64,000 bases of DNA, taken from contig NZ_CP095740.1 in assembly GCF_023078455.1 (NCBI RefSeq), positions 856,001 to 920,000 of the forward strand, written 5' to 3'. Each line of letters begins with the position of its first letter. Position 1 is the first letter of the stretch. The translations under genes were made by a program, and so were the position numbers. Under the pieces are notes generated by a model. It was not told the DNA's origin, did not search any database, and saw only the letters and a list, made by a program, of their open reading frames with translations. This document shows, in pieces, positions 1 to 64,000 of the stretch. The DNA comes from Luteibacter aegosomatis (GTDB lineage: Bacteria; Pseudomonadota; Gammaproteobacteria; Xanthomonadales; Rhodanobacteraceae).

Positions 1-197
1 AGGCCGGCGATGGTGCCTTCGTCCAGCGGCGTGTCGATGACGCGCATCTCGCCGAACTGTTCCTGCAGGCCCTGGGTGGCGCGGAAGACGCCGCCGTTCA
101 CGCCGACGTCCTCGCCGAGCACCACGACGCTGTCGTCGTTGCGCATTTCGTAGGCGAGCGCCTGGGTCACCGCTTCGATAAGAGTGATCTGTGCCAT
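1..197 (-). CDS. 2-oxoacid dehydrogenase E1 component, beta subunit (partial, N-terminus only)
   Basis: The reverse strand from the ATG at 197 encodes about 65 residues beginning [14 protein letters not shown] and continuing through the typical E1-beta segments LGEDVG and [11 protein letters not shown] before leaving the window. These match the N-terminal cofactor-contacting part of the beta subunit of thiamine-diphosphate 2-oxoacid dehydrogenases (pyruvate or branched-chain). It lies 12 bp downstream of the alpha subunit on the same strand, so the two are almost certainly cotranscribed and form the alpha2beta2 E1. Substrate cannot be decided from this fragment. Confidence 0.93.
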
Positions 198-209
198 GGG
201 ATGGGATCC

Positions 210-1286
210 TTACTTGCGATCGAGCGAGGCGACGAGTTCGCGCTGCTTTTCGAGGTCGGCCGGCAGTTCGGCATACAGGTAATCGAACATGGCCGTGGCC
301 GGCTGCACCTTCGATTCCAGGTAGGCGTTGACTTCGTTGTCCATCCAGTCGTCGCACTCGGCCTTCCAGGCTTCTTCCTTCGCGTCGTCCCACTTGCCCT
401 TGGCTTCGAGCCACTTGCGCAGGCGCGGCACGGGGTCGCGTTCCCAGGCGTCCTTCACTTCCTGCTCGCCGCGGTAGCGGCGGGCGTCGTCGGCGGTGGT
501 GTGGTCGCCGAGGCGGTAGGTGACCGCTTCGATCACCGAGCCGCCCTGGCCGGAGCGGGCGCGCTCGAGCGCGTCTTCCATGGCCTTGCGCACGGCGATG
601 ATGTCGTTGCCGTCGACCTGGATGCAGTACAGGCCGGCCGCGATGCCCTTCTGGGCGAGCGTGCCCGAACCGCTCTGGATGCGGCGCGGCACCGAGATGG
701 CCCACTGGTTGTTCACGATCACGGCGACCAGGGGCAGGTTCTGCGCGCCGGCGACGTTGATGGCGCCGTAGAAGTCGCCCTTGGACGAACCGCCGTCGCC
801 GATGGTGCACACGGCCACGCGCGGCTCGTTGCGGATCTTGAAGGCCAGCGCCGAACCGGCGGCGTGCAGGCACTGCGTGCCGATGGGCACGCACCAGGCG
901 AAGTCGTGCGCGGGCGCATCGGCGAAGTCGTTGCCGCGCTCGTCGCCACCCCAGTAGGTGTAGACCTCGCGCGGCTTCACGCCGCGGTACAGCTGCGCGC
1001 CGTACTCGCGGTAGGACACGGCCAGGGAATCTTCACGGCGCATGGCGCTGCCGATGCCCACGTGCGCGGCTTCGTGGCCGAGGCAGGAGGCGTAGGTGCC
1101 GAGCTTGCCGGTGCGCTGGAGCGCGATCGACTTGGTGTCGAACACGCGGGTGGACACCATGAGCTTGTAGAGCTCGACCATGTGGTCGAGATCCTTGGCG
1201 AATGCGGGCAGTTCCTTGCCGGTTTCCTTGCCGTCCTGGTCAAGGTATTGCAGGTATTCGATTTCGAACTTGGCGGCGATGGACAC
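210..1286 (-). CDS. 2-oxoacid (pyruvate/branched-chain) dehydrogenase E1 component, alpha subunit
   Basis: The 358-residue protein is a full-length E1 alpha. It decarboxylates a 2-oxoacid with thiamine diphosphate and passes the acyl group to the E2 lipoyl domain. The ThDP-binding motif is visible as GDGGSSKGD starting at residue 163 and ending at the NN pair at 192-193. The start region [15 protein letters not shown] (about 59-73) and the active-site loop with [16 protein letters not shown] are also characteristic. The start is a GTG (first residues [12 protein letters not shown]). The beta subunit follows 12 bp downstream. Whether the in vivo substrate is pyruvate or a branched-chain keto acid is undecided; the nearby aromatic amino acid catabolism genes make a branched-chain role plausible, but this is inference. 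Confidence 0.93.
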
Positions 1287-1514
1287 GACTCGCTCCCAGG
1301 GGATTGGTTAGAAACGACACGCACGAGTGGGGAAGCGGCCGGGCCCATCCAGCGGGGCGCGACACGGCTTTGGGGTCTTGCGAGCCGGACTAGATATCAG
1401 GGGTATTATCACCCGGCAAGGCACGGCGCAGCATGGGGTTTTTCTCCAGGGCCCGGAAATGGCGCTCTGGCGCGGGTTCCGGGGGTGTCAACCCCGTTTG
1501 TGCAAAAATGCCCC

Positions 1515-2363
1515 ATGGCCCATCCGCAGCGTGACCTCGAACCCGGCATCCGCACCGACCTCGACGGCCGGATCACCTATGGCGGGTATCTCAAGCTCGA
1601 CCAGCTGCTCACGGCCCAGGTGCCGCTGAGCGAGCCGGCGCACCACGACGAGATGCTGTTCATCATCCAGCACCAGACCTCCGAGCTGTGGCTGAAGCTG
1701 ATGATCCACGAGCTCGACGCCGCGCTGGCCTTCCTTCGCCGCGACGATCTGCAGAACACGCAGAAGGTGCTGGCGCGGGTGAAACAGATCCAGCGCCAGC
1801 TCTACGAGCAGTGGGGCGTGCTGGAGACGTTGACGCCGGCCGAATACCTGCAGTTCCGCGACGTGCTCGGTCCCTCGTCGGGATTCCAGTCGCTGCAATA
1901 CCGCATCGTCGAATTCATGCTCGGCAACAAGCACGCCGACATGCTGCGCGTGTTCGAGCACGATCCGCCGGGCCACGCCCGGCTGCGCGCCGTTTACGAA
2001 GCCCCGGGGCTCTACGACGAATACCTGCGTTTCCTCGCGCGCCGCGGCCATGCCGTGCCCGCGGACATCCTGGTGCGCGACGTGGCTCGTCCGTGGGAGC
2101 CGCAGCCCGCGCTGCTGCCGTTGCTGCGGCGCATCTACGAAAATACGGCCTCGTACTGGCCGGAGTACCACCTGAGCGAGCTGCTGGTGGACATCGAGGA
2201 ATCCTTCCAGCTGTGGCGGTTCCGCCACATGAAGACGGTGGAGCGGATCATCGGGTTTCGCGCCGGCACGGGCGGATCCTCCGGCGTGGCCTTCCTGCGC
2301 AAGGCGCTGGAGCAGAGTTTCTTCCCGGAATTGATCGAAGTGCGCACGATCCTGGGTACGTAA
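1515..2363 (+). CDS. kynA: Tryptophan 2,3-dioxygenase
   Basis: This 282-residue protein is a heme dioxygenase that opens the indole ring of L-tryptophan to N-formylkynurenine, the first step of the kynurenine pathway. Family hallmarks are [13 protein letters not shown] near the N-terminus, the substrate-pocket segment [15 protein letters not shown], and the C-terminal heme/substrate region [15 protein letters not shown] followed by [11 protein letters not shown]. The ATG at 1515 ([16 protein letters not shown]) gives the normal family length; the same frame stays open far upstream only because it runs antisense over the E1-alpha gene. It is divergent from E1 alpha across a 228-bp spacer. No other kynurenine-pathway gene is in the window. 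Confidence 0.97.
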
Positions 2364-2433
2364 GATTTGACGCAAACGGCCGGGGCGGTTACACACGCAC
2401 CTCGACGCCGTTTTCACGCACCCGAGGGATTCC

Positions 2434-3939
2434 ATGACAGCGACCGCCCCAGCCGACGCCCGGGCCGTGCCCGATTATCCGCAGACCCTGGGGCATCCGC
2501 GCCCCCTGTGGATGCTCTTCATGACCGAGTTCTGGGAGCGTTTCGCCTTCTACGGCATGCGTTGGGCGCTCACGCTATACATCGTGGCGGAGTTTTTCTC
2601 CGGCGATCCGTCCGGGCAGGGCTATGCCAGCCGCACCTACGGCGCCTACCTGGCCCTGGTCTACGCTTCGGCGATCTTCGGCGGCTACGTGGCCGACCGC
2701 GTGCTCGGCTACCAGCGCTCGATCCTGCTCGGCGCGGTGGTGATGGGTCTGGGCCTGTTCATGGTGATGGTGCCGAACCAGGACGTCTTTCTCGCCGGCC
2801 TGGCCACGGTGATCGTCGGCAACGGCCTGTTCAAGCCGAACATCTCCTCGCTGGTGGGCCAGATCTATCCCGTGGGCGACGACCGTCGCGACCGCGGCTT
2901 CACCATTTTCTACATGGGCATCAACATGGGCGGCTTCCTCGCCCCGCTGCTCACCGGCTGGATCGCCTCGGTGCTCACCGACACGCCCTTGCAGCAGAAC
3001 TACCGTGCCGTGTTCCTTTCCACCGGCATCGGCATGGCGATCTGCTTCGTCTGGTTCCTGATCGGGCGCAAACAACTCCAGGGCGTGGGCGTGCCGCCGC
3101 CGGAGCGTGACGGCACCAAGAGCTTCATCGCGGTGCTGGTGGGCATCCTCGTCGCCATTCCGCTCGTTTACCTGCTGATGGCCAAGGCCGGTGCGATCTT
3201 CATCGCCTGGCTGCTGGGCATCCTGTTCATCGGCGTGGCGGCGATGCTGGTGGTGGAGGCCGTGCGCCACGACCGCATCCAGATCCACCGCGTCATCGCG
3301 ATGCTGCTGCTGTTCGCTTTCAACGTGCTGTTCTGGATGTTCTTCGAGCAGGCGGGCAGCTCGTTCAACTTCCTCGCCCAGAACATCGTCGACCGCCAGA
3401 TGTTCGGCTGGGAATTCCCCACCGGCTGGTTCCAGTCGGTGAATTCGGCCGCGATCCTCATCTTCGCGCCGCCGGTGGCGCTGGCCTGGGCGTTCCTGGC
3501 GAAGTTCCGCAAGGAACCGTCGATCCCGCGCAAGTTCGGCCTGGGCCTGATCTTCAACGCGCTGGGCTTCCTGGTGCTGATGTACGCGCTGAAGAGCCTC
3601 GTCGACGGCCGCGGCCTGATTCCTTTCTGGCCGCTGGCGGCGTGCTACGTGGCGCAGACCATCGGCGAGCTGTGCCTGTCGCCGATCGGCCTGTCGATGG
3701 TGACCAAGCTGGCGCCGCTGCGCGTGGTGGGCCTGGCGATGGGCGGCTGGTTCCTCTCCACGGCCATCGGCAACAACCTGTCGGGGCTGCTCGCCGGCCA
3801 CATCAGCGGCGAGAGCGGCATGACCGTGGCCTCGGCGCTATCCGGCTTCAGCTTCAGCTTCGAGCTGCTGGTGGGCGCGGGCATCGTGCTGTTCCTGATC
3901 GCGCCGCTCATCAACAGGTTGATGCACGGGATCAAGTAA
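2434..3939 (+). CDS. POT/PTR-family proton-dependent oligopeptide transporter
   Basis: The 501-residue polytopic membrane protein imports di- and tripeptides by proton symport. The ExxER motif typical of POT carriers is seen in TM1 (EFWERFAFYGMR), followed by the PTR2 signature around GGYVADRVLGYQRS and the later FYMGINMGGFLAPLLTGW segment. Around 12-14 hydrophobic segments are present, including the EQAGSSFNF stretch found in this family. It starts 70 bp after tryptophan dioxygenase in the same direction and ends in a perfect palindrome that probably acts as its terminator. The context suggests peptide uptake feeding amino acid catabolism; this link is inferred. Confidence 0.95.
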   Translation: MTATAPADARAVPDYPQTLGHPRPLWMLFMTEFWERFAFYGMRWALTLYIVAEFFSGDPSGQGYASRTYGAYLALVYASAIFGGYVADRVLGYQRSILLGAVVMGLGLFMVMVPNQDVFLAGLATVIVGNGLFKPNISSLVGQIYPVGDDRRDRGFTIFYMGINMGGFLAPLLTGWIASVLTDTPLQQNYRAVFLSTGIGMAICFVWFLIGRKQLQGVGVPPPERDGTKSFIAVLVGILVAIPLVYLLMAKAGAIFIAWLLGILFIGVAAMLVVEAVRHDRIQIHRVIAMLLLFAFNVLFWMFFEQAGSSFNFLAQNIVDRQMFGWEFPTGWFQSVNSAAILIFAPPVALAWAFLAKFRKEPSIPRKFGLGLIFNALGFLVLMYALKSLVDGRGLIPFWPLAACYVAQTIGELCLSPIGLSMVTKLAPLRVVGLAMGGWFLSTAIGNNLSGLLAGHISGESGMTVASALSGFSFSFELLVGAGIVLFLIAPLINRLMHGIK

Positions 3940-3950
3940 CGCTCCGCAGG

Positions 3951-4030
3951 ATTCGCCGATACGATCGGCTCCCACCCCTTCGGTAGGAAGCTCACTACCG
4001 AAGGGGTGGGAGCCGATCGTATCGGCGAAT
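3951..4030. repeat. REP-like palindrome, copy 1 (perfect 36-bp arms)
   Basis: Arms at 3951-3986 and 3995-4030 are perfect inverted repeats of 36 bp around an 8-bp loop. Each arm contains the core GTGGGAGCCGATC. The element fills the space between two convergent genes and could fold into a stable hairpin that terminates both. Three further copies occur in the window. Confidence 0.95.
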
Positions 4031-4041
4031 GCACGCTGGCC

Positions 4042-4488
4042 TCAGGCCATCAGCTTGTCCAGGATCCGGTTCAGCCAGGCCTTCTCGTCCTCATCGAGTT
4101 TCGCCAGCACTTCCTGCTCGTGCTCACGGGCCCGCGGCGCCACCTCGTCGTGGATGGCCCAGCCCGCCTCGGACAGCTTCAGCACCGAGCGCCGCTTGTC
4201 CTCCCCGTGGATGCCCCGGTCGACCCGGCCGGCTTCCACGAGCCGCGCCACGGCGCGGCTCACGGCCACCTTGTCCATCCGCGAGCGGTCGACCACCTCG
4301 CGCGCCGAGATCTCGGGGAAGCGGGCCAGGATCACCATCACGCGCCATTCCGTCATGCTGAGTTCGAATCGGTCCTGGTAATCCGCCGCGATCGACTGGC
4401 TGACCGTGTTGGACAGGATCGACAGCCGGTAAGGCAGGAACCGTTCGAGATCGAGCGGGGCGTGGGAAGTGACGGTTTCGGTGGACAT
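4042..4488 (-). CDS. MarR-family transcriptional regulator
   Basis: The 148-residue protein has the MarR layout: an N-terminal dimerisation helix, a winged helix-turn-helix (about residues 45-110) with ISAREVVDRSRMDKVAVSRAVARL as recognition region, and the wing sequence DRGIHGEDKRRSVLKLSEAG. It is transcribed divergently from hpd with 93 bp between the start codons. That space contains a good sigma70 promoter for hpd, so this regulator is a likely local controller of the homogentisate genes, responding to an aromatic ligand; both points are inference from arrangement. The gene is flanked downstream by a long palindrome shared with the convergent transporter gene. Confidence 0.93.
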   Translation of the reverse strand: MSTETVTSHAPLDLERFLPYRLSILSNTVSQSIAADYQDRFELSMTEWRVMVILARFPEISAREVVDRSRMDKVAVSRAVARLVEAGRVDRGIHGEDKRRSVLKLSEAGWAIHDEVAPRAREHEQEVLAKLDEDEKAWLNRILDKLMA

Positions 4489-4502
4489 TGCTGCGCCAGT
4501 CC

Positions 4503-4531
4503 TTGCAATTGGTTACAGGTGAAACTATAAA
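4503..4531 (+). promoter_or_regulatory. Candidate sigma70 promoter of the hpd-hmgA-fahA genes
   Basis: TTGCAA at 4503-4508 and TATAAA at 4526-4531 are separated by exactly 17 bp. This places the transcription start near 4538, about 44 nt before hpd, whose Shine-Dalgarno AGGAG lies at 4569-4573. The promoter sits in the 93-bp spacer shared with the divergent MarR gene, so an operator for that repressor would be expected to overlap it; CAATTG at 4506-4511 is a short palindrome inside it. Confidence 0.6.
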
Positions 4532-4581
4532 TCGGCGGTAGATGGCGCAAGCCGCGCCCACGCCTGCCAGGAGTATCGCCC

Positions 4582-5670
4582 ATGAGCGCCCAGCCCAACA
4601 TCGGTATGGAAGTCACGACCTTCGAAAATCCCCAGGGAGTCGACGGCTTCGAATTCGTGGAATTCGCCGCGCCCGACGCGAACCTGCTGCACGACCTGTT
4701 CCCCCGCCTCGGCTTCACCGCCGTCGCGAAGCACAAGACGAAGAACATCACCCTCTATCGCCAGGGCGACTGCAATTTCCTGGTCAACGAAGAGCCGAAC
4801 TCCTTCGCCGCCGATTTCGTCGCCAAGCACGGCCCCTGCGCCTGCGGCTTCGCCATCCGCTTCAACCGTCCGGCCGCCGAGGTGCAGAAGACCGCGCTGT
4901 CGAACGGCGCGGAACTGCTCGCCGAGCGCACCGAGACGCTGGCGCTGAACGTGCCCACCATCAAGGGCATCGGCGATGCCTGCCTGTACCTCATCGACAC
5001 CTACGGCGCCAAGGGCGACTGCTTCGAGGCCGAGTACGACTTCCTGCCGGGCGTGGACCGTCACCCGAAGGGTTTCGGCCTCACCTTCATCGACCACCTC
5101 ACGCACAACCTCTACTTCGGCAACATGCAGAAGTGGTCGGATTACTACGAGCGCCTCTTCAACTTCCGCGAGATCCGCTACTTCGACATCAAGGGCGCGA
5201 AGACCGGCCTGGTCTCCAAGGCCATGACCGCTCCCGACGGCCTGGTGCGCATCCCGCTCAACGAATCGTCCGACGAGAAGTCGCAGATCAACGAATACAT
5301 CCGTGAGTACAACGGCGAAGGCATCCAGCACATCGCCCTGTTCACCGACACGATCTACGACACCGTGGAAGCGATGCGCGAGAAGGGCGTGGCGTTCCTC
5401 GATACCCCGGATACGTATTTCGAAGTGATCGACGAGCGTATCCCGAACCACGGCGAGGACGTGCCGCGCCTGCAGAAGAACAAGCTCCTGATCGACGCCG
5501 ATCCCGAGACCAAGCAGAAGCTGCTGCTGCAGATCTTCACGCAGAACAATATCGGCCCGATCTTCTTCGAGATCATCCAGCGCAAGGGCAACGAAGGCTT
5601 CGGCAACGGCAATTTCCAGGCCCTGTTCGAGTCGATCGAGCGCGATCAGATGCGTCGCGGCGTACTCTGA
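4582..5670 (+). CDS. hpd: 4-Hydroxyphenylpyruvate dioxygenase
   Basis: The 362-residue non-heme Fe(II) enzyme converts 4-hydroxyphenylpyruvate to homogentisate in tyrosine and phenylalanine degradation. It shows the two-domain vicinal-oxygen-chelate fold: an N-terminal domain beginning GFEFVEFAAPD, and a C-terminal catalytic domain in which the iron ligands can be located as His in FIDHLTHN, His in GIQHIALFTD and Glu in IFFEIIQRKG. The C-terminus NFQALFESIERDQMRRG is the usual lid helix. An AGGAG ribosome site precedes the ATG by eight bases. It is the first gene of hpd-hmgA-fahA and is divergent from a MarR regulator. Confidence 0.98.
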   Translation: MSAQPNIGMEVTTFENPQGVDGFEFVEFAAPDANLLHDLFPRLGFTAVAKHKTKNITLYRQGDCNFLVNEEPNSFAADFVAKHGPCACGFAIRFNRPAAEVQKTALSNGAELLAERTETLALNVPTIKGIGDACLYLIDTYGAKGDCFEAEYDFLPGVDRHPKGFGLTFIDHLTHNLYFGNMQKWSDYYERLFNFREIRYFDIKGAKTGLVSKAMTAPDGLVRIPLNESSDEKSQINEYIREYNGEGIQHIALFTDTIYDTVEAMREKGVAFLDTPDTYFEVIDERIPNHGEDVPRLQKNKLLIDADPETKQKLLLQIFTQNNIGPIFFEIIQRKGNEGFGNGNFQALFESIERDQMRRGVL

Positions 5671-5758
5671 CCCAGGCGGCCGGCGACAGTAAGATGTGCG
5701 CGGCGCGGTCTCCCTGGGGAGCCGCGCCGCGATGCGTTCATCCCAAGGGATCACCACG

Positions 5759-7066
5759 ATGAGCCACACCGACGACACCCGCGGATACCAGCCCGGTTTC
5801 GGCAACCAGTTCGCCACCGAGGCGGTGGAGGGCGTGCTGCCCATCGGGCAGAACTCGCCGCAACGCGTGGCGAAAGGCCTCTACGCGGAACAGCTCACCG
5901 GCAGCGCGTTCACCGCGCCGCGCCATCGCAACCTGCGCAGCTGGCTGTATCGCATCCGCCCCGCCGCGCAGCACTCGCCGTTCGACGAGCTGGCGCACGC
6001 CACGTTCCACAACCGTTTCGACGAGGCGCCGGCCACGCCCAACCAGCTGCGCTGGGATCCGTTGCCGATGCCCGAGGCCGATACGGATTTCGTCGATGGT
6101 CTCTACACGATGGGCGGCAACGGCGGTCCGGCGGAGCAGGCGGGCGTCGGCATCCATCAGTACCTCGCCAACCGTTCGATGGAAGGCCGTTACTTCTACG
6201 ATGCCGACGGCGAGCTGCTGATCGTTCCGCAGCAGGGGCGCCTGCGCATCCGTACCGAACTGGGCGTGGTCGAGGTCGAGCCGCTGGAGATCGCGGTGGT
6301 CCCGCGCGGCGTACGCTTCCTCGTCGAGCTGCCCGACGGACAGGCGCGTGGTTACGTCGCGGAGAACTTCGGCGCGCCCATGCACCTGCCTGACCTCGGC
6401 CCCATCGGGGCGAACGGACTCGCGCATCCGCGCGATTTCCTCACGCCCGTGGCGGCCTACGAAGACCTCGACGGCGATTTCGCGCTGATCGCCAAGTTCC
6501 AGGGCTCGCTCTGGCAGGCGCGGATCGGCCACTCGCCGCTCGACGTGGTGGCGTGGCACGGCAACTACGCGCCCTACAAGTACGACCTGCGCCGCTACAA
6601 CACCATCGGCTCCATCGCCGTGGACCACCCGGATCCGTCGATCTTCACCGTGCTTACCTCGGCCAGCGATACGCCGGGCGTGGCGAACATGGACTTCGTG
6701 ATCTTCCCGCCGCGCTGGCTGGTGGCCGAGCATACGTTCCGTCCGCCGTATTTCCATCGCAACGTGGCGAGCGAGTTCATGGGGCTGATCCACGGCGCCT
6801 ACGACGCCAAGGCCGGCGGTTTCGTGCCGGGCGGCTCGAGCCTGCACAACTGCATGAGCGGGCACGGGCCCGATGCGGCCAGTTTCGAGAAGGCATCGAG
6901 CGCCGACGTCAGCAAGGCCGACCACATCGTGGGTACCATGGCCTTCATGTTCGAAACGCGCAAGGTCATCCGGCCCAGCCGCCAGGCGCTGGCTTCGCCC
7001 GCCCTGCAAGGCAACTATTACGAATGCTGGCGCGATCTGAAGAAACACTTCGATCCCCACGCCTGA
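5759..7066 (+). CDS. hmgA: Homogentisate 1,2-dioxygenase
   Basis: The 435-residue protein opens the ring of homogentisate to give maleylacetoacetate. The N-terminus [13 protein letters not shown] is diagnostic. The C-terminal iron site is seen as [15 protein letters not shown], with ligands His and Glu, followed by the third His in [14 protein letters not shown] chose the ATG at 5759 ([14 protein letters not shown]) because it gives the family N-terminus and length; upstream in-frame starts add only unrelated residues. It follows hpd by 88 bp and precedes fahA by 16 bp, so the three probably form one transcription unit. Confidence 0.98.
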
Positions 7067-7082
7067 TCGCCAAAGGACACAC

Positions 7083-8063
7083 ATGAAACTCGCTTCGCTG
7101 AAGGAAGGCGGTCGCGACGGCACCCTGGTGGTCGTCAGCCGCGATCTCGCCCGCGCCGTGAAGGCCACGGGCATCGCCGCGACGATGCAGGCCGCGCTGG
7201 ACGACTGGCACGCCGTGGCGCCTCGCCTCAATGCCTTGTCGGAAGACCTCAACGACGGCCGCGCCCCCGGGGCCTTCGACCTCGACATGAACCTGCTGGC
7301 CGCCCCGTTGCCGCGCGCCTTCGAGTTCGTCGACGGCAGCGCCTACCTGCCGCACGTGGAGCGGGTGCGTCGCGCGCGTGGCGCGGAAGTGCCCGAGTCG
7401 TTCTACGTCGATCCGCTCATGTACCAGGCCACCAGCGCCGGCTTCCTCGGCCCGCGCGATCCGGTGGTGGTGCCCAGCGAAGACTACGGCATCGACCTCG
7501 AAGCCGAGGTGGTGGTGATCACCGACGACGTACCGATGGCGTCCAGCCCGGCGCAGGCATCGGGTCACATCCAACTGGTGGGCCTGGTCAACGACGTATC
7601 GCTGCGCGGGCTCATTCCCGGCGAACTGGCGAAGGGCTTCGGCTTCCTGCAGTCCAAGCCGCGCTCGGCGCTGTCGCCGGTGTTCGTCACGCCCGACGAG
7701 TTGGGCGATGCCTGGCGAGATGACAAGCTGCACCTGCCGATGCGCACCTGGATCAACGGCCGCTGGTTCGGCGAAGCCGAATGCGGCGTCGACATGCAGT
7801 TCGACTTCTCGCAGCTCGTGGCCCACGCGGCGAAAACACGTTCGCTCACGGCGGGCACCCTCGTGGGCTCGGGCACCATCGCCAACGAGGATACGTCCAA
7901 AGGCGCCTCCTGCCTCGCCGAGCAGCGCACGGTGGAAACCCTGCGCGACGGCAAGCCGTCGACGCCGTTCCTGTCGTTCGGCGATACCGTGCGCATCGAC
8001 GTGACCGACGCGAGCGGCGCGTCGATCTTCGGGGCCATCGAGCAGGTGATCCGCAAGCTCTGA
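7083..8063 (+). CDS. fahA: Fumarylacetoacetate hydrolase family protein, probable fumarylacetoacetase
   Basis: The 326-residue protein belongs to the FAH family, which cleaves C-C bonds of beta-diketo acids with Mg2+ or Ca2+. Metal-binding acids are visible in DYGIDLEAEVVVITDD, and the conserved GSGTIAN and SCLAEQRTVETL segments are near residues 260-285. It is shorter than eukaryotic-type fumarylacetoacetase (around 420 residues) and matches the compact bacterial form. As third gene after hpd and hmgA, it very likely hydrolyses fumarylacetoacetate to fumarate and acetoacetate. The required isomerase maiA is not adjacent; it lies at 28.5 kb. Confidence 0.93.
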   Translation: MKLASLKEGGRDGTLVVVSRDLARAVKATGIAATMQAALDDWHAVAPRLNALSEDLNDGRAPGAFDLDMNLLAAPLPRAFEFVDGSAYLPHVERVRRARGAEVPESFYVDPLMYQATSAGFLGPRDPVVVPSEDYGIDLEAEVVVITDDVPMASSPAQASGHIQLVGLVNDVSLRGLIPGELAKGFGFLQSKPRSALSPVFVTPDELGDAWRDDKLHLPMRTWINGRWFGEAECGVDMQFDFSQLVAHAAKTRSLTAGTLVGSGTIANEDTSKGASCLAEQRTVETLRDGKPSTPFLSFGDTVRIDVTDASGASIFGAIEQVIRKL

Positions 8064-8088
8064 CGTCGGCGATAGGTGCCGCCCGACG

Positions 8089-8976
8089 CTACGATTTCAG
8101 CCGGATGTCCCGGTGAAGGCTGGCCATCGTCAGTGGCACCAGGGCGTAACGCATCGTGTTCTCGCCCGCCGGTAGCGCATTCCATCGTACCTGCCGCAGC
8201 ATGCGGGAGAGGCGAAGGCCGCTGCCGGGATTGGGGTAGGCATCGATCAGCCAGCTTCGGGCCACGCGCCCGTCGGGTCCGATTTCCGCGAAGTACTGGC
8301 TGTACGCGCCTTCCTGGAAGTCTTCCGGAGATGCGCCCTGCACATGTTGCTGCGACGGCAACTTGCCCCCCGATAGCGGGGGCGAGTTCGGCGTGCGTTT
8401 GGGCAGCGCCGCGATCTGCCCGTCCAGCATGGCGATGCGGGCATCGATCTGTTTTTCCAGTTCCGCGGCATCCGACGGACCGAGCGCGTCGGTGGCGCGC
8501 TTGAGCAGCATCACGTAGTAGCTGGCGACCGGCGTATCGCCGACGACATCGGCCTTGCCCTGCTGGCGCCGGAAAAACTGCCCTTCGACCTGGACCCAGA
8601 TCATCGCCTCGCGCGCATGGCCGTCATCGAGCTCGAGTTCGGCCAGTTTGAGCATGGCGCTCAGGCGTCCCTGGCCGGCGGCGGCGGTCAGCAGGTCGCG
8701 CGCCTTGTCATGGTCCTCGGGGAAGACATGAGCAGGGTGGCGAGGCCCCCAGCGATAGAGCGAGCCGGCGATTTCCTGGCTGATGCCGTTGCCGGCGAGC
8801 GCCGAGCAGAGCAGTGCGGCGCCGAGACGTCGGCGTTCGGCGTCGGAGGTGTCCGGGTCGAGAAGTCCCTGGCCGACCAGCGCGCCGGCGGGCGGGTTGG
8901 TGGCGGTGCAATCCGAAGCATGGGCCCACGAGGCGCCGAAGGCCAGGCAGGCGAGGACGAGCAGGCGTCGCGTCAT
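8089..8976 (-). CDS. Secreted protein of unknown function with TonB-like C-terminal region
   Basis: The 295-residue product begins MTRRLLVLACLAFGASWAHA, a clear Sec signal peptide with predicted cleavage after AHA. I chose the ATG at 8976 because AGGA lies eight bases upstream and an earlier start would overlap the gap terminator. The middle (about 40-150) is helical with small repeats resembling Sel1-type segments (KARDLLTAAAGQGRLSAMLKLAELELDDG, split by variable residues). The last 70 residues (IGPDGRVARSWLIDAYPN, then LRQVRWNALP) resemble the C-terminal domain of TonB-type energy transducers, but there is no membrane anchor, so a periplasmic role is inferred. It is convergent with fahA. 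Confidence 0.75.
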   Translation of the reverse strand: MTRRLLVLACLAFGASWAHASDCTATNPPAGALVGQGLLDPDTSDAERRRLGAALLCSALAGNGISQEIAGSLYRWGPRHPAHVFPEDHDKARDLLTAAAGQGRLSAMLKLAELELDDGHAREAMIWVQVEGQFFRRQQGKADVVGDTPVASYYVMLLKRATDALGPSDAAELEKQIDARIAMLDGQIAALPKRTPNSPPLSGGKLPSQQHVQGASPEDFQEGAYSQYFAEIGPDGRVARSWLIDAYPNPGSGLRLSRMLRQVRWNALPAGENTMRYALVPLTMASLHRDIRLKS

Positions 8977-8994
8977 TCGAGTCATCCTGAAACG

Positions 8995-9025
8995 AAGAAG
9001 GCCCGCACACCACGTGCGGGCCTTC
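8995..9025 (-). terminator. Rho-independent terminator of gap
   Basis: The arms GAAGGCCCGCAC (8997-9008) and GTGCGGGCCTTC (9014-9025) form a perfect 12-bp stem with a 5-nt loop. Read on the minus strand the hairpin is followed by TTCGTTTC, a U-rich tail. It lies 46 bp beyond the gap stop codon. Confidence 0.8.
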
Positions 9026-9070
9026 GCGATCATGCCACGGTGAGGAGGGCGGGTGACGCCCGTCCGTACC

Positions 9071-10087
9071 TTACTTGGCGGCCATCAACGCCTTCGCCAT
9101 GTCGAGCATGCGGTTGGAGAAGCCCCACTCGTTGTCGTACCAGGAAAGCACCTTCACCAGCGTGCCGCCCATGACGCGGGTCTGGGTCGAATCGTAGATC
9201 GACGAATGCGGGTTGTGGTTGAAGTCGATCGACACCAGCGGCTTGGTGTTCACCGCGAGGATGCCCTTCAGCTTGCCGTTGGCGGCTTCGTTGATGGCGG
9301 CGTCGATTTCTTCCTTCGTGGTCTCGCGCGAGGCGGTGAAGGTGAGGTCGACCACCGAGACGTTGATCGTGGGCACGCGCATGGCGAAGCCGTCGAGCTT
9401 GCCGTTGAGTTCGGGCAGCACCAGGCCCACCGCGGCGGCGGCGCCGGTCTTGGTCGGGATCTGGCTGTGCGTGGCACTACGGGCGCGGCGCAGGTCCGAA
9501 TGGTAGACGTCGGTCAGCACCTGGTCGTTGGTGTAGGCGTGGATGGTGGTCATCAGGCCGTGCACGATGCCGATCTTCTCGTGCAGCACCTTGGCCAGCG
9601 GGGCCAGGCAGTTGGTGGTGCACGAGGCGTTGGAGATCACTTCGAGCTTCGAGGTGAGCTTGTCGTCGTTGACGCCCATCACGAAGGTGCCGTCCACGTC
9701 CTTGTCGCCCGGGGCCGAGATGATCACCTTCTTGGCACCGCCGGCGATGTGCGCGCTGGCCTTGGCCTTGGAGGTGAAGAAGCCGGTGGACTCCAGCACC
9801 ACGTCGACGCCGTGCTCGCCCCAGGGCAGCTTGGAGGGATCGCGCTCGGCGAACACCTTGATGCGGTCGCCGTTGACGATGAGGTCGCCGCCGTCCACCG
9901 ACACCTCGCCGGGGAACCGGCCGTGGGCGGTGTCGTACTGGGTCAGGTGGGCGTTCGTCTCGGCGTTGCCGAGGTCGTTGACGGCCACGATCTGGATGTC
10001 CTTGCCGTTCTGCTTGGCTTCGTAGAGCGCGCGCAAGACATTGCGACCGATGCGACCGTAACCGTTGATGGCGACCTTGATGGTCAT
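9071..10087 (-). CDS. gap: Glyceraldehyde-3-phosphate dehydrogenase (type I)
   Basis: The 338-residue enzyme oxidises glyceraldehyde 3-phosphate to 1,3-bisphosphoglycerate with NAD+. The Rossmann start [14 protein letters not shown], the catalytic [10 protein letters not shown] with its nucleophilic Cys, [11 protein letters not shown], and the C-terminal [17 protein letters not shown] are all present. I chose the ATG at 10087 ([11 protein letters not shown]); upstream in-frame sequence does not align with the family. It is divergent from the nuclease gene and separated from the other glycolytic genes pyk and fba by that nuclease. Confidence 0.98.
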
Positions 10088-10262
10088 GAGCTGCCTCCGG
10101 GTGGGGAATGACACGACTGAAGATAAGGCCAGGGGCCGAAACCTCCATGGTAACGGAACGTCGCAGGGGGCGGCTTGCTGCATCGCCGCGATTTGTCATT
10201 CGTGCCTCAGTCGGGCTGTGGCACACTTGGCCGCTTGCCCGCCCGGAAACGTTTACCGTCCC

Positions 10263-11072
10263 ATGAAACCTCGTCCCAAGCGCCGCGCCATCGCCACCCT
10301 GCTGGCCCTCGCCATTACCGCCGCCGCGGGCTCCGTGCAGGCCTGGGGCGACATCGGCCACCGCATCGTCGCCGAACTGGCCTGGCGCCAGCTCGACCCG
10401 GCCGCGAAGGCCGAGGTGCAGCGCCTGCTCGCGACCGACGGCGACGATTCCCTCGCCGACATCGCCAGCTGGCCCGACCACCTGCGCAACGACCCGGAGC
10501 ACGAGGCCCTGGGCAAGGCCACCGGGCCGCTGCACTACATCAACTTCGCCACGAACTGCCGTTACGACGGCCCGGCCGACGCCTCGGCGCGCAACGTCGT
10601 GGGCGGCCTGGAGAAGTACGTCGCCATCCTGGGCGATCGCCACCGGTCGAACGCCGAACGCGCCGAGGCGCTGAAGTTCGTGGTGCACTTCGTCGGCGAC
10701 GTGCACCAGCCGCTGCACGCGGGCAACCGCGACGACAAGGGCGGCAACGACTACCAGGTCCAGTTCGGCGGCAAGGGCACCAACCTGCACCGCGTGTGGG
10801 ATTCGCAGATGCTCTACACCGCCGACCTCAAGTGGGATGCCTACGCCGACAAGCTCGCCGCCGAAGGCCCCGTGAAGCTTCCCCGCGCCAAGGGCGACGC
10901 CTACGTCCAGTGGGCGGAGGAATCCTGCTCGATCGTCGCCAGGCCCGGTTTCTACCCCAATGGACACAAGATCGACGACGCCTACGTCGCCAAGTACCTG
11001 CCCGTGGCGGAAACCCGCCTGCGCGAGGCGGGCAAGCGCCTGGCCGACCTGCTCGACAAGACGCTCGACTGA
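10263..11072 (+). CDS. Secreted S1/P1-type zinc nuclease
   Basis: The 269-residue protein is a single-strand-preferring nuclease or 3'-nucleotidase exported by Sec. The signal peptide MKPRPKRRAIATLLALAI ends in GSVQA, after which the mature protein begins WGDIGHR. In this family the N-terminal Trp is itself a zinc ligand, which fixes the cleavage site and hence the start at 10263. The remaining zinc ligands are seen in GHRIVAELAW, in SWPDHLR, and in VHFVGDVHQPLHAG followed by GGND. It would scavenge phosphate or nucleosides from external nucleic acids. Confidence 0.96.
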   Translation: MKPRPKRRAIATLLALAITAAAGSVQAWGDIGHRIVAELAWRQLDPAAKAEVQRLLATDGDDSLADIASWPDHLRNDPEHEALGKATGPLHYINFATNCRYDGPADASARNVVGGLEKYVAILGDRHRSNAERAEALKFVVHFVGDVHQPLHAGNRDDKGGNDYQVQFGGKGTNLHRVWDSQMLYTADLKWDAYADKLAAEGPVKLPRAKGDAYVQWAEESCSIVARPGFYPNGHKIDDAYVAKYLPVAETRLREAGKRLADLLDKTLD

Positions 11073-11115
11073 TCGCACGTCTCCCCATGAATTCGCACCC
11101 TCAAGGTAAGCACCG

Positions 11116-12585
11116 ATGACCGAAATCCAGGTTCGCCGCACCAAGATCGTCGCCACCCTCGGCCCCGCCACCGACGTGCCGGGCATGCTCGAGAAAATCC
11201 TGGAGGAGGGCGTGGACATCGTGCGCCTCAACCTCTCGCACGGCACGCCCGACGACCACCGCGCCCGCGCCAACGCCGTGCGCGCCGCGGCCGACGCCGT
11301 GGGCCGCGAGGTGGGCATCCTGGCCGACCTGCAGGGTCCGAAGATCCGCATCGAGAAATTCGCCGACGGCCCCATCGACCTGATGCCGGGCGACAGCTTC
11401 ACCCTCGACTGCCGGCCGGATGCGCCGGTCGGCGACCAGACCCGCGTGGGCGTGAGCTACTACGACCTGCCGCGCGACGTGGTGGCCGGCGACATCCTGC
11501 TGCTCGACGATGGCCTCGTGGCCCTGGCCGTGGTGGACGTGGTCGGCAGCGAGATCCACACCCGCGTCGCCATCGGCGGCCGCCTGTCCAACCGCAAGGG
11601 CCTGAACCGTCAGGGCGGCGGCCTCAGCGTGTCCGCGCTGTCCGACAAGGACCGCAACGACATCAAGCTCGCCGCCGAGATGGGCGCCGACTTCCTCGCC
11701 GTGTCCTTCGTGCGCTCGGCCGAAGACCTCCACGAAGCCCGCCGCCTGCTCCGCGAGGCCGGCGGCGACGCCGCCATCGTGTCGAAGATCGAACGCGCCG
11801 ACGCCATCCCCGTGCTGGGCGAGATCATCGACGCCTCCGACGTGGTGATGGTGGCCCGCGGCGACCTGGGCGTGGAGATCGGCGACGCCGAGCTGCCGGG
11901 CCTGCAGAAGAAGATCATCCGCGAGTCGGTGCTGCGCAACCGCTCGGTGATCACCGCCACGCAGATGCTCCAGTCGATGGTGCGCGCGCCGATCCCGACC
12001 CGCGCCGAAGTGCTCGACGTGGCCAACGCGGTCATCGACGGCACCGACGCGGTGATGCTCTCGGAAGAAAGCGCCGCCGGCGCCCACCCGGACAAGGCCG
12101 TGGCCGCCATGCGCCGCATCTGCCTCGGCGCCGAGCGCCAGTTCGAGCCGCGCGACGACCTGCGTCCGGGCACGCATTCGCTCGACCGTTCCGACCAGGC
12201 CATCGCCCTCGCGGCAATGCTGCTGGCCTCGCAGGTCGGCGTGCGCGCCATCGTCTCGCTCACCGAATCGGGCGCCACCGCGCAGTGGCTGTCGCGCTAC
12301 CGCTTCGCCGTGCCCATCTACGCGATGTCGCCGTCCGACGTGGCCCGCCGCCGCATGCTGATGCTGCGCGACGTGCAGCCGGTGGCGTTCGAGACCGGCA
12401 AGCTCGACCCGGCCCACACCGCCCGCGCCGCGCTCCAGCACCTGTTCGCGCTGGGCAAGCTGGCCAAGGGCGACCGCGTGATCCTCACCCACGGCGACCA
12501 CATCGGCAGCCATGGCGGTACCAACACGCTGAAGCTGCTGGTCATCGGCGACGACGGCATCGCGGACAGCCTGCGCGACCTGTAA
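11116..12585 (+). CDS. pyk: Pyruvate kinase
   Basis: The 489-residue enzyme transfers phosphate from phosphoenolpyruvate to ADP. It shows RRTKIVATLGPATD at the N-terminus, the substrate motif RLNLSHGT, the active-site signature SKIERADAIPVLGEI with the catalytic Lys and metal-binding Glu, VARGDLGVEI, and GTDAVMLSEESAAG. The B domain (about 70-165) and the C-terminal allosteric domain (about 350-489) are complete. It follows the nuclease by 43 bp and is followed by a palindrome with hairpin potential that probably terminates it. Confidence 0.98.
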   Translation: MTEIQVRRTKIVATLGPATDVPGMLEKILEEGVDIVRLNLSHGTPDDHRARANAVRAAADAVGREVGILADLQGPKIRIEKFADGPIDLMPGDSFTLDCRPDAPVGDQTRVGVSYYDLPRDVVAGDILLLDDGLVALAVVDVVGSEIHTRVAIGGRLSNRKGLNRQGGGLSVSALSDKDRNDIKLAAEMGADFLAVSFVRSAEDLHEARRLLREAGGDAAIVSKIERADAIPVLGEIIDASDVVMVARGDLGVEIGDAELPGLQKKIIRESVLRNRSVITATQMLQSMVRAPIPTRAEVLDVANAVIDGTDAVMLSEESAAGAHPDKAVAAMRRICLGAERQFEPRDDLRPGTHSLDRSDQAIALAAMLLASQVGVRAIVSLTESGATAQWLSRYRFAVPIYAMSPSDVARRRMLMLRDVQPVAFETGKLDPAHTARAALQHLFALGKLAKGDRVILTHGDHIGSHGGTNTLKLLVIGDDGIADSLRDL

Positions 12586-12592
12586 GTCCCTG

Positions 12593-12670
12593 TTCGCCGA
12601 TGCGATCGGCTCCCACCCCTTCGGTAGCCACCTCGCTACCGAAGGGGTGGGAGCCGATCGTATCGGCGAA
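12593..12670. repeat. REP-like palindrome, copy 2
   Basis: The 35-bp arms at 12593-12627 and 12636-12670 differ at a single position that still allows a G-U pair in RNA. The sequence is nearly identical to copy 1. It begins 8 bp after the pyk stop codon and lies between two genes on the same strand. Confidence 0.95.
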
Positions 12671-12766
12671 ACCCGGGTGCGACATCGCACGACGGCGCGA
12701 ATTCACACGCACCGCATGCGGCCACGGCGTTAAACTGCACGCCCAGGTAAAGCCACCGAGGGCGTC

Positions 12767-13213
12767 ATGAACCGCAATTCTCTCCGCACCGGCGCCATCG
12801 CCGCCGCCATTGCCCTTCTCCTCGTGTCCGGTGCCGCCGAGGCGCAGAACCTCCGCCGCGTCGCCCCGGAGAACCTGACCGGGTACTGGTTTCTGACCAC
12901 CAAGTCGGTCAGTCCCGACATTCCCAACACCGGCAGGAACCTCAACCAGCCGACGTGTGTCGCGGTGTCGTACATGATCGGCTCCGACGGCCGCCCGCAG
13001 AACGCGAAGATCGAAAAAGTAGTGCCGGAGGGAGACCTCGGCCAGGTCGGCCTGAGCATCGTCAACCAGCTTTCCTACGTGAAGGGCACCCAGAACGGTA
13101 CGGCCGTTCCGGTGCAGACCTATTACGTGACCGGCTTCAACCTGCCGGAGGATCCCGCGAAAAAAACCGAGATCCTCAAGAAGTGCGCCCTGCCAGGCTA
13201 CCAGACCACTTGA
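12767..13213 (+). CDS. Small periplasmic protein with TonB C-terminal-like domain
   Basis: The 148-residue product has a signal peptide MNRNSLRTGAIAAAIALLLV with cleavage expected after GAAEA. The mature part (CVAVSYMIGSDGRPQNAKI, then VGLSIVNQLSYV and TAVPVQTYYVTGFNLP) follows the beta-alpha-beta pattern of the TonB/TolA C-terminal domain but lacks any membrane anchor or proline-rich linker. It therefore resembles stand-alone TonB-like secreted proteins common in Xanthomonadales, similar in type to the product at 8089-8976. Function unknown. It stands alone between pyk and fba. Confidence 0.8.
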   Translation: MNRNSLRTGAIAAAIALLLVSGAAEAQNLRRVAPENLTGYWFLTTKSVSPDIPNTGRNLNQPTCVAVSYMIGSDGRPQNAKIEKVVPEGDLGQVGLSIVNQLSYVKGTQNGTAVPVQTYYVTGFNLPEDPAKKTEILKKCALPGYQTT

Positions 13214-13316
13214 TCGCGCCGCACAACGGCTTTTGCTCCAAGCTCCCCTATACTTCGCTTTTTTCGTCATCGCCCCGTTTCCTTCGGGGGCATACCACTA
13301 CTTCCACGGAGTTCGC

Positions 13317-14339
13317 ATGAGCATCGAAAACCTCGAACAGATCGCGCAGGCGATGGTCGCCCCGGGCAAGGGCATCATCGCCGTCGACGAGTCGGCCTCG
13401 ACCATCAAGAAGCGCATCGAGGCCGTCGGCCTGGAGAACACCGAGGAAAACCGCCGCAAGTACCGCCAGCTGCTGCTGACGGCTCCCGGCCTGGGCGAGT
13501 ACATCTCCGGCGCCATCCTGTTCGACGAAACCATTCGTCAGAAGACCGACGACGGTCGCACGATGGTCGATGCCATGAAGGCGGCCGGCATCATCCCGGG
13601 CATCAAGGTCGACAAGGGCACGCACCCGCTGGCCGGCTTCCCGAACGAAGTGGTCACCGAAGGCCTCGATGGCCTGCGCGAGCGCCTCCAGGAGTACGCC
13701 AAGCTCGGCGCGCAGTTCGCCAAGTGGCGTGCCGTCATCAAGATCACCGACGACACGCCGACCTCGGCCGCCGTCGAGGCCAACACGCATGCACTGGCCC
13801 GTTACGCCGCGCTCTGCCAGGAGGCCGGCCTGGTTCCGATGGTGGAACCCGAAATCCTGATGGACGACAAGGACAGCGTGCACGATATCGATACCAGCTT
13901 CGCCGTGCACAAAGAGGTGTTGCAGAGCCTGTTCGCCCAGCTCGAACTCAACAACGTCGAGCTCAAGGCGCTGATCCTGAAGGTCAGCATGGTCATCCCG
14001 GGCAAGTACGCACCGAAGGAAGACCAGGTGGATGCCGAGGACGTGGCCAACGCCACCGTCAGCGTCTTCCAGTACGCCGTGCCGGCCGCCGTGGCGGGCA
14101 TCGTGTTCCTCTCGGGCGGCCAGGAAGACCAGCAGGCGACCGAAAACCTCAACGAGATCAACAAGCTCGGTCCGCACCCCTGGCCCATCAGCTTCTCGTA
14201 CGGCCGCGCGCTGGTCTCCAAGGCCCTCGAAACCTGGGCGAAGGACCAGAGCGCCAACTACGACGCCGCGCAGAAGACGGTGGTCGAGCGGGCGAAGGAG
14301 AACAGCCTCGCCGCGCAGGGCAACTGGAAGAAGAAGTAA
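13317..14339 (+). CDS. fba: Class I fructose-bisphosphate aldolase
   Basis: The 340-residue protein is a eukaryote-like, Schiff-base (metal-independent) aldolase. Recognisable segments are KGIIAVDESASTIKKR near residue 20, KWRAVIKI (substrate Lys), EPEILMDD, and the Schiff-base lysine region LKALILKVSMVIPG. FLSGGQ and PISFSYGRALVSKAL lie in the phosphate site. The ATG at 13317, preceded by GGAG, gives the family N-terminus MSIENLEQIAQAMV. It lies with pyk in a glycolytic neighbourhood and is followed by a strong terminator. Confidence 0.97.
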   Translation: MSIENLEQIAQAMVAPGKGIIAVDESASTIKKRIEAVGLENTEENRRKYRQLLLTAPGLGEYISGAILFDETIRQKTDDGRTMVDAMKAAGIIPGIKVDKGTHPLAGFPNEVVTEGLDGLRERLQEYAKLGAQFAKWRAVIKITDDTPTSAAVEANTHALARYAALCQEAGLVPMVEPEILMDDKDSVHDIDTSFAVHKEVLQSLFAQLELNNVELKALILKVSMVIPGKYAPKEDQVDAEDVANATVSVFQYAVPAAVAGIVFLSGGQEDQQATENLNEINKLGPHPWPISFSYGRALVSKALETWAKDQSANYDAAQKTVVERAKENSLAAQGNWKKK

Positions 14340-14368
14340 GCGACGGGCGGTTTTCGCCGTCTAGATCG

Positions 14369-14399
14369 AAAAAGGCGCCGCTTCGTCGGCGCCTTTTTC
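14369..14399 (+). terminator. Rho-independent terminator of fba
   Basis: Stem AAAGGCGCCG (14371-14380) pairs with CGGCGCCTTT (14387-14396) around the loop CTTCGT and runs into a T-tract. Confidence 0.9.
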
Positions 14400-14509
14400 T
14401 TGTGACGAAGTCGGCCTTTTCGCCGGACAGCCATTGCGGCCGTTCATGACAGCGGCTCCAATCGCGCGAATGGGCGTCGATCGGCGCCCCACGGGCTCGG
14501 GATGGTCGA

Positions 14510-15934
14510 ATGAAACAGCGTGGTTGGGTCGCCCTGGCGGCCTCGTTGGCGTGCGTGGCGGCCGGTTCGGCCGTGTGGCGGGACCGCGATAGGGTCCAGG
14601 TCCCAGCGATGACCGCCGATGCCGGATCCGGCCCTTCGGTTGCCGAGCCGAAGGCGCCGGACGGTGCGCGCGTCGCCATCGACGCACGCGTGCATGGCCC
14701 GGGCGCCACGTCGAGCGCCGGTGGCGCCGCGCTGCCCTTGCTGGCCCTGACGGGTTCCGAGCCACCGCGTCGCGAGGGCGTATTTACCTGGTATCCCGTT
14801 CGCATCGATGAAAAACAGGCCCGGGCCGCGATGACGAGCGGAGGTCGCCTGTCGATCCCGACGCCGGGCGGTTCACGCATGAGCCTGGCCTTCGAGCACG
14901 CGGTCGACCATGGTGACGGCAACTGGAGCTGGGTCGGCAAACCCGATGGCGTGGACGGCACGCAGCGCGCCGTGATCACGTTCGGCCCCGACGCCACGGT
15001 GGCCACCTTGCCCGACAGTGAAGGACGCCAGTTGACGTTGACGACGCAAGGCGGCCAGACCTTCATGGTGTCCGCGCCGTTGTCGAGCCTGCACGTGGGC
15101 GTGAATCCGCTCGGCGACGGCATCCGGCCGGTGCAGCCCGGCGGTACCGTCGGCGCGCTCGACGCGGCCGACCAGCCGCTGGCGAACCCCGACGGGACGG
15201 CGAAAGCCGGTGCCGGTGGCGCCACGACGGTGGACGTACTCGCCATCTACTCCAGCGGCTTTCGCAAGGCCAAGGGCAGCGCATCGGCCGCGGTAACGGC
15301 GCTGACCAACCGTTTCGACGTGGCGAACCAGGTGCTGGGCAATTCGCAGGTGAACGCCTCGTTCCGCATGGTGCGCACCCAGGAAGCGCAGGCACCCGAC
15401 GATACCGACAATACGCAGATGCTCGAGTCGATCCGCACCGGTACGCCCTGGATCCAGGCGATGCGCGACCAGTCGGGCGCGGACCTGGTGACCTTCGTGC
15501 GTGAATACGACGCCGCCAACAACGGTTGCGGCGTGGCCTACATTCCGCCGGGTAACTATGCGAACGACGCCGACCTGATGTATTCGGTGGTGAGCGACGG
15601 CAGCCTCCCCACGGGCTATTACTGTGAAGCCACCACGCTGGCGCATGAGCTGGCGCACAACCTCGGCGCGCAGCACAACCACGAACAGGACGCCACGGGC
15701 GGTCTGTTTCCGTACTCGTACGGTTACCGCAACTTCGCCGCGCAGTTCTACGACGTGATGGCCTACGGTCCCGACGCCAACGAGCGTATCTGGACGTATT
15801 CCAATCCGTCCGTGACCCTCTGCAAGGGCTTGCCTTGCGGCGTGGTCGACTACGCCGATGTGGCGCGCACGCTGCGCTACACGATGCCCATCGCGGCCGG
15901 TTTCCGCACCACGAGGGTGCCGGCGAAGCCCTGA
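14510..15934 (+). CDS. Secreted zinc metalloprotease of the metzincin (reprolysin-like) type
   Basis: The 474-residue protein carries an N-terminal hydrophobic export segment (WVALAASLACVAAGSAV), a pro-region to about residue 240, and a catalytic domain that starts at TTVDVLAIYSSGFRKA. The zinc site HELAHNLGAQHNH matches HExxHxxGxxH of metzincins, and YDVMAYG supplies the Met-turn. Family members are secreted endopeptidases; some bacterial relatives cleave N-terminal to Asp, but substrate specificity cannot be read here. The start at 14510 gives the signal peptide directly. It stands alone between the fba terminator and a membrane transporter gene. Confidence 0.92.
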   Translation: MKQRGWVALAASLACVAAGSAVWRDRDRVQVPAMTADAGSGPSVAEPKAPDGARVAIDARVHGPGATSSAGGAALPLLALTGSEPPRREGVFTWYPVRIDEKQARAAMTSGGRLSIPTPGGSRMSLAFEHAVDHGDGNWSWVGKPDGVDGTQRAVITFGPDATVATLPDSEGRQLTLTTQGGQTFMVSAPLSSLHVGVNPLGDGIRPVQPGGTVGALDAADQPLANPDGTAKAGAGGATTVDVLAIYSSGFRKAKGSASAAVTALTNRFDVANQVLGNSQVNASFRMVRTQEAQAPDDTDNTQMLESIRTGTPWIQAMRDQSGADLVTFVREYDAANNGCGVAYIPPGNYANDADLMYSVVSDGSLPTGYYCEATTLAHELAHNLGAQHNHEQDATGGLFPYSYGYRNFAAQFYDVMAYGPDANERIWTYSNPSVTLCKGLPCGVVDYADVARTLRYTMPIAAGFRTTRVPAKP

Positions 15935-16017
15935 CCGGGTATGCGAGGATGGATTCTGTCGCCATGACGTCGCGCGTGGCGCATGATCAGGCCGACCCAG
16001 GGGTTCAGGAGCCGCCG

Positions 16018-16713
16018 ATGCCGTACCTTCACCGTGAGCGCCATGCCACCGGACGCATGGGGTGGCTGCGGGCCGCCGTTCTCGGTGCCAACGACGGCAT
16101 CGTGTCGACGGCCAGCCTGGTGATGGGCGTGGCGGCGGCCCACGCGACACCATCGGCGATCCTGACCGCGGGCACGGCCGGGCTGATGGCCGGCGCCATG
16201 TCGATGGCGGCGGGCGAATACGTATCGGTCCAGTCGCAGGCCGACAGCGAAAACGCCGATCTGGCCCGCGAAAAGGAAGAACTCGCGAACGACGTGGAAG
16301 GTGAGCACAAGGAATTGGCGGCCATTTACGTCGGTCGTGGGCTCGACCCGTCACTGGCTCGCCAGGTCGCCGAGCAATTGATGGCACACGACGCACTGGA
16401 CGCGCACACCCGCGACGAGCTGGGTATCACCGCCACGCTAAGGGCACGTCCCCTCCAGGCGGCAGCGGCTTCCGCGATCAGCTTCGCCACCGGTGCCGCT
16501 TGCCCGCTGCTCGTCGTTGCATGGGCTCCCGCCTCCGGCCTCCTGGGGTGGGTCTTCCTCACCGCATTGGTGTTCCTCGCGGTGCTCGGTGGCATCGCGG
16601 CTCGCACCGGAGGCGCGAGCGTCCGGGTGGGCGCGTTGCGAATCACCGTATGGGGCGCGCTGGCCATGGCGATGACTACCCTGGTAGGAACGCTTTTCGG
16701 CGGTGTCGGCTAG
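16018..16713 (+). CDS. VIT1/CCC1-family iron/manganese transporter
   Basis: The 231-residue membrane protein shows the VIT family N-terminus WLRAAVLGANDGIVSTASLVMG and the second helix GLMAGAMSMAAGEYVSV, followed by a charged cytoplasmic segment (about 75-150: KEELANDVEGEHKELA, then RDELGI) and three C-terminal helices. In yeast and plants this family moves Fe2+ or Mn2+ out of the cytosol; in bacteria it is thought to do likewise. I chose the ATG at 16018 because AGGAG lies seven bases upstream; in-frame starts further left add a low-complexity extension. Confidence 0.92.
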   Translation: MPYLHRERHATGRMGWLRAAVLGANDGIVSTASLVMGVAAAHATPSAILTAGTAGLMAGAMSMAAGEYVSVQSQADSENADLAREKEELANDVEGEHKELAAIYVGRGLDPSLARQVAEQLMAHDALDAHTRDELGITATLRARPLQAAAASAISFATGAACPLLVVAWAPASGLLGWVFLTALVFLAVLGGIAARTGGASVRVGALRITVWGALAMAMTTLVGTLFGGVG

Positions 16714-16720
16714 CGGGTTC

Positions 16721-16756
16721 CAAAAAAGAAACCCCCGGGACGGCGTCCCGGGGGTT
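16721..16756 (-). terminator. Rho-independent terminator of the outer-membrane barrel gene
   Basis: Arms AACCCCCGGGA (16730-16740) and TCCCGGGGGTT (16746-16756) form a perfect 11-bp stem. Read on the minus strand the hairpin is followed by TCTTTTTTGG, a classic U-tract. It may also stop the convergent VIT gene. Confidence 0.85.
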
Positions 16757-16799
16757 GCGGCGACCAAAGGCCGGTTTCGTCGCCGGCCTCTTTCATCGA

Positions 16800-17384
16800 T
16801 CAGAAGCGATATTCGGCGCTGATCGACGCCATGTTGGTCGACAGGTCGACACCGTGCTTGTCGGCATCGTAGTGGTCGTAGTTGATGCCCAGGCTCCAGT
16901 TGTTGCTGAAGTCGTAGCCCACGCCCGCACCGGCGTACCAGCTGGTCTTGTCGATGCTGTGGCGATCGGGGTCGTCGTTGCTCAGGCCATGGCCCTGCCA
17001 ACCGTAGATGCCACCGCGGGCGCTCACGTACCACTGCGGGGTGATGTTGAAGTGACCGTTCACGCCGGCCGTCCAGCCATGCAGCTCGGACTTGCGGCGG
17101 TCGACCACGCGGTTGCCGTTGAACAGGCTCTTGGCGTTGATGTTGCCGAGGTCGTTGTAGCCCACTTCGACGCCGAGCGCGGCCCACGGCGACACCGTCC
17201 AGCGATAACCGCCATTCAGCGCGTAACCCGTGTCGTGGCCGTCGTAGCGGCCCTTGTCGACGGAGGTGCGGCCGACGTTGCCGTTGACGAACCAGCCACC
17301 GGCGCCATTGGCGTCCTGTGCGAAGGCGGGTGCGGCGACGGCGCCGGCGGCCACGAGGGCAAGGGCGATGAGGGTCTTCTTCAT
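16800..17384 (-). CDS. Outer-membrane beta-barrel protein (OmpA/OmpX-like small barrel), paralog 1
   Basis: The 194-residue protein has a signal peptide MKKTLIALALVAAGAVAAPA ending FAQD, then alternating amphipathic strands (GWFVNGNVGRTSV, TGYALNGGYRWTVSP, LGVEVGYNDLG and others) typical of an eight-stranded barrel. The final residues SISAEYRF end in Phe, the BAM recognition signature of outer-membrane proteins. It is a close paralog of the next gene upstream on the same strand. Function is unknown; family members serve in adhesion, permeability or stress response. Confidence 0.9.
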   Translation of the reverse strand: MKKTLIALALVAAGAVAAPAFAQDANGAGGWFVNGNVGRTSVDKGRYDGHDTGYALNGGYRWTVSPWAALGVEVGYNDLGNINAKSLFNGNRVVDRRKSELHGWTAGVNGHFNITPQWYVSARGGIYGWQGHGLSNDDPDRHSIDKTSWYAGAGVGYDFSNNWSLGINYDHYDADKHGVDLSTNMASISAEYRF

Positions 17385-17539
17385 GGTGGAACTCTCCTGC
17401 TTTATTTTTTTTGAGCGGCGGCGACCTAGGGGGATGTCGTCTACGCTGCCTGCGCACGGCGGGGTGTCGTGCGTCGGACCTTAGATGTGGCGCTCTGGCA
17501 GGGATTCAACACCGCTTAGTTCAATATTAAGAAACGATT

Positions 17540-17570
17540 AAGCCGCGACGGTTGCCCGCCGCGGCTCAAT
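17540..17570 (-). terminator. Possible terminator of the second barrel gene
   Basis: GCCGCG and CGCGGC arms flank a 12-nt loop, and the minus strand continues TTAATCGTTTCTT. The stem is short, so this is a weaker candidate than the other terminators listed. Confidence 0.45.
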
Positions 17571-17595
17571 GCGTTGCGCCACAAGGCTTCGGTGT

Positions 17596-18324
17596 TTAGA
17601 AGCGGTATTCGCCGGCCAGCGACACGATGCCGGTGGAGCGCTTCAGGCCCGGGCTGACCTCGCCGGTGGTGTTGTCGCGCACCTTGCCGGCATTGGCGTG
17701 GAAGTAGTCGTAGCTCACGCCCACGCCGAAGTGCTCGTTGATGTCCCAACCGGTGCCCAGACCGGCATACCAGCTGCCGCGACCGTCGCGGCCGCCGTTG
17801 GAGAAGCCGAGGTCCTGGCCCACGCTGTTGTTGTAGTTGTTGTTGTTGTCGTTCGACCAGAAGAGGCCGCCGTGCATGCTGATGTACCACTGCGGCACGA
17901 GGTTGATCTTGCCGTTCACGCCGACCATCCAGCCGCGCAGGGCGTTCTTGGTGGCTTTCTGGTTGACGTCCTGGTCTTCTTCGAAGACGTTCTTCACGCG
18001 ATAGTTGCCCAGATCCGCGTAGCCGGCCTCGAGGCCCAGGCCGAGATCGGGACCGACCTTCCAGCGGTAGCCGCCGAGAACGCCGTAACCCGTGCGACGG
18101 CCCTTGTTGCCGTGCAGGGGATTGAAACCGCCGGTATCGCTGCCGAAGCCGCCGGTATCGCTGCCGTTGGTGCGACCCACGTTGGCGCCGATGAACCAGT
18201 TGCCGCTACCGACCGACTGGCTGGGCTGGTAGTTGCCCGAAACGGCCGAGTTGTCCTGGGCGAAGGCCGGGACGGCCGCGAACGAAACGCAAGAAACCGC
18301 AAGGGCAAGAGCTGCCTTCTTCAT
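17596..18324 (-). CDS. Outer-membrane beta-barrel protein, paralog 2 with repeat-bearing loops
   Basis: The 242-residue protein has a signal peptide (MKKAALALAVSCVSFAAVPA, then FAQD) and the same strand pattern and C-terminus (LAGEYRF) as the paralog at 16800-17384. It is about 48 residues longer because of loop insertions. One carries a tandem GSDTGGF repeat (about residues 55-68) encoded by a near-exact 21-bp duplication. Another is an Asn-rich run NDNNNNYNNS encoded by a GTT/TTG-type trinucleotide tract near 17823-17850. Both repeats could vary in length by slippage without a frameshift. These loops are expected to face outward if the protein is a barrel. Confidence 0.9.
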   Translation of the reverse strand: MKKAALALAVSCVSFAAVPAFAQDNSAVSGNYQPSQSVGSGNWFIGANVGRTNGSDTGGFGSDTGGFNPLHGNKGRRTGYGVLGGYRWKVGPDLGLGLEAGYADLGNYRVKNVFEEDQDVNQKATKNALRGWMVGVNGKINLVPQWYISMHGGLFWSNDNNNNYNNSVGQDLGFSNGGRDGRGSWYAGLGTGWDINEHFGVGVSYDYFHANAGKVRDNTTGEVSPGLKRSTGIVSLAGEYRF

Positions 18325-18545
18325 GGGAATATTCCTCTTTTTTTCGGGGCGGCCATCGCGACTTGGGGTGGGGGAGTGCGATGACCGGGATCGATTAGAG
18401 CGCCCCGAACCTGAAGAAATTCAGAAATGCGGATGAAAAGATTAAGCCGAGGTTAACTTCCCCGGCTCCAGGCGACCTCACGACAAGCTGCCATCCGATG
18501 CGCGACAATGACGGTTTTCCACATGCCCCTAATTGGAGAACGCCG

Positions 18546-20597
18546 ATGACGACACGCCGCGAACGCGCCAATGCGATCCGCGCCCTGGCCATGGATGGTG
18601 TGCAAGCCGCCAATTCCGGTCATCCTGGCATGCCCATGGGCATGGCCGACATCGCCGAAGTGCTGTGGGGCGACTTCCTGCACCACAACCCGTCCAACCC
18701 GCATTGGCTCAACCGCGACCGCTTCGTGCTCTCGAACGGCCATGGCTCGATGCTGCAGTACGCCTTGCTGCACCTGACCGGCTACGACTTGCCGATCAGC
18801 GAGCTTAAGAACTTTCGTCAGCTGAATTCCCGCACGCCCGGCCATCCCGAGTGGCACATGACCCCGGGCGTGGAGACCACCACCGGTCCGCTCGGCCAGG
18901 GCCTGGCCAATTCCGTGGGCTTCGCCCTCGCCGAAAAGCTGCTCGCCGAGCAGTTCAATCGTCCGGGCCACGACATCGTCGACCACCACACCTACGTGTT
19001 CGTCGGCGACGGCTGCCTCATGGAAGGCATCTCGCACGAAGTGGCCTCGCTCGCCGGCACGCTGAAGCTCGGCAAGCTCGTGGCGGTGTACGACGACAAC
19101 GGCATCTCCATCGACGGTGAAGTGCACGAGTGGTTCACCGACAACACCCAGCAGCGCTTCGAGGCCTATGGCTGGAACGTGGTGATGGGCGACGACGGCA
19201 AGCCGGTCGACGGTCACGACGCCGACGCCATCAAGAAGGCGCTCACGAAGGCCACCTCGCAGAGCGAGAAGCCCTCGCTGGTGATCTGCAAGACCGTCAT
19301 CGGTTTCGGTTCGCCGAACAAGGAAGGCAAGGAAGCGTCGCACGGCGCGGCGCTGGGCAAGGACGAAGTCAAGCTCACCCGTGAGCGCCTGGGCTGGAAC
19401 TACCCGGAGTTCGTGATCCCCGACGAGATCTACGCCTCGTGGGATGCCAAGAAAGCCGGCGGCGAAGCCGAGAAGGCCTGGAACGACAAGTTCGCCGCCT
19501 ACGAGAAGGATCATCCGGAACTCGCCGCCGAACTGAAGCGTCGCGTCGAGGGCGGTCTGCCGAAGAACTGGAAGGAAACCGCCAAGGCCTTCGTCGACAA
19601 GCTCCAGGCCGAAGGTCCGGAGGTCGCCTCGCGCAAGGCTTCGCAGATGTCGTTGGACGCCTTCGGCCCGGTCTTGCCGGAACTGCTCGGCGGCTCGGCC
19701 GACCTTGCGCCGTCCAACCTCACCATCTGGAAGGGCGCCAAGAGCGTGCTTAGCCCGGGTGGCAACTACGTCCACTACGGCGTCCGCGAGTTCGGCATGA
19801 GCGCTATCGCCAACGGCGTCGCCCTGCATGGCGGTTTCATCCCCTACGACGCCACTTTCCTCACCTTCTCCGATTACGCGCGTAACGCCGTGCGCATGGC
19901 GGCGCTGATTCCCGCCCACGTCATTCATGTGTACACGCACGATTCGATCGGTCTGGGCGAAGACGGTCCCACCCACCAGCCGGTGGAGCACCTGGGTTCG
20001 TTGCGCCTGATCCCGAACAATCGCGTGTGGCGTCCGGCCGACGCGGTCGAATCGGCCGTGGCGTGGAAGGTCGCGATCGAGCGCAAGGTGGTCAAGCATG
20101 ACAAGCACGCCACGGGCGGCCCGTCCTGCCTGGTCTTCTCGCGCCAGACGCTGAAGCACAATGCGCGCACCGCGGAACAGGTGGCGAATATCGAGAAGGG
20201 CGGCTACGTGCTGGTCGAGCCGGAGAACTTCTCCGAGAAGAACCTGGCGAAGTCGGCCATCATCATCGCCACCGGCTCCGAAGTGGGTATGGCGGTCGAA
20301 GCCGCGGCCAGCCTCAACGGCAACGGCTATTCGGTCCGCGTCGTCTCGATGCCTTGCACCGAGGAGTTCGACGCCCAGCCGGTCGAATACCGCGAAGGCG
20401 TGCTGCCGTCGTGGTGCCGCGCCCGCGTGGCGGTGGAAGCCGCCAGCGTCGACTTCTGGGCCAAGTACGTCGGCCTCGACGGCGCCACCGTCGGCATGAC
20501 CACCTACGGCGCGTCGGCTCCCATCGAGAAGCTCTACGAGCACTTCGGCATCACCACCACGGCGGTGATCGACGCGGTGAAGGGCGTGATCAAGTAA
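18546..20597 (+). CDS. tkt: Transketolase
   Basis: The 683-residue ThDP enzyme exchanges two-carbon units between sugar phosphates in the non-oxidative pentose phosphate pathway. Features include [22 protein letters not shown], the ThDP motif beginning [12 protein letters not shown], the transketolase motif 2 region ([17 protein letters not shown]), and the C-terminal domain with [13 protein letters not shown]. The ATG at 18546 is preceded by GGAGA and gives the standard N-terminus [12 protein letters not shown]. It is divergent from the barrel gene pair and ends at a strong hairpin. Confidence 0.98.
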
Positions 20598-20613
20598 GCC
20601 GTTTGAAACGATG

Positions 20614-20650
20614 AAGACAAGGGGCTCCCGCGAGGGAGCCCCTTGTCTTT
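20614..20650 (+). terminator. Strong terminator of tkt
   Basis: A perfect 16-bp stem (20614-20629 with 20634-20649) closes a GCGA tetraloop and runs into TTT. Symmetry would allow action on both strands. Confidence 0.85.
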
Positions 20651-20687
20651 GATGGTTGCCCCATAGGTCGATCCGCCCGCTGTCCCG

Positions 20688-22754
20688 ATGACTACCCCGC
20701 GTTCCCCGCACGCCTACTTTCCCTACATCGACGGCCTTCGTGCCATCGCCGTGGCCTCGGTGGTGCTTTATCACCTGCACGCGGCCTGGTTACCCGGCGG
20801 TTTCGCGGGCGTGGACGTGTTTTTCGTGATCTCCGGTTTCGTGGTGAGCGCGTCGGTGGGACTGCGGGAGCGCACGTCGCTGCCGTCGTTCTGGATGTAT
20901 TTCCTGGCCCGTCGATTCCAGCGCATCGCGCCGGCGCTGCTGGCCTGCCTGCTCACGACGACCCTGGCCGCGACGCTGTTCATTCCCGAGGCCTGGCTGA
21001 GCGAACACAACCAGAAGACGGGGCGCTTCGCCTTCTTCGGTTTCAGCAACATCGTGCTGGCGCACAACGCGAACAGCTACTTCTCGCCCATCACGGAATT
21101 CAATCCCTACACGCACACGTGGTCGTTGGGCGTGGAGGAGCAGTTCTACCTTCTGTTCCCGGTGCTGTTCTGGGCGTGGAGCTTCGGCGGCCGTTGGCGC
21201 CCCGTCACGTTGGCCGTATGCATCGCGCTGGGCGTGGTGTCGCTGGTGCACGCCTGGTGGCTGGGCACGACGGATAGCCAGGCGGCGTTCTATCTTCTCG
21301 CCTCGCGATTCTGGGAGCTCGCCACCGGCGTCGTGTTGTACCAGGCCATGGCCTGCGCTGGACGCCGGTTCGATACGGCCGACACCGCACCGGCCTCATC
21401 CTGGAAGGCGGCGGCTGGCATCGCCGGCCTTTGCCTGATGGCTTATGGCCTGTGGACATCGCAACCGGAATCCTTTCCCATACCGGGCGCACTGTGGGCC
21501 GTGGCGGGAACGGCACTCGCGCTCGGCGCCCTGCATGGCCAGCCCGCTTCGGTGTGGCCGGTGCGTCTGCTCAGTGCGCCGCCCATGCGCTTCATCGGCG
21601 CCATGTCGTATTCGCTCTATCTCTGGCACTGGCCGGTTTTCGTGTTGTTTCGATGGACGGCCGGGCTGGGTGCGTGGCCGGAACGGCTGGCGGCCGTGGC
21701 CATCACCTTCGTGCTGGCGTGGCTCTCGTGGCGATGGATCGAACAGCCGATACGTCGATCGGCGGGTATCCGTCGAGCGCCCCGCATCGCGGTGGTCGCA
21801 TGCGGCCTGTTGGCGTTGGTGATCGGTGCTTCGCTGCATCGTTTCATCGACCACCGCCAACCCCGCTGGTCGTTGAGCACCGTAGCGAAACACGCGGACG
21901 ACTGGTATCCGACCACGACGCGGAAGAAGCACGTGGACGCCTGTGGCGTACCTCAGCCGCAGACGGTCGAACTGCCGCAGGGCAAGCGCATCAGCTATGC
22001 CCGCGTGGCATGCGATCGGCCGGTCGATGGGCCGGACATCTTCGTGGTCGGCGACTCGCATGCCATGGCCTTCGGAACCCTGTTCGAAGGCTACGTGGCC
22101 CGCACGGGTGCACACGTCACCCTCTACAACAATTCGGGCTGTGCCTTCCTCAGCCTGCAACCGAACCGGGACGATCCGCGTTGCGAGCAGAGTTCGCTCA
22201 CGGCCGCCAACGACATCCTCGCGCGAGTGAAGGCGGGCGACGTGGTATTCCTGCCTTCGTTACGCATGCCTCGCCTGGTCGACCAGTGGATACGATATCC
22301 GCGTGAGGCCTTCGTCGCGCAGGCCCTGCATGCCGATACCGTCGCCATGCAGAGCGGAGAGCTCGACCGTGCCATCGAGGTCGTTTCGCGGTTCCACGAC
22401 AAAGGCGCCCGCGTCGTCATCGAAGCGCCCAACCTGCTTCTCAACGCGCCGGCCTATCGTTGCGCGGATGCATGGACGAAGACCAATCCCATGTGTGCCG
22501 AAGGCACGAGCGTGGATCGCGCCGAATTCGAGCGACTTCGCCAACCCATGCTCGATGCGGTGAACGCGGTGGCCAAGGCGGTGCCGGGAACCACCGTGTT
22601 CGATCCTTTTCCGACGCTATGTCCCGAAGGCCCGCGTTGTGACGGTTTCCGGGACGGCCGCCCGTTGTTCTTTGACGGCGACCATGTCAGCGCGTACGGA
22701 AACAAGGTGCTGCTTCCTGGATTTGAGGACGCCATGAGAGCGGCCGCCAACTGA
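20688..22754 (+). CDS. OafA/YrhL-type membrane O-acyltransferase with C-terminal SGNH domain, paralog 1
   Basis: The 688-residue protein has an acyltransferase-3 membrane domain (about 1-390) starting YIDGLRAIAVASVVLYHLHA, whose conserved Arg and His are those implicated in acyl transfer, then GGFAGVDVFFVISGFVV. A periplasmic SGNH hydrolase-like domain follows (about 430-688) with the Ser block VVGDSHAMAFG near residue 454 and the catalytic Asp/His block DGDHVSAYG near 663. Such fusions O-acetylate O-antigen, capsule or other glycans at the outer leaflet. A second, clearly homologous copy lies at 23910-26009, with a lectin gene between. Confidence 0.95.
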   Translation: MTTPRSPHAYFPYIDGLRAIAVASVVLYHLHAAWLPGGFAGVDVFFVISGFVVSASVGLRERTSLPSFWMYFLARRFQRIAPALLACLLTTTLAATLFIPEAWLSEHNQKTGRFAFFGFSNIVLAHNANSYFSPITEFNPYTHTWSLGVEEQFYLLFPVLFWAWSFGGRWRPVTLAVCIALGVVSLVHAWWLGTTDSQAAFYLLASRFWELATGVVLYQAMACAGRRFDTADTAPASSWKAAAGIAGLCLMAYGLWTSQPESFPIPGALWAVAGTALALGALHGQPASVWPVRLLSAPPMRFIGAMSYSLYLWHWPVFVLFRWTAGLGAWPERLAAVAITFVLAWLSWRWIEQPIRRSAGIRRAPRIAVVACGLLALVIGASLHRFIDHRQPRWSLSTVAKHADDWYPTTTRKKHVDACGVPQPQTVELPQGKRISYARVACDRPVDGPDIFVVGDSHAMAFGTLFEGYVARTGAHVTLYNNSGCAFLSLQPNRDDPRCEQSSLTAANDILARVKAGDVVFLPSLRMPRLVDQWIRYPREAFVAQALHADTVAMQSGELDRAIEVVSRFHDKGARVVIEAPNLLLNAPAYRCADAWTKTNPMCAEGTSVDRAEFERLRQPMLDAVNAVAKAVPGTTVFDPFPTLCPEGPRCDGFRDGRPLFFDGDHVSAYGNKVLLPGFEDAMRAAAN

Positions 22755-22797
22755 ACTGACGCCAATGGATGGCACCCCAGATCGGGGGGGCGACGAC

Positions 22798-23052
22798 TTA
22801 GCCGCCTAACCTGATTGTCCAGAAGGGCCGCTCGTTCAGCGCCCTGCAGAGGCGGGGATCACCTATGCAAGGGGCTACGCCTGGATGCCTTGCCGGTTGC
22901 CGATCATACGCAGGTGCGACCCATATCTCCTTTACGCCATAGGCTGCGAGGTTGCCGTTTGCCTCGAGTGTGAGAAAGCCAAGGGTCTGCATCAGATTCG
23001 TGCTCGGCCCATATTTCGCAGCTGGCAGGCTGCCCGCATGAAAATTGCGCTT
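22798..23052 (-). pseudogene. Out-of-frame 3' part of the lectin gene
   Basis: Read in the frame that begins with the codon at 23052, this stretch encodes FHAGSLPAAKYGPSTNL followed by MQTLGFLTLEANGNLAAYG and ends at a TAA at 22798-22800. LEANGNLAAYG is a degenerate copy of the B-lectin QxDxNxVxY motif. The segment joins the upstream lectin frame if a single A is removed from the A6 run at 23051-23056, so it is best read as the displaced C-terminus of the same gene. Confidence 0.7.
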
Positions 23053-23671
23053 TTTTCCCGCCTGTCACGTGAAGGCCGTTGGCAAAGGTGGCGGAGTCCG
23101 CACGCCAGGTGTTGGACGACCAGATGGGATTGCCATGCCTATACAGCACCATGTTTCCATCGCCCTGAAAGGACAGGTGATGGCCATTGATCTGCGAGTA
23201 GGTGTGCCCTTTGGGGAAATGGGTTCCGTCGCGGAATACCAACGGATCCCCAGGCGCAAGCCCTGGGCTGCCCGACCCGCTAGACCACGTGGGGATCACC
23301 GCCAATACCATGGCTTGACCATGTTCCGTAACGGTAAACATCCGTGACGGACCGTTGCTTCCGGTCCACCAGATGGCTTGGTGATCGGCCGTGTAGAGGA
23401 CGAAATTACCATCTGCTTGCATGACGGCGCGGTTGGCGCCACGTCCTGACGTCTGCGTCGACCAGATGACCGTGTGACTCCCGTCGTTCTTGTAAACGAC
23501 GAGATTTCCATCTGTCTGCATGGTGGCGAAGTATCGATGATCGTCTGAGTACAGCGACTGTCCTGCCCATAGTGTCTCGCCGGGGAGGAGTGCGGCCGCG
23601 TTGACGGACGTTACGGATAGCGCGGTAACCGTGATGGAAGCGAGGGCGCGACGGCGTGTGACTCGGTACAT
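22904..23671 (-). CDS. Bulb-type (mannose-binding) lectin-domain secreted protein, frameshifted at its 3' end
   Basis: The 255-residue frame has a signal peptide (MYRVTRRRALASITVTALSV) and B-lectin repeats with the sugar-binding pattern QxDxNxVxY: MQTDGNLVVY, MQADGNFVLY and FQGDGNMVLY. I chose the ATG at 23671 because GGGAGAAAA precedes it and the signal peptide starts there. After an A6 run (T6 on the plus strand, 23051-23056) the frame ends in 48 unrelated residues, while the neighbouring frame continues the lectin with LEANGNLAAYG. Restored by one base, the protein would be about 290 residues with four visible lectin motifs, the size of LlpA-type lectin-like bacteriocins. Alternatives: an ordinary secreted glycan-binding protein, or a sequencing error in the run. 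Confidence 0.8.
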   Translation of the reverse strand: MYRVTRRRALASITVTALSVTSVNAAALLPGETLWAGQSLYSDDHRYFATMQTDGNLVVYKNDGSHTVIWSTQTSGRGANRAVMQADGNFVLYTADHQAIWWTGSNGPSRMFTVTEHGQAMVLAVIPTWSSGSGSPGLAPGDPLVFRDGTHFPKGHTYSQINGHHLSFQGDGNMVLYRHGNPIWSSNTWRADSATFANGLHVTGGKKAQFSCGQPASCEIWAEHESDADPWLSHTRGKRQPRSLWRKGDMGRTCV

Positions 23672-23909
23672 ATTTTTCTCCCTTCTTGGCCACCGGGGCG
23701 GCGGCAAGCTCATCATTGAGTGGGTCGCGTCTGCGGTGTATCGGTGGTGGCCGCTGAAGCGGGGAGAAGGTTCGAGCGGCGCATGTGGTCGGATGCTGTA
23801 AGCGAGGAACGCTTAGGTCATCGGTGAAGAAATGTTTCACGGAGATTTAGGAATGCGCTGATTCAAGATTTGACGTGAAATCCTTAACGTTTCGAATTTT
23901 TCTTGAGGC

Positions 23910-26009
23910 GTGGCATTGGAACGCGAAGAAAGGTTCAGGCGCTATCTTCCGCATGTCGACGGCATGAGAGCGATCGCCGTGATCGCAGTGATCGTCTTTC
24001 ACCTCGAGCGTGATTGGCTGCCGGGCGGTTTCTCGGGAGTGGATGCCTTTTTTGTCATTTCCGGATTCGTCGTAAGTGCCTCCGTGCATGGGCGTGGAGA
24101 TGAGCCTTTCGGTAAGTTCTTTCTCTGGTTTCTGTGGAGGCGATGTCTCCGGATCGTGCCTATGTTGGCGTTGGTTCTCGTTGCGACGAGCTTGGCGTCG
24201 ACCTTGTTGATTCCCGATGCCTGGTTGAGCGACGGCATCCACCGGACGGGAATGGCGGCCACGTTCGGATGGGCCAATGTTTCCCTTGCCGGTCGCACCG
24301 ATAGCTATTTTTCCCCGACGACGGATTTCAATCCCTTCGCCCATGCATGGTCCCTCGGTGTCGAGGAGCAGTTCTACATACTGTTTCCCTTCGTGCTTTG
24401 GCCATGGATATCGCGGAAGGCAAGTCGAGGTGTGTTTTTATCAGCTCTCGCTTTGGCAACGGTTTGCTCGTTCGTCTTGGCTTGGCGCGAAGGATCGAAA
24501 GACGGGGCGTCTGCGTTTTACTTGCTGGAATGCAGGGCCTGGGAGTTACTCGCGGGCATCTTGCTGTTTCATTCCCTTGATATGACACAACGGTTGGCGT
24601 CCAGACGCACGTGTCCTGCGTGTGGAACGTGGTTGGCCTCCTCCGGGTTTCTCCTGGTCGGATACGGTCTTTGGGCCTCTACACCGGATCATTTTCCGGC
24701 ACCTGGAGCACTGCCGGTCGTCATGGGGACATGCCTTCTGCTCGCGGCCGGGTGTGTGCCCTCGGAAGCTTCATGGCCCATGAGGCTACTCATGTTTCGA
24801 CCCGTTCGATGGATCGGCCGCACGTCCTACTCGCTATACCTTTGGCATTGGCCCGTTTTCGTGCTGTTTCGATGGACGATCGGACTGGAAGACTTTGTCG
24901 ACAGGGTACTGGCCGTGGTGGTCACGGTCGTGGTCGCGTCGCTTTGCTGGCTCTACGTCGAACAACCGATCCGGCGGTTCTCGAAGGGATACGCAGGGTC
25001 GCATGCCAAGCTGGTGGCATGGAGCTTCGTCGCACTGGTGGGTGCGGGTCTGTTTCAAGGCTTGCTGCATCACTACCGATGGAGCATTTCTCTCAGCACG
25101 GTAGCCAGTCATGCCAGCGACTGGTATCCGACCATCAAGGGGCATCATGCGTCCGGTCCTTGCGCCTCGCCCCGGCCATCCGTCGCCACCTTGGGCGAGG
25201 GGCGGCGCATTACGTACGTTGGCGGTACGTGCGACCTGTCGGCTGATGAATCGACGGTTTTCGTGGTCGGGGACTCGCACGCCCTGGCATTCGGGAGGAT
25301 GTTTCGGGCCTACGCCGCCAGAAGTGGTCGAAAGGTCGTGGTATACGACAACGCCGGTTGCGGCTATCTGACGCTTCAACCGGCGCGGGAGGAATCCGCA
25401 ATGTGCCGGTCCAGTTCACAACGGGTGACCGAAGCGATCGTCAAGAGTATCAGGCCCGGGGACGTAGTGTTTCTTCCGTCGTTGCGCATGCCGCGGTTCG
25501 TCGATCAGTGGACGCGTTATCCCCGGGAAGCTGTCTTGGCGCGGGCAATGGCTGCCGAGGCTTCGGCGAAGGATAGCGGGGCGGTCGATACCGCTATACG
25601 TATCGTCTCCCGTTTCACCGAGAAAGGAGCGACCGTGGTGTTCGAAGCTCCCAACCTTCTCCTCAATGCTCCCGCATATCGTTGTGCCGATCCATGGACG
25701 CGCTCCAATCCGATATGCAAGCGCGGCGTCGGTATGGATCGCGAGGAATTCGAGTCTCTGCGCCGCCCCATGTTGCGGGCGATCCAACACATTGCCCAGG
25801 CGGTTCCAGGCACGTCCATTTTCGATCCTTTTCCCTGGTTATGCCCCGAGAGACCTGTTTGCACCGGATTTCGCGATGGCCGACCGCTATTCTTCGACGC
25901 CGATCACATCAGTGGTTTCGGCAACGACATTCTTCTTCCTGGCTTCGAGGACGCCTTGCGATCGGGCCGCATCGTTTCGACGCGATCGGAAATCGCGAAC
26001 TCCGGCTAG
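23910..26009 (+). CDS. OafA/YrhL-type membrane O-acyltransferase with C-terminal SGNH domain, paralog 2
   Basis: The 699-residue protein parallels the gene at 20688 along its whole length: an acyltransferase-3 domain starting YLPHVDGMRAIAVIAVIVFH, GGFSGVDAFFVISGFVVSA, then an SGNH domain with VVGDSHALAFG near residue 452 and DADHISGFG near 664. The C-terminal stretches GFRDGRPLFFD and LLPGFEDA are shared exactly. The start is a GTG at 23910 after TTGAGG. Its base composition is visibly lower in GC than that of paralog 1, so it is either an older diverging duplicate or a separately acquired relative. It is divergent from the lectin gene across 238 bp. Confidence 0.94.
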   Translation: MALEREERFRRYLPHVDGMRAIAVIAVIVFHLERDWLPGGFSGVDAFFVISGFVVSASVHGRGDEPFGKFFLWFLWRRCLRIVPMLALVLVATSLASTLLIPDAWLSDGIHRTGMAATFGWANVSLAGRTDSYFSPTTDFNPFAHAWSLGVEEQFYILFPFVLWPWISRKASRGVFLSALALATVCSFVLAWREGSKDGASAFYLLECRAWELLAGILLFHSLDMTQRLASRRTCPACGTWLASSGFLLVGYGLWASTPDHFPAPGALPVVMGTCLLLAAGCVPSEASWPMRLLMFRPVRWIGRTSYSLYLWHWPVFVLFRWTIGLEDFVDRVLAVVVTVVVASLCWLYVEQPIRRFSKGYAGSHAKLVAWSFVALVGAGLFQGLLHHYRWSISLSTVASHASDWYPTIKGHHASGPCASPRPSVATLGEGRRITYVGGTCDLSADESTVFVVGDSHALAFGRMFRAYAARSGRKVVVYDNAGCGYLTLQPAREESAMCRSSSQRVTEAIVKSIRPGDVVFLPSLRMPRFVDQWTRYPREAVLARAMAAEASAKDSGAVDTAIRIVSRFTEKGATVVFEAPNLLLNAPAYRCADPWTRSNPICKRGVGMDREEFESLRRPMLRAIQHIAQAVPGTSIFDPFPWLCPERPVCTGFRDGRPLFFDADHISGFGNDILLPGFEDALRSGRIVSTRSEIANSG

Positions 26010-26013
26010 GTAT

Positions 26014-26328
26014 TCAATGGCCGCGTGGGACCATGTCGAGATTTCGCGTGCCATCGTTGGAGATGTCGTCAAGGCCGTCGTCATGCCTAATCGATACGAT
26101 GCCGGTGCCCCCGGCGGCTGCGACGACGGCTCGCGATACCCAGCGTGTGGTCGAGGAATAAGGCTTCGGGTTCGCGAACTTGGCGTGGAACTTCGTGGAG
26201 GACTCCGGCTTGGCCTGTGCCGGATTCGGCGTGGGCGGAGTCCAGGAGGTCGGTGACGGGGTTTCGGCCGCGAACGACGAGGCCGAGAGGGTCACGAGGG
26301 CGGTTACTGCCAGAGCGGTGCGAATCAT
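26014..26328 (-). CDS. Small secreted protein of unknown function
   Basis: The 104-residue product starts MIRTALAVTALVTLSASSFA, a short signal peptide, at the ATG at 26328, which is preceded by AAGGAACG. The mature part is rich in Pro, Thr and Ser (TPSPTSWTPPTPNPAQAKPE) and has one weakly hydrophobic stretch SRAVVAAAGGTGIVSI. I recognise no domain. It ends 4 bp from the convergent acyltransferase stop codon. The good ribosome site and signal peptide favour a real gene. Confidence 0.6.
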   Translation of the reverse strand: MIRTALAVTALVTLSASSFAAETPSPTSWTPPTPNPAQAKPESSTKFHAKFANPKPYSSTTRWVSRAVVAAAGGTGIVSIRHDDGLDDISNDGTRNLDMVPRGH

Positions 26329-26432
26329 TTTCGTTCCTTGATCGATGAATCGGCCAGTCGATGCATCATCGTAACAGGGCGAAGCATGGGCTCCATAGCC
26401 AACCCATGCTTCGGGCATTGGCGTGCCGGTGC

Positions 26433-27068
26433 TCAGGCCAGCCCGACGAGCTCCCGGGGCGTGTCGACCGTCTTCCACGCTCCCGCCCGTTCCAGCTCTT
26501 CGCGATCGCCGAAGCCCCACAGCACGCCCACACCGCGCACATCATTGGCCACGGCGCCCTCGATGTCGAAGCGGCGGTCGCCGATCATCACCACGTCCTC
26601 CTTCGGATGCCCGAAGTCGGCCAACGCCGCGGCGATCATTTCCGCCTTTTCGCTATGGGCCGTTTCCGGACCGGGCGCGTAGACACGGTGGAAGGCCGCG
26701 CCGAAAGGCAGGTGGGGAATGATGCGTTCGGCATGCAAACGGATCTTGCTGGTGACGATCGCGAGGTGGTGGCCGGCGGCTTCCAGCGCCGCGATCGCTT
26801 CGGGGATGCCTTCGTAGACCGTATGTTCGGACCAGCCCACGTCACGGAACCGTTCACCGTAGGCCGTGACGGCGGCCTCGATGAGGTCGTGCCTGTCGTG
26901 GCCGAGCACTTCGCCGAAGCTCACGCGCAGCGGCGGTCCGATCCAGCCGCGCAGGATGGTGTCGTCCGGGATATCGGCGCCGACGTGCGCCAGCGAGTGG
27001 CGCACGCCCGAGAGGATGCCGATTTCCGAGTCGATCAGCGTGCCGTCGAGGTCGAAAAGGAAAAGCAT
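26433..27068 (-). CDS. HAD-superfamily phosphatase, phosphoglycolate phosphatase-like
   Basis: The 211-residue protein has the HAD motifs in order: LFDLDGTLIDSE (nucleophile and acid Asp), IVTSKIRLHAER (motif II Thr/Ser region), and MIGDRRFDIEGA (motif IV acids) with the alpha-helical cap between residues 15 and 85. The family includes phosphoglycolate phosphatases (Gph) and pyrophosphatase PpaX. Its ATG at 27068 overlaps the pgk stop codon by one base (TAATG), so it is translationally coupled to pgk. A housekeeping role in clearing a phosphometabolite such as 2-phosphoglycolate is likely but not proven. Confidence 0.9.
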   Translation of the reverse strand: MLFLFDLDGTLIDSEIGILSGVRHSLAHVGADIPDDTILRGWIGPPLRVSFGEVLGHDRHDLIEAAVTAYGERFRDVGWSEHTVYEGIPEAIAALEAAGHHLAIVTSKIRLHAERIIPHLPFGAAFHRVYAPGPETAHSEKAEMIAAALADFGHPKEDVVMIGDRRFDIEGAVANDVRGVGVLWGFGDREELERAGAWKTVDTPRELVGLA

Positions 27069-28234
27069 TACTTCGCGTCCGCCCGGGCCTTCAGGGCGGC
27101 CACGGCCGGGAGTTCCTTGCCCTCGAGGAACTCGAGGAAGGCGCCACCGCCGGTGGAGATGTAGGACACGCCGTCCTCGATGCCGTACTTGTCGACGGCG
27201 GCCAGGGTGTCGCCGCCGCCGGCGATGGAAAACGCCTTCGACGCCGCGATGGCGCGGGCGAGGGTTTCGGTGCCCTTGCCGAAGGCGTCGAACTCGAACA
27301 CGCCGACCGGACCGTTCCACACGACGGTGCCGGCCTTGGCGATCAGCTCGGCGTAGCGCGCGGCCGTGTCCGGGCCGATGTCGAGGATCATCTCGTCGTC
27401 GCCGACCTGGTCGACGGCCTTGACCGTCGCCTTGGCGGTGGCGGCGAATTCGGTGGCGACCACGACGTCGGTCGGCACCGGCACCTCGGCCCCGCGTGAC
27501 TTCGCGTCGGCCATGATCTTCTTCGCGGTGTCGAGCAGGTCGGCTTCGACCAGCGACTTGCCGACCTTGTGACCGGCGGCGAGGATGAAGGTATTGGCGA
27601 TGCCGCCACCGACGATGAGCTGGTCGACGCGGCCGACCAGGTTCTGCAGCAGGTCGAGCTTGGTGGATACCTTCGAGCCGGCGACGATCGCCAGCAACGG
27701 GTGGGCCGGGTTCTCCAGCGCCTTGCCCAGCGCATCGAGTTCCTTGGCGAGCAGCGGCCCCGCCGCGGCCACGGGCGCGAAGCGGATCACGCCGTGGGTG
27801 GAAGCCTGGGCACGGTGGGCGGTGCCGAAGGCATCCATGACGAAGACGTCGCACAGCGCGGCGTACTTCTTCGACAGGGCCTCGTCATCCTTGCCCTCGC
27901 CGACGTTCATGCGGCAGTTTTCCAGCACCACCACCTCGCCGTCGGCGACGTCCACGCCGTCGAGGTAATCGCGCTCGAGGCGAACGGGCTTGCCGAGCTT
28001 GTCGCCCAGCCACTCGGCCACGGGCTTCAGCGACGAGGCTTCGTCGAATTCGCCTTCCTTCGGGCGGCCCAGATGGGAGATGACCATGACTTTCGCACCG
28101 GCGTCGCGGGCGGCGACGATGGTGGGCAGGGAGGCGTCCAGGCGCTGGGTGGAGGTGATGCGGCCGTTCTCGACCGGCACGTTCAGGTCTTCGCGGATCA
28201 GCACGCGCTTGCCGCGCAGGTCGAGGTCTTGCAT
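27068..28234 (-). CDS. pgk: Phosphoglycerate kinase
   Basis: The 388-residue glycolytic enzyme makes ATP from 1,3-bisphosphoglycerate. N-terminal domain motifs are [16 protein letters not shown] and [14 protein letters not shown]; the nucleotide-binding domain has [15 protein letters not shown] and the C-terminal [13 protein letters not shown] and [18 protein letters not shown] chose the ATG at 28234 ([11 protein letters not shown]); a GTG five codons upstream is possible. Upstream in-frame sequence belongs to a palindromic repeat. It is followed by the coupled HAD phosphatase gene. Confidence 0.97.
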
Positions 28235-28336
28235 GCGGATGACGGACACGTTGGCTCCGGGGCGTGGTGTTGGGTAGACGGCAATTGTCCTTGGGTGGGA
28301 CGTGATGGCGCAAATCGGAACGCTTCCGGCCCGGGA

Positions 28337-28413
28337 ATCGCCGACAGGATCGGCTCCCACCCCTCCGGCAGGAAGTTCGCTACCGAAGGGTGGGAGCCGA
28401 TCCTATCGGCGAT
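28337..28413. repeat. REP-like palindrome, copy 3 (degenerate)
   Basis: Arms around 28337-28371 and 28380-28413 share the GTGGGAGCCGATC core but contain several mismatches and a deleted base relative to copies 1, 2 and 4. Unlike those, it lies between two divergent starts (pgk and maiA), about 70-100 bp from each. Confidence 0.85.
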
Positions 28414-28483
28414 CCGCGCGGCAGCGCGGCAAGGCTTGCGAGGCGTGGATGGATAGAATCCACCGATCCACCACGGAGTCCCC

Positions 28484-29128
28484 ATGCTCGCCCTCTACAC
28501 CTACTGGCGCTCCAGCGCCGCCTACCGCATCCGCATCGCGTTGAACCTCAAGGGCCTGGCCTACGAGCCGCGCCTCGTGCACCTGGTGAACGACGGCGGC
28601 GAACACCTCAAGCCGGCCTATCGCGAGGTTTCCCCGCAAGCCCAGTTGCCCGCCCTGGTGGATGGCGACTTCGTGGTGCGCCAGTCGATGGGCATCCTCG
28701 AGTACCTGGAAGAGGCCTATCCCGATACGCCGTTGTTGCCGCCGGACACGAAGGGCAGGGCGCGCGTGCGCGAACTGGCGCTGGCCGTGGCGACCGACGT
28801 GCACCCGCTCGGCAACCTGCGCGTGCTCAAGGCGATCGAGTCGGATTTCGGGGCCGATGCGCAGGCCAAGGCGGCATGGAGCCGGAAGTGGATCCGGAAC
28901 GGTTTCGACGGAGTGGAGGCGCTGCTGGCGCAAGGGCCGCTGGGCCGCTTCAGCTACGGGGACACCCCCACCATCGCCGATTGCTGCCTCGTGCCGCAGT
29001 ACTACAACGCGGTGCGCTGGGAACTCGACCTGGGGCCGTATCCGCTTATCCGGCGCGTGGTGGCGGCGTGCCAGGAGCTGGAGGCTTTCAGGAAGGCCGC
29101 GCCCGAGATGCAGCCCGACGCTCCCTGA
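28484..29128 (+). CDS. maiA: Maleylacetoacetate isomerase (zeta-class GST)
   Basis: The 214-residue protein isomerises maleylacetoacetate to fumarylacetoacetate with glutathione, the step between HmgA and FahA. The zeta-class active-site signature is seen as YWRSSAAYRIRIALNLKG at residues 6-23, followed by QLPALVDG and QSMGILEYLEE of the thioredoxin-like domain and an all-helical C-terminal domain with SYGDTPTIADCCLVPQ. It is on its own, 20 kb from hpd-hmgA-fahA, with a palindrome on each side. Confidence 0.96.
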   Translation: MLALYTYWRSSAAYRIRIALNLKGLAYEPRLVHLVNDGGEHLKPAYREVSPQAQLPALVDGDFVVRQSMGILEYLEEAYPDTPLLPPDTKGRARVRELALAVATDVHPLGNLRVLKAIESDFGADAQAKAAWSRKWIRNGFDGVEALLAQGPLGRFSYGDTPTIADCCLVPQYYNAVRWELDLGPYPLIRRVVAACQELEAFRKAAPEMQPDAP

Positions 29129-29133
29129 AACCA

Positions 29134-29211
29134 TTCGCCGATGCGATCGGCTCCCACCCCTTCGGTAGCGACGTTGCTACCGAAGGGGTGGGAGCCGATC
29201 GCATCGGCGAA
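29134..29211. repeat. REP-like palindrome, copy 4 (perfect 36-bp arms)
   Basis: Perfect inverted repeats at 29134-29169 and 29176-29211 around a 6-bp loop. It lies between the convergent maiA and pilU stop codons and could terminate both. Confidence 0.95.
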
Positions 29212-29240
29212 AAGCCAACAAGGCGGTGAAGCGGGTCCGT

Positions 29241-30350
29241 TCAGGCCCCGATCCCGTACGGATCGCTTGACGCGAACTCGTTCCCCGACGAACCTTCCGA
29301 CAGGCGGATCTTGAGCGCCAGCCCATCGCGCGAATCGGCCTTGGACAGGCACTCCTCGAGGGTGATCTGGCCGTCCTTGTAGAGCCGGTAGAGCGACTGG
29401 TCGAAGGTCTGCATGCCTTCCTGGAGGCTGCGGTCCATGGCGTCCTTCACCTCGTGGATCTGGCCGCGGCGGATCATGTCGCGAATCAGCGGGGTGTTGA
29501 GCAGCACCTCGGTGGCCGGCACGCGACGGCCGTCCTTGCCGATCACCAGGCGCTGGCTGATCACCGCGCGCAGGTTCAGGGCGAGGTTCATCAGCACGTT
29601 CTTGTGGGCCGACTCGGGGAAGAAGTTGAGGATGCGCTCGAGGGTCTGGTCGGCGTTGTTCGAATGGAGCGTGGCCAGGCAGAGGTGGCCGGTTTCCGAG
29701 AAGGCGATGGCCGCCTCCATGGTCTCGGTGTCTCGGATCTCGCCGATCATGATGACGTCCGGCGCCTCGCGCATCGCGTTCTTCAGCGCCTCGTGGTAAC
29801 TGTGGGTATCCAGGCCCACCTCACGCTGGTTCACGATGGAGCGCTTGTGCCGGTGCAGGTATTCGATGGGGTCCTCGATGGTGAGGATGTGTCCCGAGGT
29901 GTTCTGGTTGCGATGGTCGAGCATGGCGGCCAGGGTGGTCGACTTGCCCGAACCGGTGGCGCCCACCACCAGGATCAGCCCGCGCGGTTCCATGACCAGT
30001 TCGCGGAAGATGGCCGGCTGGCGCAATTCCTCCAGCGAAGGGATCTCGCTCTTGATGGCACGGATGACCATGCCGATCTCGCCGCGCTGCTTGAACACGT
30101 TGATGCGGAACCGCCCGGCCTCCTTCACGGCCAGGGCCATGTTCAGTTCCAGGTCGCGCTCGAACTGGGGGACCTGGCCTTCGTCCATCAGGGAGTAGGC
30201 GATCTTCTTGACCATGCCGCTGGGCAGGCCGGTATTGCCCAACGGGTAGAGCTTGCCTTCCACCTTGATGTTCACGGGGGCTCCGGTCGTCAGGAACATG
30301 TCCGACGCACCCTTGTCCACCATGAGCTTCAGGAAATAACCAATATCCAC
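29241..30350 (-). CDS. pilU: Type IV pilus retraction ATPase PilU
   Basis: The 369-residue protein is a PilT/PilU-type hexameric ATPase that works at the cytoplasmic base of type IV pili in retraction. The N-terminus MDIGYFLKLMVDKGASDMF and the extended C-terminal tail after ECLSKADSRDGLAL mark it as PilU rather than PilT. ATPase motifs are GATGSGKST (Walker A), the Asp box ILTIEDPIEYLH, APDVIMIGEIRDTETM (Walker B), and the His box ATLHSNNADQT. The start is a GTG after a G-rich ribosome site. pilT, usually its immediate neighbour, is not in the window. Confidence 0.95.
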   Translation of the reverse strand: MDIGYFLKLMVDKGASDMFLTTGAPVNIKVEGKLYPLGNTGLPSGMVKKIAYSLMDEGQVPQFERDLELNMALAVKEAGRFRINVFKQRGEIGMVIRAIKSEIPSLEELRQPAIFRELVMEPRGLILVVGATGSGKSTTLAAMLDHRNQNTSGHILTIEDPIEYLHRHKRSIVNQREVGLDTHSYHEALKNAMREAPDVIMIGEIRDTETMEAAIAFSETGHLCLATLHSNNADQTLERILNFFPESAHKNVLMNLALNLRAVISQRLVIGKDGRRVPATEVLLNTPLIRDMIRRGQIHEVKDAMDRSLQEGMQTFDQSLYRLYKDGQITLEECLSKADSRDGLALKIRLSEGSSGNEFASSDPYGIGA

Positions 30351-30442
30351 CTAAACCCCCCGGGGTTCGCATTACAATCGAGACAGGTCTCACCGACCAT
30401 GTATATCGACAATATCTCGCAAATCTGTAAGAGGAACGAGTG

Positions 30443-30988
30443 ATGGTGCACAACTTGCCGTCGAAAGCCCCGTACCGCCGGGGCCGCCGGCTCCTTGCCA
30501 CGGCCGCGCTGGGCCTTGCGATCGCCACGCTGGCCGGTTGCGCCAGCACGCCACCCCCTAACGGCACCATGAACCAGGCCCTGTCCCAGCTGCAGGCCGC
30601 CAGGGACGCGGGAGCCGCCGATTATGCGCCTGTCGACCTCGACATGGCGCAAGGAAAATTCAGCCAGGCGCAAAAAGCCATGGCTAGTCGCAAGTATGAC
30701 GAGGCCGCGCTCCTGGCCGACGAATCGGCCGCCGACAGCGAACTGGCCCGGGCCAAGGCCCGCCTGGGCGCCGCCCGCGCCCAGAACCAGGCCAAGAGCA
30801 AGGAAAACTCGCGCATGCGCGTCGAGATGATCGACAACCATGCCAACGACACCGTGCCGATTCCCAACAACGTGCAGGAAACGGAAACCGTGCTGCCCGA
30901 GGCGCCCGCCGACACCGGCAACATGCCCCCGCCCCCGCCGGGCGGCGAAACCCAGCCCCTGAACGACAACCAGGGAGGCCAGCAGTGA
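30443..30988 (+). CDS. DUF4398-type lipoprotein
   Basis: The 181-residue protein has a lipoprotein signal with lipobox LAGC (Cys near residue 33: LGLAIATLAGCAST). The mature part is a predicted helical hairpin (NQALSQLQAARDAGAADYAP, MAQGKFSQAQKAMASRKYDE, ALLADESAADSELARAKARL) of the DUF4398 type, then a Pro-rich tail. Relatives are outer-membrane or periplasmic helical proteins often followed by OmpA domains; none is present here. The ATG at 30443 follows GAGGA with good spacing. Its TGA overlaps the ATG of the next gene. Confidence 0.88.
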   Translation: MVHNLPSKAPYRRGRRLLATAALGLAIATLAGCASTPPPNGTMNQALSQLQAARDAGAADYAPVDLDMAQGKFSQAQKAMASRKYDEAALLADESAADSELARAKARLGAARAQNQAKSKENSRMRVEMIDNHANDTVPIPNNVQETETVLPEAPADTGNMPPPPPGGETQPLNDNQGGQQ

Positions 30989-31656
30989 TGAAGCGCCATA
31001 CCCTCCTTCTCTCGTGCGCCATGGCGCTGGCCTGCGCAGCCGGCACGGCGGCGGCCGCCACCGACGACCTCGACCTGCGCCGGCTCAATTCCAGCCTCGA
31101 GCAGCTCGCCAGCGATCCGATGCTGGGCAACTACGCCCAGGCCGAACAGGCCCGGGCCCGCGAGGCGATCAACCAGATGGCCCAGTTCCGTCCGAAGGAC
31201 AAGGAACACGCCCACTACCTGTACATCGCCGAGCGCCGCATCGACATCGCCAAGGCGGCCGCCCAGCTCCAGGACGCCCAGACGAAGGGCCAGCAGCTCG
31301 ACCGCGAGCACGATGCCATCCTGCTCGAGGCCAGCCGTCTCGATACCGAGATGGCGCGTCGCCAGCTCGAGCAGCAGCGGATGCAGAACCAGATGATCCA
31401 GGAAGAGGCCGCTCGCCTGCAGCAGCAGGGCGTGGAGTACTCCCAGGCGCTGGAGCAGGCCAAGGCCGAAGGCGACAAGGCCAGGCAGGTCGCCGCCGCC
31501 CAGGCCCGGGTGGCCAATGCCGCCAAGAAGCAGGCCGCCCTGGCGGAAGCCGCGGCGCGTGCCATGCGCGACCTCAACTCGTCCGATGGCGGAGCCCCCG
31601 CCAACACGCCGGCCACCTCGGCACCGAAGAAGTCGAAGAAATCCGGCGGTAACTGA
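30988..31656 (+). CDS. Periplasmic coiled-coil protein of DUF4398 type
   Basis: The 222-residue protein begins with a signal peptide (MKRHTLLLSCAMALACAAGT, cleavage after AAA) and is otherwise a long Gln/Ala/Glu-rich helix (about residues 45-195) with heptad character, ending in a Lys-rich tail KKSKKSGGN. The N-terminal part (LASDPMLGNYAQAEQARAREA, split by the family pattern of small residues) resembles its upstream partner. Start and stop overlap (TGATG) show translational coupling, so the two probably form an envelope complex. Function unknown. Confidence 0.87.
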   Translation: MKRHTLLLSCAMALACAAGTAAAATDDLDLRRLNSSLEQLASDPMLGNYAQAEQARAREAINQMAQFRPKDKEHAHYLYIAERRIDIAKAAAQLQDAQTKGQQLDREHDAILLEASRLDTEMARRQLEQQRMQNQMIQEEAARLQQQGVEYSQALEQAKAEGDKARQVAAAQARVANAAKKQAALAEAAARAMRDLNSSDGGAPANTPATSAPKKSKKSGGN

Positions 31657-31967
31657 TCGCTCCACACCGCGGCCCGCTCCGTGCGAACGGGGCGGGCCGC
31701 TTTATTGAGTGGACCGTAAATAATTGTTACGAAAGAAATTAATGCGCCAGGGATTGAGAATATTCGCTCTTGCGGCCCGTTCTCGAGCGGAGTAGCTTGG
31801 ACCTCCCGTCACGAAAAAAGCACGAGACGGGGTCCTTCGGAGCATGCGTGATTCTCATCCAGGCACACCGCATCGCGATCCATCCCACGTCCGGTGCGAC
31901 GCCGTATCCGCATGGCTCCCCTCACGACCGGCCCGACCGGGCCGGCCCCCACGCGAGGAGCATGGCT
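31657..31967. other. Intergenic region without a recognised gene
   Basis: This 311-bp stretch holds the terminator at 31669-31706 and then an AT-rich leader (GAAAGAAATTAATGCG and following). I see no further gene; one reading frame is open across part of it but lacks coding character. Confidence 0.6.
31669..31706 (+). terminator. Terminator after the DUF4398 gene pair
   Basis: GCGGCCCGCTCCG (31669-31681) pairs with CGGGGCGGGCCGC (31688-31700), with one G-U, around TGCGAA; TTTATT follows. Confidence 0.88.
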
Positions 31968-32198
31968 ATGTTCGAAAACCAGCAGCGCGACGACGTCCAG
32001 AATTTCATCGGCACCGACAAGGACACCCGTCGCCTCTACTACCGCCACCAGGAACTCAACGACAAGCTCGACGAAGCCGGACGCGGATGTCTTCCGCTCG
32101 GCGACGAGGAACTGGCCCGGTTGAAGAACGAGAAGCTGCAGGCCAAGAAGCAACTCCAACGAATGTGGGATCAATGGCAGGCGTCGCGGCATCACTGA
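31968..32198 (+). CDS. YdcH/DUF465-family small protein
   Basis: The 76-residue protein matches the YdcH family: short, charged, coiled-coil proteins with RRLYYRHQELNDKLDEAG, then LARLKNEKLQAKKQL. The ATG at 31968 has GAGGAG seven bases upstream; an alternative ATG two codons earlier would leave almost no spacing from that site. Family members are cytoplasmic and of unknown role. Confidence 0.88.
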   Translation: MFENQQRDDVQNFIGTDKDTRRLYYRHQELNDKLDEAGRGCLPLGDEELARLKNEKLQAKKQLQRMWDQWQASRHH

Positions 32199-32215
32199 CG
32201 CCACCGGCACCGACG

Positions 32216-32241
32216 AAAGGGCGCGGAAACGCGCCCTTTTT
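32216..32241 (+). terminator. Terminator after the YdcH-family gene
   Basis: AAAGGGCGCG and CGCGCCCTTT form a perfect 10-bp stem on a GAAA tetraloop and run into a T-tract. Confidence 0.92.
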
Positions 32242-32400
32242 CGTGGCCGTTCACCAGCGAACCTGAGCGGCGCGTGACGCCCGTCGCTACGCCATTTCGC
32301 CTCGGCCGTTCGCCGGGCATCGCCCGGAGGCGACACCCTTTATCATGTGCGCCCATGTGCGAGGTCGAAGGGGCCTCGCGAAATTCAGTACGGAGTACCC

Positions 32401-33771
<1,371 letters not shown>

Positions 33772-33786
33772 CAGGGGAATCGTGCC

Positions 33787-35616
33787 ATGTGTGGAATCGT
33801 CGCCGCCGTCGCGCAGCGTGACATCGCTCCCATCCTGATTGCCGGTCTGAAGGCGCTGGAGTACCGCGGCTACGACTCCGCCGGCATGGCCATCGCCGAG
33901 TCGGGCGAGATCCGCCGTGTGCGCGCCAAGGGCAAGGTCCGCGAGATGGAGGCGCTCTACGAGGCGGATCCGATTCCCGGCGGCACCGGCATCGCGCACA
34001 CCCGCTGGGCCACGCATGGCGTGCCCAGCGAAAGCAACGCGCATCCGCACGTGCAGGGCCGCATCGCCATCGTGCACAACGGTATCATCGAGAACCACGC
34101 CAGCCTGCGCGAATCGCTCAAGGCCAAGGGCCGTACGTTCCACTCGGAAACCGATACCGAAGTGATGGGCGCGGTGATCGACGAGCACGTGCAGGCGGGC
34201 AAGCCCCTGCGCGAAGCCGTGACCGCGGCCGTGCGCGAGCTGGAAGGCGCCTACGCCATCGCCGTGATGAGCCTCGACGAGCCCGGGCGCATCGTCGGTG
34301 CCCGTCGCGGCTGCCCGCTGCTGGTGGGTATCGGCATCGGCGAGCACTTCCTCGGTTCCGATGCGCAGGCGCTCATCAAGGTCACCAACCGGATGATGTA
34401 CCTCGAAGAGGACGACATCGTCGAGATCACGCGTGACACGGTGGAAGTGTTCGGCATCGACGGCCAGCCGGTCGACCGCGCCGCGCACGAGAGCGAGATC
34501 AGCGCCGACTCGGTGGAGCGTGGCGAATACCGCCACTACATGCAGAAGGAAATCTTCGAGCAGCCGCGCGCGGTGGCCGACACGCTCGAAGGCCGCATCG
34601 GCCCGCACGGCGTGTTGCCGAACATCTTCGGCATCGACGCCGACCCCATCCTCGACAAGACCCGCGGCATCCATATCGTGGCCTGCGGCACCAGTTACCA
34701 CGCCGGCATGGTGGCCAAATACTGGATCGAGGAACTGGCGCGGATGCCGGTGGTGGTGGAGGTGGCCAGCGAATACCGCTACCGCGACGTGGTGGTACCG
34801 GAAAACACCTTGTTCGTGGCGGTATCGCAGTCGGGTGAAACCGCCGATACGCTCGCGGCCATGCGCGAGTCCCGCCGCCGCGGCTACCTCGCCACCTTCG
34901 CCATCTGCAACGTGCCCGAATCGTCGGTGGTGCGCGAATCCGACCTTCGCCTGATGACGCGCGCGGGCCCGGAGATCGGCGTGGCCTCGACCAAGGCGTT
35001 CACCACCCAGCTGACCGCCTTCGCCCTGCTGGCGCTCGATCTCGGCCGCCGCCATGGCCTGGATCACGCGAAATACCTCGCGCATTGCCAGGAACTGCAA
35101 TCGCTGCCGCGCTACATCGAGAACGCGCTCCGTAGCGAAGAGCAGATCCTCGCCATCGCCGACCATTTCACCAACAAGCAGCACGCGTTGTTCCTGGGCC
35201 GCGGCGCCCAGTACCCGGTGGCGCTGGAAGGCTCGCTCAAGCTCAAGGAAATCTCGTACATCCACGCCGAGGCCTACCCGGCCGGCGAACTCAAGCACGG
35301 CCCGCTGGCGCTGGTGGACGAGAACATGCCGATCGTGGCCGTGGCGCCCAATGGGCCCCTGCTCGACAAGCTGAAGTCCAACTTGCAGGAAGTGCGTGCC
35401 CGTGGCGGCGAACTGATCGTCTTCGCCGACGAGCGCGCGGAAATGGACGACGGCACCGAACACGTGGCCATGGTCCGCGTGGACGGCGGCGGCGATCTCA
35501 TCGCCCCGGCGGTGTTTACCGTGCCGATGCAGCTTCTTGCCTACCACGTGGCCGTGCAGCGTGGCACGGACGTGGACCAGCCGCGCAACCTGGCCAAGTC
35601 GGTGACGGTGGAGTGA
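33787..35616 (+). CDS. glmS: Glutamine-fructose-6-phosphate aminotransferase (isomerizing)
   Basis: The 609-residue enzyme makes glucosamine 6-phosphate, the entry to UDP-GlcNAc for peptidoglycan, LPS and surface glycans. The mature N-terminus starts with the catalytic Cys ([11 protein letters not shown]), with HTRWATHG and HNGIIENH of the glutaminase domain (1-240), and two SIS isomerase domains ([23 protein letters not shown], and C-terminal LAKSVTVE). It shares an operon with cbs upstream, and its TGA overlaps the GTG of a hexapeptide acetyltransferase. I did not recognise a glmS ribozyme upstream. Confidence 0.98.
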
Positions 35617-36092
35617 CAGACGCGCCGTTCATTCATGCGATGGCCGACGTGCAGTCGTCGGCTATCGGGGCGCGGACGCGGGTGTGGCAGTTCGTGGTGA
35701 TCCTTCCGGGTGCCGTCATCGGCCAGGATTGCAACATTTGCTCGCATTGCTTCGTCGAGAACGACGTGGTGGTGGGCGACCGGGTGACGGTCAAGAGCGG
35801 CGTGCAGCTGTGGGATGGGTTGCGGGTCGAGGATGATGTGTTCATCGGGCCGAATGTCACGTTCACCAACGACCTGTTTCCGCGATCGCGGGCGTATCCT
35901 GACCAGGGCTTTCCGCAGACCGTCGTCCGGCGAGGGGCCTCGATCGGCGGCGGGGCGACCATCCTGCCAGGGATCGAGATCGGCGAGCGCGCCATGATCG
36001 GGGCGGGTGCGGTGGTGACCCGCGCGGTGCCCGCGAGAGCCGTCGTGGCGGGAAATCCGGCCCGGATCATCCGCCAGATCGACGATGGTTGA
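35613..36092 (+). CDS. Left-handed beta-helix (hexapeptide repeat) sugar N-acetyltransferase
   Basis: The 159-residue protein is built of hexapeptide repeats ([LIV]-G-x4 pattern: [49 protein letters not shown]). It resembles acetyltransferases that use acetyl-CoA to N-acetylate dTDP- or UDP-amino sugars (FdtC/WlaRG/WbpD group); NDLFPRS in the loop after NVTFTN is typical of that group. The start is a GTG overlapping the glmS stop (GTGA), so it is translationally coupled to amino-sugar synthesis. The exact sugar is unknown; no matching aminotransferase is in the window. Confidence 0.87.
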
Positions 36093-36149
36093 GTCGTCGG
36101 CGGGTCGGAAGGAGAATAGACCGCCTTTTCGACCTGCGAAGATGCCAGC

Positions 36150-37493
36150 ATGAAGTGTTTCAAGGCCTACGACATCCGCGGCCGCGTTCCCGATGAACTC
36201 AACGAAGATATCGCCTATCGGCTGGGCCGCGCCTTTGCCCGTACCGTGGGCGAGGGGCCCGTGGTGGTCGGATTCGACATTCGCCGCGATAGTCCGGCCT
36301 TCGCGAATGCCATCGTCCGAGGGTTGAACGACGAGGGGCGGGATGCCATCGACATCGGTTTGTGCGGCACCGAAGAAGTGTACTTCCAGACGTTCCACCG
36401 GAAGGTCGCAGGCGGCATCATGGTGACTGCCAGCCACAACCCGATCGACTACAACGGCATGAAACTCGTTCGCGAGGATGCCAGGCCGATCAGCGGCGAT
36501 ACGGGACTGCGTGACATCGAGCGGATGGTCGAGGAGAACGCCTTTGGCGAACCCTCGGCTACGGTCGGGCAGGTGATTCGCGATCACGACAAGTCGGCCT
36601 ATGTCGAGCACCTTCTCGGCTACATCGATGCCTCGGCCATGCATCCGCTGAAGGTGGTGGTCAATGCCGGTAACGGTGGTGCGGGCGCGATCGTCGACCT
36701 GCTCGAGAAGCATCTTCCGCTGGAGTTCATCCGGATCAACCACGAGCCGGACGGCAGTTTTCCCAACGGCATTCCCAACCCTCTGCTCCCCGAGAATCGT
36801 TCAGCCACGGCTGAGGCCGTGAAGCGGCATGGAGCCGACTTCGGCATCGCATGGGATGGTGATTTCGACCGCTGCTTCCTGTTCGACGCGCGCGGCGAGT
36901 TCATCGAGGGCTATTACATCGTTGGTTTACTGGCGGCGCAGCTACTGGAAAAGCACGCCGGTGCCAAGATCATTCACGATCCCCGCCTTACCTGGAACAC
37001 CATCGACATGGTGAAGAAGGCAGGCGGTGTACCTATCGAAAGCAAGACCGGCCATGCGTTCATCAAGGAGCGTATGCGCGCCGAAGATGCCATCTACGGT
37101 GGCGAGATGAGCGCCCATCATTACTTTCGCGATTTCGCTTATTGCGATTCGGGAATGATCCCTTGGCTTCTGGTCGCGGAGCGGATGTCGAAGACGGGTA
37201 CGTCCCTCGCCGACATGTTGGCGGAGCGGATGGCTGCCTATCCGTGCAGTGGCGAGATCAATTTCGTGGTGGACGATGCGAAAGGTGCGGTTGAACGGGT
37301 GCTCGCGCACTATGCCGACAAAGCGCCTCGCTTGGAAAACGTCGATGGCGTCAGTGCGGATTTCGGATCATGGAGGTTCAACTTGCGGTCTTCCAATACG
37401 GAGCCGTTGCTTCGCCTGAATGTCGAATCGAGAGGCGACGTCGGCCTGATGAACGCGCGTACCGATGAACTGAGTCGCTTGATAGAGGGTTAA
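36150..37493 (+). CDS. Phosphomannomutase/phosphoglucomutase (XanA/ManB type)
   Basis: The 447-residue alpha-D-phosphohexomutase interconverts mannose 6-phosphate and mannose 1-phosphate (and often the glucose forms). The N-terminus [19 protein letters not shown], the phosphoserine loop [13 protein letters not shown], the metal site [11 protein letters not shown], the sugar-recognition [13 protein letters not shown] and the C-terminal phosphate loop [12 protein letters not shown] are present. It is convergent with the GDP-mannose pyrophosphorylase gene that would use its product. Together they supply GDP-mannose, and, if bifunctional, glucose 1-phosphate for rfbA. Confidence 0.96.
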
Positions 37494-37523
37494 AAAAAGG
37501 GGGGCGTGAAGCCCCCTTTTTTT
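37492..37523. terminator. Bidirectional terminator between the two mannose genes
   Basis: A7G6 and C5T7 tracts flank a short loop and form a hairpin with A/T runs on both sides, as expected between convergent genes. Confidence 0.9.
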
Positions 37524-37542
37524 CTCAGGATCGATCGGGCAA

Positions 37543-38967
37543 TCAGCCCACGGTGCCGGCGCGTCCGTAGACATCGTCGAAGCGAACGATGTCATCTTCA
37601 CCCAGATAGCTGCCCGACTGCACTTCGATCAGCTCGACCGGCACCTTGCCGGGATTGCGCAGGCGGTGCCTGCTGCCCAGCGGCAAGTACGTGCTCTGGT
37701 TCTCGGCAAGCAGGAATACCTTGTCGTCACAGGTGACTTCGGCCACGCCCTTGACAACGATCCAGTGCTCGGCGCGGTGATGGTGCATCTGCAGGCTCAG
37801 CGCGGCGCCCGGTTTGACCACGATACGCTTGACCTGGAAGCGATCGCCGTTCTCCAGCGAATCGTAGCTGCCCCACGGACGCCGCACGACGCGATGTAGA
37901 TCATGTTCCGTCCGACCCTTCGCCTTCAGTTCGTCGACGATGCGCTTGACGTCCTGGGAGCGGTCGCGCCGGGCTACCAGCGTGGCATCGGGGGTGGTGA
38001 CCACGACGACGTCGTCGAGGCCCACGGTGGCGACCAAGTGGCGGTTGTGCGAGTGGATGAGCGAGCCGGTCGTATCCAGCGCGATGACGTCGCCTTCGGT
38101 ATGGTTACCGTTCGCGTCCTTATCGGCAGCAAGCCACAAGGCATCCCACGATCCGATGTCGCTCCAGCCGCACGATACCGGCACGACCGCGGCGCGCGAC
38201 GTCTTCTCCATCACGGCATAGTCGATCGAATCGTTAGGTGACGCGGAGAACGCTTCGGCGTCGAGTCGCACGAAGTCGAGGTCGACATTGGCTTTCGCGT
38301 AAGCGGCTTTGGCGGCGGCTAGCATGGCTGGCGCGTGCTGCTCCAACTCCTCCAGATAGCGCGCGGCGCGGAAGAGGAACATCCCGGAGTTCCAATCATA
38401 CTGACCGCTGTCGACATAGCGCTCGGCGACTTCCAGCTTGGGCTTCTCGACGAACTGATTCACCTTGAAGCCATTGGCGTCGAGTCCGTCGCCACGCTGG
38501 ATGTAACCAAAACCCGTTTCCGGGCGGTCGGGGCGAATGCCGAACGTCACGAGCCAACCCTGCTCGGCCAGCGGACGCGCCTTGGCCACGGCGTCGTGGA
38601 AAGAGCGGTCGTCACCGATGAGATGGTCGGCCGGCAGCACGAGGATGAGCGCGTCGGTCGACTTTTCCATTGCACGCAGCGCGCCCACCGCGATGGCGGG
38701 CGCGGTATTACGCGCCATCGGTTCGAGCAGGATGCTTGCCTCGCTCATCTTGAGCTCCTGCAACTGCTCCGCGGCGAGAAAGCGATGATCGTCGGCGGCC
38801 ACGACGATGGGCGCGCCGGTGTCCGGCAGCGCGGTCGTTCGCTTGACCGTTTGCTGGAACAGGGTGTCCGTCCCGGTGAGCGACAGGAATTGTTTGGGCA
38901 GGTTCCGGCGGGAAATCGGCCACAGGCGCGTGCCGCTGCCGCCACTGAGAATGAGGGGAATGAGCAT
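37543..38967 (-). CDS. Mannose-1-phosphate guanylyltransferase/mannose-6-phosphate isomerase (XanB/ManC type)
   Basis: The 474-residue bifunctional enzyme makes mannose 6-phosphate and GDP-mannose. The nucleotidyltransferase domain (1-350) begins LIPLILSGGSGTRLWPISR and has EPMARNTAPAIA and FVEKPKLEVAERY. The C-terminal cupin isomerase domain contains RPWGSYDSLENGDRFQVKR and MHHHRAEHWIVVKG. The ATG at 38967 gives the usual N-terminus. It is the last gene of the rfbBACD operon, starting 6 bp before the rfbD stop region. Confidence 0.96.
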   Translation of the reverse strand: MLIPLILSGGSGTRLWPISRRNLPKQFLSLTGTDTLFQQTVKRTTALPDTGAPIVVAADDHRFLAAEQLQELKMSEASILLEPMARNTAPAIAVGALRAMEKSTDALILVLPADHLIGDDRSFHDAVAKARPLAEQGWLVTFGIRPDRPETGFGYIQRGDGLDANGFKVNQFVEKPKLEVAERYVDSGQYDWNSGMFLFRAARYLEELEQHAPAMLAAAKAAYAKANVDLDFVRLDAEAFSASPNDSIDYAVMEKTSRAAVVPVSCGWSDIGSWDALWLAADKDANGNHTEGDVIALDTTGSLIHSHNRHLVATVGLDDVVVVTTPDATLVARRDRSQDVKRIVDELKAKGRTEHDLHRVVRRPWGSYDSLENGDRFQVKRIVVKPGAALSLQMHHHRAEHWIVVKGVAEVTCDDKVFLLAENQSTYLPLGSRHRLRNPGKVPVELIEVQSGSYLGEDDIVRFDDVYGRAGTVG

Positions 38968-38972
38968 GGACG

Positions 38973-39905
38973 TTATTCCGGTTCGGATAGGGTTGCCAGG
39001 ACGCGTTCTACACCGCTTTGCCACATCGGGACGTCGATGTCGAAGGTCCGTGCGAGTCGCGATGTATCCAGCACCGAGTAGGCGGGGCGCTTGGCCGGTG
39101 TGGGAAATTCCGAGGTGGTGATAGGGATGACCTTCGGTGTCCTAGCGAGCAGGCCCCGCTCGGTCGCGCGTCCCAGCAGCATTTCGGCAAAGCCGTGCCA
39201 GGTGGTATCGCCTGCGGCCGTGAGGTGGTAAGTACCCTGCAGGCGTTCCCTCCCAAGATCATCCGCCGCCATCCAGCGATCTAGCGCCGCCAGCGAGGCT
39301 TCGACGATGAATCCCGTGTCGCTCGGCGTGCCGCGTTGGTCGGCCACCACGCGCAGTTCGTCGCGCTCCGCGCCCAGGCGCAGCATCGTGCGCAGAAAGT
39401 TGTGTCCGACGGCAGAGTAGACCCAGGCGGTACGGAAGATGAAATGAGCCGCGCCGCTGGCACGCAGTGCATCTTCGCCCGCCAGCTTGCTGCGTCCGTA
39501 GGCTCCGCTCGGCGCCGTCGCGGCGTCTTCCGTGTATGGAGCGCTGGCCTGTCCGTCGAACACGTAATCGGTGGAATAGTGCACCACCAGCGCGCCATGG
39601 CGTGCCGCCCAGCCCCCGATCACCGAAAGGGCGTAACCATTGACGAGCGTAGCGAGATCCTCCTCCTGCTCGGCTTTATCGACGGCCGTGTAAGCTGCGG
39701 TGTTGACGATGACCTGCGGGCGTTCGGCATCCAGGAGCACTTCCAGGGCTCCGGTATCCGCGAGATCGGCAACGAGCGCCTGGCGACCACCGTGCAGGAT
39801 GCCGTCGCGGCTGGCAGGCAACAGTTCACCCCGGTTCCCAAGCCCGCCATGACTGAGGAAGCTTCGACCCAGCTGTCCATTGGCCCCCAGGAGAAGGATC
39901 TTCAC
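38973..39905 (-). CDS. rfbD: dTDP-4-dehydrorhamnose reductase
   Basis: The 310-residue SDR-type reductase performs the last step of dTDP-L-rhamnose synthesis. The NAD(P)-binding start [31 protein letters not shown], the STDYVFDGQASAPYTE region and the active-site YGRSKLAGED are diagnostic. A GTG at 39905 is the only start that keeps this N-terminus; it overlaps the rfbC stop codon by a few bases. Confidence 0.96.
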   Translation of the reverse strand: MKILLLGANGQLGRSFLSHGGLGNRGELLPASRDGILHGGRQALVADLADTGALEVLLDAERPQVIVNTAAYTAVDKAEQEEDLATLVNGYALSVIGGWAARHGALVVHYSTDYVFDGQASAPYTEDAATAPSGAYGRSKLAGEDALRASGAAHFIFRTAWVYSAVGHNFLRTMLRLGAERDELRVVADQRGTPSDTGFIVEASLAALDRWMAADDLGRERLQGTYHLTAAGDTTWHGFAEMLLGRATERGLLARTPKVIPITTSEFPTPAKRPAYSVLDTSRLARTFDIDVPMWQSGVERVLATLSEPE

Positions 39906-40459
39906 GGCTGGTATTCCGGCAGCCGCTCGGGGGCAAGGTCCGCGAGCAGGGGGGCATTCGAGTCCTTGTCGGACAATACCGGAGAGTCGACGGGCCAATC
40001 GATGCCGATGGCCGAGTCATTCCAGCGAATGCCGCCGTCGGCGGCGGGCGAATAGAGATCGGTGCATTGGTAGGAGAACGTCGCGAACTCCGAGACTACG
40101 CAGAAGCCGTGGGCAAAACCCTCCGGAATCCAGAAGTGCCGGTGGTTTTCCGCCGTGAGCGTCGCAGCGGTCCACTGGCCGAACGTAGGCGAGCCGCGGC
40201 GGATATCGACGGCCACGTCGTAGACTTCGCCCTCGAGAACGCTCACCAGCTTGCCCTGCGGATGGGGCCACTGGTAATGCAGTCCACGGAGAACGCCGCG
40301 CGACGACCGGGAGACATTCGACTGGACGAAACGCCGGTCGATGCCGGCGTCGCGGAACGTCTTTTCGTTGTAGCTCTCGTAGAAGAACCCGCGCGAGTCG
40401 CCGAAGACCTTGGGTTCGAGGACGAGCACGCCGGGGAGGGACGTTTCGATGACCTTCAT
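39902..40459 (-). CDS. rfbC: dTDP-4-dehydrorhamnose 3,5-epimerase
   Basis: The 185-residue cupin epimerase inverts C3 and C5 of dTDP-4-keto-6-deoxyglucose. Signatures are [33 protein letters not shown] with the catalytic His, and [16 protein letters not shown]. Its ATG overlaps the rfbA stop codon (ATGA). It is the third gene of the rhamnose operon. Confidence 0.97.
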
Positions 40460-41340
40460 TTCACCAGACCGTGGCCGACGAGGGTGCGCAGGTATTCCCC
40501 ATATCCCGTCTTCGCCAGCGGTTTGGCCAGGGCCAGCACCTGCTCGGCATCGATCCATTTGTTGTTAAAGGCGATTTCTTCCGGGCAGCACACCTTGAGT
40601 CCCTGCCGGTTTTCAATCGTCTCGATGTAATTGCCGGCCTCCATCAGCGACGCATGCGTGCCAGTGTCGAGCCAGGCGTAGCCGCGGCCCAACTGTTCGA
40701 GCATGAGCGAGCCGTCGTCGAGATAACAGCGGTTGAGGTCGGTGATTTCCAGCTCGCCGCGCGGCGAGGGCTTCAGTCCCGCGGCGAAATCGCAGGCGCG
40801 GCCGTCGTAGAAATACAGGCCGGTCACCGCGTAATTCGATTTGGGCTGGGTCGGCTTTTCCTCCAGGCCGATCACCCGGCCCTCGCCGTCGAATTCCGCC
40901 ACACCGTATCGTTCGGGGTCGCGGACCCAGTAGCCGAAGACGGTGGCACCGGACGGCCGGCTCGCCGCGCGCTTCAGCCGTTCCGTGAGCCCGACGCCAT
41001 AGAAGATATTGTCGCCGAGCACGAGGCAGCTGGGCTGGCCATCCACGAATTCGCGCCCGATGAGGAACGCCTGGGCCAGGCCGTCGGGAGACGGTTGCAC
41101 GGCGTAGCTGATGTTGATGCCCCACTGCGAGCCATCGCCCAGCAAACGCTGGAAAAGGGCTTGCTCGTGGGGGGTATTGATGATGAGTACGTCGCGAATG
41201 CCGGCCAGCATCAGCGTGGCGAGCGGGTAGTAGATCATCGGCTTGTCGTACACCGGCAGCAACTGCTTGCTGACCGCCTGCGTGATCGGATACAGCCGGG
41301 TGCCGGACCCGCCGGCGAGGATGATGCCCTTGGTCGTCAT
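40456..41340 (-). CDS. rfbA: Glucose-1-phosphate thymidylyltransferase
   Basis: The 294-residue enzyme makes dTDP-glucose, the first step to dTDP-rhamnose. [41 protein letters not shown] and [20 protein letters not shown] are the expected motifs. The ATG at 41340 overlaps the rfbB stop codon (ATGA), so translation is coupled through rfbB, rfbA and rfbC. Confidence 0.97.
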
Positions 41341-42386
41341 GCGCCCAGACGCTCCATGCGGTAGCTGCCGTCGAGGATCGAATCGACCCACGACTGGTTG
41401 GCGAGGTACCAATTCACGGTTGCCTCGATGCCCGATTCGAACGTCTGGGTCGGCGACCAACCAAGCTCATGCTGGAGTTTGCTCGCGTCGATGGCGTAGC
41501 GACGATCGTGGCCCGGGCGGTCGCGGACGAACGTAATCAGCGATTCGCGTGGCGAGCCGTTGGCCAAGGGCTGGCGTTCGTCCAGGATGCGGCAGATGGT
41601 GCGGACCACGTGGATGTTCTGCTGTTCCGCGTTGCCGCCGACGTTGTAGGTCTCGCCGATGCGGCCGGCGTCCAGCACGCGTCGGATCGCCGAACAATGG
41701 TCGCCCACGAAGAGCCAGTCGCGAACGTTCTTGCCGTCGCCATAGACAGGAAGGGATTCGCCCTTGAGCGCCTTCTGGATGGTCAGAGGGATGAGCTTTT
41801 CGGGGAACTGGAACGGCCCATAGTTGTTCGAGCAGTTCGTGGTAAGCACGGGCAGGCCGTACGTATGGTGAAACGCCCGGACCAGGTGGTCGGAGGCGGC
41901 CTTGCTGGCCGAATATGGCGAGTTCGGGGCGTAGGGGGTGGTCTCCGTGAACTTGCCCTCGTCGCCCAGCGAGCCGTATACCTCGTCGGTGGACACGTGG
42001 AGGAAGCGGAAGCCTTCGCGCGCCGGTCCTTCGAGGCCACGCCAGAAATCGCGCGCCTCCTCGAGCAGGCCGAGCGTGCCGACCACGTTGGTTTCGACGA
42101 AGGCGGCGGGACCGTCGATCGAGCGGTCCACATGGGATTCGGCGGCGAAGTTCACGACGGCATCCGGCTTGTGCCGAGTCAGCAGATCGCGGACGAGGTC
42201 ACGATCGCCAATATCTCCCTGGACGAACACATGGCTCGGATTGCCTTCCAGCGAGGCCAGGGTACCCAGGTTACCCGCATAGGTGAGCTTGTCGAGATTG
42301 ACGACGCGAAAGCCGTCGGCAATGGCCTGGAGCACGAAATTGGCACCGATAAAGCCGGCACCGCCCGTTACCAACAGTGTTTTCAT
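41337..42386 (-). CDS. rfbB: dTDP-glucose 4,6-dehydratase
   Basis: The 349-residue SDR enzyme converts dTDP-glucose to its 4-keto-6-deoxy derivative. It has [47 protein letters not shown], and the catalytic [20 protein letters not shown]. The ATG at 42386 gives the family start; it is first in the operon rfbB-rfbA-rfbC-rfbD-xanB type gene. The promoter must lie in the 193-bp space shared with the divergent metB. Confidence 0.97.
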
Positions 42387-42579
42387 CAAGACCTCGTCCG
42401 TCATGCTCATGGCTAAAACGCTGCGCCGCCGAAAAAGCACCGTATTCACGGCGTATACGGACGGGTACGAATACCGTCTAGGCGGATACCCACAGCGCGT
42501 AGGGCGTCAAGTGTAATATGTAGCGCCGTTTGCGAGGGGCGACGCTTGAACGGCCCATGAATCCTTGAGATTATTTCCA

Positions 42580-43758
42580 GTGAAAAGAAATACTTACGCA
42601 AAGAATGCCCCCAAGGAGCACGGTCTCGGCACGCGTGCCATTCATGCGGGCCAGTCTCCCGACCCGTCGACCGGCGCCATCATGACGCCGATCTACGCGA
42701 CGTCAACGTACGTACAGAAAAGTCCTGGAAAGCATTCCGGCTTCGAGTACTCGCGCACCCAGAATCCGACCCGGATGGCTTACGAGGCCTGCGTGGCCTC
42801 GTTGGAAGGTGGCGTGCAGGGCTTTGCCTTCGCCTCCGGCCTGGCCGCCGCTTCCACGGTACTGGAGCTACTGGATGCCGGTAGCCACGTCATCGCCATG
42901 AACGACCTCTACGGCGGCACCTATCGTCTGTTCGAGCGCGTTAGGCGGCGGACGGCGGCCCTGGAGTTCGACTTCATCGATCTCAACGATCCGGCGGCGC
43001 TCAAGGCCGCGCTCAAGCCCAACACACGCATGATCTGGGCCGAGACGCCCACCAATCCCATGCTCCAGCTGGTGGACCTTGCCAAGGTGGCCGCGTTCGC
43101 GAAGAAGCATGGCCTGATCCTGGTCGTGGACAACACGTTCTGCTCGCCGATGCTGCAGCGCCCGATCGAATTTGGCGCCGACCTCGTGCTCCACTCGGCC
43201 ACCAAATACCTCAACGGGCATTCCGACATCGTCGGTGGCATCGTCGTCGCCGCCAACGCCGAGCTTGCCGAGCAGATGGCGTTCCTGCAGAACTCGATCG
43301 GGGCGGTCGCCGGCCCGTTCGATGCCTTCCTGGCGATGCGAGGTCTGAAGACCCTGCATCTGCGGATGCGTCAGCACTGCGAGAGCGCCCTGGCCCTCGC
43401 TACCTGGCTGGAGAAGCACAAGGCCGTGGAGCGGGTGATCTACCCCGGCCTGCGCAGCCACGCCCAGCATGCGTTGGCACGCAAACAGATGAACGGCTTC
43501 GGCGGCATCATTTCGGTGGAGATCAAGGGCGGAAAGGCCCGTGCGCGCCGGGTCCTCGAGCGCTGCGAGCTTTTCGCGCTGGCCGAATCCCTGGGAGGTG
43601 TGGAGAGCCTGATCGAGCATCCGGGCATCATGACGCACGCCTCCATTCCGGCCGCCACGCGAAAGAAGCTAGGGATTTCCGATGGGTTGATTCGTCTTTC
43701 GGTGGGCGTGGAAGATCTCGCCGACCTCCGCGACGAACTCGAGTCCGTCCTGGCATGA
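42580..43758 (+). CDS. metB: Cystathionine gamma-synthase/gamma-lyase (Cys/Met metabolism PLP enzyme)
   Basis: The roughly 392-residue fold-type I PLP enzyme has GLGTRAIHAGQSPDPSTGA, YSRTQNPTR, FASGLAAASTVLELL, the PLP Asp in VVDNTFCSPMLQRP and the Schiff-base Lys in HSATKYLNGHSD. Synthase (forward transsulfuration) and lyase (reverse) activities cannot be separated by eye. I place the start at GTG 42580; TTG 42565 in the same frame is possible and no ATG fits. Its stop overlaps the ATG of wzm. In Xanthomonas the orthologous metB borders the variable O-antigen cluster, as here. Confidence 0.93.
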   Translation: MKRNTYAKNAPKEHGLGTRAIHAGQSPDPSTGAIMTPIYATSTYVQKSPGKHSGFEYSRTQNPTRMAYEACVASLEGGVQGFAFASGLAAASTVLELLDAGSHVIAMNDLYGGTYRLFERVRRRTAALEFDFIDLNDPAALKAALKPNTRMIWAETPTNPMLQLVDLAKVAAFAKKHGLILVVDNTFCSPMLQRPIEFGADLVLHSATKYLNGHSDIVGGIVVAANAELAEQMAFLQNSIGAVAGPFDAFLAMRGLKTLHLRMRQHCESALALATWLEKHKAVERVIYPGLRSHAQHALARKQMNGFGGIISVEIKGGKARARRVLERCELFALAESLGGVESLIEHPGIMTHASIPAATRKKLGISDGLIRLSVGVEDLADLRDELESVLA

Positions 43759-44600
43759 CCGGAACCCAGCTCAAGTCGGCCGCGCTTCGTGTTCCCATGC
43801 ATCCGGCCGCTCCCTACGTGTCGCTCGCGCGTCATGCGCGGCTGATCTGGGAGCTCTGCCGTCGCGACGTCTCTGGCCGTTACCGCGGGTCTATGGGAGG
43901 CATGTTCTGGGCCTTCCTCAATCCGCTGCTGATGCTGGCGATCTACTCGTTCGTCTTCGGCTATATCTTCAAGTCGCGCTGGACATCCGCCGAGACGGGG
44001 CAGGTCAACTTCGCGATCATCCTCTTCATCGGCCTGATCATCAGCAATTTCTTCTCCGAATGCCTGAACCGGGCGCCGGTGTTGATCACGTCCAATCCGA
44101 ACTACGTGAAGAAGGTGATCTTTCCGCTCGAAACGCTTTCGTGGGTGACGGTGGGAACGGGGCTGTTTCACGCGTTTGTCAGCACCATCGTGCTGGTCGT
44201 GGCACTCGTGGCGACGGGAACCACGGTGGCTCCCGCGGCATTGCTCTTTCCATTGCTCCTGCTGATCTTCCTGCCCATGGTGGCGGGAGTGACCTGGCTC
44301 TTTTCGGCGCTGGGCGTGTACTTCCGTGACACGCAGCAGATCATGATGGTGCTGACCACCTCTCTGGTGTTCCTCTCTCCCATCTTCTATCCGCGTACGA
44401 GCTTGCCGGAACAGTATCGCTGGTTGCAGTCGTTCAGTCCGCTGACGTACGTGGTCGAGACCGCGCGTGGCCTGATCCTGTGGAACCGCCTGCCCGCGGT
44501 CGACGACACCGTCGCCTATCTGGTCGCGTCCCTGCTGGTGTCCTGGCTCGGTTGGCTGGTTTTCAATGCCACGCGAAAAGGTTTTGCCGATGTCATCTGA
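43755..44600 (+). CDS. wzm: O-antigen/polysaccharide ABC transporter permease
   Basis: The 281-residue ABC-2-type permease exports lipid-linked O-antigen across the inner membrane. The cytoplasmic N-terminus LIWELCRRDVSGRYRGS is followed by six hydrophobic segments, with FWAFLNPLLMLAIYSFVFG as TM1 and the family segment VYFRDTQQIM between later helices. The ATG overlaps the metB stop (ATGA), and the gene overlaps wzt by 11 bp. Confidence 0.95.
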   Translation: MTGTQLKSAALRVPMHPAAPYVSLARHARLIWELCRRDVSGRYRGSMGGMFWAFLNPLLMLAIYSFVFGYIFKSRWTSAETGQVNFAIILFIGLIISNFFSECLNRAPVLITSNPNYVKKVIFPLETLSWVTVGTGLFHAFVSTIVLVVALVATGTTVAPAALLFPLLLLIFLPMVAGVTWLFSALGVYFRDTQQIMMVLTTSLVFLSPIFYPRTSLPEQYRWLQSFSPLTYVVETARGLILWNRLPAVDDTVAYLVASLLVSWLGWLVFNATRKGFADVI

Positions 44601-45939
44601 CGAACTGGTCATCGACGTTCGCGGGGTCAGCAAGCGCTACGAGATCTACGCCAAGCCCTCGGACCGGTTCAAGCAAATGGTCGCGTCCGGCGTGCGCCGG
44701 CTGACGCGTGGTCCCGAGGTGCGCTATTTCCAGGAATTCTGGGCATTGCATGGCGTGTCGCTACACGTGAACCGCGGCGAGTGCGTGGCGTTGATAGGAC
44801 GCAACGGTTCCGGCAAATCGACGCTGCTGCAGATCATCGCCGGTACCGTATCGCCCACCGAAGGAGCGGCCACGGTGGACGGGCGGGTGGCTGCGCTGCT
44901 CGAACTCGGCTCGGGCTTCAATCCCGAGTTCACCGGGTTGGAGAACGTCTACCTCAATGCATCGTTGCTGGGACTTTCGCGCGAGGATGTCGACGCGCGC
45001 CTCGACGATATCCTGGCATTCGCCGATATCGGCGACTTCGTCCATCAACCCGTCAAGACGTATTCCAGCGGCATGACCGTTCGTCTGGCCTTCGCCGTGC
45101 AGGCGCAGATCGATCCCGACGTGCTCATCGTCGACGAGGCGCTAGCGGTGGGCGACGCCCGTTTCCAGGCCAAGTGCTTCGCCAGGCTAAAGGCCCTTCG
45201 CGAACGTGGCACGTCGATCCTACTGGTGACGCACTCGACCGAGCAGGTGGTAACGCACTGTGACAGGGCGATCCTGATCGACGGCGGGCACAAACTCGAT
45301 GACGGCGAGCCGCGTCCCGTCGTCAATCGCTATCTCGACCTGTTGTACGGGCGTAAGCGCATCGAAGCCGCACCGAAGACGGGCGAGCATGCGGGCGACG
45401 CGACGGTCAACGCCCAGCTCATGGATTTCGATCCGGCATTCGGCGAACGCCACGAGCCGATGTTCAACGAGCGCCCCGCCTACAATCCCTATGAGCACCG
45501 TTGGGGGGACGGCCGCGCGGAACTGATGGATTTCGCGATCTTCAAGGGCGACGAAGCCTTTCCACCGGTGTTCCGCAGCGGCGGCGAGTTGTCGCTTTAC
45601 GTGCGCTATCGATTCCACGCGGACATCACGCGACCGATCCTGGGCATCACGCTGAAGACCAAGGAAGGCGTGACCGTCTACGGTACGAATACGGAAATGG
45701 CCGCGATGGAGGGGGGCTTTCCCTCCGGTCGTCCGGACGAATCGGGCGTCATGCTGTGCCAGTTCGCGTTGAAGTGCGCCCCCGGCGATTATTTCCTTTC
45801 GGTCGGCATCGCCAGCCGTGACGGAAGCGGCGAAGCCGTGCCGCACGATCGTCGCTACGACGCCATCCATCTCTGTGTCGAACCGGACTCGCCCTTCATC
45901 GGCATCGCCGACCTGGGTGCCAGGATGCAATTTCTATGA
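44590..45939 (+). CDS. wzt: O-antigen ABC transporter ATP-binding protein with C-terminal carbohydrate-binding domain
   Basis: The 449-residue protein powers Wzm. The ATPase domain (1-250) has Walker [17 protein letters not shown], signature [12 protein letters not shown], and Walker [14 protein letters not shown], with the H-loop VTHSTEQV. Residues about 290-449 form the Wzt C-terminal beta-sandwich ([20 protein letters not shown] onward, including [15 protein letters not shown]), which in E. coli O9a recognises the finished, capped chain. Such an extension implies that the polysaccharide carries a non-reducing-end modification, consistent with the methyltransferase/kinase-like fusion encoded next. 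Confidence 0.95.
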
Positions 45940-48900
45940 AACCTTCTCTCGACGCGACGAAACGCCTGGGTGCCTATCGCTACGACGAGGCGTCGCTTTG
46001 CTGGTTCCGCCAGGACGAAGTGCACGACTGGGCTTACTCCGACGGTGACGCCGTGGAGGAAAATCTCTTCCGGCTCATCGCCTCGTGCAGCGATCGCTCA
46101 GTGTTGTCGGCCGAGCTGGCCGCCAAGATCATCGATTGGCCGACGCGCTATTACTTCAGTTCGCGACGCGCGAACCTGTTGCGCCCGCTGGAGGACATGC
46201 TTCGCGGTGACGTGCTGGAGATCGGTGCCGGTTGCGGTGCCATTACTCGGTACCTCGGCGAGACAGCGCGTTCGGTGGTGGCGATCGAGCCCTCCGCTCG
46301 TAGGGCGCGTGTCGCTGCGAAGCGATGCGAAGACCTGCCTGGCGTCGACGTGGTGGTCGACAACCTCGAAGCATTCGAGGGGAAGGGCGAATTCGACGTC
46401 GTGACGCTGATCGGCGTGCTCGAGTATGCCGAGCGTTTCGCCAAGCGACCGGATGCGGCCACGCATTGGTTGCAGTGCGCCCGTCGTTTGGTCAAGCCTG
46501 GCGGCGTACTGCTGGTGGCTATCGAGAACCAGCTGGGTCTGAAATATTTTGCGGGAGCGCCCGAAGATCACCTCGGACGGCCGATGCTCGGTTTGGCTGA
46601 TCTGTACGGCACGAGTGGTGCGCGCACGTACGGCAAGGCCACGCTGGAGAACATGTTGCTGGAAGCCGGTTTCGCCGAGGTGGCGTTTGCCTTGCCTTTC
46701 CCGGATTACAAACTGCCGGTGTCGGTATTGCTCTCCCGAGACGGCGACGCCATGCCGGGCTTCGACGGCGGCGTGGCGCTCGCGGCGGCGTCCGTGACCA
46801 AGGATCCGCAGCTGGCGCGCCCTCCGCTGTTCGCGCTCGATCGTGCGTGGCGAGTGGCCGCGCAGAACGGGCTTCTCTCCGACGTCAGCAATTCATTCCT
46901 CGCCGTCGCCCATGCACGCCCGGCCGATACTCCCTTCGGCGCTACCAACACGAACGTATCGGGTTATCACTTCTCCACCGAGCGCGCCCCCCGATTCGCC
47001 AAGGAGGCAGTGTTCGAGCATGGCAGTGGTGGAAGCTGGGTCCGTCGGCGCTTCCTGGTCGATGCGGAGCGCAAGAGCGGTCAGTTCGAATGCCGTCCCA
47101 ATGACGAGGCCTATGTCCACGGCCGGGCCGTTACCGACGAGCTGTACGAGATCCTTTTACGGGACGGCTGGCGGATTGAGGACGTCGGCGAGTGGATGCG
47201 CCGCTGGCTCGATGCCGTGGCCATGCATCTGGGCCTCGACGTCAATGCGCTGCAGCAGTCGTCGTACAGCGCGGAGATGGCTCTGCCGGGTGACGCTATC
47301 GACCTCGTGCCGCACAACCTCATCCAGGACGTCCACGGCCATCCGCGATTCATCGATCTGGAATGGCGGTCGGAGCAGTCGATTCCCCTTGGCTATCTGG
47401 CGTTTCGCGGATTGCTCGAGGTGGTGTCGGGCTGCGTGTCGGTGGCGCGGCCTTACGACGAACGGCATGCGAAAGTAAGCGAGTTCGTCGCTGACGCGAT
47501 GCGACAGGGTGGCCGCGAACTCCTGTTGCTAGACACCGACATCGAACGGTATCTGAAGATGGAACGCGAGTTCCAGTCGCAGGTGTCGGGCCGACCGTCC
47601 GACCTTGCCCCCGAAGCCTTCGCCGCATCGATGATGCCGGTATCGGTGGCAAGTCAGGGCGAGGGTTCGCTATCGCCGTCCAGGGCGTCTTCGGCGGAGT
47701 TGGCGAACCACCTGTCCAGCCTGCAGCAGCAGCACGATGCGTTGCTCGAAGAGCATAGCCGGGTGGCACATTGGGGCCGGTCCGTCGATGGTGAACTCCA
47801 TGAGCTTCGCGGCCGGTACGCGGCGCTGGTGAGTGAGCACGATGGTGTCGCCAAGTGGGCTACCGACCTGGACGATCAGCTCAAGGCTGCCAAGGGTCGG
47901 CTGGATGCCCTGGTTCAGCTCGCGGAAGACGATGGAGACGTGCAGGCCGCGATGCTCGGCGCTTACCTTCTTGAGCTCACCAACCTGCGCCGGGATCATG
48001 CCCTGGCCGTGCGCCGTGCAGAGCGCCTGGGCGCCGATCTTGCCGCCCTCGAACGCCGGGCGGCATCGGATTCGGATGCGAGCGGGATCCTGCGCGATCG
48101 GATCGGCTCCGCCGAAGCGAGAATTCGCGAGCTGTCGGAAAAGAACGAAAGCCTACTCAACGACCTGGATCGCATTCGGAAGCGCGACCACGGACTGGAG
48201 AAAGAGCTGTCCCGGCTGCGTCGTACCATGGGCATGGATGCGGAACGACCTTCAGGGCAAGCAGGCGATGCTTCTACCGTCGACGCGATGGATCCTTCGG
48301 TGTTGCGCAGGCTCGAGGCGCAATTGGTCGCCGCGAATGCCGCATCCGCGGCGAGCCGTGTTCGTGAAGAGCAGATCTCCGCCGATCTGACGAAGGCGCT
48401 TTCCCGCCTTGGAGACCTGGAGTGGGAGCTTTCAACGACTCGCAGGGATTTCGAGCAGGTCGTCCGCTCCCTCTCGTGGCGTCTGACCCGGCCGCTGCGA
48501 TTTGGCATGCGCGTGGTGCGTAGGGACTGGAACGGTGTCGTGGCGTCGCTACGCGGGCGACCGTGGATACGTAGTCGCGCACTGAATTTCATAAGGGAGC
48601 CCGCAAAACGCTTTCTCATGCAGCGTTCTCAGCGCATCGCGCCGCTTCCCGACCTCATCGGCGAATCCGGGGTCGATCCGCGCTCGTTGCTGGATGGCGT
48701 CTCGTTTCCGGTGGTCGAGCATCCGGTCGTCAGTATCATCATTCCGGCATACGGCCGCCTCGACCACACCGCGGCGTGCGTTCGGTCGATCTTTCTCCAT
48801 CTGCCGACGGTTCCGGTCGAAGTGATCGTCGCCGAAGACGCATCCGGCGACCCTGACATCGGTGCCCTCGCCGACGTACCCGGACTTCGTTATTACGAAA

Positions 48901-50630
48901 ACCCGGTCAACCTCGGCTTCCTGCGATCCTGCAATCAAGCGGCGGCACGTGCTCGCGGGCACTACGTCTACTTCCTGAACAACGATACGGAAGTCACTGC
49001 TGGTTGGCTGGACGCACTGGTGGATACAGCTCGTCGCTGGCCTGATTGCGGCATGGTGGGCTCCAAGCTGGTTTATCCGGACGGGCGCCAACAGGAAGCA
49101 GGCGGTATCGTCTGGAAGGATGCCAGCGCCTGGAACTACGGTCGTCTCGACGATCCGTCGCGCAGCATCTACAACTACACGCGCGAGACCGATTACATAT
49201 CGGGTGCGTCGATCATGCTTGAGCGGAGTCTCTGGGAGTCATTGGGTGGCTTCGACGAGTTGTACCTACCCGCTTACTGCGAAGACACCGACCTTGCCTT
49301 CAAGGTGCGAGCCGCAGGTCTCAAAGTAGTCTTCGAGCCCAAGTCAGTCGTCGTTCATTACGAAGGGGTTTCCCACGGCACAGACACGTCCGCAGGGATC
49401 AAAGCTTATCAGGTCGAAAACCTGAAAAAGCTTCGCGAGCGATGGCGTGACACTTTGGAAGGTGAGCATCTTGCCAATGCCGATCGCCCGTTTCTCGCGC
49501 GTGATCGAAGCCAATTGAAGAAGGTTGTACTTGTCATCGATCACTATATTCCTCAGCCTGATAGGGATGCTGGTTCGCGTGCCATCTATCAGCTGCTGAT
49601 GCTGCTCGTCAAGCAAGGGTATTCGGTCAAGTTCTGGCCGGAGAATCTCTGGCACGATGAGTTATATGCCACTCCGTTGCAGGACGCTGGTGTGGAGGTT
49701 ATGTACGGCGGAGAATATGTGGGCGACTTCGACCGATGGATCAGGGAGAACGGAAGATCTCTCCATGCCGTGATCTTCAGTCGGCCACACGTTAGTATGA
49801 ATTTTATCGATAGCGTTGAGGAATATAGCCAAGCGCGACGCTTGTACTATGGACACGACATTCATCACCAGCGCCTTGCCGAAGAATTGAAAGTACTCCC
49901 GTCGGATGAAACGAAGGCGGAGATGGAGCGATTCCAGCAAATGGAAGAGGCGTTATGGACGCGGATGGATGCGGTTTATTATCCCTCGAACCTCGAGACC
50001 GAGTTCGTTAAGCGATGGGCGGCCGATCGCGGTAGCCAGGTGAACGCCCTGACGATCCCGCTATACGCTTATGAAGACGTCCCGGCGGATGTGGAAAAAA
50101 ATCTTCCCGAGCGGGAAGGGATCCTCTTCGTAGCTGGTTTTGGACATCCGCCAAATGTCGATGGAGCGGTTTGGTTCGTTCAGAGCGTACTTCCGCATGT
50201 CCGGCGAGCACATCCAGGGGTAAAGGTGACTCTAGCTGGGTCCAATCCGTCGCCAGAGGTCATGGCGCTGGCTAGCGAAGACGTTTTCGTTACCGGATTC
50301 CTCAGCGACGACGTGTTGACCTCCCTGTATCGGTCTGCTCGCGTGGCGATAGCTCCGCTAAGGTTTGGCGGGGGGATGAAGGGCAAGGTGCTTGAAGCAA
50401 TGCGTCATGGCTTGCCTCTGGTCACCACGTCTACTGGAATGCAGGGCCTCGCGAAGGCTGCGGACTTCGTATTCGCAAATGACGAGGCCATTGACTTTGC
50501 TTCCAGCGTTCTTCGGCTTCTCGATAGCGACGAGGAGTGGGTGCTACGCTCAAAGCGTTCCCAAGAGTTTTTGCTAAGGACATTTTCGGAGAAGGCTCTC
50601 TTTAATGTCATAAAGGAAGGGATGGAGTGA
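45936..50630 (+). CDS. Giant multidomain O-antigen protein: methyltransferase, kinase-like, coiled coil, two glycosyltransferases
   Basis: The 1564-residue protein has, in order: a SAM methyltransferase (motif [16 protein letters not shown] at about 93); a region with kinase-like catalytic motifs (DLVPHN at 456-461 and FIDLEW at 472-477); long coiled coils (about 586-768 and 785-860); a linker ending [11 protein letters not shown]; a GT2 domain (about 929-1180, [11 protein letters not shown], acid motif FLNNDTEV, and [16 protein letters not shown]); and a GT4-like domain (about 1195-1564, [34 protein letters not shown]). Known WbdD proteins combine methyltransferase, kinase and coiled-coil ruler to cap and measure O-antigen; here those parts are joined to glycosyltransferases. 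The kinase assignment is tentative. GC content drops in the last 1.3 kb. Start overlaps wzt by 4 bp. Confidence 0.88.
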
Positions 50631-51148
50631 ACATCGAAAGCCGGATCAATGGCAGGCGGGTCTTGTCGGAGCCGGTTGGCTCGTCAGCACATGATATGTT
50701 GTTCGTTGCAGTAGGCCGACTCAAGATCGCTGTGGCGCCTATTTTTTTCTTGGTGCTCCTGTTGTTGGGATGCAGCAAGGAAGGCGGTAGGCAAGCCTAT
50801 CCTTCTCAGGAGCCTGCCGCACGGAGTCAGGCGCCTGAAAATTCGCCAAGTTCGATTAGAATCGTTGCCTTCGGGCCAACGAGCGCAAGGGTGGGGCAGC
50901 CGTTCAACCAACAGGCGAACAGGAGTTCCGCTATGTGGTTTAAGCTCGATAGAGCGGTCGACGGTCTAAACATCGTCTTGCGATTTGGCAGCCATACATT
51001 TCGTCCGGTAAGTCATGGCGATGTAGTGACGGTAGAGGTTCCTCCTGTCCTGATAAGCTCGCCAGGCAGTATTTCGATCATTGTCGAGATCGTACCCACG
51101 GTGGGTGCCATCGTCGATTCGAATGTAGTCGTGTTGCACGTTCAATAG
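50627..51148 (+). CDS. Putative lipoprotein of unknown function in the O-antigen locus
   Basis: The 173-residue frame begins with a GTG that overlaps the previous stop (GTGA) after a strong AAGGAAGGG site. A hydrophobic segment with a lipobox-like LLLLGCSK follows at about residues 38-50. An internal ATG at 50696 would place that segment at the N-terminus as a normal lipoprotein signal but lacks a ribosome site. The mature part ([20 protein letters not shown], then [14 protein letters not shown]) is probably a small beta-sandwich. I recognise no family. Base composition is lower in GC than the surroundings. Confidence 0.7.
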
Positions 51149-51169
51149 TTCATAGAAGGGCGAGAGGAT

Positions 51170-52225
51170 ATGGGGCGCTCAATTTCGGTTGCGGAAGGTT
51201 TGGCCAAGCGAGAGGACAACTTCCTTCTGCTTCGGGTAGTGGCAGCCGTGCTGGTGATTTACGGGCATAGTTTCTACCTCGCGCCTCATGGTTCTGCGAA
51301 AGAGGTCTTTACCGCATCTGGATGGGGTATCTATAGCGGCGCCATCGCCGTGGATATGTTTTTCGTGATAAGCGGCTTCATGGTGGCGGGAAGCTTTATT
51401 CGGCAGCCCGACTTATGGGAATTCATGAAGGCGCGACTACTTCGGATTCTCCCCGGGTATCTGGCCTGCCTGTTAATCATCAGCATGGTCATGGGGGCTC
51501 TGTTTACATCGCTTCCGTTGAAAGAATATTTCCGCGATCCGGACGTTTGGGCATATGTCAGGAAAAACCTGCATTTTTCGTCGGACATGCGGTTTTCCCT
51601 TCCCGGGGTCTTCGCAACTCATCCCCACGATGCGGTAAACGGCAGTCTATGGACCTTGCCTGCGGAATTCAGGATGTATGTGTTTGTCGCCGTGCTCGGT
51701 TCCTTAGGAATACTCGCGCGGCGATGGTTGGTTGCCTCGGTTATCCTGGGGTTGCTTATCACGGGCATATGCTGCCCGTGGAATCTGCCCTTGCATCCTG
51801 ACTGGATTCGTCTAGGAGGCTATTTCTCCCTGGGCATTCTTATCTTTACCTTCAAGGATGAGATAAGAATTAGCTCGGCAGGGCTCCTGTCCGCAATTTT
51901 CGCCGTGTATCTCTGCCGTGGGCTGGATGCCTACGGTTTCGTCTTTGCGATCGCACTTTGTTATTTCTGTTTTTGGTTTGCTTACATTCCCCGCCTGCCT
52001 CGTATGGATGCTTGGGGTGATCCCTCGTACGCCATTTACCTGTGGGGTTGGCCAATACAGCAGATGTTTGTGCACTTCTTCCCTGAGCTGCCGTCGTTGG
52101 CTAATTTTGCTTTGTCTTCGTGTACGGCGATTATTTTTGGATACCTGTCCTGGTACTTGATCGAAAAGCCCTGCCTTCGTCTGAAGCACGTCTTTTCGCG
52201 CAAATCTCCAGTCGTGGCCAGATAG
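51170..52225 (+). CDS. Acyltransferase-3 family membrane protein (surface glycan O-acyltransferase)
   Basis: The 351-residue integral membrane protein has the acyltransferase-3 pattern: NFLLLRVVAAVLVIYGHSF with conserved Arg/His, IAVDMFFVISGFMVAGSF, ARLLRILPGYLACLL, and SLWTLPAEFRMYVFVAVLG. It lacks the SGNH domain seen in the two acyltransferases near 20-26 kb. Its place in the O-antigen locus suggests it O-acetylates the polysaccharide or a precursor. It is in a relatively AT-rich stretch, a usual sign of laterally exchanged O-antigen genes. Confidence 0.92.
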   Translation: MGRSISVAEGLAKREDNFLLLRVVAAVLVIYGHSFYLAPHGSAKEVFTASGWGIYSGAIAVDMFFVISGFMVAGSFIRQPDLWEFMKARLLRILPGYLACLLIISMVMGALFTSLPLKEYFRDPDVWAYVRKNLHFSSDMRFSLPGVFATHPHDAVNGSLWTLPAEFRMYVFVAVLGSLGILARRWLVASVILGLLITGICCPWNLPLHPDWIRLGGYFSLGILIFTFKDEIRISSAGLLSAIFAVYLCRGLDAYGFVFAIALCYFCFWFAYIPRLPRMDAWGDPSYAIYLWGWPIQQMFVHFFPELPSLANFALSSCTAIIFGYLSWYLIEKPCLRLKHVFSRKSPVVAR

Positions 52226-52544
52226 CCGAAGTCGCCTCAGCGATAGCCCTAATGTGTCCCATGTCTTCTCGAGTTCGACTCCAGTGAAATTATCGGGCGG
52301 GTCCGGTCGAATGAATCAGGGATCAGCAAGCCTCTAATGGCCATCAAGAACATAGTTCCAGTGACGCGATATTTTGGCATGTCTCGTCGATGGTGGTTCG
52401 CGGTGCTGCCTGCCTGGATACTCGTGCGCCCCGCTCCCGGACAAAACGGGGAGGCTTAGCTCTTTACTCCATAATTGATCCGCTTTAGTGCGAGACCAAG
52501 TCCCTACGTTAGCGTAGCCCGGTTATCTAGAAATGGTCGCGTTC
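52226..52544. other. Intergenic region between convergent O-antigen and arabinose blocks
   Basis: This 319-bp stretch lies between convergent stop codons. I find no convincing coding frame, repeat or strong hairpin. Base composition is close to that of the preceding acyltransferase gene. Confidence 0.6.
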
Positions 52545-54080
52545 TTAGCGGTGTTGCGGATTCTTATATACGTTCATGCAATACAGCGCCGTATGGTAAG
52601 CGCAGCGCTGTGAAGCGACTTGGTCGTCCGCGTTGTCCCTCGCCCAGACGTCTATGACAGGAAGAGATGTATTGCCGAAGCGACCGAGTTCTTCATCACC
52701 CGTTCGCTGGACGCTTTTGGGGAACAGGAGTCTCAATGGCGATTTGGCTGCCCTTTCAAAATTTCCCGTCTGCGCGAGGCCGCAAAGGTCATTCGTCCAA
52801 ACGGAACTTCCGGCCAAGAATGAGACCATTCCTATTTCGCATACGCGTATATAGCTGGGGCCAAAGCCAGGAAGATCGAATATGCCGTTGCCCTTGTGCA
52901 ACGAAGCGAGGTTGGCGTAGGCAACGCCCCTTGACCCTTCGGAGGGGCCTTTGCTGAGATTCCAGGGCAGGTTATCGCTAGGAAAGGCAAAAGCCGTGCA
53001 CCATGCAAGAAACATTACGGCGGAAGTGACCGGAACGAACAAATATCTCCGGTGACGCCGCGCCAACCACACGCTGCCGATAGCAATGAGCAGTACGCAG
53101 CAAGTCAGTATGTTCTCGTAGTACCAAAGAAAGCCCGCCGGCAGGCGATAGAGTACAAGGCTCGCAACGACAATGGGAAACAAACCGCGCCGTCCCAGTA
53201 TTCTAAAGGCGAATATGGCGGATGCAACGAGAACGATGCCGCCGACTATGTTCGGTAGCGTCGCCCGATAATTCATGCCGGTTAGTACGGCACCCATTCG
53301 CCCCGGCAACGAAGTAAGAAAGCGCTCGTCCGTAAATTGGTGACTTTGGCCGGAGAGCAATTTCGCCCAAACCGTCGTCGGAATGAAATAGACTCGAGTT
53401 GCAAGGCAAAGTCCGACGTAAACGATCGCCACCACGGCGAAACCTAAGCTCGCCCCGCGTATCCACGACGTTATGGGGCGCTGGCTGATAGCGGTCAGGG
53501 CAAAGACGCAACCGAGAATTCCCAGATCCGGGCGAGCGAGGATAGCTACCATCGCAAACGCCCCCATGGCGAACGCATGACGACGGCACACCGCTTCGGC
53601 AAGCGCAGCGAGCGCTATCAAGACGATGCTTCCTTCCATTTCGAAGAAGCTGTGCGTCGCCAGGCCTATGCCCCAGTATAGGATCAGCAAAACCCATGCC
53701 CTGGCTGCGGCCCCGGACGACCTGGAGAACAACCAGTAAACGCCGGCCACGGCAATCTGGAGAGACGCAGCGACAGCCAATACGACGGCCGCCCCCTGCA
53801 GCGTACGAAGCGGCACCCACAGCTTTGCGAGCGCAGCGGCGATGCTCAGGAAGAACAGTCTTAGCGGCGACGAAGAAAGGAGCGCGTGGGAGTCGGCAGG
53901 CAGGTAGTAGTTGGCGTCGAAGTGCTCTGCAACGTTCGCGGCATTGTGCAAGTAGATGAATGTGTCGTCGTAGAACGAGGTCCTGCCCGCGACGTATCGA
54001 TAGTACACATAGCCCAGTACGGCGTTTACCGCGACGAACGCCAGTAGATTGATGGCGAAAGAGATTTTTTGGCGGTTCAT
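52545..54080 (-). CDS. Polytopic GT-C-type glycosyltransferase, candidate arabinofuranosyltransferase
   Basis: The 511-residue protein has about 10-12 membrane segments. After TM1 there is an acidic pair in FYDDTFIYLHNAANVAEHF (Asp38, Asp39), the place and form of the catalytic acids of lipid-phosphate-sugar-dependent GT-C enzymes; mycobacterial arabinofuranosyltransferases such as AftB have a similar DDA motif. Further features are HSFFEMEGSIVLIALAALAE and ILARPDLGILG. A soluble C-terminal part of about 100 residues follows the last helix. It is the last gene of an operon that appears to make polyprenyl-phosphoryl-arabinose, so arabinose transfer in the periplasm is the best guess. Another sugar, or pilin as acceptor, is possible. 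Confidence 0.8.
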   Translation of the reverse strand: MNRQKISFAINLLAFVAVNAVLGYVYYRYVAGRTSFYDDTFIYLHNAANVAEHFDANYYLPADSHALLSSSPLRLFFLSIAAALAKLWVPLRTLQGAAVVLAVAASLQIAVAGVYWLFSRSSGAAARAWVLLILYWGIGLATHSFFEMEGSIVLIALAALAEAVCRRHAFAMGAFAMVAILARPDLGILGCVFALTAISQRPITSWIRGASLGFAVVAIVYVGLCLATRVYFIPTTVWAKLLSGQSHQFTDERFLTSLPGRMGAVLTGMNYRATLPNIVGGIVLVASAIFAFRILGRRGLFPIVVASLVLYRLPAGFLWYYENILTCCVLLIAIGSVWLARRHRRYLFVPVTSAVMFLAWCTAFAFPSDNLPWNLSKGPSEGSRGVAYANLASLHKGNGIFDLPGFGPSYIRVCEIGMVSFLAGSSVWTNDLCGLAQTGNFERAAKSPLRLLFPKSVQRTGDEELGRFGNTSLPVIDVWARDNADDQVASQRCAYHTALYCMNVYKNPQHR

Positions 54081-54091
54081 GAGGCGGAATC

Positions 54092-54517
54092 CTAAGGCTG
54101 GATAAGAGGCCTATGGCCTTCCGTGTTGAAAACGAAGCGACGATCGAGGAAGTACTTCACGGTATACCCGATGGTCAGGCCTACCGCCGCGCCGACGTAA
54201 CGGTACGCATCGCCGAGAACATGATCGAATCCCCATTCGATCAGCCAGAAGACCAGTGTAGTGACGAGCCCCATCGCCGTGTACATGGTTGCGGTGCGGG
54301 CCTCATGTGCAGTGCTGTCGCTTTTATGCCGAAAGATCCAGTTTCGATCGAGCAGGTACTTTACGCACAGCCCCACGCCCGTGCCGACGACCATGGCCGC
54401 GAGCAAGGCGAACTGTCCGCGATACGCTCTCGAAGCGAGCGCCTGGGCGCCGATATTCGCAACCATGGAAACAATGCAGAAGCTCGCGTAGAGAGCGATG
54501 AATCGAAGCTGTTTCAC
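54092..54517 (-). CDS. GtrA-family membrane protein
   Basis: The 141-residue protein has four hydrophobic segments in the GtrA pattern: RFIALYASFCIVSMVANIGA, LLAAMVVGTGVGLCVKYLLD and the family end FLDRRFVFN. GtrA proteins are thought to assist translocation of polyprenyl-phosphate sugars to the periplasmic side; a GtrA-like protein (Rv3789) accompanies the arabinan pathway of mycobacteria. The start is a GTG that overlaps the stop of the SDR gene (GTGA). It sits between the donor-synthesis genes and the GT-C gene, fitting a flippase or scaffold role. Confidence 0.9.
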   Translation of the reverse strand: MKQLRFIALYASFCIVSMVANIGAQALASRAYRGQFALLAAMVVGTGVGLCVKYLLDRNWIFRHKSDSTAHEARTATMYTAMGLVTTLVFWLIEWGFDHVLGDAYRYVGAAVGLTIGYTVKYFLDRRFVFNTEGHRPLIQP

Positions 54518-55248
54518 AGCGACAGGCGCCTGAAGACCGAGGTGGGAATGGTTCGGATCACCAGCATGATCCCTGCCCAGAACCAAGGCAGGTAAGCGAC
54601 AGGCCGGCCCTTTTCTATGGCCTTCACGATCCCCTTTGCGACCTGTTCGGGCTTGGCCCACAAGGGGCCCTTCTTGAAGTCCTTCGTCATGGGGCTGTCG
54701 ACGAAGCCGGGTTTGATCGTCGTCACGCGGACGCCGTACTTCGCAAGCCGCTGGTCGAGCCCGCTCATGAATGCGTTTACCGCCGCTTTTGCCGAGCCGT
54801 ACAAGTAGTTACTCGATCTTCCGCGATCACCTGCCACCGAAGATATGACGGCCAGGCTTCCTGATCTTGCGCTTTGCATGCGATTTGCTATGACGGTGAG
54901 AAGCGCAATGGTCGATGTCGCGTTGGTATTGAATTCTCTAATGGCTACGTCTGCGTCAGCCTCGCATCTTGCTTGGTCAGGCAACGTGCCGTGCGCAAGG
55001 AGCACGACGTCCCATCCTCCCAGGATGTTCAAGGCGTGGGCGACCACCGCCTCATGACGCGCCAATTCGTTCACATCGAGCTGTTCGTGAGTGACGCTGG
55101 CTCCACGAGCAGAGAGATCTGCAGCGATGACTTCTAGGCGTTCCTGATTGCGTGCGATGAGGTGAAGCTTCGCGCCACGCCGGGCGTAGATGCGCGCGGT
55201 GGCCTCGGCAATGGCGGATGTCGCACCGATGATTAGAATTTTCTGCAT
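54514..55248 (-). CDS. SDR oxidoreductase, decaprenylphosphoryl-2-keto-ribose reductase (DprE2)-like
   Basis: The 244-residue protein is a short-chain dehydrogenase with cofactor motif ILIIGATSAIAEATARIYARR, AHGTLPDQ, catalytic Ser in SVAGDRGRSSN and Tyr/Lys in YLYGSAKAAVNAF. The beginning GATSAIAEA and the C-terminal hydrophobic tail match DprE2, which reduces the 2-keto intermediate to polyprenyl-phosphoryl-D-arabinofuranose. The ATG at 55248 has GGAG five bases upstream; a GTG at 55254 overlapping the upstream stop is the alternative. It is coupled to the DprE1-like gene before it. Confidence 0.9.
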   Translation of the reverse strand: MQKILIIGATSAIAEATARIYARRGAKLHLIARNQERLEVIAADLSARGASVTHEQLDVNELARHEAVVAHALNILGGWDVVLLAHGTLPDQARCEADADVAIREFNTNATSTIALLTVIANRMQSARSGSLAVISSVAGDRGRSSNYLYGSAKAAVNAFMSGLDQRLAKYGVRVTTIKPGFVDSPMTKDFKKGPLWAKPEQVAKGIVKAIEKGRPVAYLPWFWAGIMLVIRTIPTSVFRRLSL

Positions 55249-55250
55249 GG

Positions 55251-56552
55251 TCACTCCGAAACCCTACGCCAGAAGCTTGAAGATATCCCAGGGTCGATGA
55301 ATGCACCGAAGGCCTTCCAATGGGGGAAATAAGTACGAAAGTGTGGCCCCGACATTCGCGCATCCTTGGCAGGGTAAACGGCACCGCCCGCGTCGGCGAC
55401 GACGTCATCGAGACGCCTAAGCAGGTCGAATGTCGTCTTTCCCTCGTTCGGGAAATCCAGCGCCAGCGTCGTGCCCGGACGGGGGAAAGAAAGCATGCCT
55501 CGCGACGGGGACTGTCCAAACTGTTTCAGTACCGCGAGGAACGACCCCGTGCCCGACCGCGAAATCTCCTTGATGAGTTCGGCCATGCCGTCGAAGGCGA
55601 ATTGTGGCGGAATCACGCATTGATATTGGAGAAATCCACGAGGACCGTATGCCCGGTTCCAGTTGACTACGCTGTCCAGCGGGTAGAAGAACGGCTCGTA
55701 GTGGACGGTCGAGTGCTCGACGCGCTTTCGCTGGCGATGGTAGTACAGGTGGTTGAATGCCTTCAGGCTAAGCGAATTGATCAGTGAGAAGGGTGGGGTC
55801 AGTGGAACCGACAGGCGCCTGCCGGATGGCAGCGGCCGCATGTCGGGATTGGCCGGAGCATGATTCGCGCGGCTGAACAGTCCTCGTCCCAATGCCTTGC
55901 CTGAAGCGACGCAGTCGATCCAGGATACGGTGTATTCGTAATCCGAGTCGGATGCATCTGAAATAGAGAAGAACTCTTCAAGACTTTCAAATCGATGCGT
56001 TTCCGATGCCATCCAGGGGCCCGCGATTCGCCGCAGTTGGATCCGTGCCCATGTGACGAGCCCGGTAAGCCCCAGGCCACCGATGGTGGCCGCGAACCAA
56101 TCCGCGTTCTCCTCCGGAGTGCACAGAAGACGTGAGCCATCGGTACGCAGCAATTCAAAAGCGATAATGTGGTGACCAAACGTGCCTGCTCGATGGTGGT
56201 TCTTTCCATGTACATCGTTGGCTATGGCTCCGCCGACAGTAACGAAGCGGGTTCCTGGCGTGACCGGCAAAAACCATCCTTGCGGAACGACCAGGTCCAA
56301 GATATCCGCAAATTGCACGCCGGTTTCGCAAGTGACGACGCCGGTAGACGGATCGAACGCGATGAAACGATCCAGATTCTTCGTGGACAGGAGTATGCCG
56401 CCATCGTTCAGGCAACTGTCCCCATAGCTTCGGGCATTGCCCAAAGGCAGCACCGGGAGCTGAGCGGGCGGTAACGGCGCGAGCCTGTCTGAGAGCGGCA
56501 CGACACGTTCCGAGGTCACCGGGTAGCGTCCCCATGATCGGCCGGCTGCCAT
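55251..56552 (-). CDS. FAD-dependent oxidoreductase, decaprenylphosphoryl-ribose 2'-oxidase (DprE1)-like
   Basis: The 433-residue VAO-type flavoprotein has the FAD segments LPLGNARSYGDSCLN and TPGTRFVTVGGAIANDVHGK followed by NHHRAGTFGHH, which match DprE1 closely. DprE1 oxidises C2 of polyprenyl-phosphoryl-ribose. The C-terminal part SFPRPGTTLALDF aligns with the Mycobacterium tuberculosis region holding Cys387, the residue that reacts with benzothiazinones; here that position is Ala364. The active-site Lys corresponding to Lys418 is kept in VYPAKDAR (Lys396). Its ATG overlaps the UbiA stop (ATGA). Confidence 0.92.
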   Translation of the reverse strand: MAAGRSWGRYPVTSERVVPLSDRLAPLPPAQLPVLPLGNARSYGDSCLNDGGILLSTKNLDRFIAFDPSTGVVTCETGVQFADILDLVVPQGWFLPVTPGTRFVTVGGAIANDVHGKNHHRAGTFGHHIIAFELLRTDGSRLLCTPEENADWFAATIGGLGLTGLVTWARIQLRRIAGPWMASETHRFESLEEFFSISDASDSDYEYTVSWIDCVASGKALGRGLFSRANHAPANPDMRPLPSGRRLSVPLTPPFSLINSLSLKAFNHLYYHRQRKRVEHSTVHYEPFFYPLDSVVNWNRAYGPRGFLQYQCVIPPQFAFDGMAELIKEISRSGTGSFLAVLKQFGQSPSRGMLSFPRPGTTLALDFPNEGKTTFDLLRRLDDVVADAGGAVYPAKDARMSGPHFRTYFPHWKAFGAFIDPGISSSFWRRVSE

Positions 56553-57973
56553 CAGATGGACAATGCGATAATGATGGCGGCCACGACGCCAAGGATGCGG
56601 CTCGTGTTGTCCATCACAGCGAACACGACGGGGTCATCGTGCATCACGCCACGATGCGCAATGGCCCAAGTTCGGCTGATCCAGTAGAGGAGCAAAGGGC
56701 AAAGCATCCACAGATAGTGCGGGTGTCGATACAGCATGCTGCTTGCCGTGCTTTCGATATAGAGCGCCAGCACGAGCACGGCGAGATACCCGCTGGAACT
56801 GCCCATCGACTGAATCAAAGGAATGTCTTCGACGTCATAGCCTCGTCCGCTCGCGGTGACTTCTCCGCGCGACTGGAGGCCGAGCAGCTCGGTGTAGCGC
56901 TTCACCATCGCCAGGCTCAGGAAAATAAACATGGAGAAGGCGAGGAGCCAAAAGGATGGCGCCGTCTGTGTTGCCGAAGCCCCAGCAAGAATGCGGCTGG
57001 TGTAAAGCATCGCCAGCACCACCACGTCCAACATCATGATGCGTTTCAATTTGAAGGAGTAAGCGGTCGTCAGGATGTAATAACAAAGCAGTATGGCGGT
57101 GAATTGGGTGGATACCACGAATGCAAGGGCGAAGCCTGCGAAGAGAAGCGCAAAGGCCAGAACGGGTCCTGCGACGACCGGAAGGGTTCCCGCTGCAAAC
57201 GGCCTGTTGCGTTTGCGATGATGTTTTCTGTCGGACGGCAAATCCAGGAGATCGTTGGTCAGGTAGACGCTTGATGCGCAGAGCCCGAACGCAAGGAAGC
57301 CAAGCACTGCATTGGTGAGTGCTCCAACGTCGAAAATCCGGTGCGCGGCGATCAGGGGCAGGAACACCAGCAGATTCTTGATCCACTGATGAATTCGAAT
57401 GGCTTTCGCCCAAGCCTTCATCCCTCCACCCGGTACGCCGAAGCGGCGTTCCACGCGGGCAACCTTTGAGGCAGCCGATGAAAGGGTCGTGCCCCTCTCG
57501 ACGACGTAGGCAAAGCGAGCATGTTTCCAGACGGCGATGTCTACCGGTGCGTTGCCGATATAGTCGAATCCGTGTTGTCCAAATCGCTCGACCAAGGCTT
57601 CCGCTTTCCGGCTGCCCGACAGGTTGACGTGTCCATCGCTCGCCAGAACGTCATCAAAGATGGCTACATGTTGCGCGACCGGTGCGGTGAGGCGCATGTC
57701 CGACGCCGTACAAAGAATAAGGGGCCTGTGCGTTCGCTCGTTGCGGAGCCATGCCAAAAGTTCTTCGTTATACGGCAGAGAGCTGGCGTCAAGACTCACA
57801 CGTATCGCTATCTGCTTCTTGAGATAGGCTTTCCCCCGCATGAGCCATATCAACATGCTGAAGATCATGAGAGGGTGTTGGGAAATGAGCGCGAGCGCTG
57901 ACTCCACCAGCAAATCAGAGCGGATCAGGGTGCCATCCAGGTCGACACATAGGGGGGTGCTTTCTTGTGCCAT
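56552..57973 (-). CDS. HAD phosphatase-UbiA prenyltransferase fusion (DPPR synthase-like)
   Basis: The 473-residue protein joins an N-terminal HAD-type domain (about 1-190; CVDLDGTLIRSD, CTASDMRLT, GNAPVDIAVWKHA) to a UbiA membrane domain (about 195-473) with NDLLDLPSDRKHHRKRNRP, the Asp-rich prenyl-diphosphate motif, and YILTTAYSFKLKR. Mycobacterial Rv3806c (UbiA) makes decaprenyl-phosphoryl-5-phosphoribose from PRPP, and a separate phosphatase removes the 5-phosphate. A HAD domain in cis could supply that activity. It is the first gene of the five-gene arabinose operon; the ATG at 57973 is clear. Confidence 0.9.
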   Translation of the reverse strand: MAQESTPLCVDLDGTLIRSDLLVESALALISQHPLMIFSMLIWLMRGKAYLKKQIAIRVSLDASSLPYNEELLAWLRNERTHRPLILCTASDMRLTAPVAQHVAIFDDVLASDGHVNLSGSRKAEALVERFGQHGFDYIGNAPVDIAVWKHARFAYVVERGTTLSSAASKVARVERRFGVPGGGMKAWAKAIRIHQWIKNLLVFLPLIAAHRIFDVGALTNAVLGFLAFGLCASSVYLTNDLLDLPSDRKHHRKRNRPFAAGTLPVVAGPVLAFALLFAGFALAFVVSTQFTAILLCYYILTTAYSFKLKRIMMLDVVVLAMLYTSRILAGASATQTAPSFWLLAFSMFIFLSLAMVKRYTELLGLQSRGEVTASGRGYDVEDIPLIQSMGSSSGYLAVLVLALYIESTASSMLYRHPHYLWMLCPLLLYWISRTWAIAHRGVMHDDPVVFAVMDNTSRILGVVAAIIIALSI

Positions 57974-58087
57974 TTCTTCCGTTTTTCGCCGGTGTCATGA
58001 GTAGATGTTGTAGCACTTCGCAGAGATATCGACCTGACAGAGGAGAGTATTTCCCAGGTGAGCCCCCAACTGCCGAGGTTCAATAGT

Positions 58088-59029
58088 TCAGCCGAGCGCC
58101 GATTCCAGCTCCGGAAGGATCTTGAAGAGGTCCCCCACCAGGCCGATGTCGGCGATCTCGAAGATCGGCGCCTCGCCGTCCTTGTTGATGGCGACGATCG
58201 TGCCGGCATCCTTGATGCCCGTCAGGTGCTGGATGGCGCCCGAGATGCCCACGGCGATGTAGAGCTCCGGCGCGATAATCTTGCCGGTCTGGCCGACTTG
58301 CATCTCATTGGGAACGTAACCGGCGTCCACCGCCGCGCGCGACGCGCCCACGGCGGCGCCGATCTTGTCGGCGAACTTGTAGACGATCTCGAAGTTTTCT
58401 TTCGAGCCGACGCCACGCCCACCGGACACCACCTTCGGCGCGCCCTGCAGGTCGGGGCGGTCGCTCTTGCCCTGCTGCAGGTTCACGAACCGGGTATGAG
58501 AGGGCAGGGCGACGTCGAGCGACAGGGCCTCGATCGACGCGGAACCGGTCGAGGCGGCGGCCGGCCAGGAAGCCGTGCGAATCGTGGCCACGACCGTCAC
58601 GGAGGTATCGGCCTCCACGGTCACGATGGCGTTGCCGGCATAAATGGGACGCTTGAACGTGTGCGAGCCTTCCACGGCCATCACGTCGCTCACCTGCGAC
58701 ACCCCCAGCAGGGCGGCGACGCGGGGGGCCACGTCCTTGCCGAAGGTGGTCGACGGGGCGAATACGTGCGAGTAGCCGGCGGCCGCCTTGGCGATCTGCG
58801 GGGCGAGCACCGCCGCCAGGGCGTGAGCGTTTTCGGGACGGCTCACGGTGAGCACCTTGCCCACGCCATCGATCTTCGCCGCGTTGGCGGCGACGGCGTC
58901 GGGCGCGTCGGACAGCACGATGACGTCGATGGATTCGGGCTTGACGGCAGCGGCCGCGCTCACGGCGCGCGCGGTCGAGGCATTGAGCTTGCCGTCCAGG
59001 TGTTCGGCGATAACGAGGATCTTGGTCAT
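58088..59029 (-). CDS. etfA: Electron transfer flavoprotein alpha subunit
   Basis: The 313-residue protein pairs with EtfB to carry electrons from acyl-CoA and other dehydrogenases to ETF-ubiquinone oxidoreductase. The N-terminus [14 protein letters not shown] and the C-terminal FAD domain [34 protein letters not shown] and [17 protein letters not shown] are typical. It starts 22 bp after etfB. In Xanthomonas etfA is one border of the O-antigen cluster and it lies next to the arabinose operon here. Confidence 0.98.
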
Positions 59030-59051
59030 GTCGATTCTCCGATGGGCCGCC

Positions 59052-59798
59052 TTACAGCAGGCCCTTCTCCTTGAGGACGGCGACGAGTTCGGCGGCGTCC
59101 TTCACCATCACGCCCTTGCTGCGCTTGGAGGGCGCCGCATAGTGGGTGGTCTTGAGGTGGTCGGCGGCATCGACGCCGAGCGAACCCAGCTCGATCACGT
59201 CGATGGGCTTGCTCTTGGCCTTCATGATGTCGGGCAGCTTGATGAAGCGCGGCTCGTTGAGGCGCAGGTCGGTGGTGATCACGGCGGGAAGGTCGGCCTC
59301 GATGGTTTCCAGGCCGGCGTCGACCTCCCGGGTGACCGTGGCCTTGCCGTCGGCGATCTCGACTTTGCCGGCGAACGTGGCCTGGGGGCGGTCCCACAGC
59401 GCAGCCAGCATCTGGCCGGTCTGGTTGGCGTCGTCGTCGATCGCCTGCTTGCCCAGGATGACCAGGCCCGGCTGCTCTTTTTCGACCAGCTTCAGGAAGG
59501 TCCGGGCAGCGGTCAACGGAGAGACGGCGTCGGCCGTTTGAATGTGAATGGCGCGGTTGGCCCCCATGGCCAGGCCGTTGCGGAGGTGGGCGGTCAGGTC
59601 GGAAGGACCGATGCCCACCACCACGACCTCGTCGGCGACGCCCTTTTCGCGCAGGCGAAGGGCTTCCTCGAGGGCGATGTCGTCGAAGGGATTGGCGGAG
59701 AGCTTCACGCCGTCGGTGACCACGCCGGTGCCATCGGGCTTGACCTGGATGCGCACGTTGTAGTCCACGACGCGCTTGTAGCCGACCAGAATCTTCAT
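59052..59798 (-). CDS. etfB: Electron transfer flavoprotein beta subunit
   Basis: The 248-residue protein is full-length EtfB: KILVGYKRVVDYNVRIQVK at the N-terminus, NPFDDIALEEALRLREKG, AMP-binding GKQAIDDDANQTGQMLAALW, and the recognition loop PRFIKLPDIMKAKSKP with the Leu that engages partner dehydrogenases. The ATG at 59798 gives the family start; a much longer in-frame extension upstream is not conserved in type. Confidence 0.97.
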   Translation of the reverse strand: MKILVGYKRVVDYNVRIQVKPDGTGVVTDGVKLSANPFDDIALEEALRLREKGVADEVVVVGIGPSDLTAHLRNGLAMGANRAIHIQTADAVSPLTAARTFLKLVEKEQPGLVILGKQAIDDDANQTGQMLAALWDRPQATFAGKVEIADGKATVTREVDAGLETIEADLPAVITTDLRLNEPRFIKLPDIMKAKSKPIDVIELGSLGVDAADHLKTTHYAAPSKRSKGVMVKDAAELVAVLKEKGLL

Positions 59799-60138
59799 TC
59801 TCGGTTCCTGTTCGTAGGGGCGTTCGCCGCTTGCGCGGCCGCCTCGGGGTTGACCCGCCATTCTAGCGAATCTTCGGCTCTCGGTATGACGCGGCGCGAG
59901 ATAGGCCTTGGCACGTCGGCGCCTCGCGCGGAGGACGTGGCGGACTGCCCCTTGGAGGGAGGGGAGCTTTTTTTGAGCAAGCCGCGCTGCTCTTGTCAAG
60001 AGCCTGGGTGGTGAAATAGATGCGTATGCGATATTTGCTGCCGAAATTACATCTTTGTCTGGTATGGTCAGTGCGTCATCCACATGACGGAAGGATGGCA
60101 ACGAGGGCAGGTCGTTGCGCAAGGGATAGGGGAGAGGT
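59799..60138. other. Divergent intergenic region of etfBA and the sulfatase-family gene
   Basis: This 340-bp stretch must hold promoters for both directions. The only structured element I see is a perfect 7-bp inverted repeat GCTCTTG-T-CAAGAGC at 59989-60003, a possible operator. The last part (60020-60130) is AT-richer than its surroundings. No gene is evident. Confidence 0.5.
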
Positions 60139-61944
60139 ATGCAAAACGTGGTCGGATCTGCCGCTCGTCCGGGCGGCTCGCGGAGCATGTCGTCCTGGGC
60201 CAAGGGCGCATCGGGCTGTGTCGTCCTGATTGCGCTGTCCTGGGTACTGGACCGCTATTCCCTTCGTCTCGATTGGGGGGCTTATCTCTTTTCCCGGGGA
60301 TTCTTCGCTGGCATCCTGCCCTTGCTGGCGGTCTACGGCATCTTGCTGGCCATCACGAATCGCCCTTGGCTAGCCTCGCTCCTGCAAGCGGCTCTCCTGG
60401 TCGCCCTATTCGTGGCGAACATGAAAAAGGTCGAGTACCTGCACTCGACCGTCATGCCGACCGATTATTTCTTCGTCAAGGGGCTCGATACGTCGAGCAT
60501 CACTTTGCTGGGGCATTACGTCGATGTGCCAGTGGTATCCGCGTCGGCTGTCGTACTCCTTGGTGTCGCGGTGCTCGGGTGGCGTTATGAAGCGCCCATT
60601 TTCAAGAATCACAGGCTCGCTCGCGCTACGTCGCTCATCGCGAGCATAGCGCTCGGATGGTGGCTGCTTTCGGCCAGCAGGTTTGTCGAGCGGGTGTACG
60701 ACGAAGATGCACTCGGCATCACCTACCAATCCATGGCGAGCCAGTTGCATGCGGGATTGCTTAGTTCCCTTGTCTATTGGAACCTTGCAAATCAAAAGGC
60801 GCTAGACGTTCAGCCCGATCCGGTGGCGGCAGGCGAGCTCCTGGCCTTGGAGAAGGCGACGTTTCCTCCCGGCGTCGCGGAAGGATCAGGCGCCGCGACG
60901 GCACCCGATATCGTCGTGGTCCAGAGCGAATCCTTTTTCGACCCCGCCCTCATGCAGGGTGTCGACACGGACGAACTCCTGCCCCATTTGCATCGCGCCC
61001 AGAGGGAAACGGGCGTGCGGGACATGACCGTACCCACCTTCGGCGGTGGCACCCTTCGATCGGAATTCGAGTTCCTCACCGGCATTCCGCTGGAAGCCTA
61101 TCCGGATTTGCAATTTCCTTACCTCCAGATATCCAAACCGAGGATCGAAGGCATCGTCAGTGCATTGAACGACGCGGGATATTCGACGACTGCCATTCAT
61201 CCCAACAGCGGGCAATTCTGGAACCGGCGAGCCACCTTCCAGGCCATGGGATTTCAGAAGTTCATCGCGAGGAAGGCGTTTCCTTCTTCCGCCTATGGCG
61301 ATGGCCTATACCTTTCCGATCGGTCGATGACGGACCAGATCATCGACTCTCTCGAGAAATCGCATTCGCCCAGCTTTATCTTCGCCATCAGCATCGAGGC
61401 GCACGGGCCATATCGGCACATGCCCGTGCGAAACGAAGCGGAGCGGGCGGCCCGATCCGTTCCCGCGGCATGGCCCGATAAGGCCGCCGACGAATTCCGA
61501 ACTTACACGTACCACATCAGGCATGCGGACGAAGAGCTTGGACGCCTTTGGACTTACCTGAAACAGCGAAGGCGGCCTTACTTACTGGTCTTTTATGGCG
61601 ATCACCTGCCGGGCCTCGAGTTCGTTTACCAGGCGGGCGGTTTCAGGAATGGGCTCTCTCCTTACGAGCAGAACGTTCCCTGGGTCATCCTGAGCAGCGA
61701 GCCGCCAGTCGATTCCATGTCGCCGCGTCACATTTACGCATGGATGCTGGCGGACGAGATCTTCCGCCAGGCAGGACTTCGGGAGCCCAGCTATTTCCGT
61801 GTCGTCGGTAACGCGGGGCGGCTGCTCGAGCAAGGGGGCGGGGCGCCACGGCAAGAGATACGCCCAGGGCTCCAGTCGGTGGCGCGCATGCGTCTCGCGG
61901 GTCGGTTCGATGCGTTCTATGGAAGTCAAGCGCATGAGGACTGA
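60139..61944 (+). CDS. LTA-synthase/sulfatase-family membrane phosphotransferase
   Basis: The 601-residue protein has five membrane segments in the first 200 residues and a periplasmic alkaline-phosphatase-fold domain (about 255-560). Catalytic features are APDIVVVQSESFFD (metal Glu), TFGGGTLRSEFEFLTG (nucleophilic Thr), and VFYGDHLPG (metal Asp/His). Gram-positive LtaS moves phosphoglycerol; Gram-negative relatives (OpgB, EptA-like enzymes) decorate periplasmic glucans, LPS or O-antigen. Being 1 kb from the polysaccharide locus, it may add phosphoglycerol or a similar group to it. Substrate is unknown. Confidence 0.92.
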   Translation: MQNVVGSAARPGGSRSMSSWAKGASGCVVLIALSWVLDRYSLRLDWGAYLFSRGFFAGILPLLAVYGILLAITNRPWLASLLQAALLVALFVANMKKVEYLHSTVMPTDYFFVKGLDTSSITLLGHYVDVPVVSASAVVLLGVAVLGWRYEAPIFKNHRLARATSLIASIALGWWLLSASRFVERVYDEDALGITYQSMASQLHAGLLSSLVYWNLANQKALDVQPDPVAAGELLALEKATFPPGVAEGSGAATAPDIVVVQSESFFDPALMQGVDTDELLPHLHRAQRETGVRDMTVPTFGGGTLRSEFEFLTGIPLEAYPDLQFPYLQISKPRIEGIVSALNDAGYSTTAIHPNSGQFWNRRATFQAMGFQKFIARKAFPSSAYGDGLYLSDRSMTDQIIDSLEKSHSPSFIFAISIEAHGPYRHMPVRNEAERAARSVPAAWPDKAADEFRTYTYHIRHADEELGRLWTYLKQRRRPYLLVFYGDHLPGLEFVYQAGGFRNGLSPYEQNVPWVILSSEPPVDSMSPRHIYAWMLADEIFRQAGLREPSYFRVVGNAGRLLEQGGGAPRQEIRPGLQSVARMRLAGRFDAFYGSQAHED

Positions 61945-62314
61945 TCGGCGTTTCCTCCCTAAGGCATTCGACGTCGTGCTCACGGCGGCGGCCCTGATCG
62001 TTCTTTGCGTCGCATGGAGGCCGCGGGTCACGCTCATCGTGAGCCCCACGCGCCTTCCGGCCTGCCAAACCGTTCCCGTTTCGGTGGATATCGCATGGAA
62101 TGCCCCGTATGCCCGGTCGGTGGGTATTCTGATCTATCAATTGGGAGACGAGCCGAAGCTCTGGCTCGCGACCGCGGCGCAGGGAAGCGCGAAAACCGGT
62201 CCCTGGATAATGGATGGAACGACGGTTCTTCTGACGGATCAAGACGGAAGGCGACTGGCTCGACGAACGTTGGAGTCAGAGAAATGCCCGTTGCCGGTCA
62301 CGGCCGCCCAGTGA
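61934..62314 (+). CDS. Small membrane-anchored protein of unknown function
   Basis: The 126-residue protein has one N-terminal helix (FDVVLTAAALIVLCVAW) and a periplasmic part with a probable disulfide pair (Cys in LPACQTVPVSV and in SEKCPLPV) that looks like a small beta-sandwich (VSVDIAWNAPYARSVGILIY). The chosen ATG at 61934 lies inside the end of the preceding gene (11-bp overlap), so the two are translationally coupled. It may be an accessory subunit of that phosphotransferase. No family recognised. Confidence 0.72.
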   Translation: MRTDRRFLPKAFDVVLTAAALIVLCVAWRPRVTLIVSPTRLPACQTVPVSVDIAWNAPYARSVGILIYQLGDEPKLWLATAAQGSAKTGPWIMDGTTVLLTDQDGRRLARRTLESEKCPLPVTAAQ

Positions 62315-62316
62315 CG

Positions 62317-64000
62317 TCACGCGCGCCGACCTATCGCGTTGCGAAGGGCGGCCAGGGCGGCGGTGGCCGAAAAATGCTCTTCGACGTGTGCCAGGGACCG
62401 CTCCGAGAGCAGGGTCCACCGATACGGGTCGCCGGCGAGCGTGCGATAGGCCGCGACGATATCGTCCGGCGTCTCGGCCGTCAGCACATCCACACCATCG
62501 GTCAACCGCATCCCCTCCACTGCCATCGGCGTGCCGATCACCGGCAGCCCATGGCTCATCGCCATGTTGATCTTGCCTTTGACGCCGGCGCCGAAGCGTA
62601 GCGGTGCGATCGACGCCAGCGCCGACTCCATGAGTGGCGTGAGATCCGGCACGCGGCCGAGCATGGTCAGCCCGGCGGCGGCAAGCGTCCTGCGCTCGCC
62701 CTCGGGCACGTCACCCGCGACGAGGATGCGCACGTCCGGCAGCACGCGATGAAGGGCCGGCAAGATGGCGTCGGCCATCCAGCGCATGGCGTCGGCGTTG
62801 GGCGGGTGGCCGAAGCCGCCGACGAACAGGAGGTCGCGGCGGCCTTCATGGCCGCGAGTTCGGCCGTGCACCTCGTGGATGTTGGAGAGCAGTTCCACGC
62901 GGGCATCCGGCAGCATCCGGGCCAGGAGGCTCCGCTCGTATTCGCTCACCACGAAGGTGGTGTCCGCCGCGGCGATGAGCTTCAGCTCCTGCTCGCGCGT
63001 GACCGACGCCTGCCGGGACAGGGCCGCGCTGCCGGCCTGTTCGGCACCGCGTTCTTCCCTCAGGAAATGCAGGTCGACGGTATCGAAGATCAGCTTCGCC
63101 CCGGGGGCATGGCGGCGGACGAAAGGCGCGTATTGCGCGGCGACGGTATGCCGCGAAAGGATCGCCGCGCGAAGGCCGGAAGCGTTCCGCGATAGCCACG
63201 ATGGCACGCCGTCGTTCCACGGCCGTGCGATCACCTCGATGCCCAAACGGCCCAGTTCGCGGATCGCCGCGTCGTCGGCCCGTCCGTCGTCAGGGGCGAA
63301 CACCACATGCCAGCCATCGTCCACCAACAGGCGCATCATGGAGATCAGGCGAAGCGACCCGGAGTCGCGCGAGGCGTCCGGCGTGGCGACGTCCACGACG
63401 AGCACCGTGCCGCGTCGGCGCTGCTCGGCCACGCGGGCGAGAGGGGTGCCGGGAGCGGGCTGGCGGGTGAGCGCCTCACGCCACTTATCGGCGAACTTGG
63501 CCAGGTTGATGTCCTGGAAGCGCTTCATGCCGTTCTGCGGAGCGCCCGCCGAGCTGATGCCTTCGGCATGTATCACCACGCTGGTCGGCACGTACCAGAC
63601 CTCGAGCCCTGCCGCGCGCGCGGCAAACGCGAGATCGGTGTCCTCATAGTATCCGGGCGCGAAGCGCGCATCGAATCCGCCCAGCGCGGCGAACGTCTCA
63701 CAGCGGATCGCTAGCGACGCGCCCGATACGTAGTCGACCTCGCGCGCATAGCGCACGGTCGGATCGGTGCGCGGCTCGAAGCGTCCGATGGTCCAGGCCG
63801 ATCCGTCGGCGAACACCCATGCACCGGCTTCCTGCAGGCGTCCATCCGGGTAGACCAACTGGCTTCCGGCGATGCCGCAGTTCGGCCGCAGATCGAAGCA
63901 GCGCAGCAGTTCTTCGGTCCAGCCCGGCGTGACCTGGGTGTCGTTGTTGAGAAAGACGACGAATTCACCCCGGGCTTCCGCGGCGCCGCGATTGCAGCTG
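62317..64000 (-). CDS. Glycosyltransferase with GT2 and GT4 domains (5' end outside window)
   Basis: The frame is open from the stop at 62317 to the window edge (about 561 residues, N-terminus missing). It begins inside a GT2 domain (SCNRGAAEARGEFVVFLNND, then YYEDTDLAFAARAAGLEV) and continues into a GT4-like domain (GTVLVVDVATPDASRDSGS, LFVGGFGHPPNADAMRWM, RFGAGVKGKINMAMSHGLP). This is the same two-domain order and spacing as in the C-terminal 640 residues of the giant protein at 45936-50630, so the two are paralogs. Likely a rhamnan- or mannan-type chain-building enzyme. It converges with the small membrane protein gene, 2 bp apart. Confidence 0.92.
   Translation of the reverse strand, partial: SCNRGAAEARGEFVVFLNNDTQVTPGWTEELLRCFDLRPNCGIAGSQLVYPDGRLQEAGAWVFADGSAWTIGRFEPRTDPTVRYAREVDYVSGASLAIRCETFAALGGFDARFAPGYYEDTDLAFAARAAGLEVWYVPTSVVIHAEGISSAGAPQNGMKRFQDINLAKFADKWREALTRQPAPGTPLARVAEQRRRGTVLVVDVATPDASRDSGSLRLISMMRLLVDDGWHVVFAPDDGRADDAAIRELGRLGIEVIARPWNDGVPSWLSRNASGLRAAILSRHTVAAQYAPFVRRHAPGAKLIFDTVDLHFLREERGAEQAGSAALSRQASVTREQELKLIAAADTTFVVSEYERSLLARMLPDARVELLSNIHEVHGRTRGHEGRRDLLFVGGFGHPPNADAMRWMADAILPALHRVLPDVRILVAGDVPEGERRTLAAAGLTMLGRVPDLTPLMESALASIAPLRFGAGVKGKINMAMSHGLPVIGTPMAVEGMRLTDGVDVLTAETPDDIVAAYRTLAGDPYRWTLLSERSLAHVEEHFSATAALAALRNAIGRRA

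Follow-up and report, generated by a model that had tools for sequence, protein, structure and literature searches.

In ABC-transporter pathways, the polysaccharide backbone is polymerised fully inside the cell and exported afterwards. The O-antigens of Citrobacter O1 and O2 are Wzm/Wzt-dependent, and addition of their side chains in the periplasm after polymerisation has been shown (PMC11127046). The three-component systems of Citrobacter youngae O1 and O2 comprise a fused HAD-UbiA protein, a flippase and a GT-C glycosyltransferase in a Wzm/Wzt neighbourhood, all of which recur in the operon described here and its locus. The fused phosphatase-UbiA route, with DprE1/DprE2 for arabinofuranose (Araf), was published in 2024 in the same paper, which reports that homologs of DprE1/E2 accompany Araf-containing glycans and mentions more elaborate Xanthomonas systems (PMC11127046). 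The flippase is a MATE protein in the Citrobacter prototype, a GtrA protein in Shigella-type Gtr systems and the small exporter Rv3789 in mycobacteria (PMC11127046).

In xanthomonads, the LPS locus lies between metB, a border gene, and etfA (PMC2238763). A 2007 account of the Xanthomonas and Stenotrophomonas loci describes a HAD-UbiA/DprE1/DprE2 block at this etfA end, and its passages on the block give no arabinose reading. The order there is prenyltransferase (481 aa), oxidoreductase (433 aa) and short-chain dehydrogenase (SDR; 242 aa), convergent with wzm/wzt; the blocks of Xanthomonas strains BXO8 and 306 add an epimerase, a phytoene-desaturase-like enzyme, GtrA and other membrane proteins (PMC2238763). 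The LPS cluster of X. cannabis is reported to hold UbiA and three oxidoreductases (PMC12662623). The donor pathway, and the fact that LPS loci of xanthomonads carry it, are thus already known.

The mycobacterial arabinan pathway (Rv3806c, Rv3807c, DprE1, DprE2, Rv3789, AftA-D and EmbA-C) follows the same route to polyprenyl-phosphoryl-arabinose; it has many GT-C enzymes and serves arabinogalactan, whereas the operon studied here has one GT-C in an O-antigen locus. The TfpW system of Pseudomonas paraeruginosa also shares Gram-negative D-Araf donor genes and a GT-C with our operon, but its phosphatase is separate and its GT-C gene adjoins pilA (PMC12369383).

An operon at the etfA end of an LPS locus

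We analysed a 64,000-nucleotide stretch (the window) of the Luteibacter aegosomatis genome, a single contig of 4.76 Mb. ORF coordinates place five genes on the minus strand at 52545-57973. The features of the operon and of the surrounding locus are as follows.

42565..43758, plus strand: PLP enzyme of the metB type and border gene of the LPS locus, probably a cystathionine gamma-lyase (PF01053, 502 bits)
43755..44600, plus strand: Wzm, O-antigen ABC transporter permease (PF01061)
44566..45939, plus strand: Wzt, ABC ATPase with C-terminal Wzt_C domain (PF00005 and PF14524)
45936..50630, plus strand: methyltransferase/GT2/GT1 fusion of 1564 aa, O-antigen assembly (PF08242, PF00535, PF13692)
51170..52225, plus strand: acyltransferase-3 family protein, possible O-antigen acylation (PF01757, 99 bits)
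52545..54080, minus strand: rare-family GT-C glycosyltransferase with a distant likeness to AftB (511 aa; profile and Foldseek)
54092..54517, minus strand: GtrA-family small membrane protein, probable flippase (141 aa; NF037976, PF04138)
54514..55254, minus strand: DprE2-like SDR (246 aa; NF005489, NF053786 below cut-off, YGSAK)
55251..56552, minus strand: DprE1-like FAD oxidase (433 aa; PDB DprE1 chains, NF053785 below cut-off)
56552..57973, minus strand: HAD phosphatase fused to a UbiA-type polyprenyl-phosphate phosphoribosyltransferase (473 aa; NF006088, PF01040, 8j8j, motifs)
58088..59029, minus strand: etfA, second border gene of the LPS locus (PF01012/PF00766)

The first four genes overlap in turn by 1, 4 and 4 bases, and the GT-C gene follows after a gap of 11 bases; the GtrA gene starts with a GTG that overlaps the DprE2 stop, from which its 141 residues are counted. 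Gene number, order and junctions are as an earlier note on this DNA had given them. The operon is convergent with metB, wzm, wzt, the fusion gene, an ORF of 173 aa that matches no family and the acyltransferase gene. Its placing in an O-antigen locus, also proposed earlier, is borne out by the metB-etfA borders and wzm/wzt. GC content is 0.63 from metB to 49 kb, 0.56 at 49-58 kb and 0.63 in the whole window; the LPS locus of Xanthomonas strain BXO8 is similarly lower (56.7% versus 63.7%; PMC2238763). A scan of 52200-58200 found no sigma-70-like promoter, an uninformative result with 2.7 expected by chance, and terminators in the same interval did not exceed chance, which is likewise uninformative.

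Judged from their sequences and active-site motifs, the donor enzymes each resemble their characterised relatives. The fusion protein matched NCBIfam NF006088 over residues 3-471 with 659 bits (cut-off 351). Its UbiA domain scored 79 bits against PF01040, and its closest solved relative in a PDB search is decaprenyl-phosphate phosphoribosyltransferase 8j8j (E 8e-25). The HAD domain, N-terminal in the fusion, reached 23 bits against PF12710, under the cut-off of 27, and carries DLDGT at residues 11-15. The UbiA motifs NDLLDLPSD (240-248) and KRYTE (358-362) have the spacing of N247/D248/D251/D255 and R366/E369 in Citrobacter ORF15 (PMC11127046). Two hallmarks of three-component systems, NDxxDxxxD with the R/E residues in UbiA and a HAD domain, are present in this protein. 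The earlier note had likened the phosphatase to that of mycobacteria; the fused HAD is instead of the Citrobacter ORF15 type, and Rv3807c is unrelated to HAD (PMC11127046).

The DprE1-like protein matched solved DprE1 chains in the PDB with E of about 1e-71, the next group, cytokinin dehydrogenases, following at 1e-9. It keeps the motifs HGKN and AKDAR and scored 367 bits against the DprE1 equivalog NF053785 (cut-off 500). The DprE2-like SDR, which keeps YGSAK, passed NF005489 (331 bits, cut-off 267) and scored 196 bits against the DprE2 equivalog NF053786 (cut-off 250). The DprE1 equivalog was the best and the DprE2 equivalog the second-best NCBIfam match of its protein, both below cut-off. 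GtrA matched NF037976 with 155 bits (cut-off 50) as well as Pfam PF04138. For the epimerase step, this DprE1/DprE2 pair contrasts with the single SDR of Citrobacter O2 and with O1, which has no such step; likewise the flippase is GtrA and not MATE, and the GT-C has 511 residues, against 652 in Citrobacter ORF12 (CAZy family GT136) with its C-terminal sugar-binding domain (PMC11127046).

A widespread donor module with different downstream genes

Among 197 genomes of the same family, 65 gave a DprE1 match at E 1e-20 or better, 40 of them at 50% identity or more (source genome included) and 25 at 26-39%, by our count of the matches listed. Within the genus, 7 of 19 genomes matched, the source genome among them. 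A scan of named genomes matched at least 591 stretches, 590 encoding DprE1 relatives; the 80 loci kept from it include Xanthomonas, Dyella, Rhodanobacter, Lysobacter, Stenotrophomonas, myxobacteria and Burkholderiales. Because of these counts we regard the donor module as widespread, contrary to the rarity in Gram-negatives assumed earlier. As a check for mobile elements, phage records gave one partial UbiA match at 30% identity, and 65 plasmid records carried DprE1 relatives below 60% identity, 34 of them from Rhizobium.

Gene order was compared in 101 loci (20 from the same family, the 80 named ones and locus L145), some genomes being represented twice and several loci cut by contig ends. 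All were chosen by a DprE1 match except L145, which was chosen by its GT-C match. Since our scripted gene calls contained shadow ORFs and misses, DprE1 itself being uncalled in some loci, genes were counted by tblastn if they lay on the strand of DprE1 and no more than 11 kb from it. HAD-UbiA was found in 95 of the 101 loci and DprE2 in 96, arguing that the operon association is no chance effect. A further set consisting of an epimerase, an amine-oxidase-like FAD enzyme and GtrA, with Pfam identities taken from locus L036, was present in 47 loci; of the 30 loci having etfA nearby, 29 carried it. Of the 101, 39 showed, of these genes, only HAD-UbiA, DprE1 and DprE2.

The operon of the window lacks the epimerase and the FAD enzyme of that set. 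Where the Xanthomonas block holds its additional genes, it has just GtrA followed by a GT-C from another family. Its unusual part is thus its end, where GtrA and a rare GT-C stand in place of the epimerase/FAD/GtrA set. The frequency of the extra enzymes in relatives and the unreached equivalog cut-offs for DprE1 and DprE2 would fit a donor that ends as another pentofuranose, or an SDR and FAD enzyme acting on a different lipid-linked sugar. We consider this improbable: the catalytic motifs of DprE1 and DprE2 are kept, and for the extra pair the rest of the source genome offers just an epimerase of 26% identity and nucleotide-binding stretches of about 45 residues, which leaves the DprE1/E2 step alone.

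The full five-gene order recurs in L145, from another family of the same taxonomic order, where it directly adjoins etfA. In an Arenimonas metagenome-assembled genome (L114), etfA is followed 5.7 kb on by HAD-UbiA, DprE1, DprE2, a GtrA-like stretch and a GT-C of the window type, with the epimerase/FAD/GtrA set behind it, so that both cassettes occur in one locus. The GT-Cs of L145 and L114 are 27-29% identical to that of the window, and tblastn found this type in none of the others among the 101 loci. In the other loci, at least three membrane families that BLAST did not join (clusters 1, 2 and 3) occupy that region. Because Pfam recognised no family in seven such proteins, five of them from clusters 1-3, we infer their nature from length, helices and position, by which they are probably GT-C enzymes too. 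Together, these arrangements suggest that the loci share a donor module, behind which cassettes of GtrA plus GT-C can be exchanged.

The terminal GT-C protein

The GT-C protein carries the motifs DD (38-39), RPD (183-185), IPTT (233-236) and WAK (238-240). Neither Pfam nor NCBIfam gave a significant match to it, as a single sequence it matched nothing in the PDB, and the AftB model NF041481 (cut-off 1050 bits) did not match it either. Among the best 7998 candidates per database search, its only relatives besides itself were P0002 (56%) and P0003 (31%), and viral contigs scanned with P0002 gave no match. Two further candidates (G441 and G765) were dropped as chance matches, at 18-19 bits and with internal stops. 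The family is rare, occurring in very few genomes.

A profile that includes two bridging sequences, from loci L094 and L126 (A3), retrieved AftB as the sole significant PDB match (E 1.7e-6). Profiles without them (A1 and A2) found nothing in the PDB search, and neither bridging protein matched AftB as a single query. Most other membrane proteins beside the module were rejected as members of the GT-C family by profile comparison: among 149 membrane ORFs in 61 clusters from 100 loci, only the L094/L126 cluster exceeded 15% (84.7%) besides that of L114 itself. Profile A3 gave 0.6% with A4 and 12% with A5.

A first structural model, built from the three sequences of A1, was poor (pLDDT 50) and was set aside; Foldseek matched it to ALG9, AftA and ALG12, with no AftB among the best 50 of 212 matches. 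With a better model (pLDDT 66, pTM 0.72), ranks 1-12 were all GT-C enzymes and AftB came first (2.7e-4). In the alignment of A3 with AftB, R183 of the RPD motif falls on residue 221 of the deposited AftB chain, and R221 is described as donor-contacting and essential (PMC12041299). D38-D39 matches the AftB DD motif by position only, and no counterpart of R372 was established. On profile and model evidence, the protein looks like a distant relative of mycobacterial AftB, a link that is lost without the bridging sequences. The family check proposed in the earlier note is thus mildly favourable, the best relative being an arabinosyltransferase, though a weak match.

AftB is a retaining arabinofuranosyltransferase, for which a double displacement involving D62 of the DD motif, R221 and R372 has been proposed to preserve the beta anomer (PMC12041299). 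Its distant likeness to our GT-C therefore makes a retaining reaction and beta-linked D-Araf possible. We see an even chance, however, that the enzyme is inverting and adds alpha-D-Araf, its likeness to AftB reflecting general GT-C ancestry only. The pentofuranose side chains described in PMC11127046 are alpha with one exception, VIA-align tied AftB with inverting GT-C enzymes, and AftB is missed by profiles without bridging sequences. Against this, AftB was both the only significant PDB sequence for A3 and the top Foldseek match, whereas profiles of two control families, membrane proteins that are encoded next to this module and are probably GT-C as well, gave no AftB match.

Proposed pathway and significance

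Gene content, motifs, conserved order, locus and GT-C fold similarity lead us to propose that the operon is probably a lipid-linked pentofuranose side-chain system, with the O-polysaccharide as the likeliest acceptor and an AftB-like GT-C that possibly adds beta-D-Araf. The UbiA domain would transfer 5-phosphoribose from PRPP onto undecaprenyl phosphate, and the fused HAD domain would remove the 5-phosphate. The DprE1/DprE2 pair would then oxidise and re-reduce C2 to yield undecaprenyl-phosphoryl-D-arabinofuranose. GtrA would help the lipid-linked sugar across the inner membrane, and the GT-C would transfer D-Araf in the periplasm, most likely to the O-polysaccharide exported by Wzm/Wzt of the same metB-etfA locus. 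The presence of wzm and wzt fits periplasmic addition to an exported polymer. Family matches, motifs and fold support the roles assigned in the earlier note (phosphoribosyl transfer, dephosphorylation, 2-epimerisation, GtrA and GT-C); as a whole, its interpretation keeps these roles and the O-antigen locus and loses the rarity and the mycobacterial-type phosphatase.

The acceptor served by the same donor pathway might instead be a protein, for example type IV pilin, the case known from TfpW of P. paraeruginosa. There, the D-Araf genes (PSPA7_6245-6251) form a genomic island away from the pilin cassette (PSPA7_5159-5161) yet serve arabinosylation of the pilin (PMC12369383). TfpW is, however, encoded with the pilin, while the GT-C of the window lies inside a wzm/wzt LPS locus behind the donor genes, to which it is also linked in L114 and L145; this makes a pilin acceptor quite improbable.

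We thus favor the O-polysaccharide as acceptor. A more specific version, in which the GT-C with its own GtrA forms a swappable cassette and acts as a retaining AftB-type enzyme capping the O-antigen with beta-D-Araf, is tentative and on balance rather unlikely. Neither this GT-C family nor an O-antigen locus with an AftB-like enzyme turned up in the accessible text of open-licence papers.

The arrangement of the locus, a conserved donor module next to etfA followed by exchangeable cassettes of GtrA and GT-C, points to a way in which its surface sugars are diversified. The authors of the AftB study state that other structural examples of retaining GT-C enzymes are absent (PMC12041299). If the GT-C is truly AftB-like, this small environmental enzyme would offer a second handle on retaining GT-C chemistry, and one way to beta-linked Araf in Gram-negative glycans.

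Residue at the benzothiazinone-resistance position

Alignment places an Ala of the DprE1-like enzyme of the window (55251-56552) at the position of the Mycobacterium smegmatis DprE1 cysteine equivalent to Cys387. Across the 101 relative loci, a search with a sequence pattern gave 78 Ala, one Thr and no Cys at this site in the 79 loci in which it was readable, the remaining 22 giving no reading. According to a published study, the C387S substitution in DprE1 leads to benzothiazinone resistance (PMC6153800).

Other genes of the window

Two further features of the window are as follows.
44566-50630, Wzt carrying a Wzt_C domain at its C-terminus; the protein encoded next starts with a methyltransferase domain
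60139-61944, opposite strand, past etfB, protein with a sulfatase fold that resembles lipoteichoic acid synthase (NF053595 is matched weakly, far under its cut-off)
The first gene pair resembles the pairing of a chain terminator with Wzt in Citrobacter and E. coli O9a.

Gene neighborhoods of DprE1 relatives

Distant DprE1 relatives (26-39%) were found in 25 of the 197 genomes scanned in the same family. In the four such loci examined (L151-L154), the gene is adjoined by a DprE2-like gene (about 29-31%), and the surrounding 15-19 kb contained no match to HAD-UbiA. These loci possibly represent a different pathway with the same two-step epimerization.

The donor module (HAD-UbiA, DprE1 and DprE2) is accompanied in 47 of the 101 loci (L033-L132) by a conserved set of an epimerase (314 residues), an amine-oxidase-like FAD enzyme (approximately 430 residues) and GtrA. 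This set may further convert the lipid-linked sugar. Membrane proteins encoded close to the module (clusters 1-3, L033-L114) recurrently carry the N-terminal motif PFWDQWD, DxSW or FRQTQTA. No Pfam family was detected in the five tested members of these clusters, which are probably additional, unclassified GT-C families. In the Arenimonas MAG locus L114 (8569-14043 and beyond), both cassettes, GtrA with the window-type GT-C and the epimerase/FAD enzyme/GtrA set, lie behind a single donor module. This arrangement looks like an intermediate stage in the exchange of cassettes.
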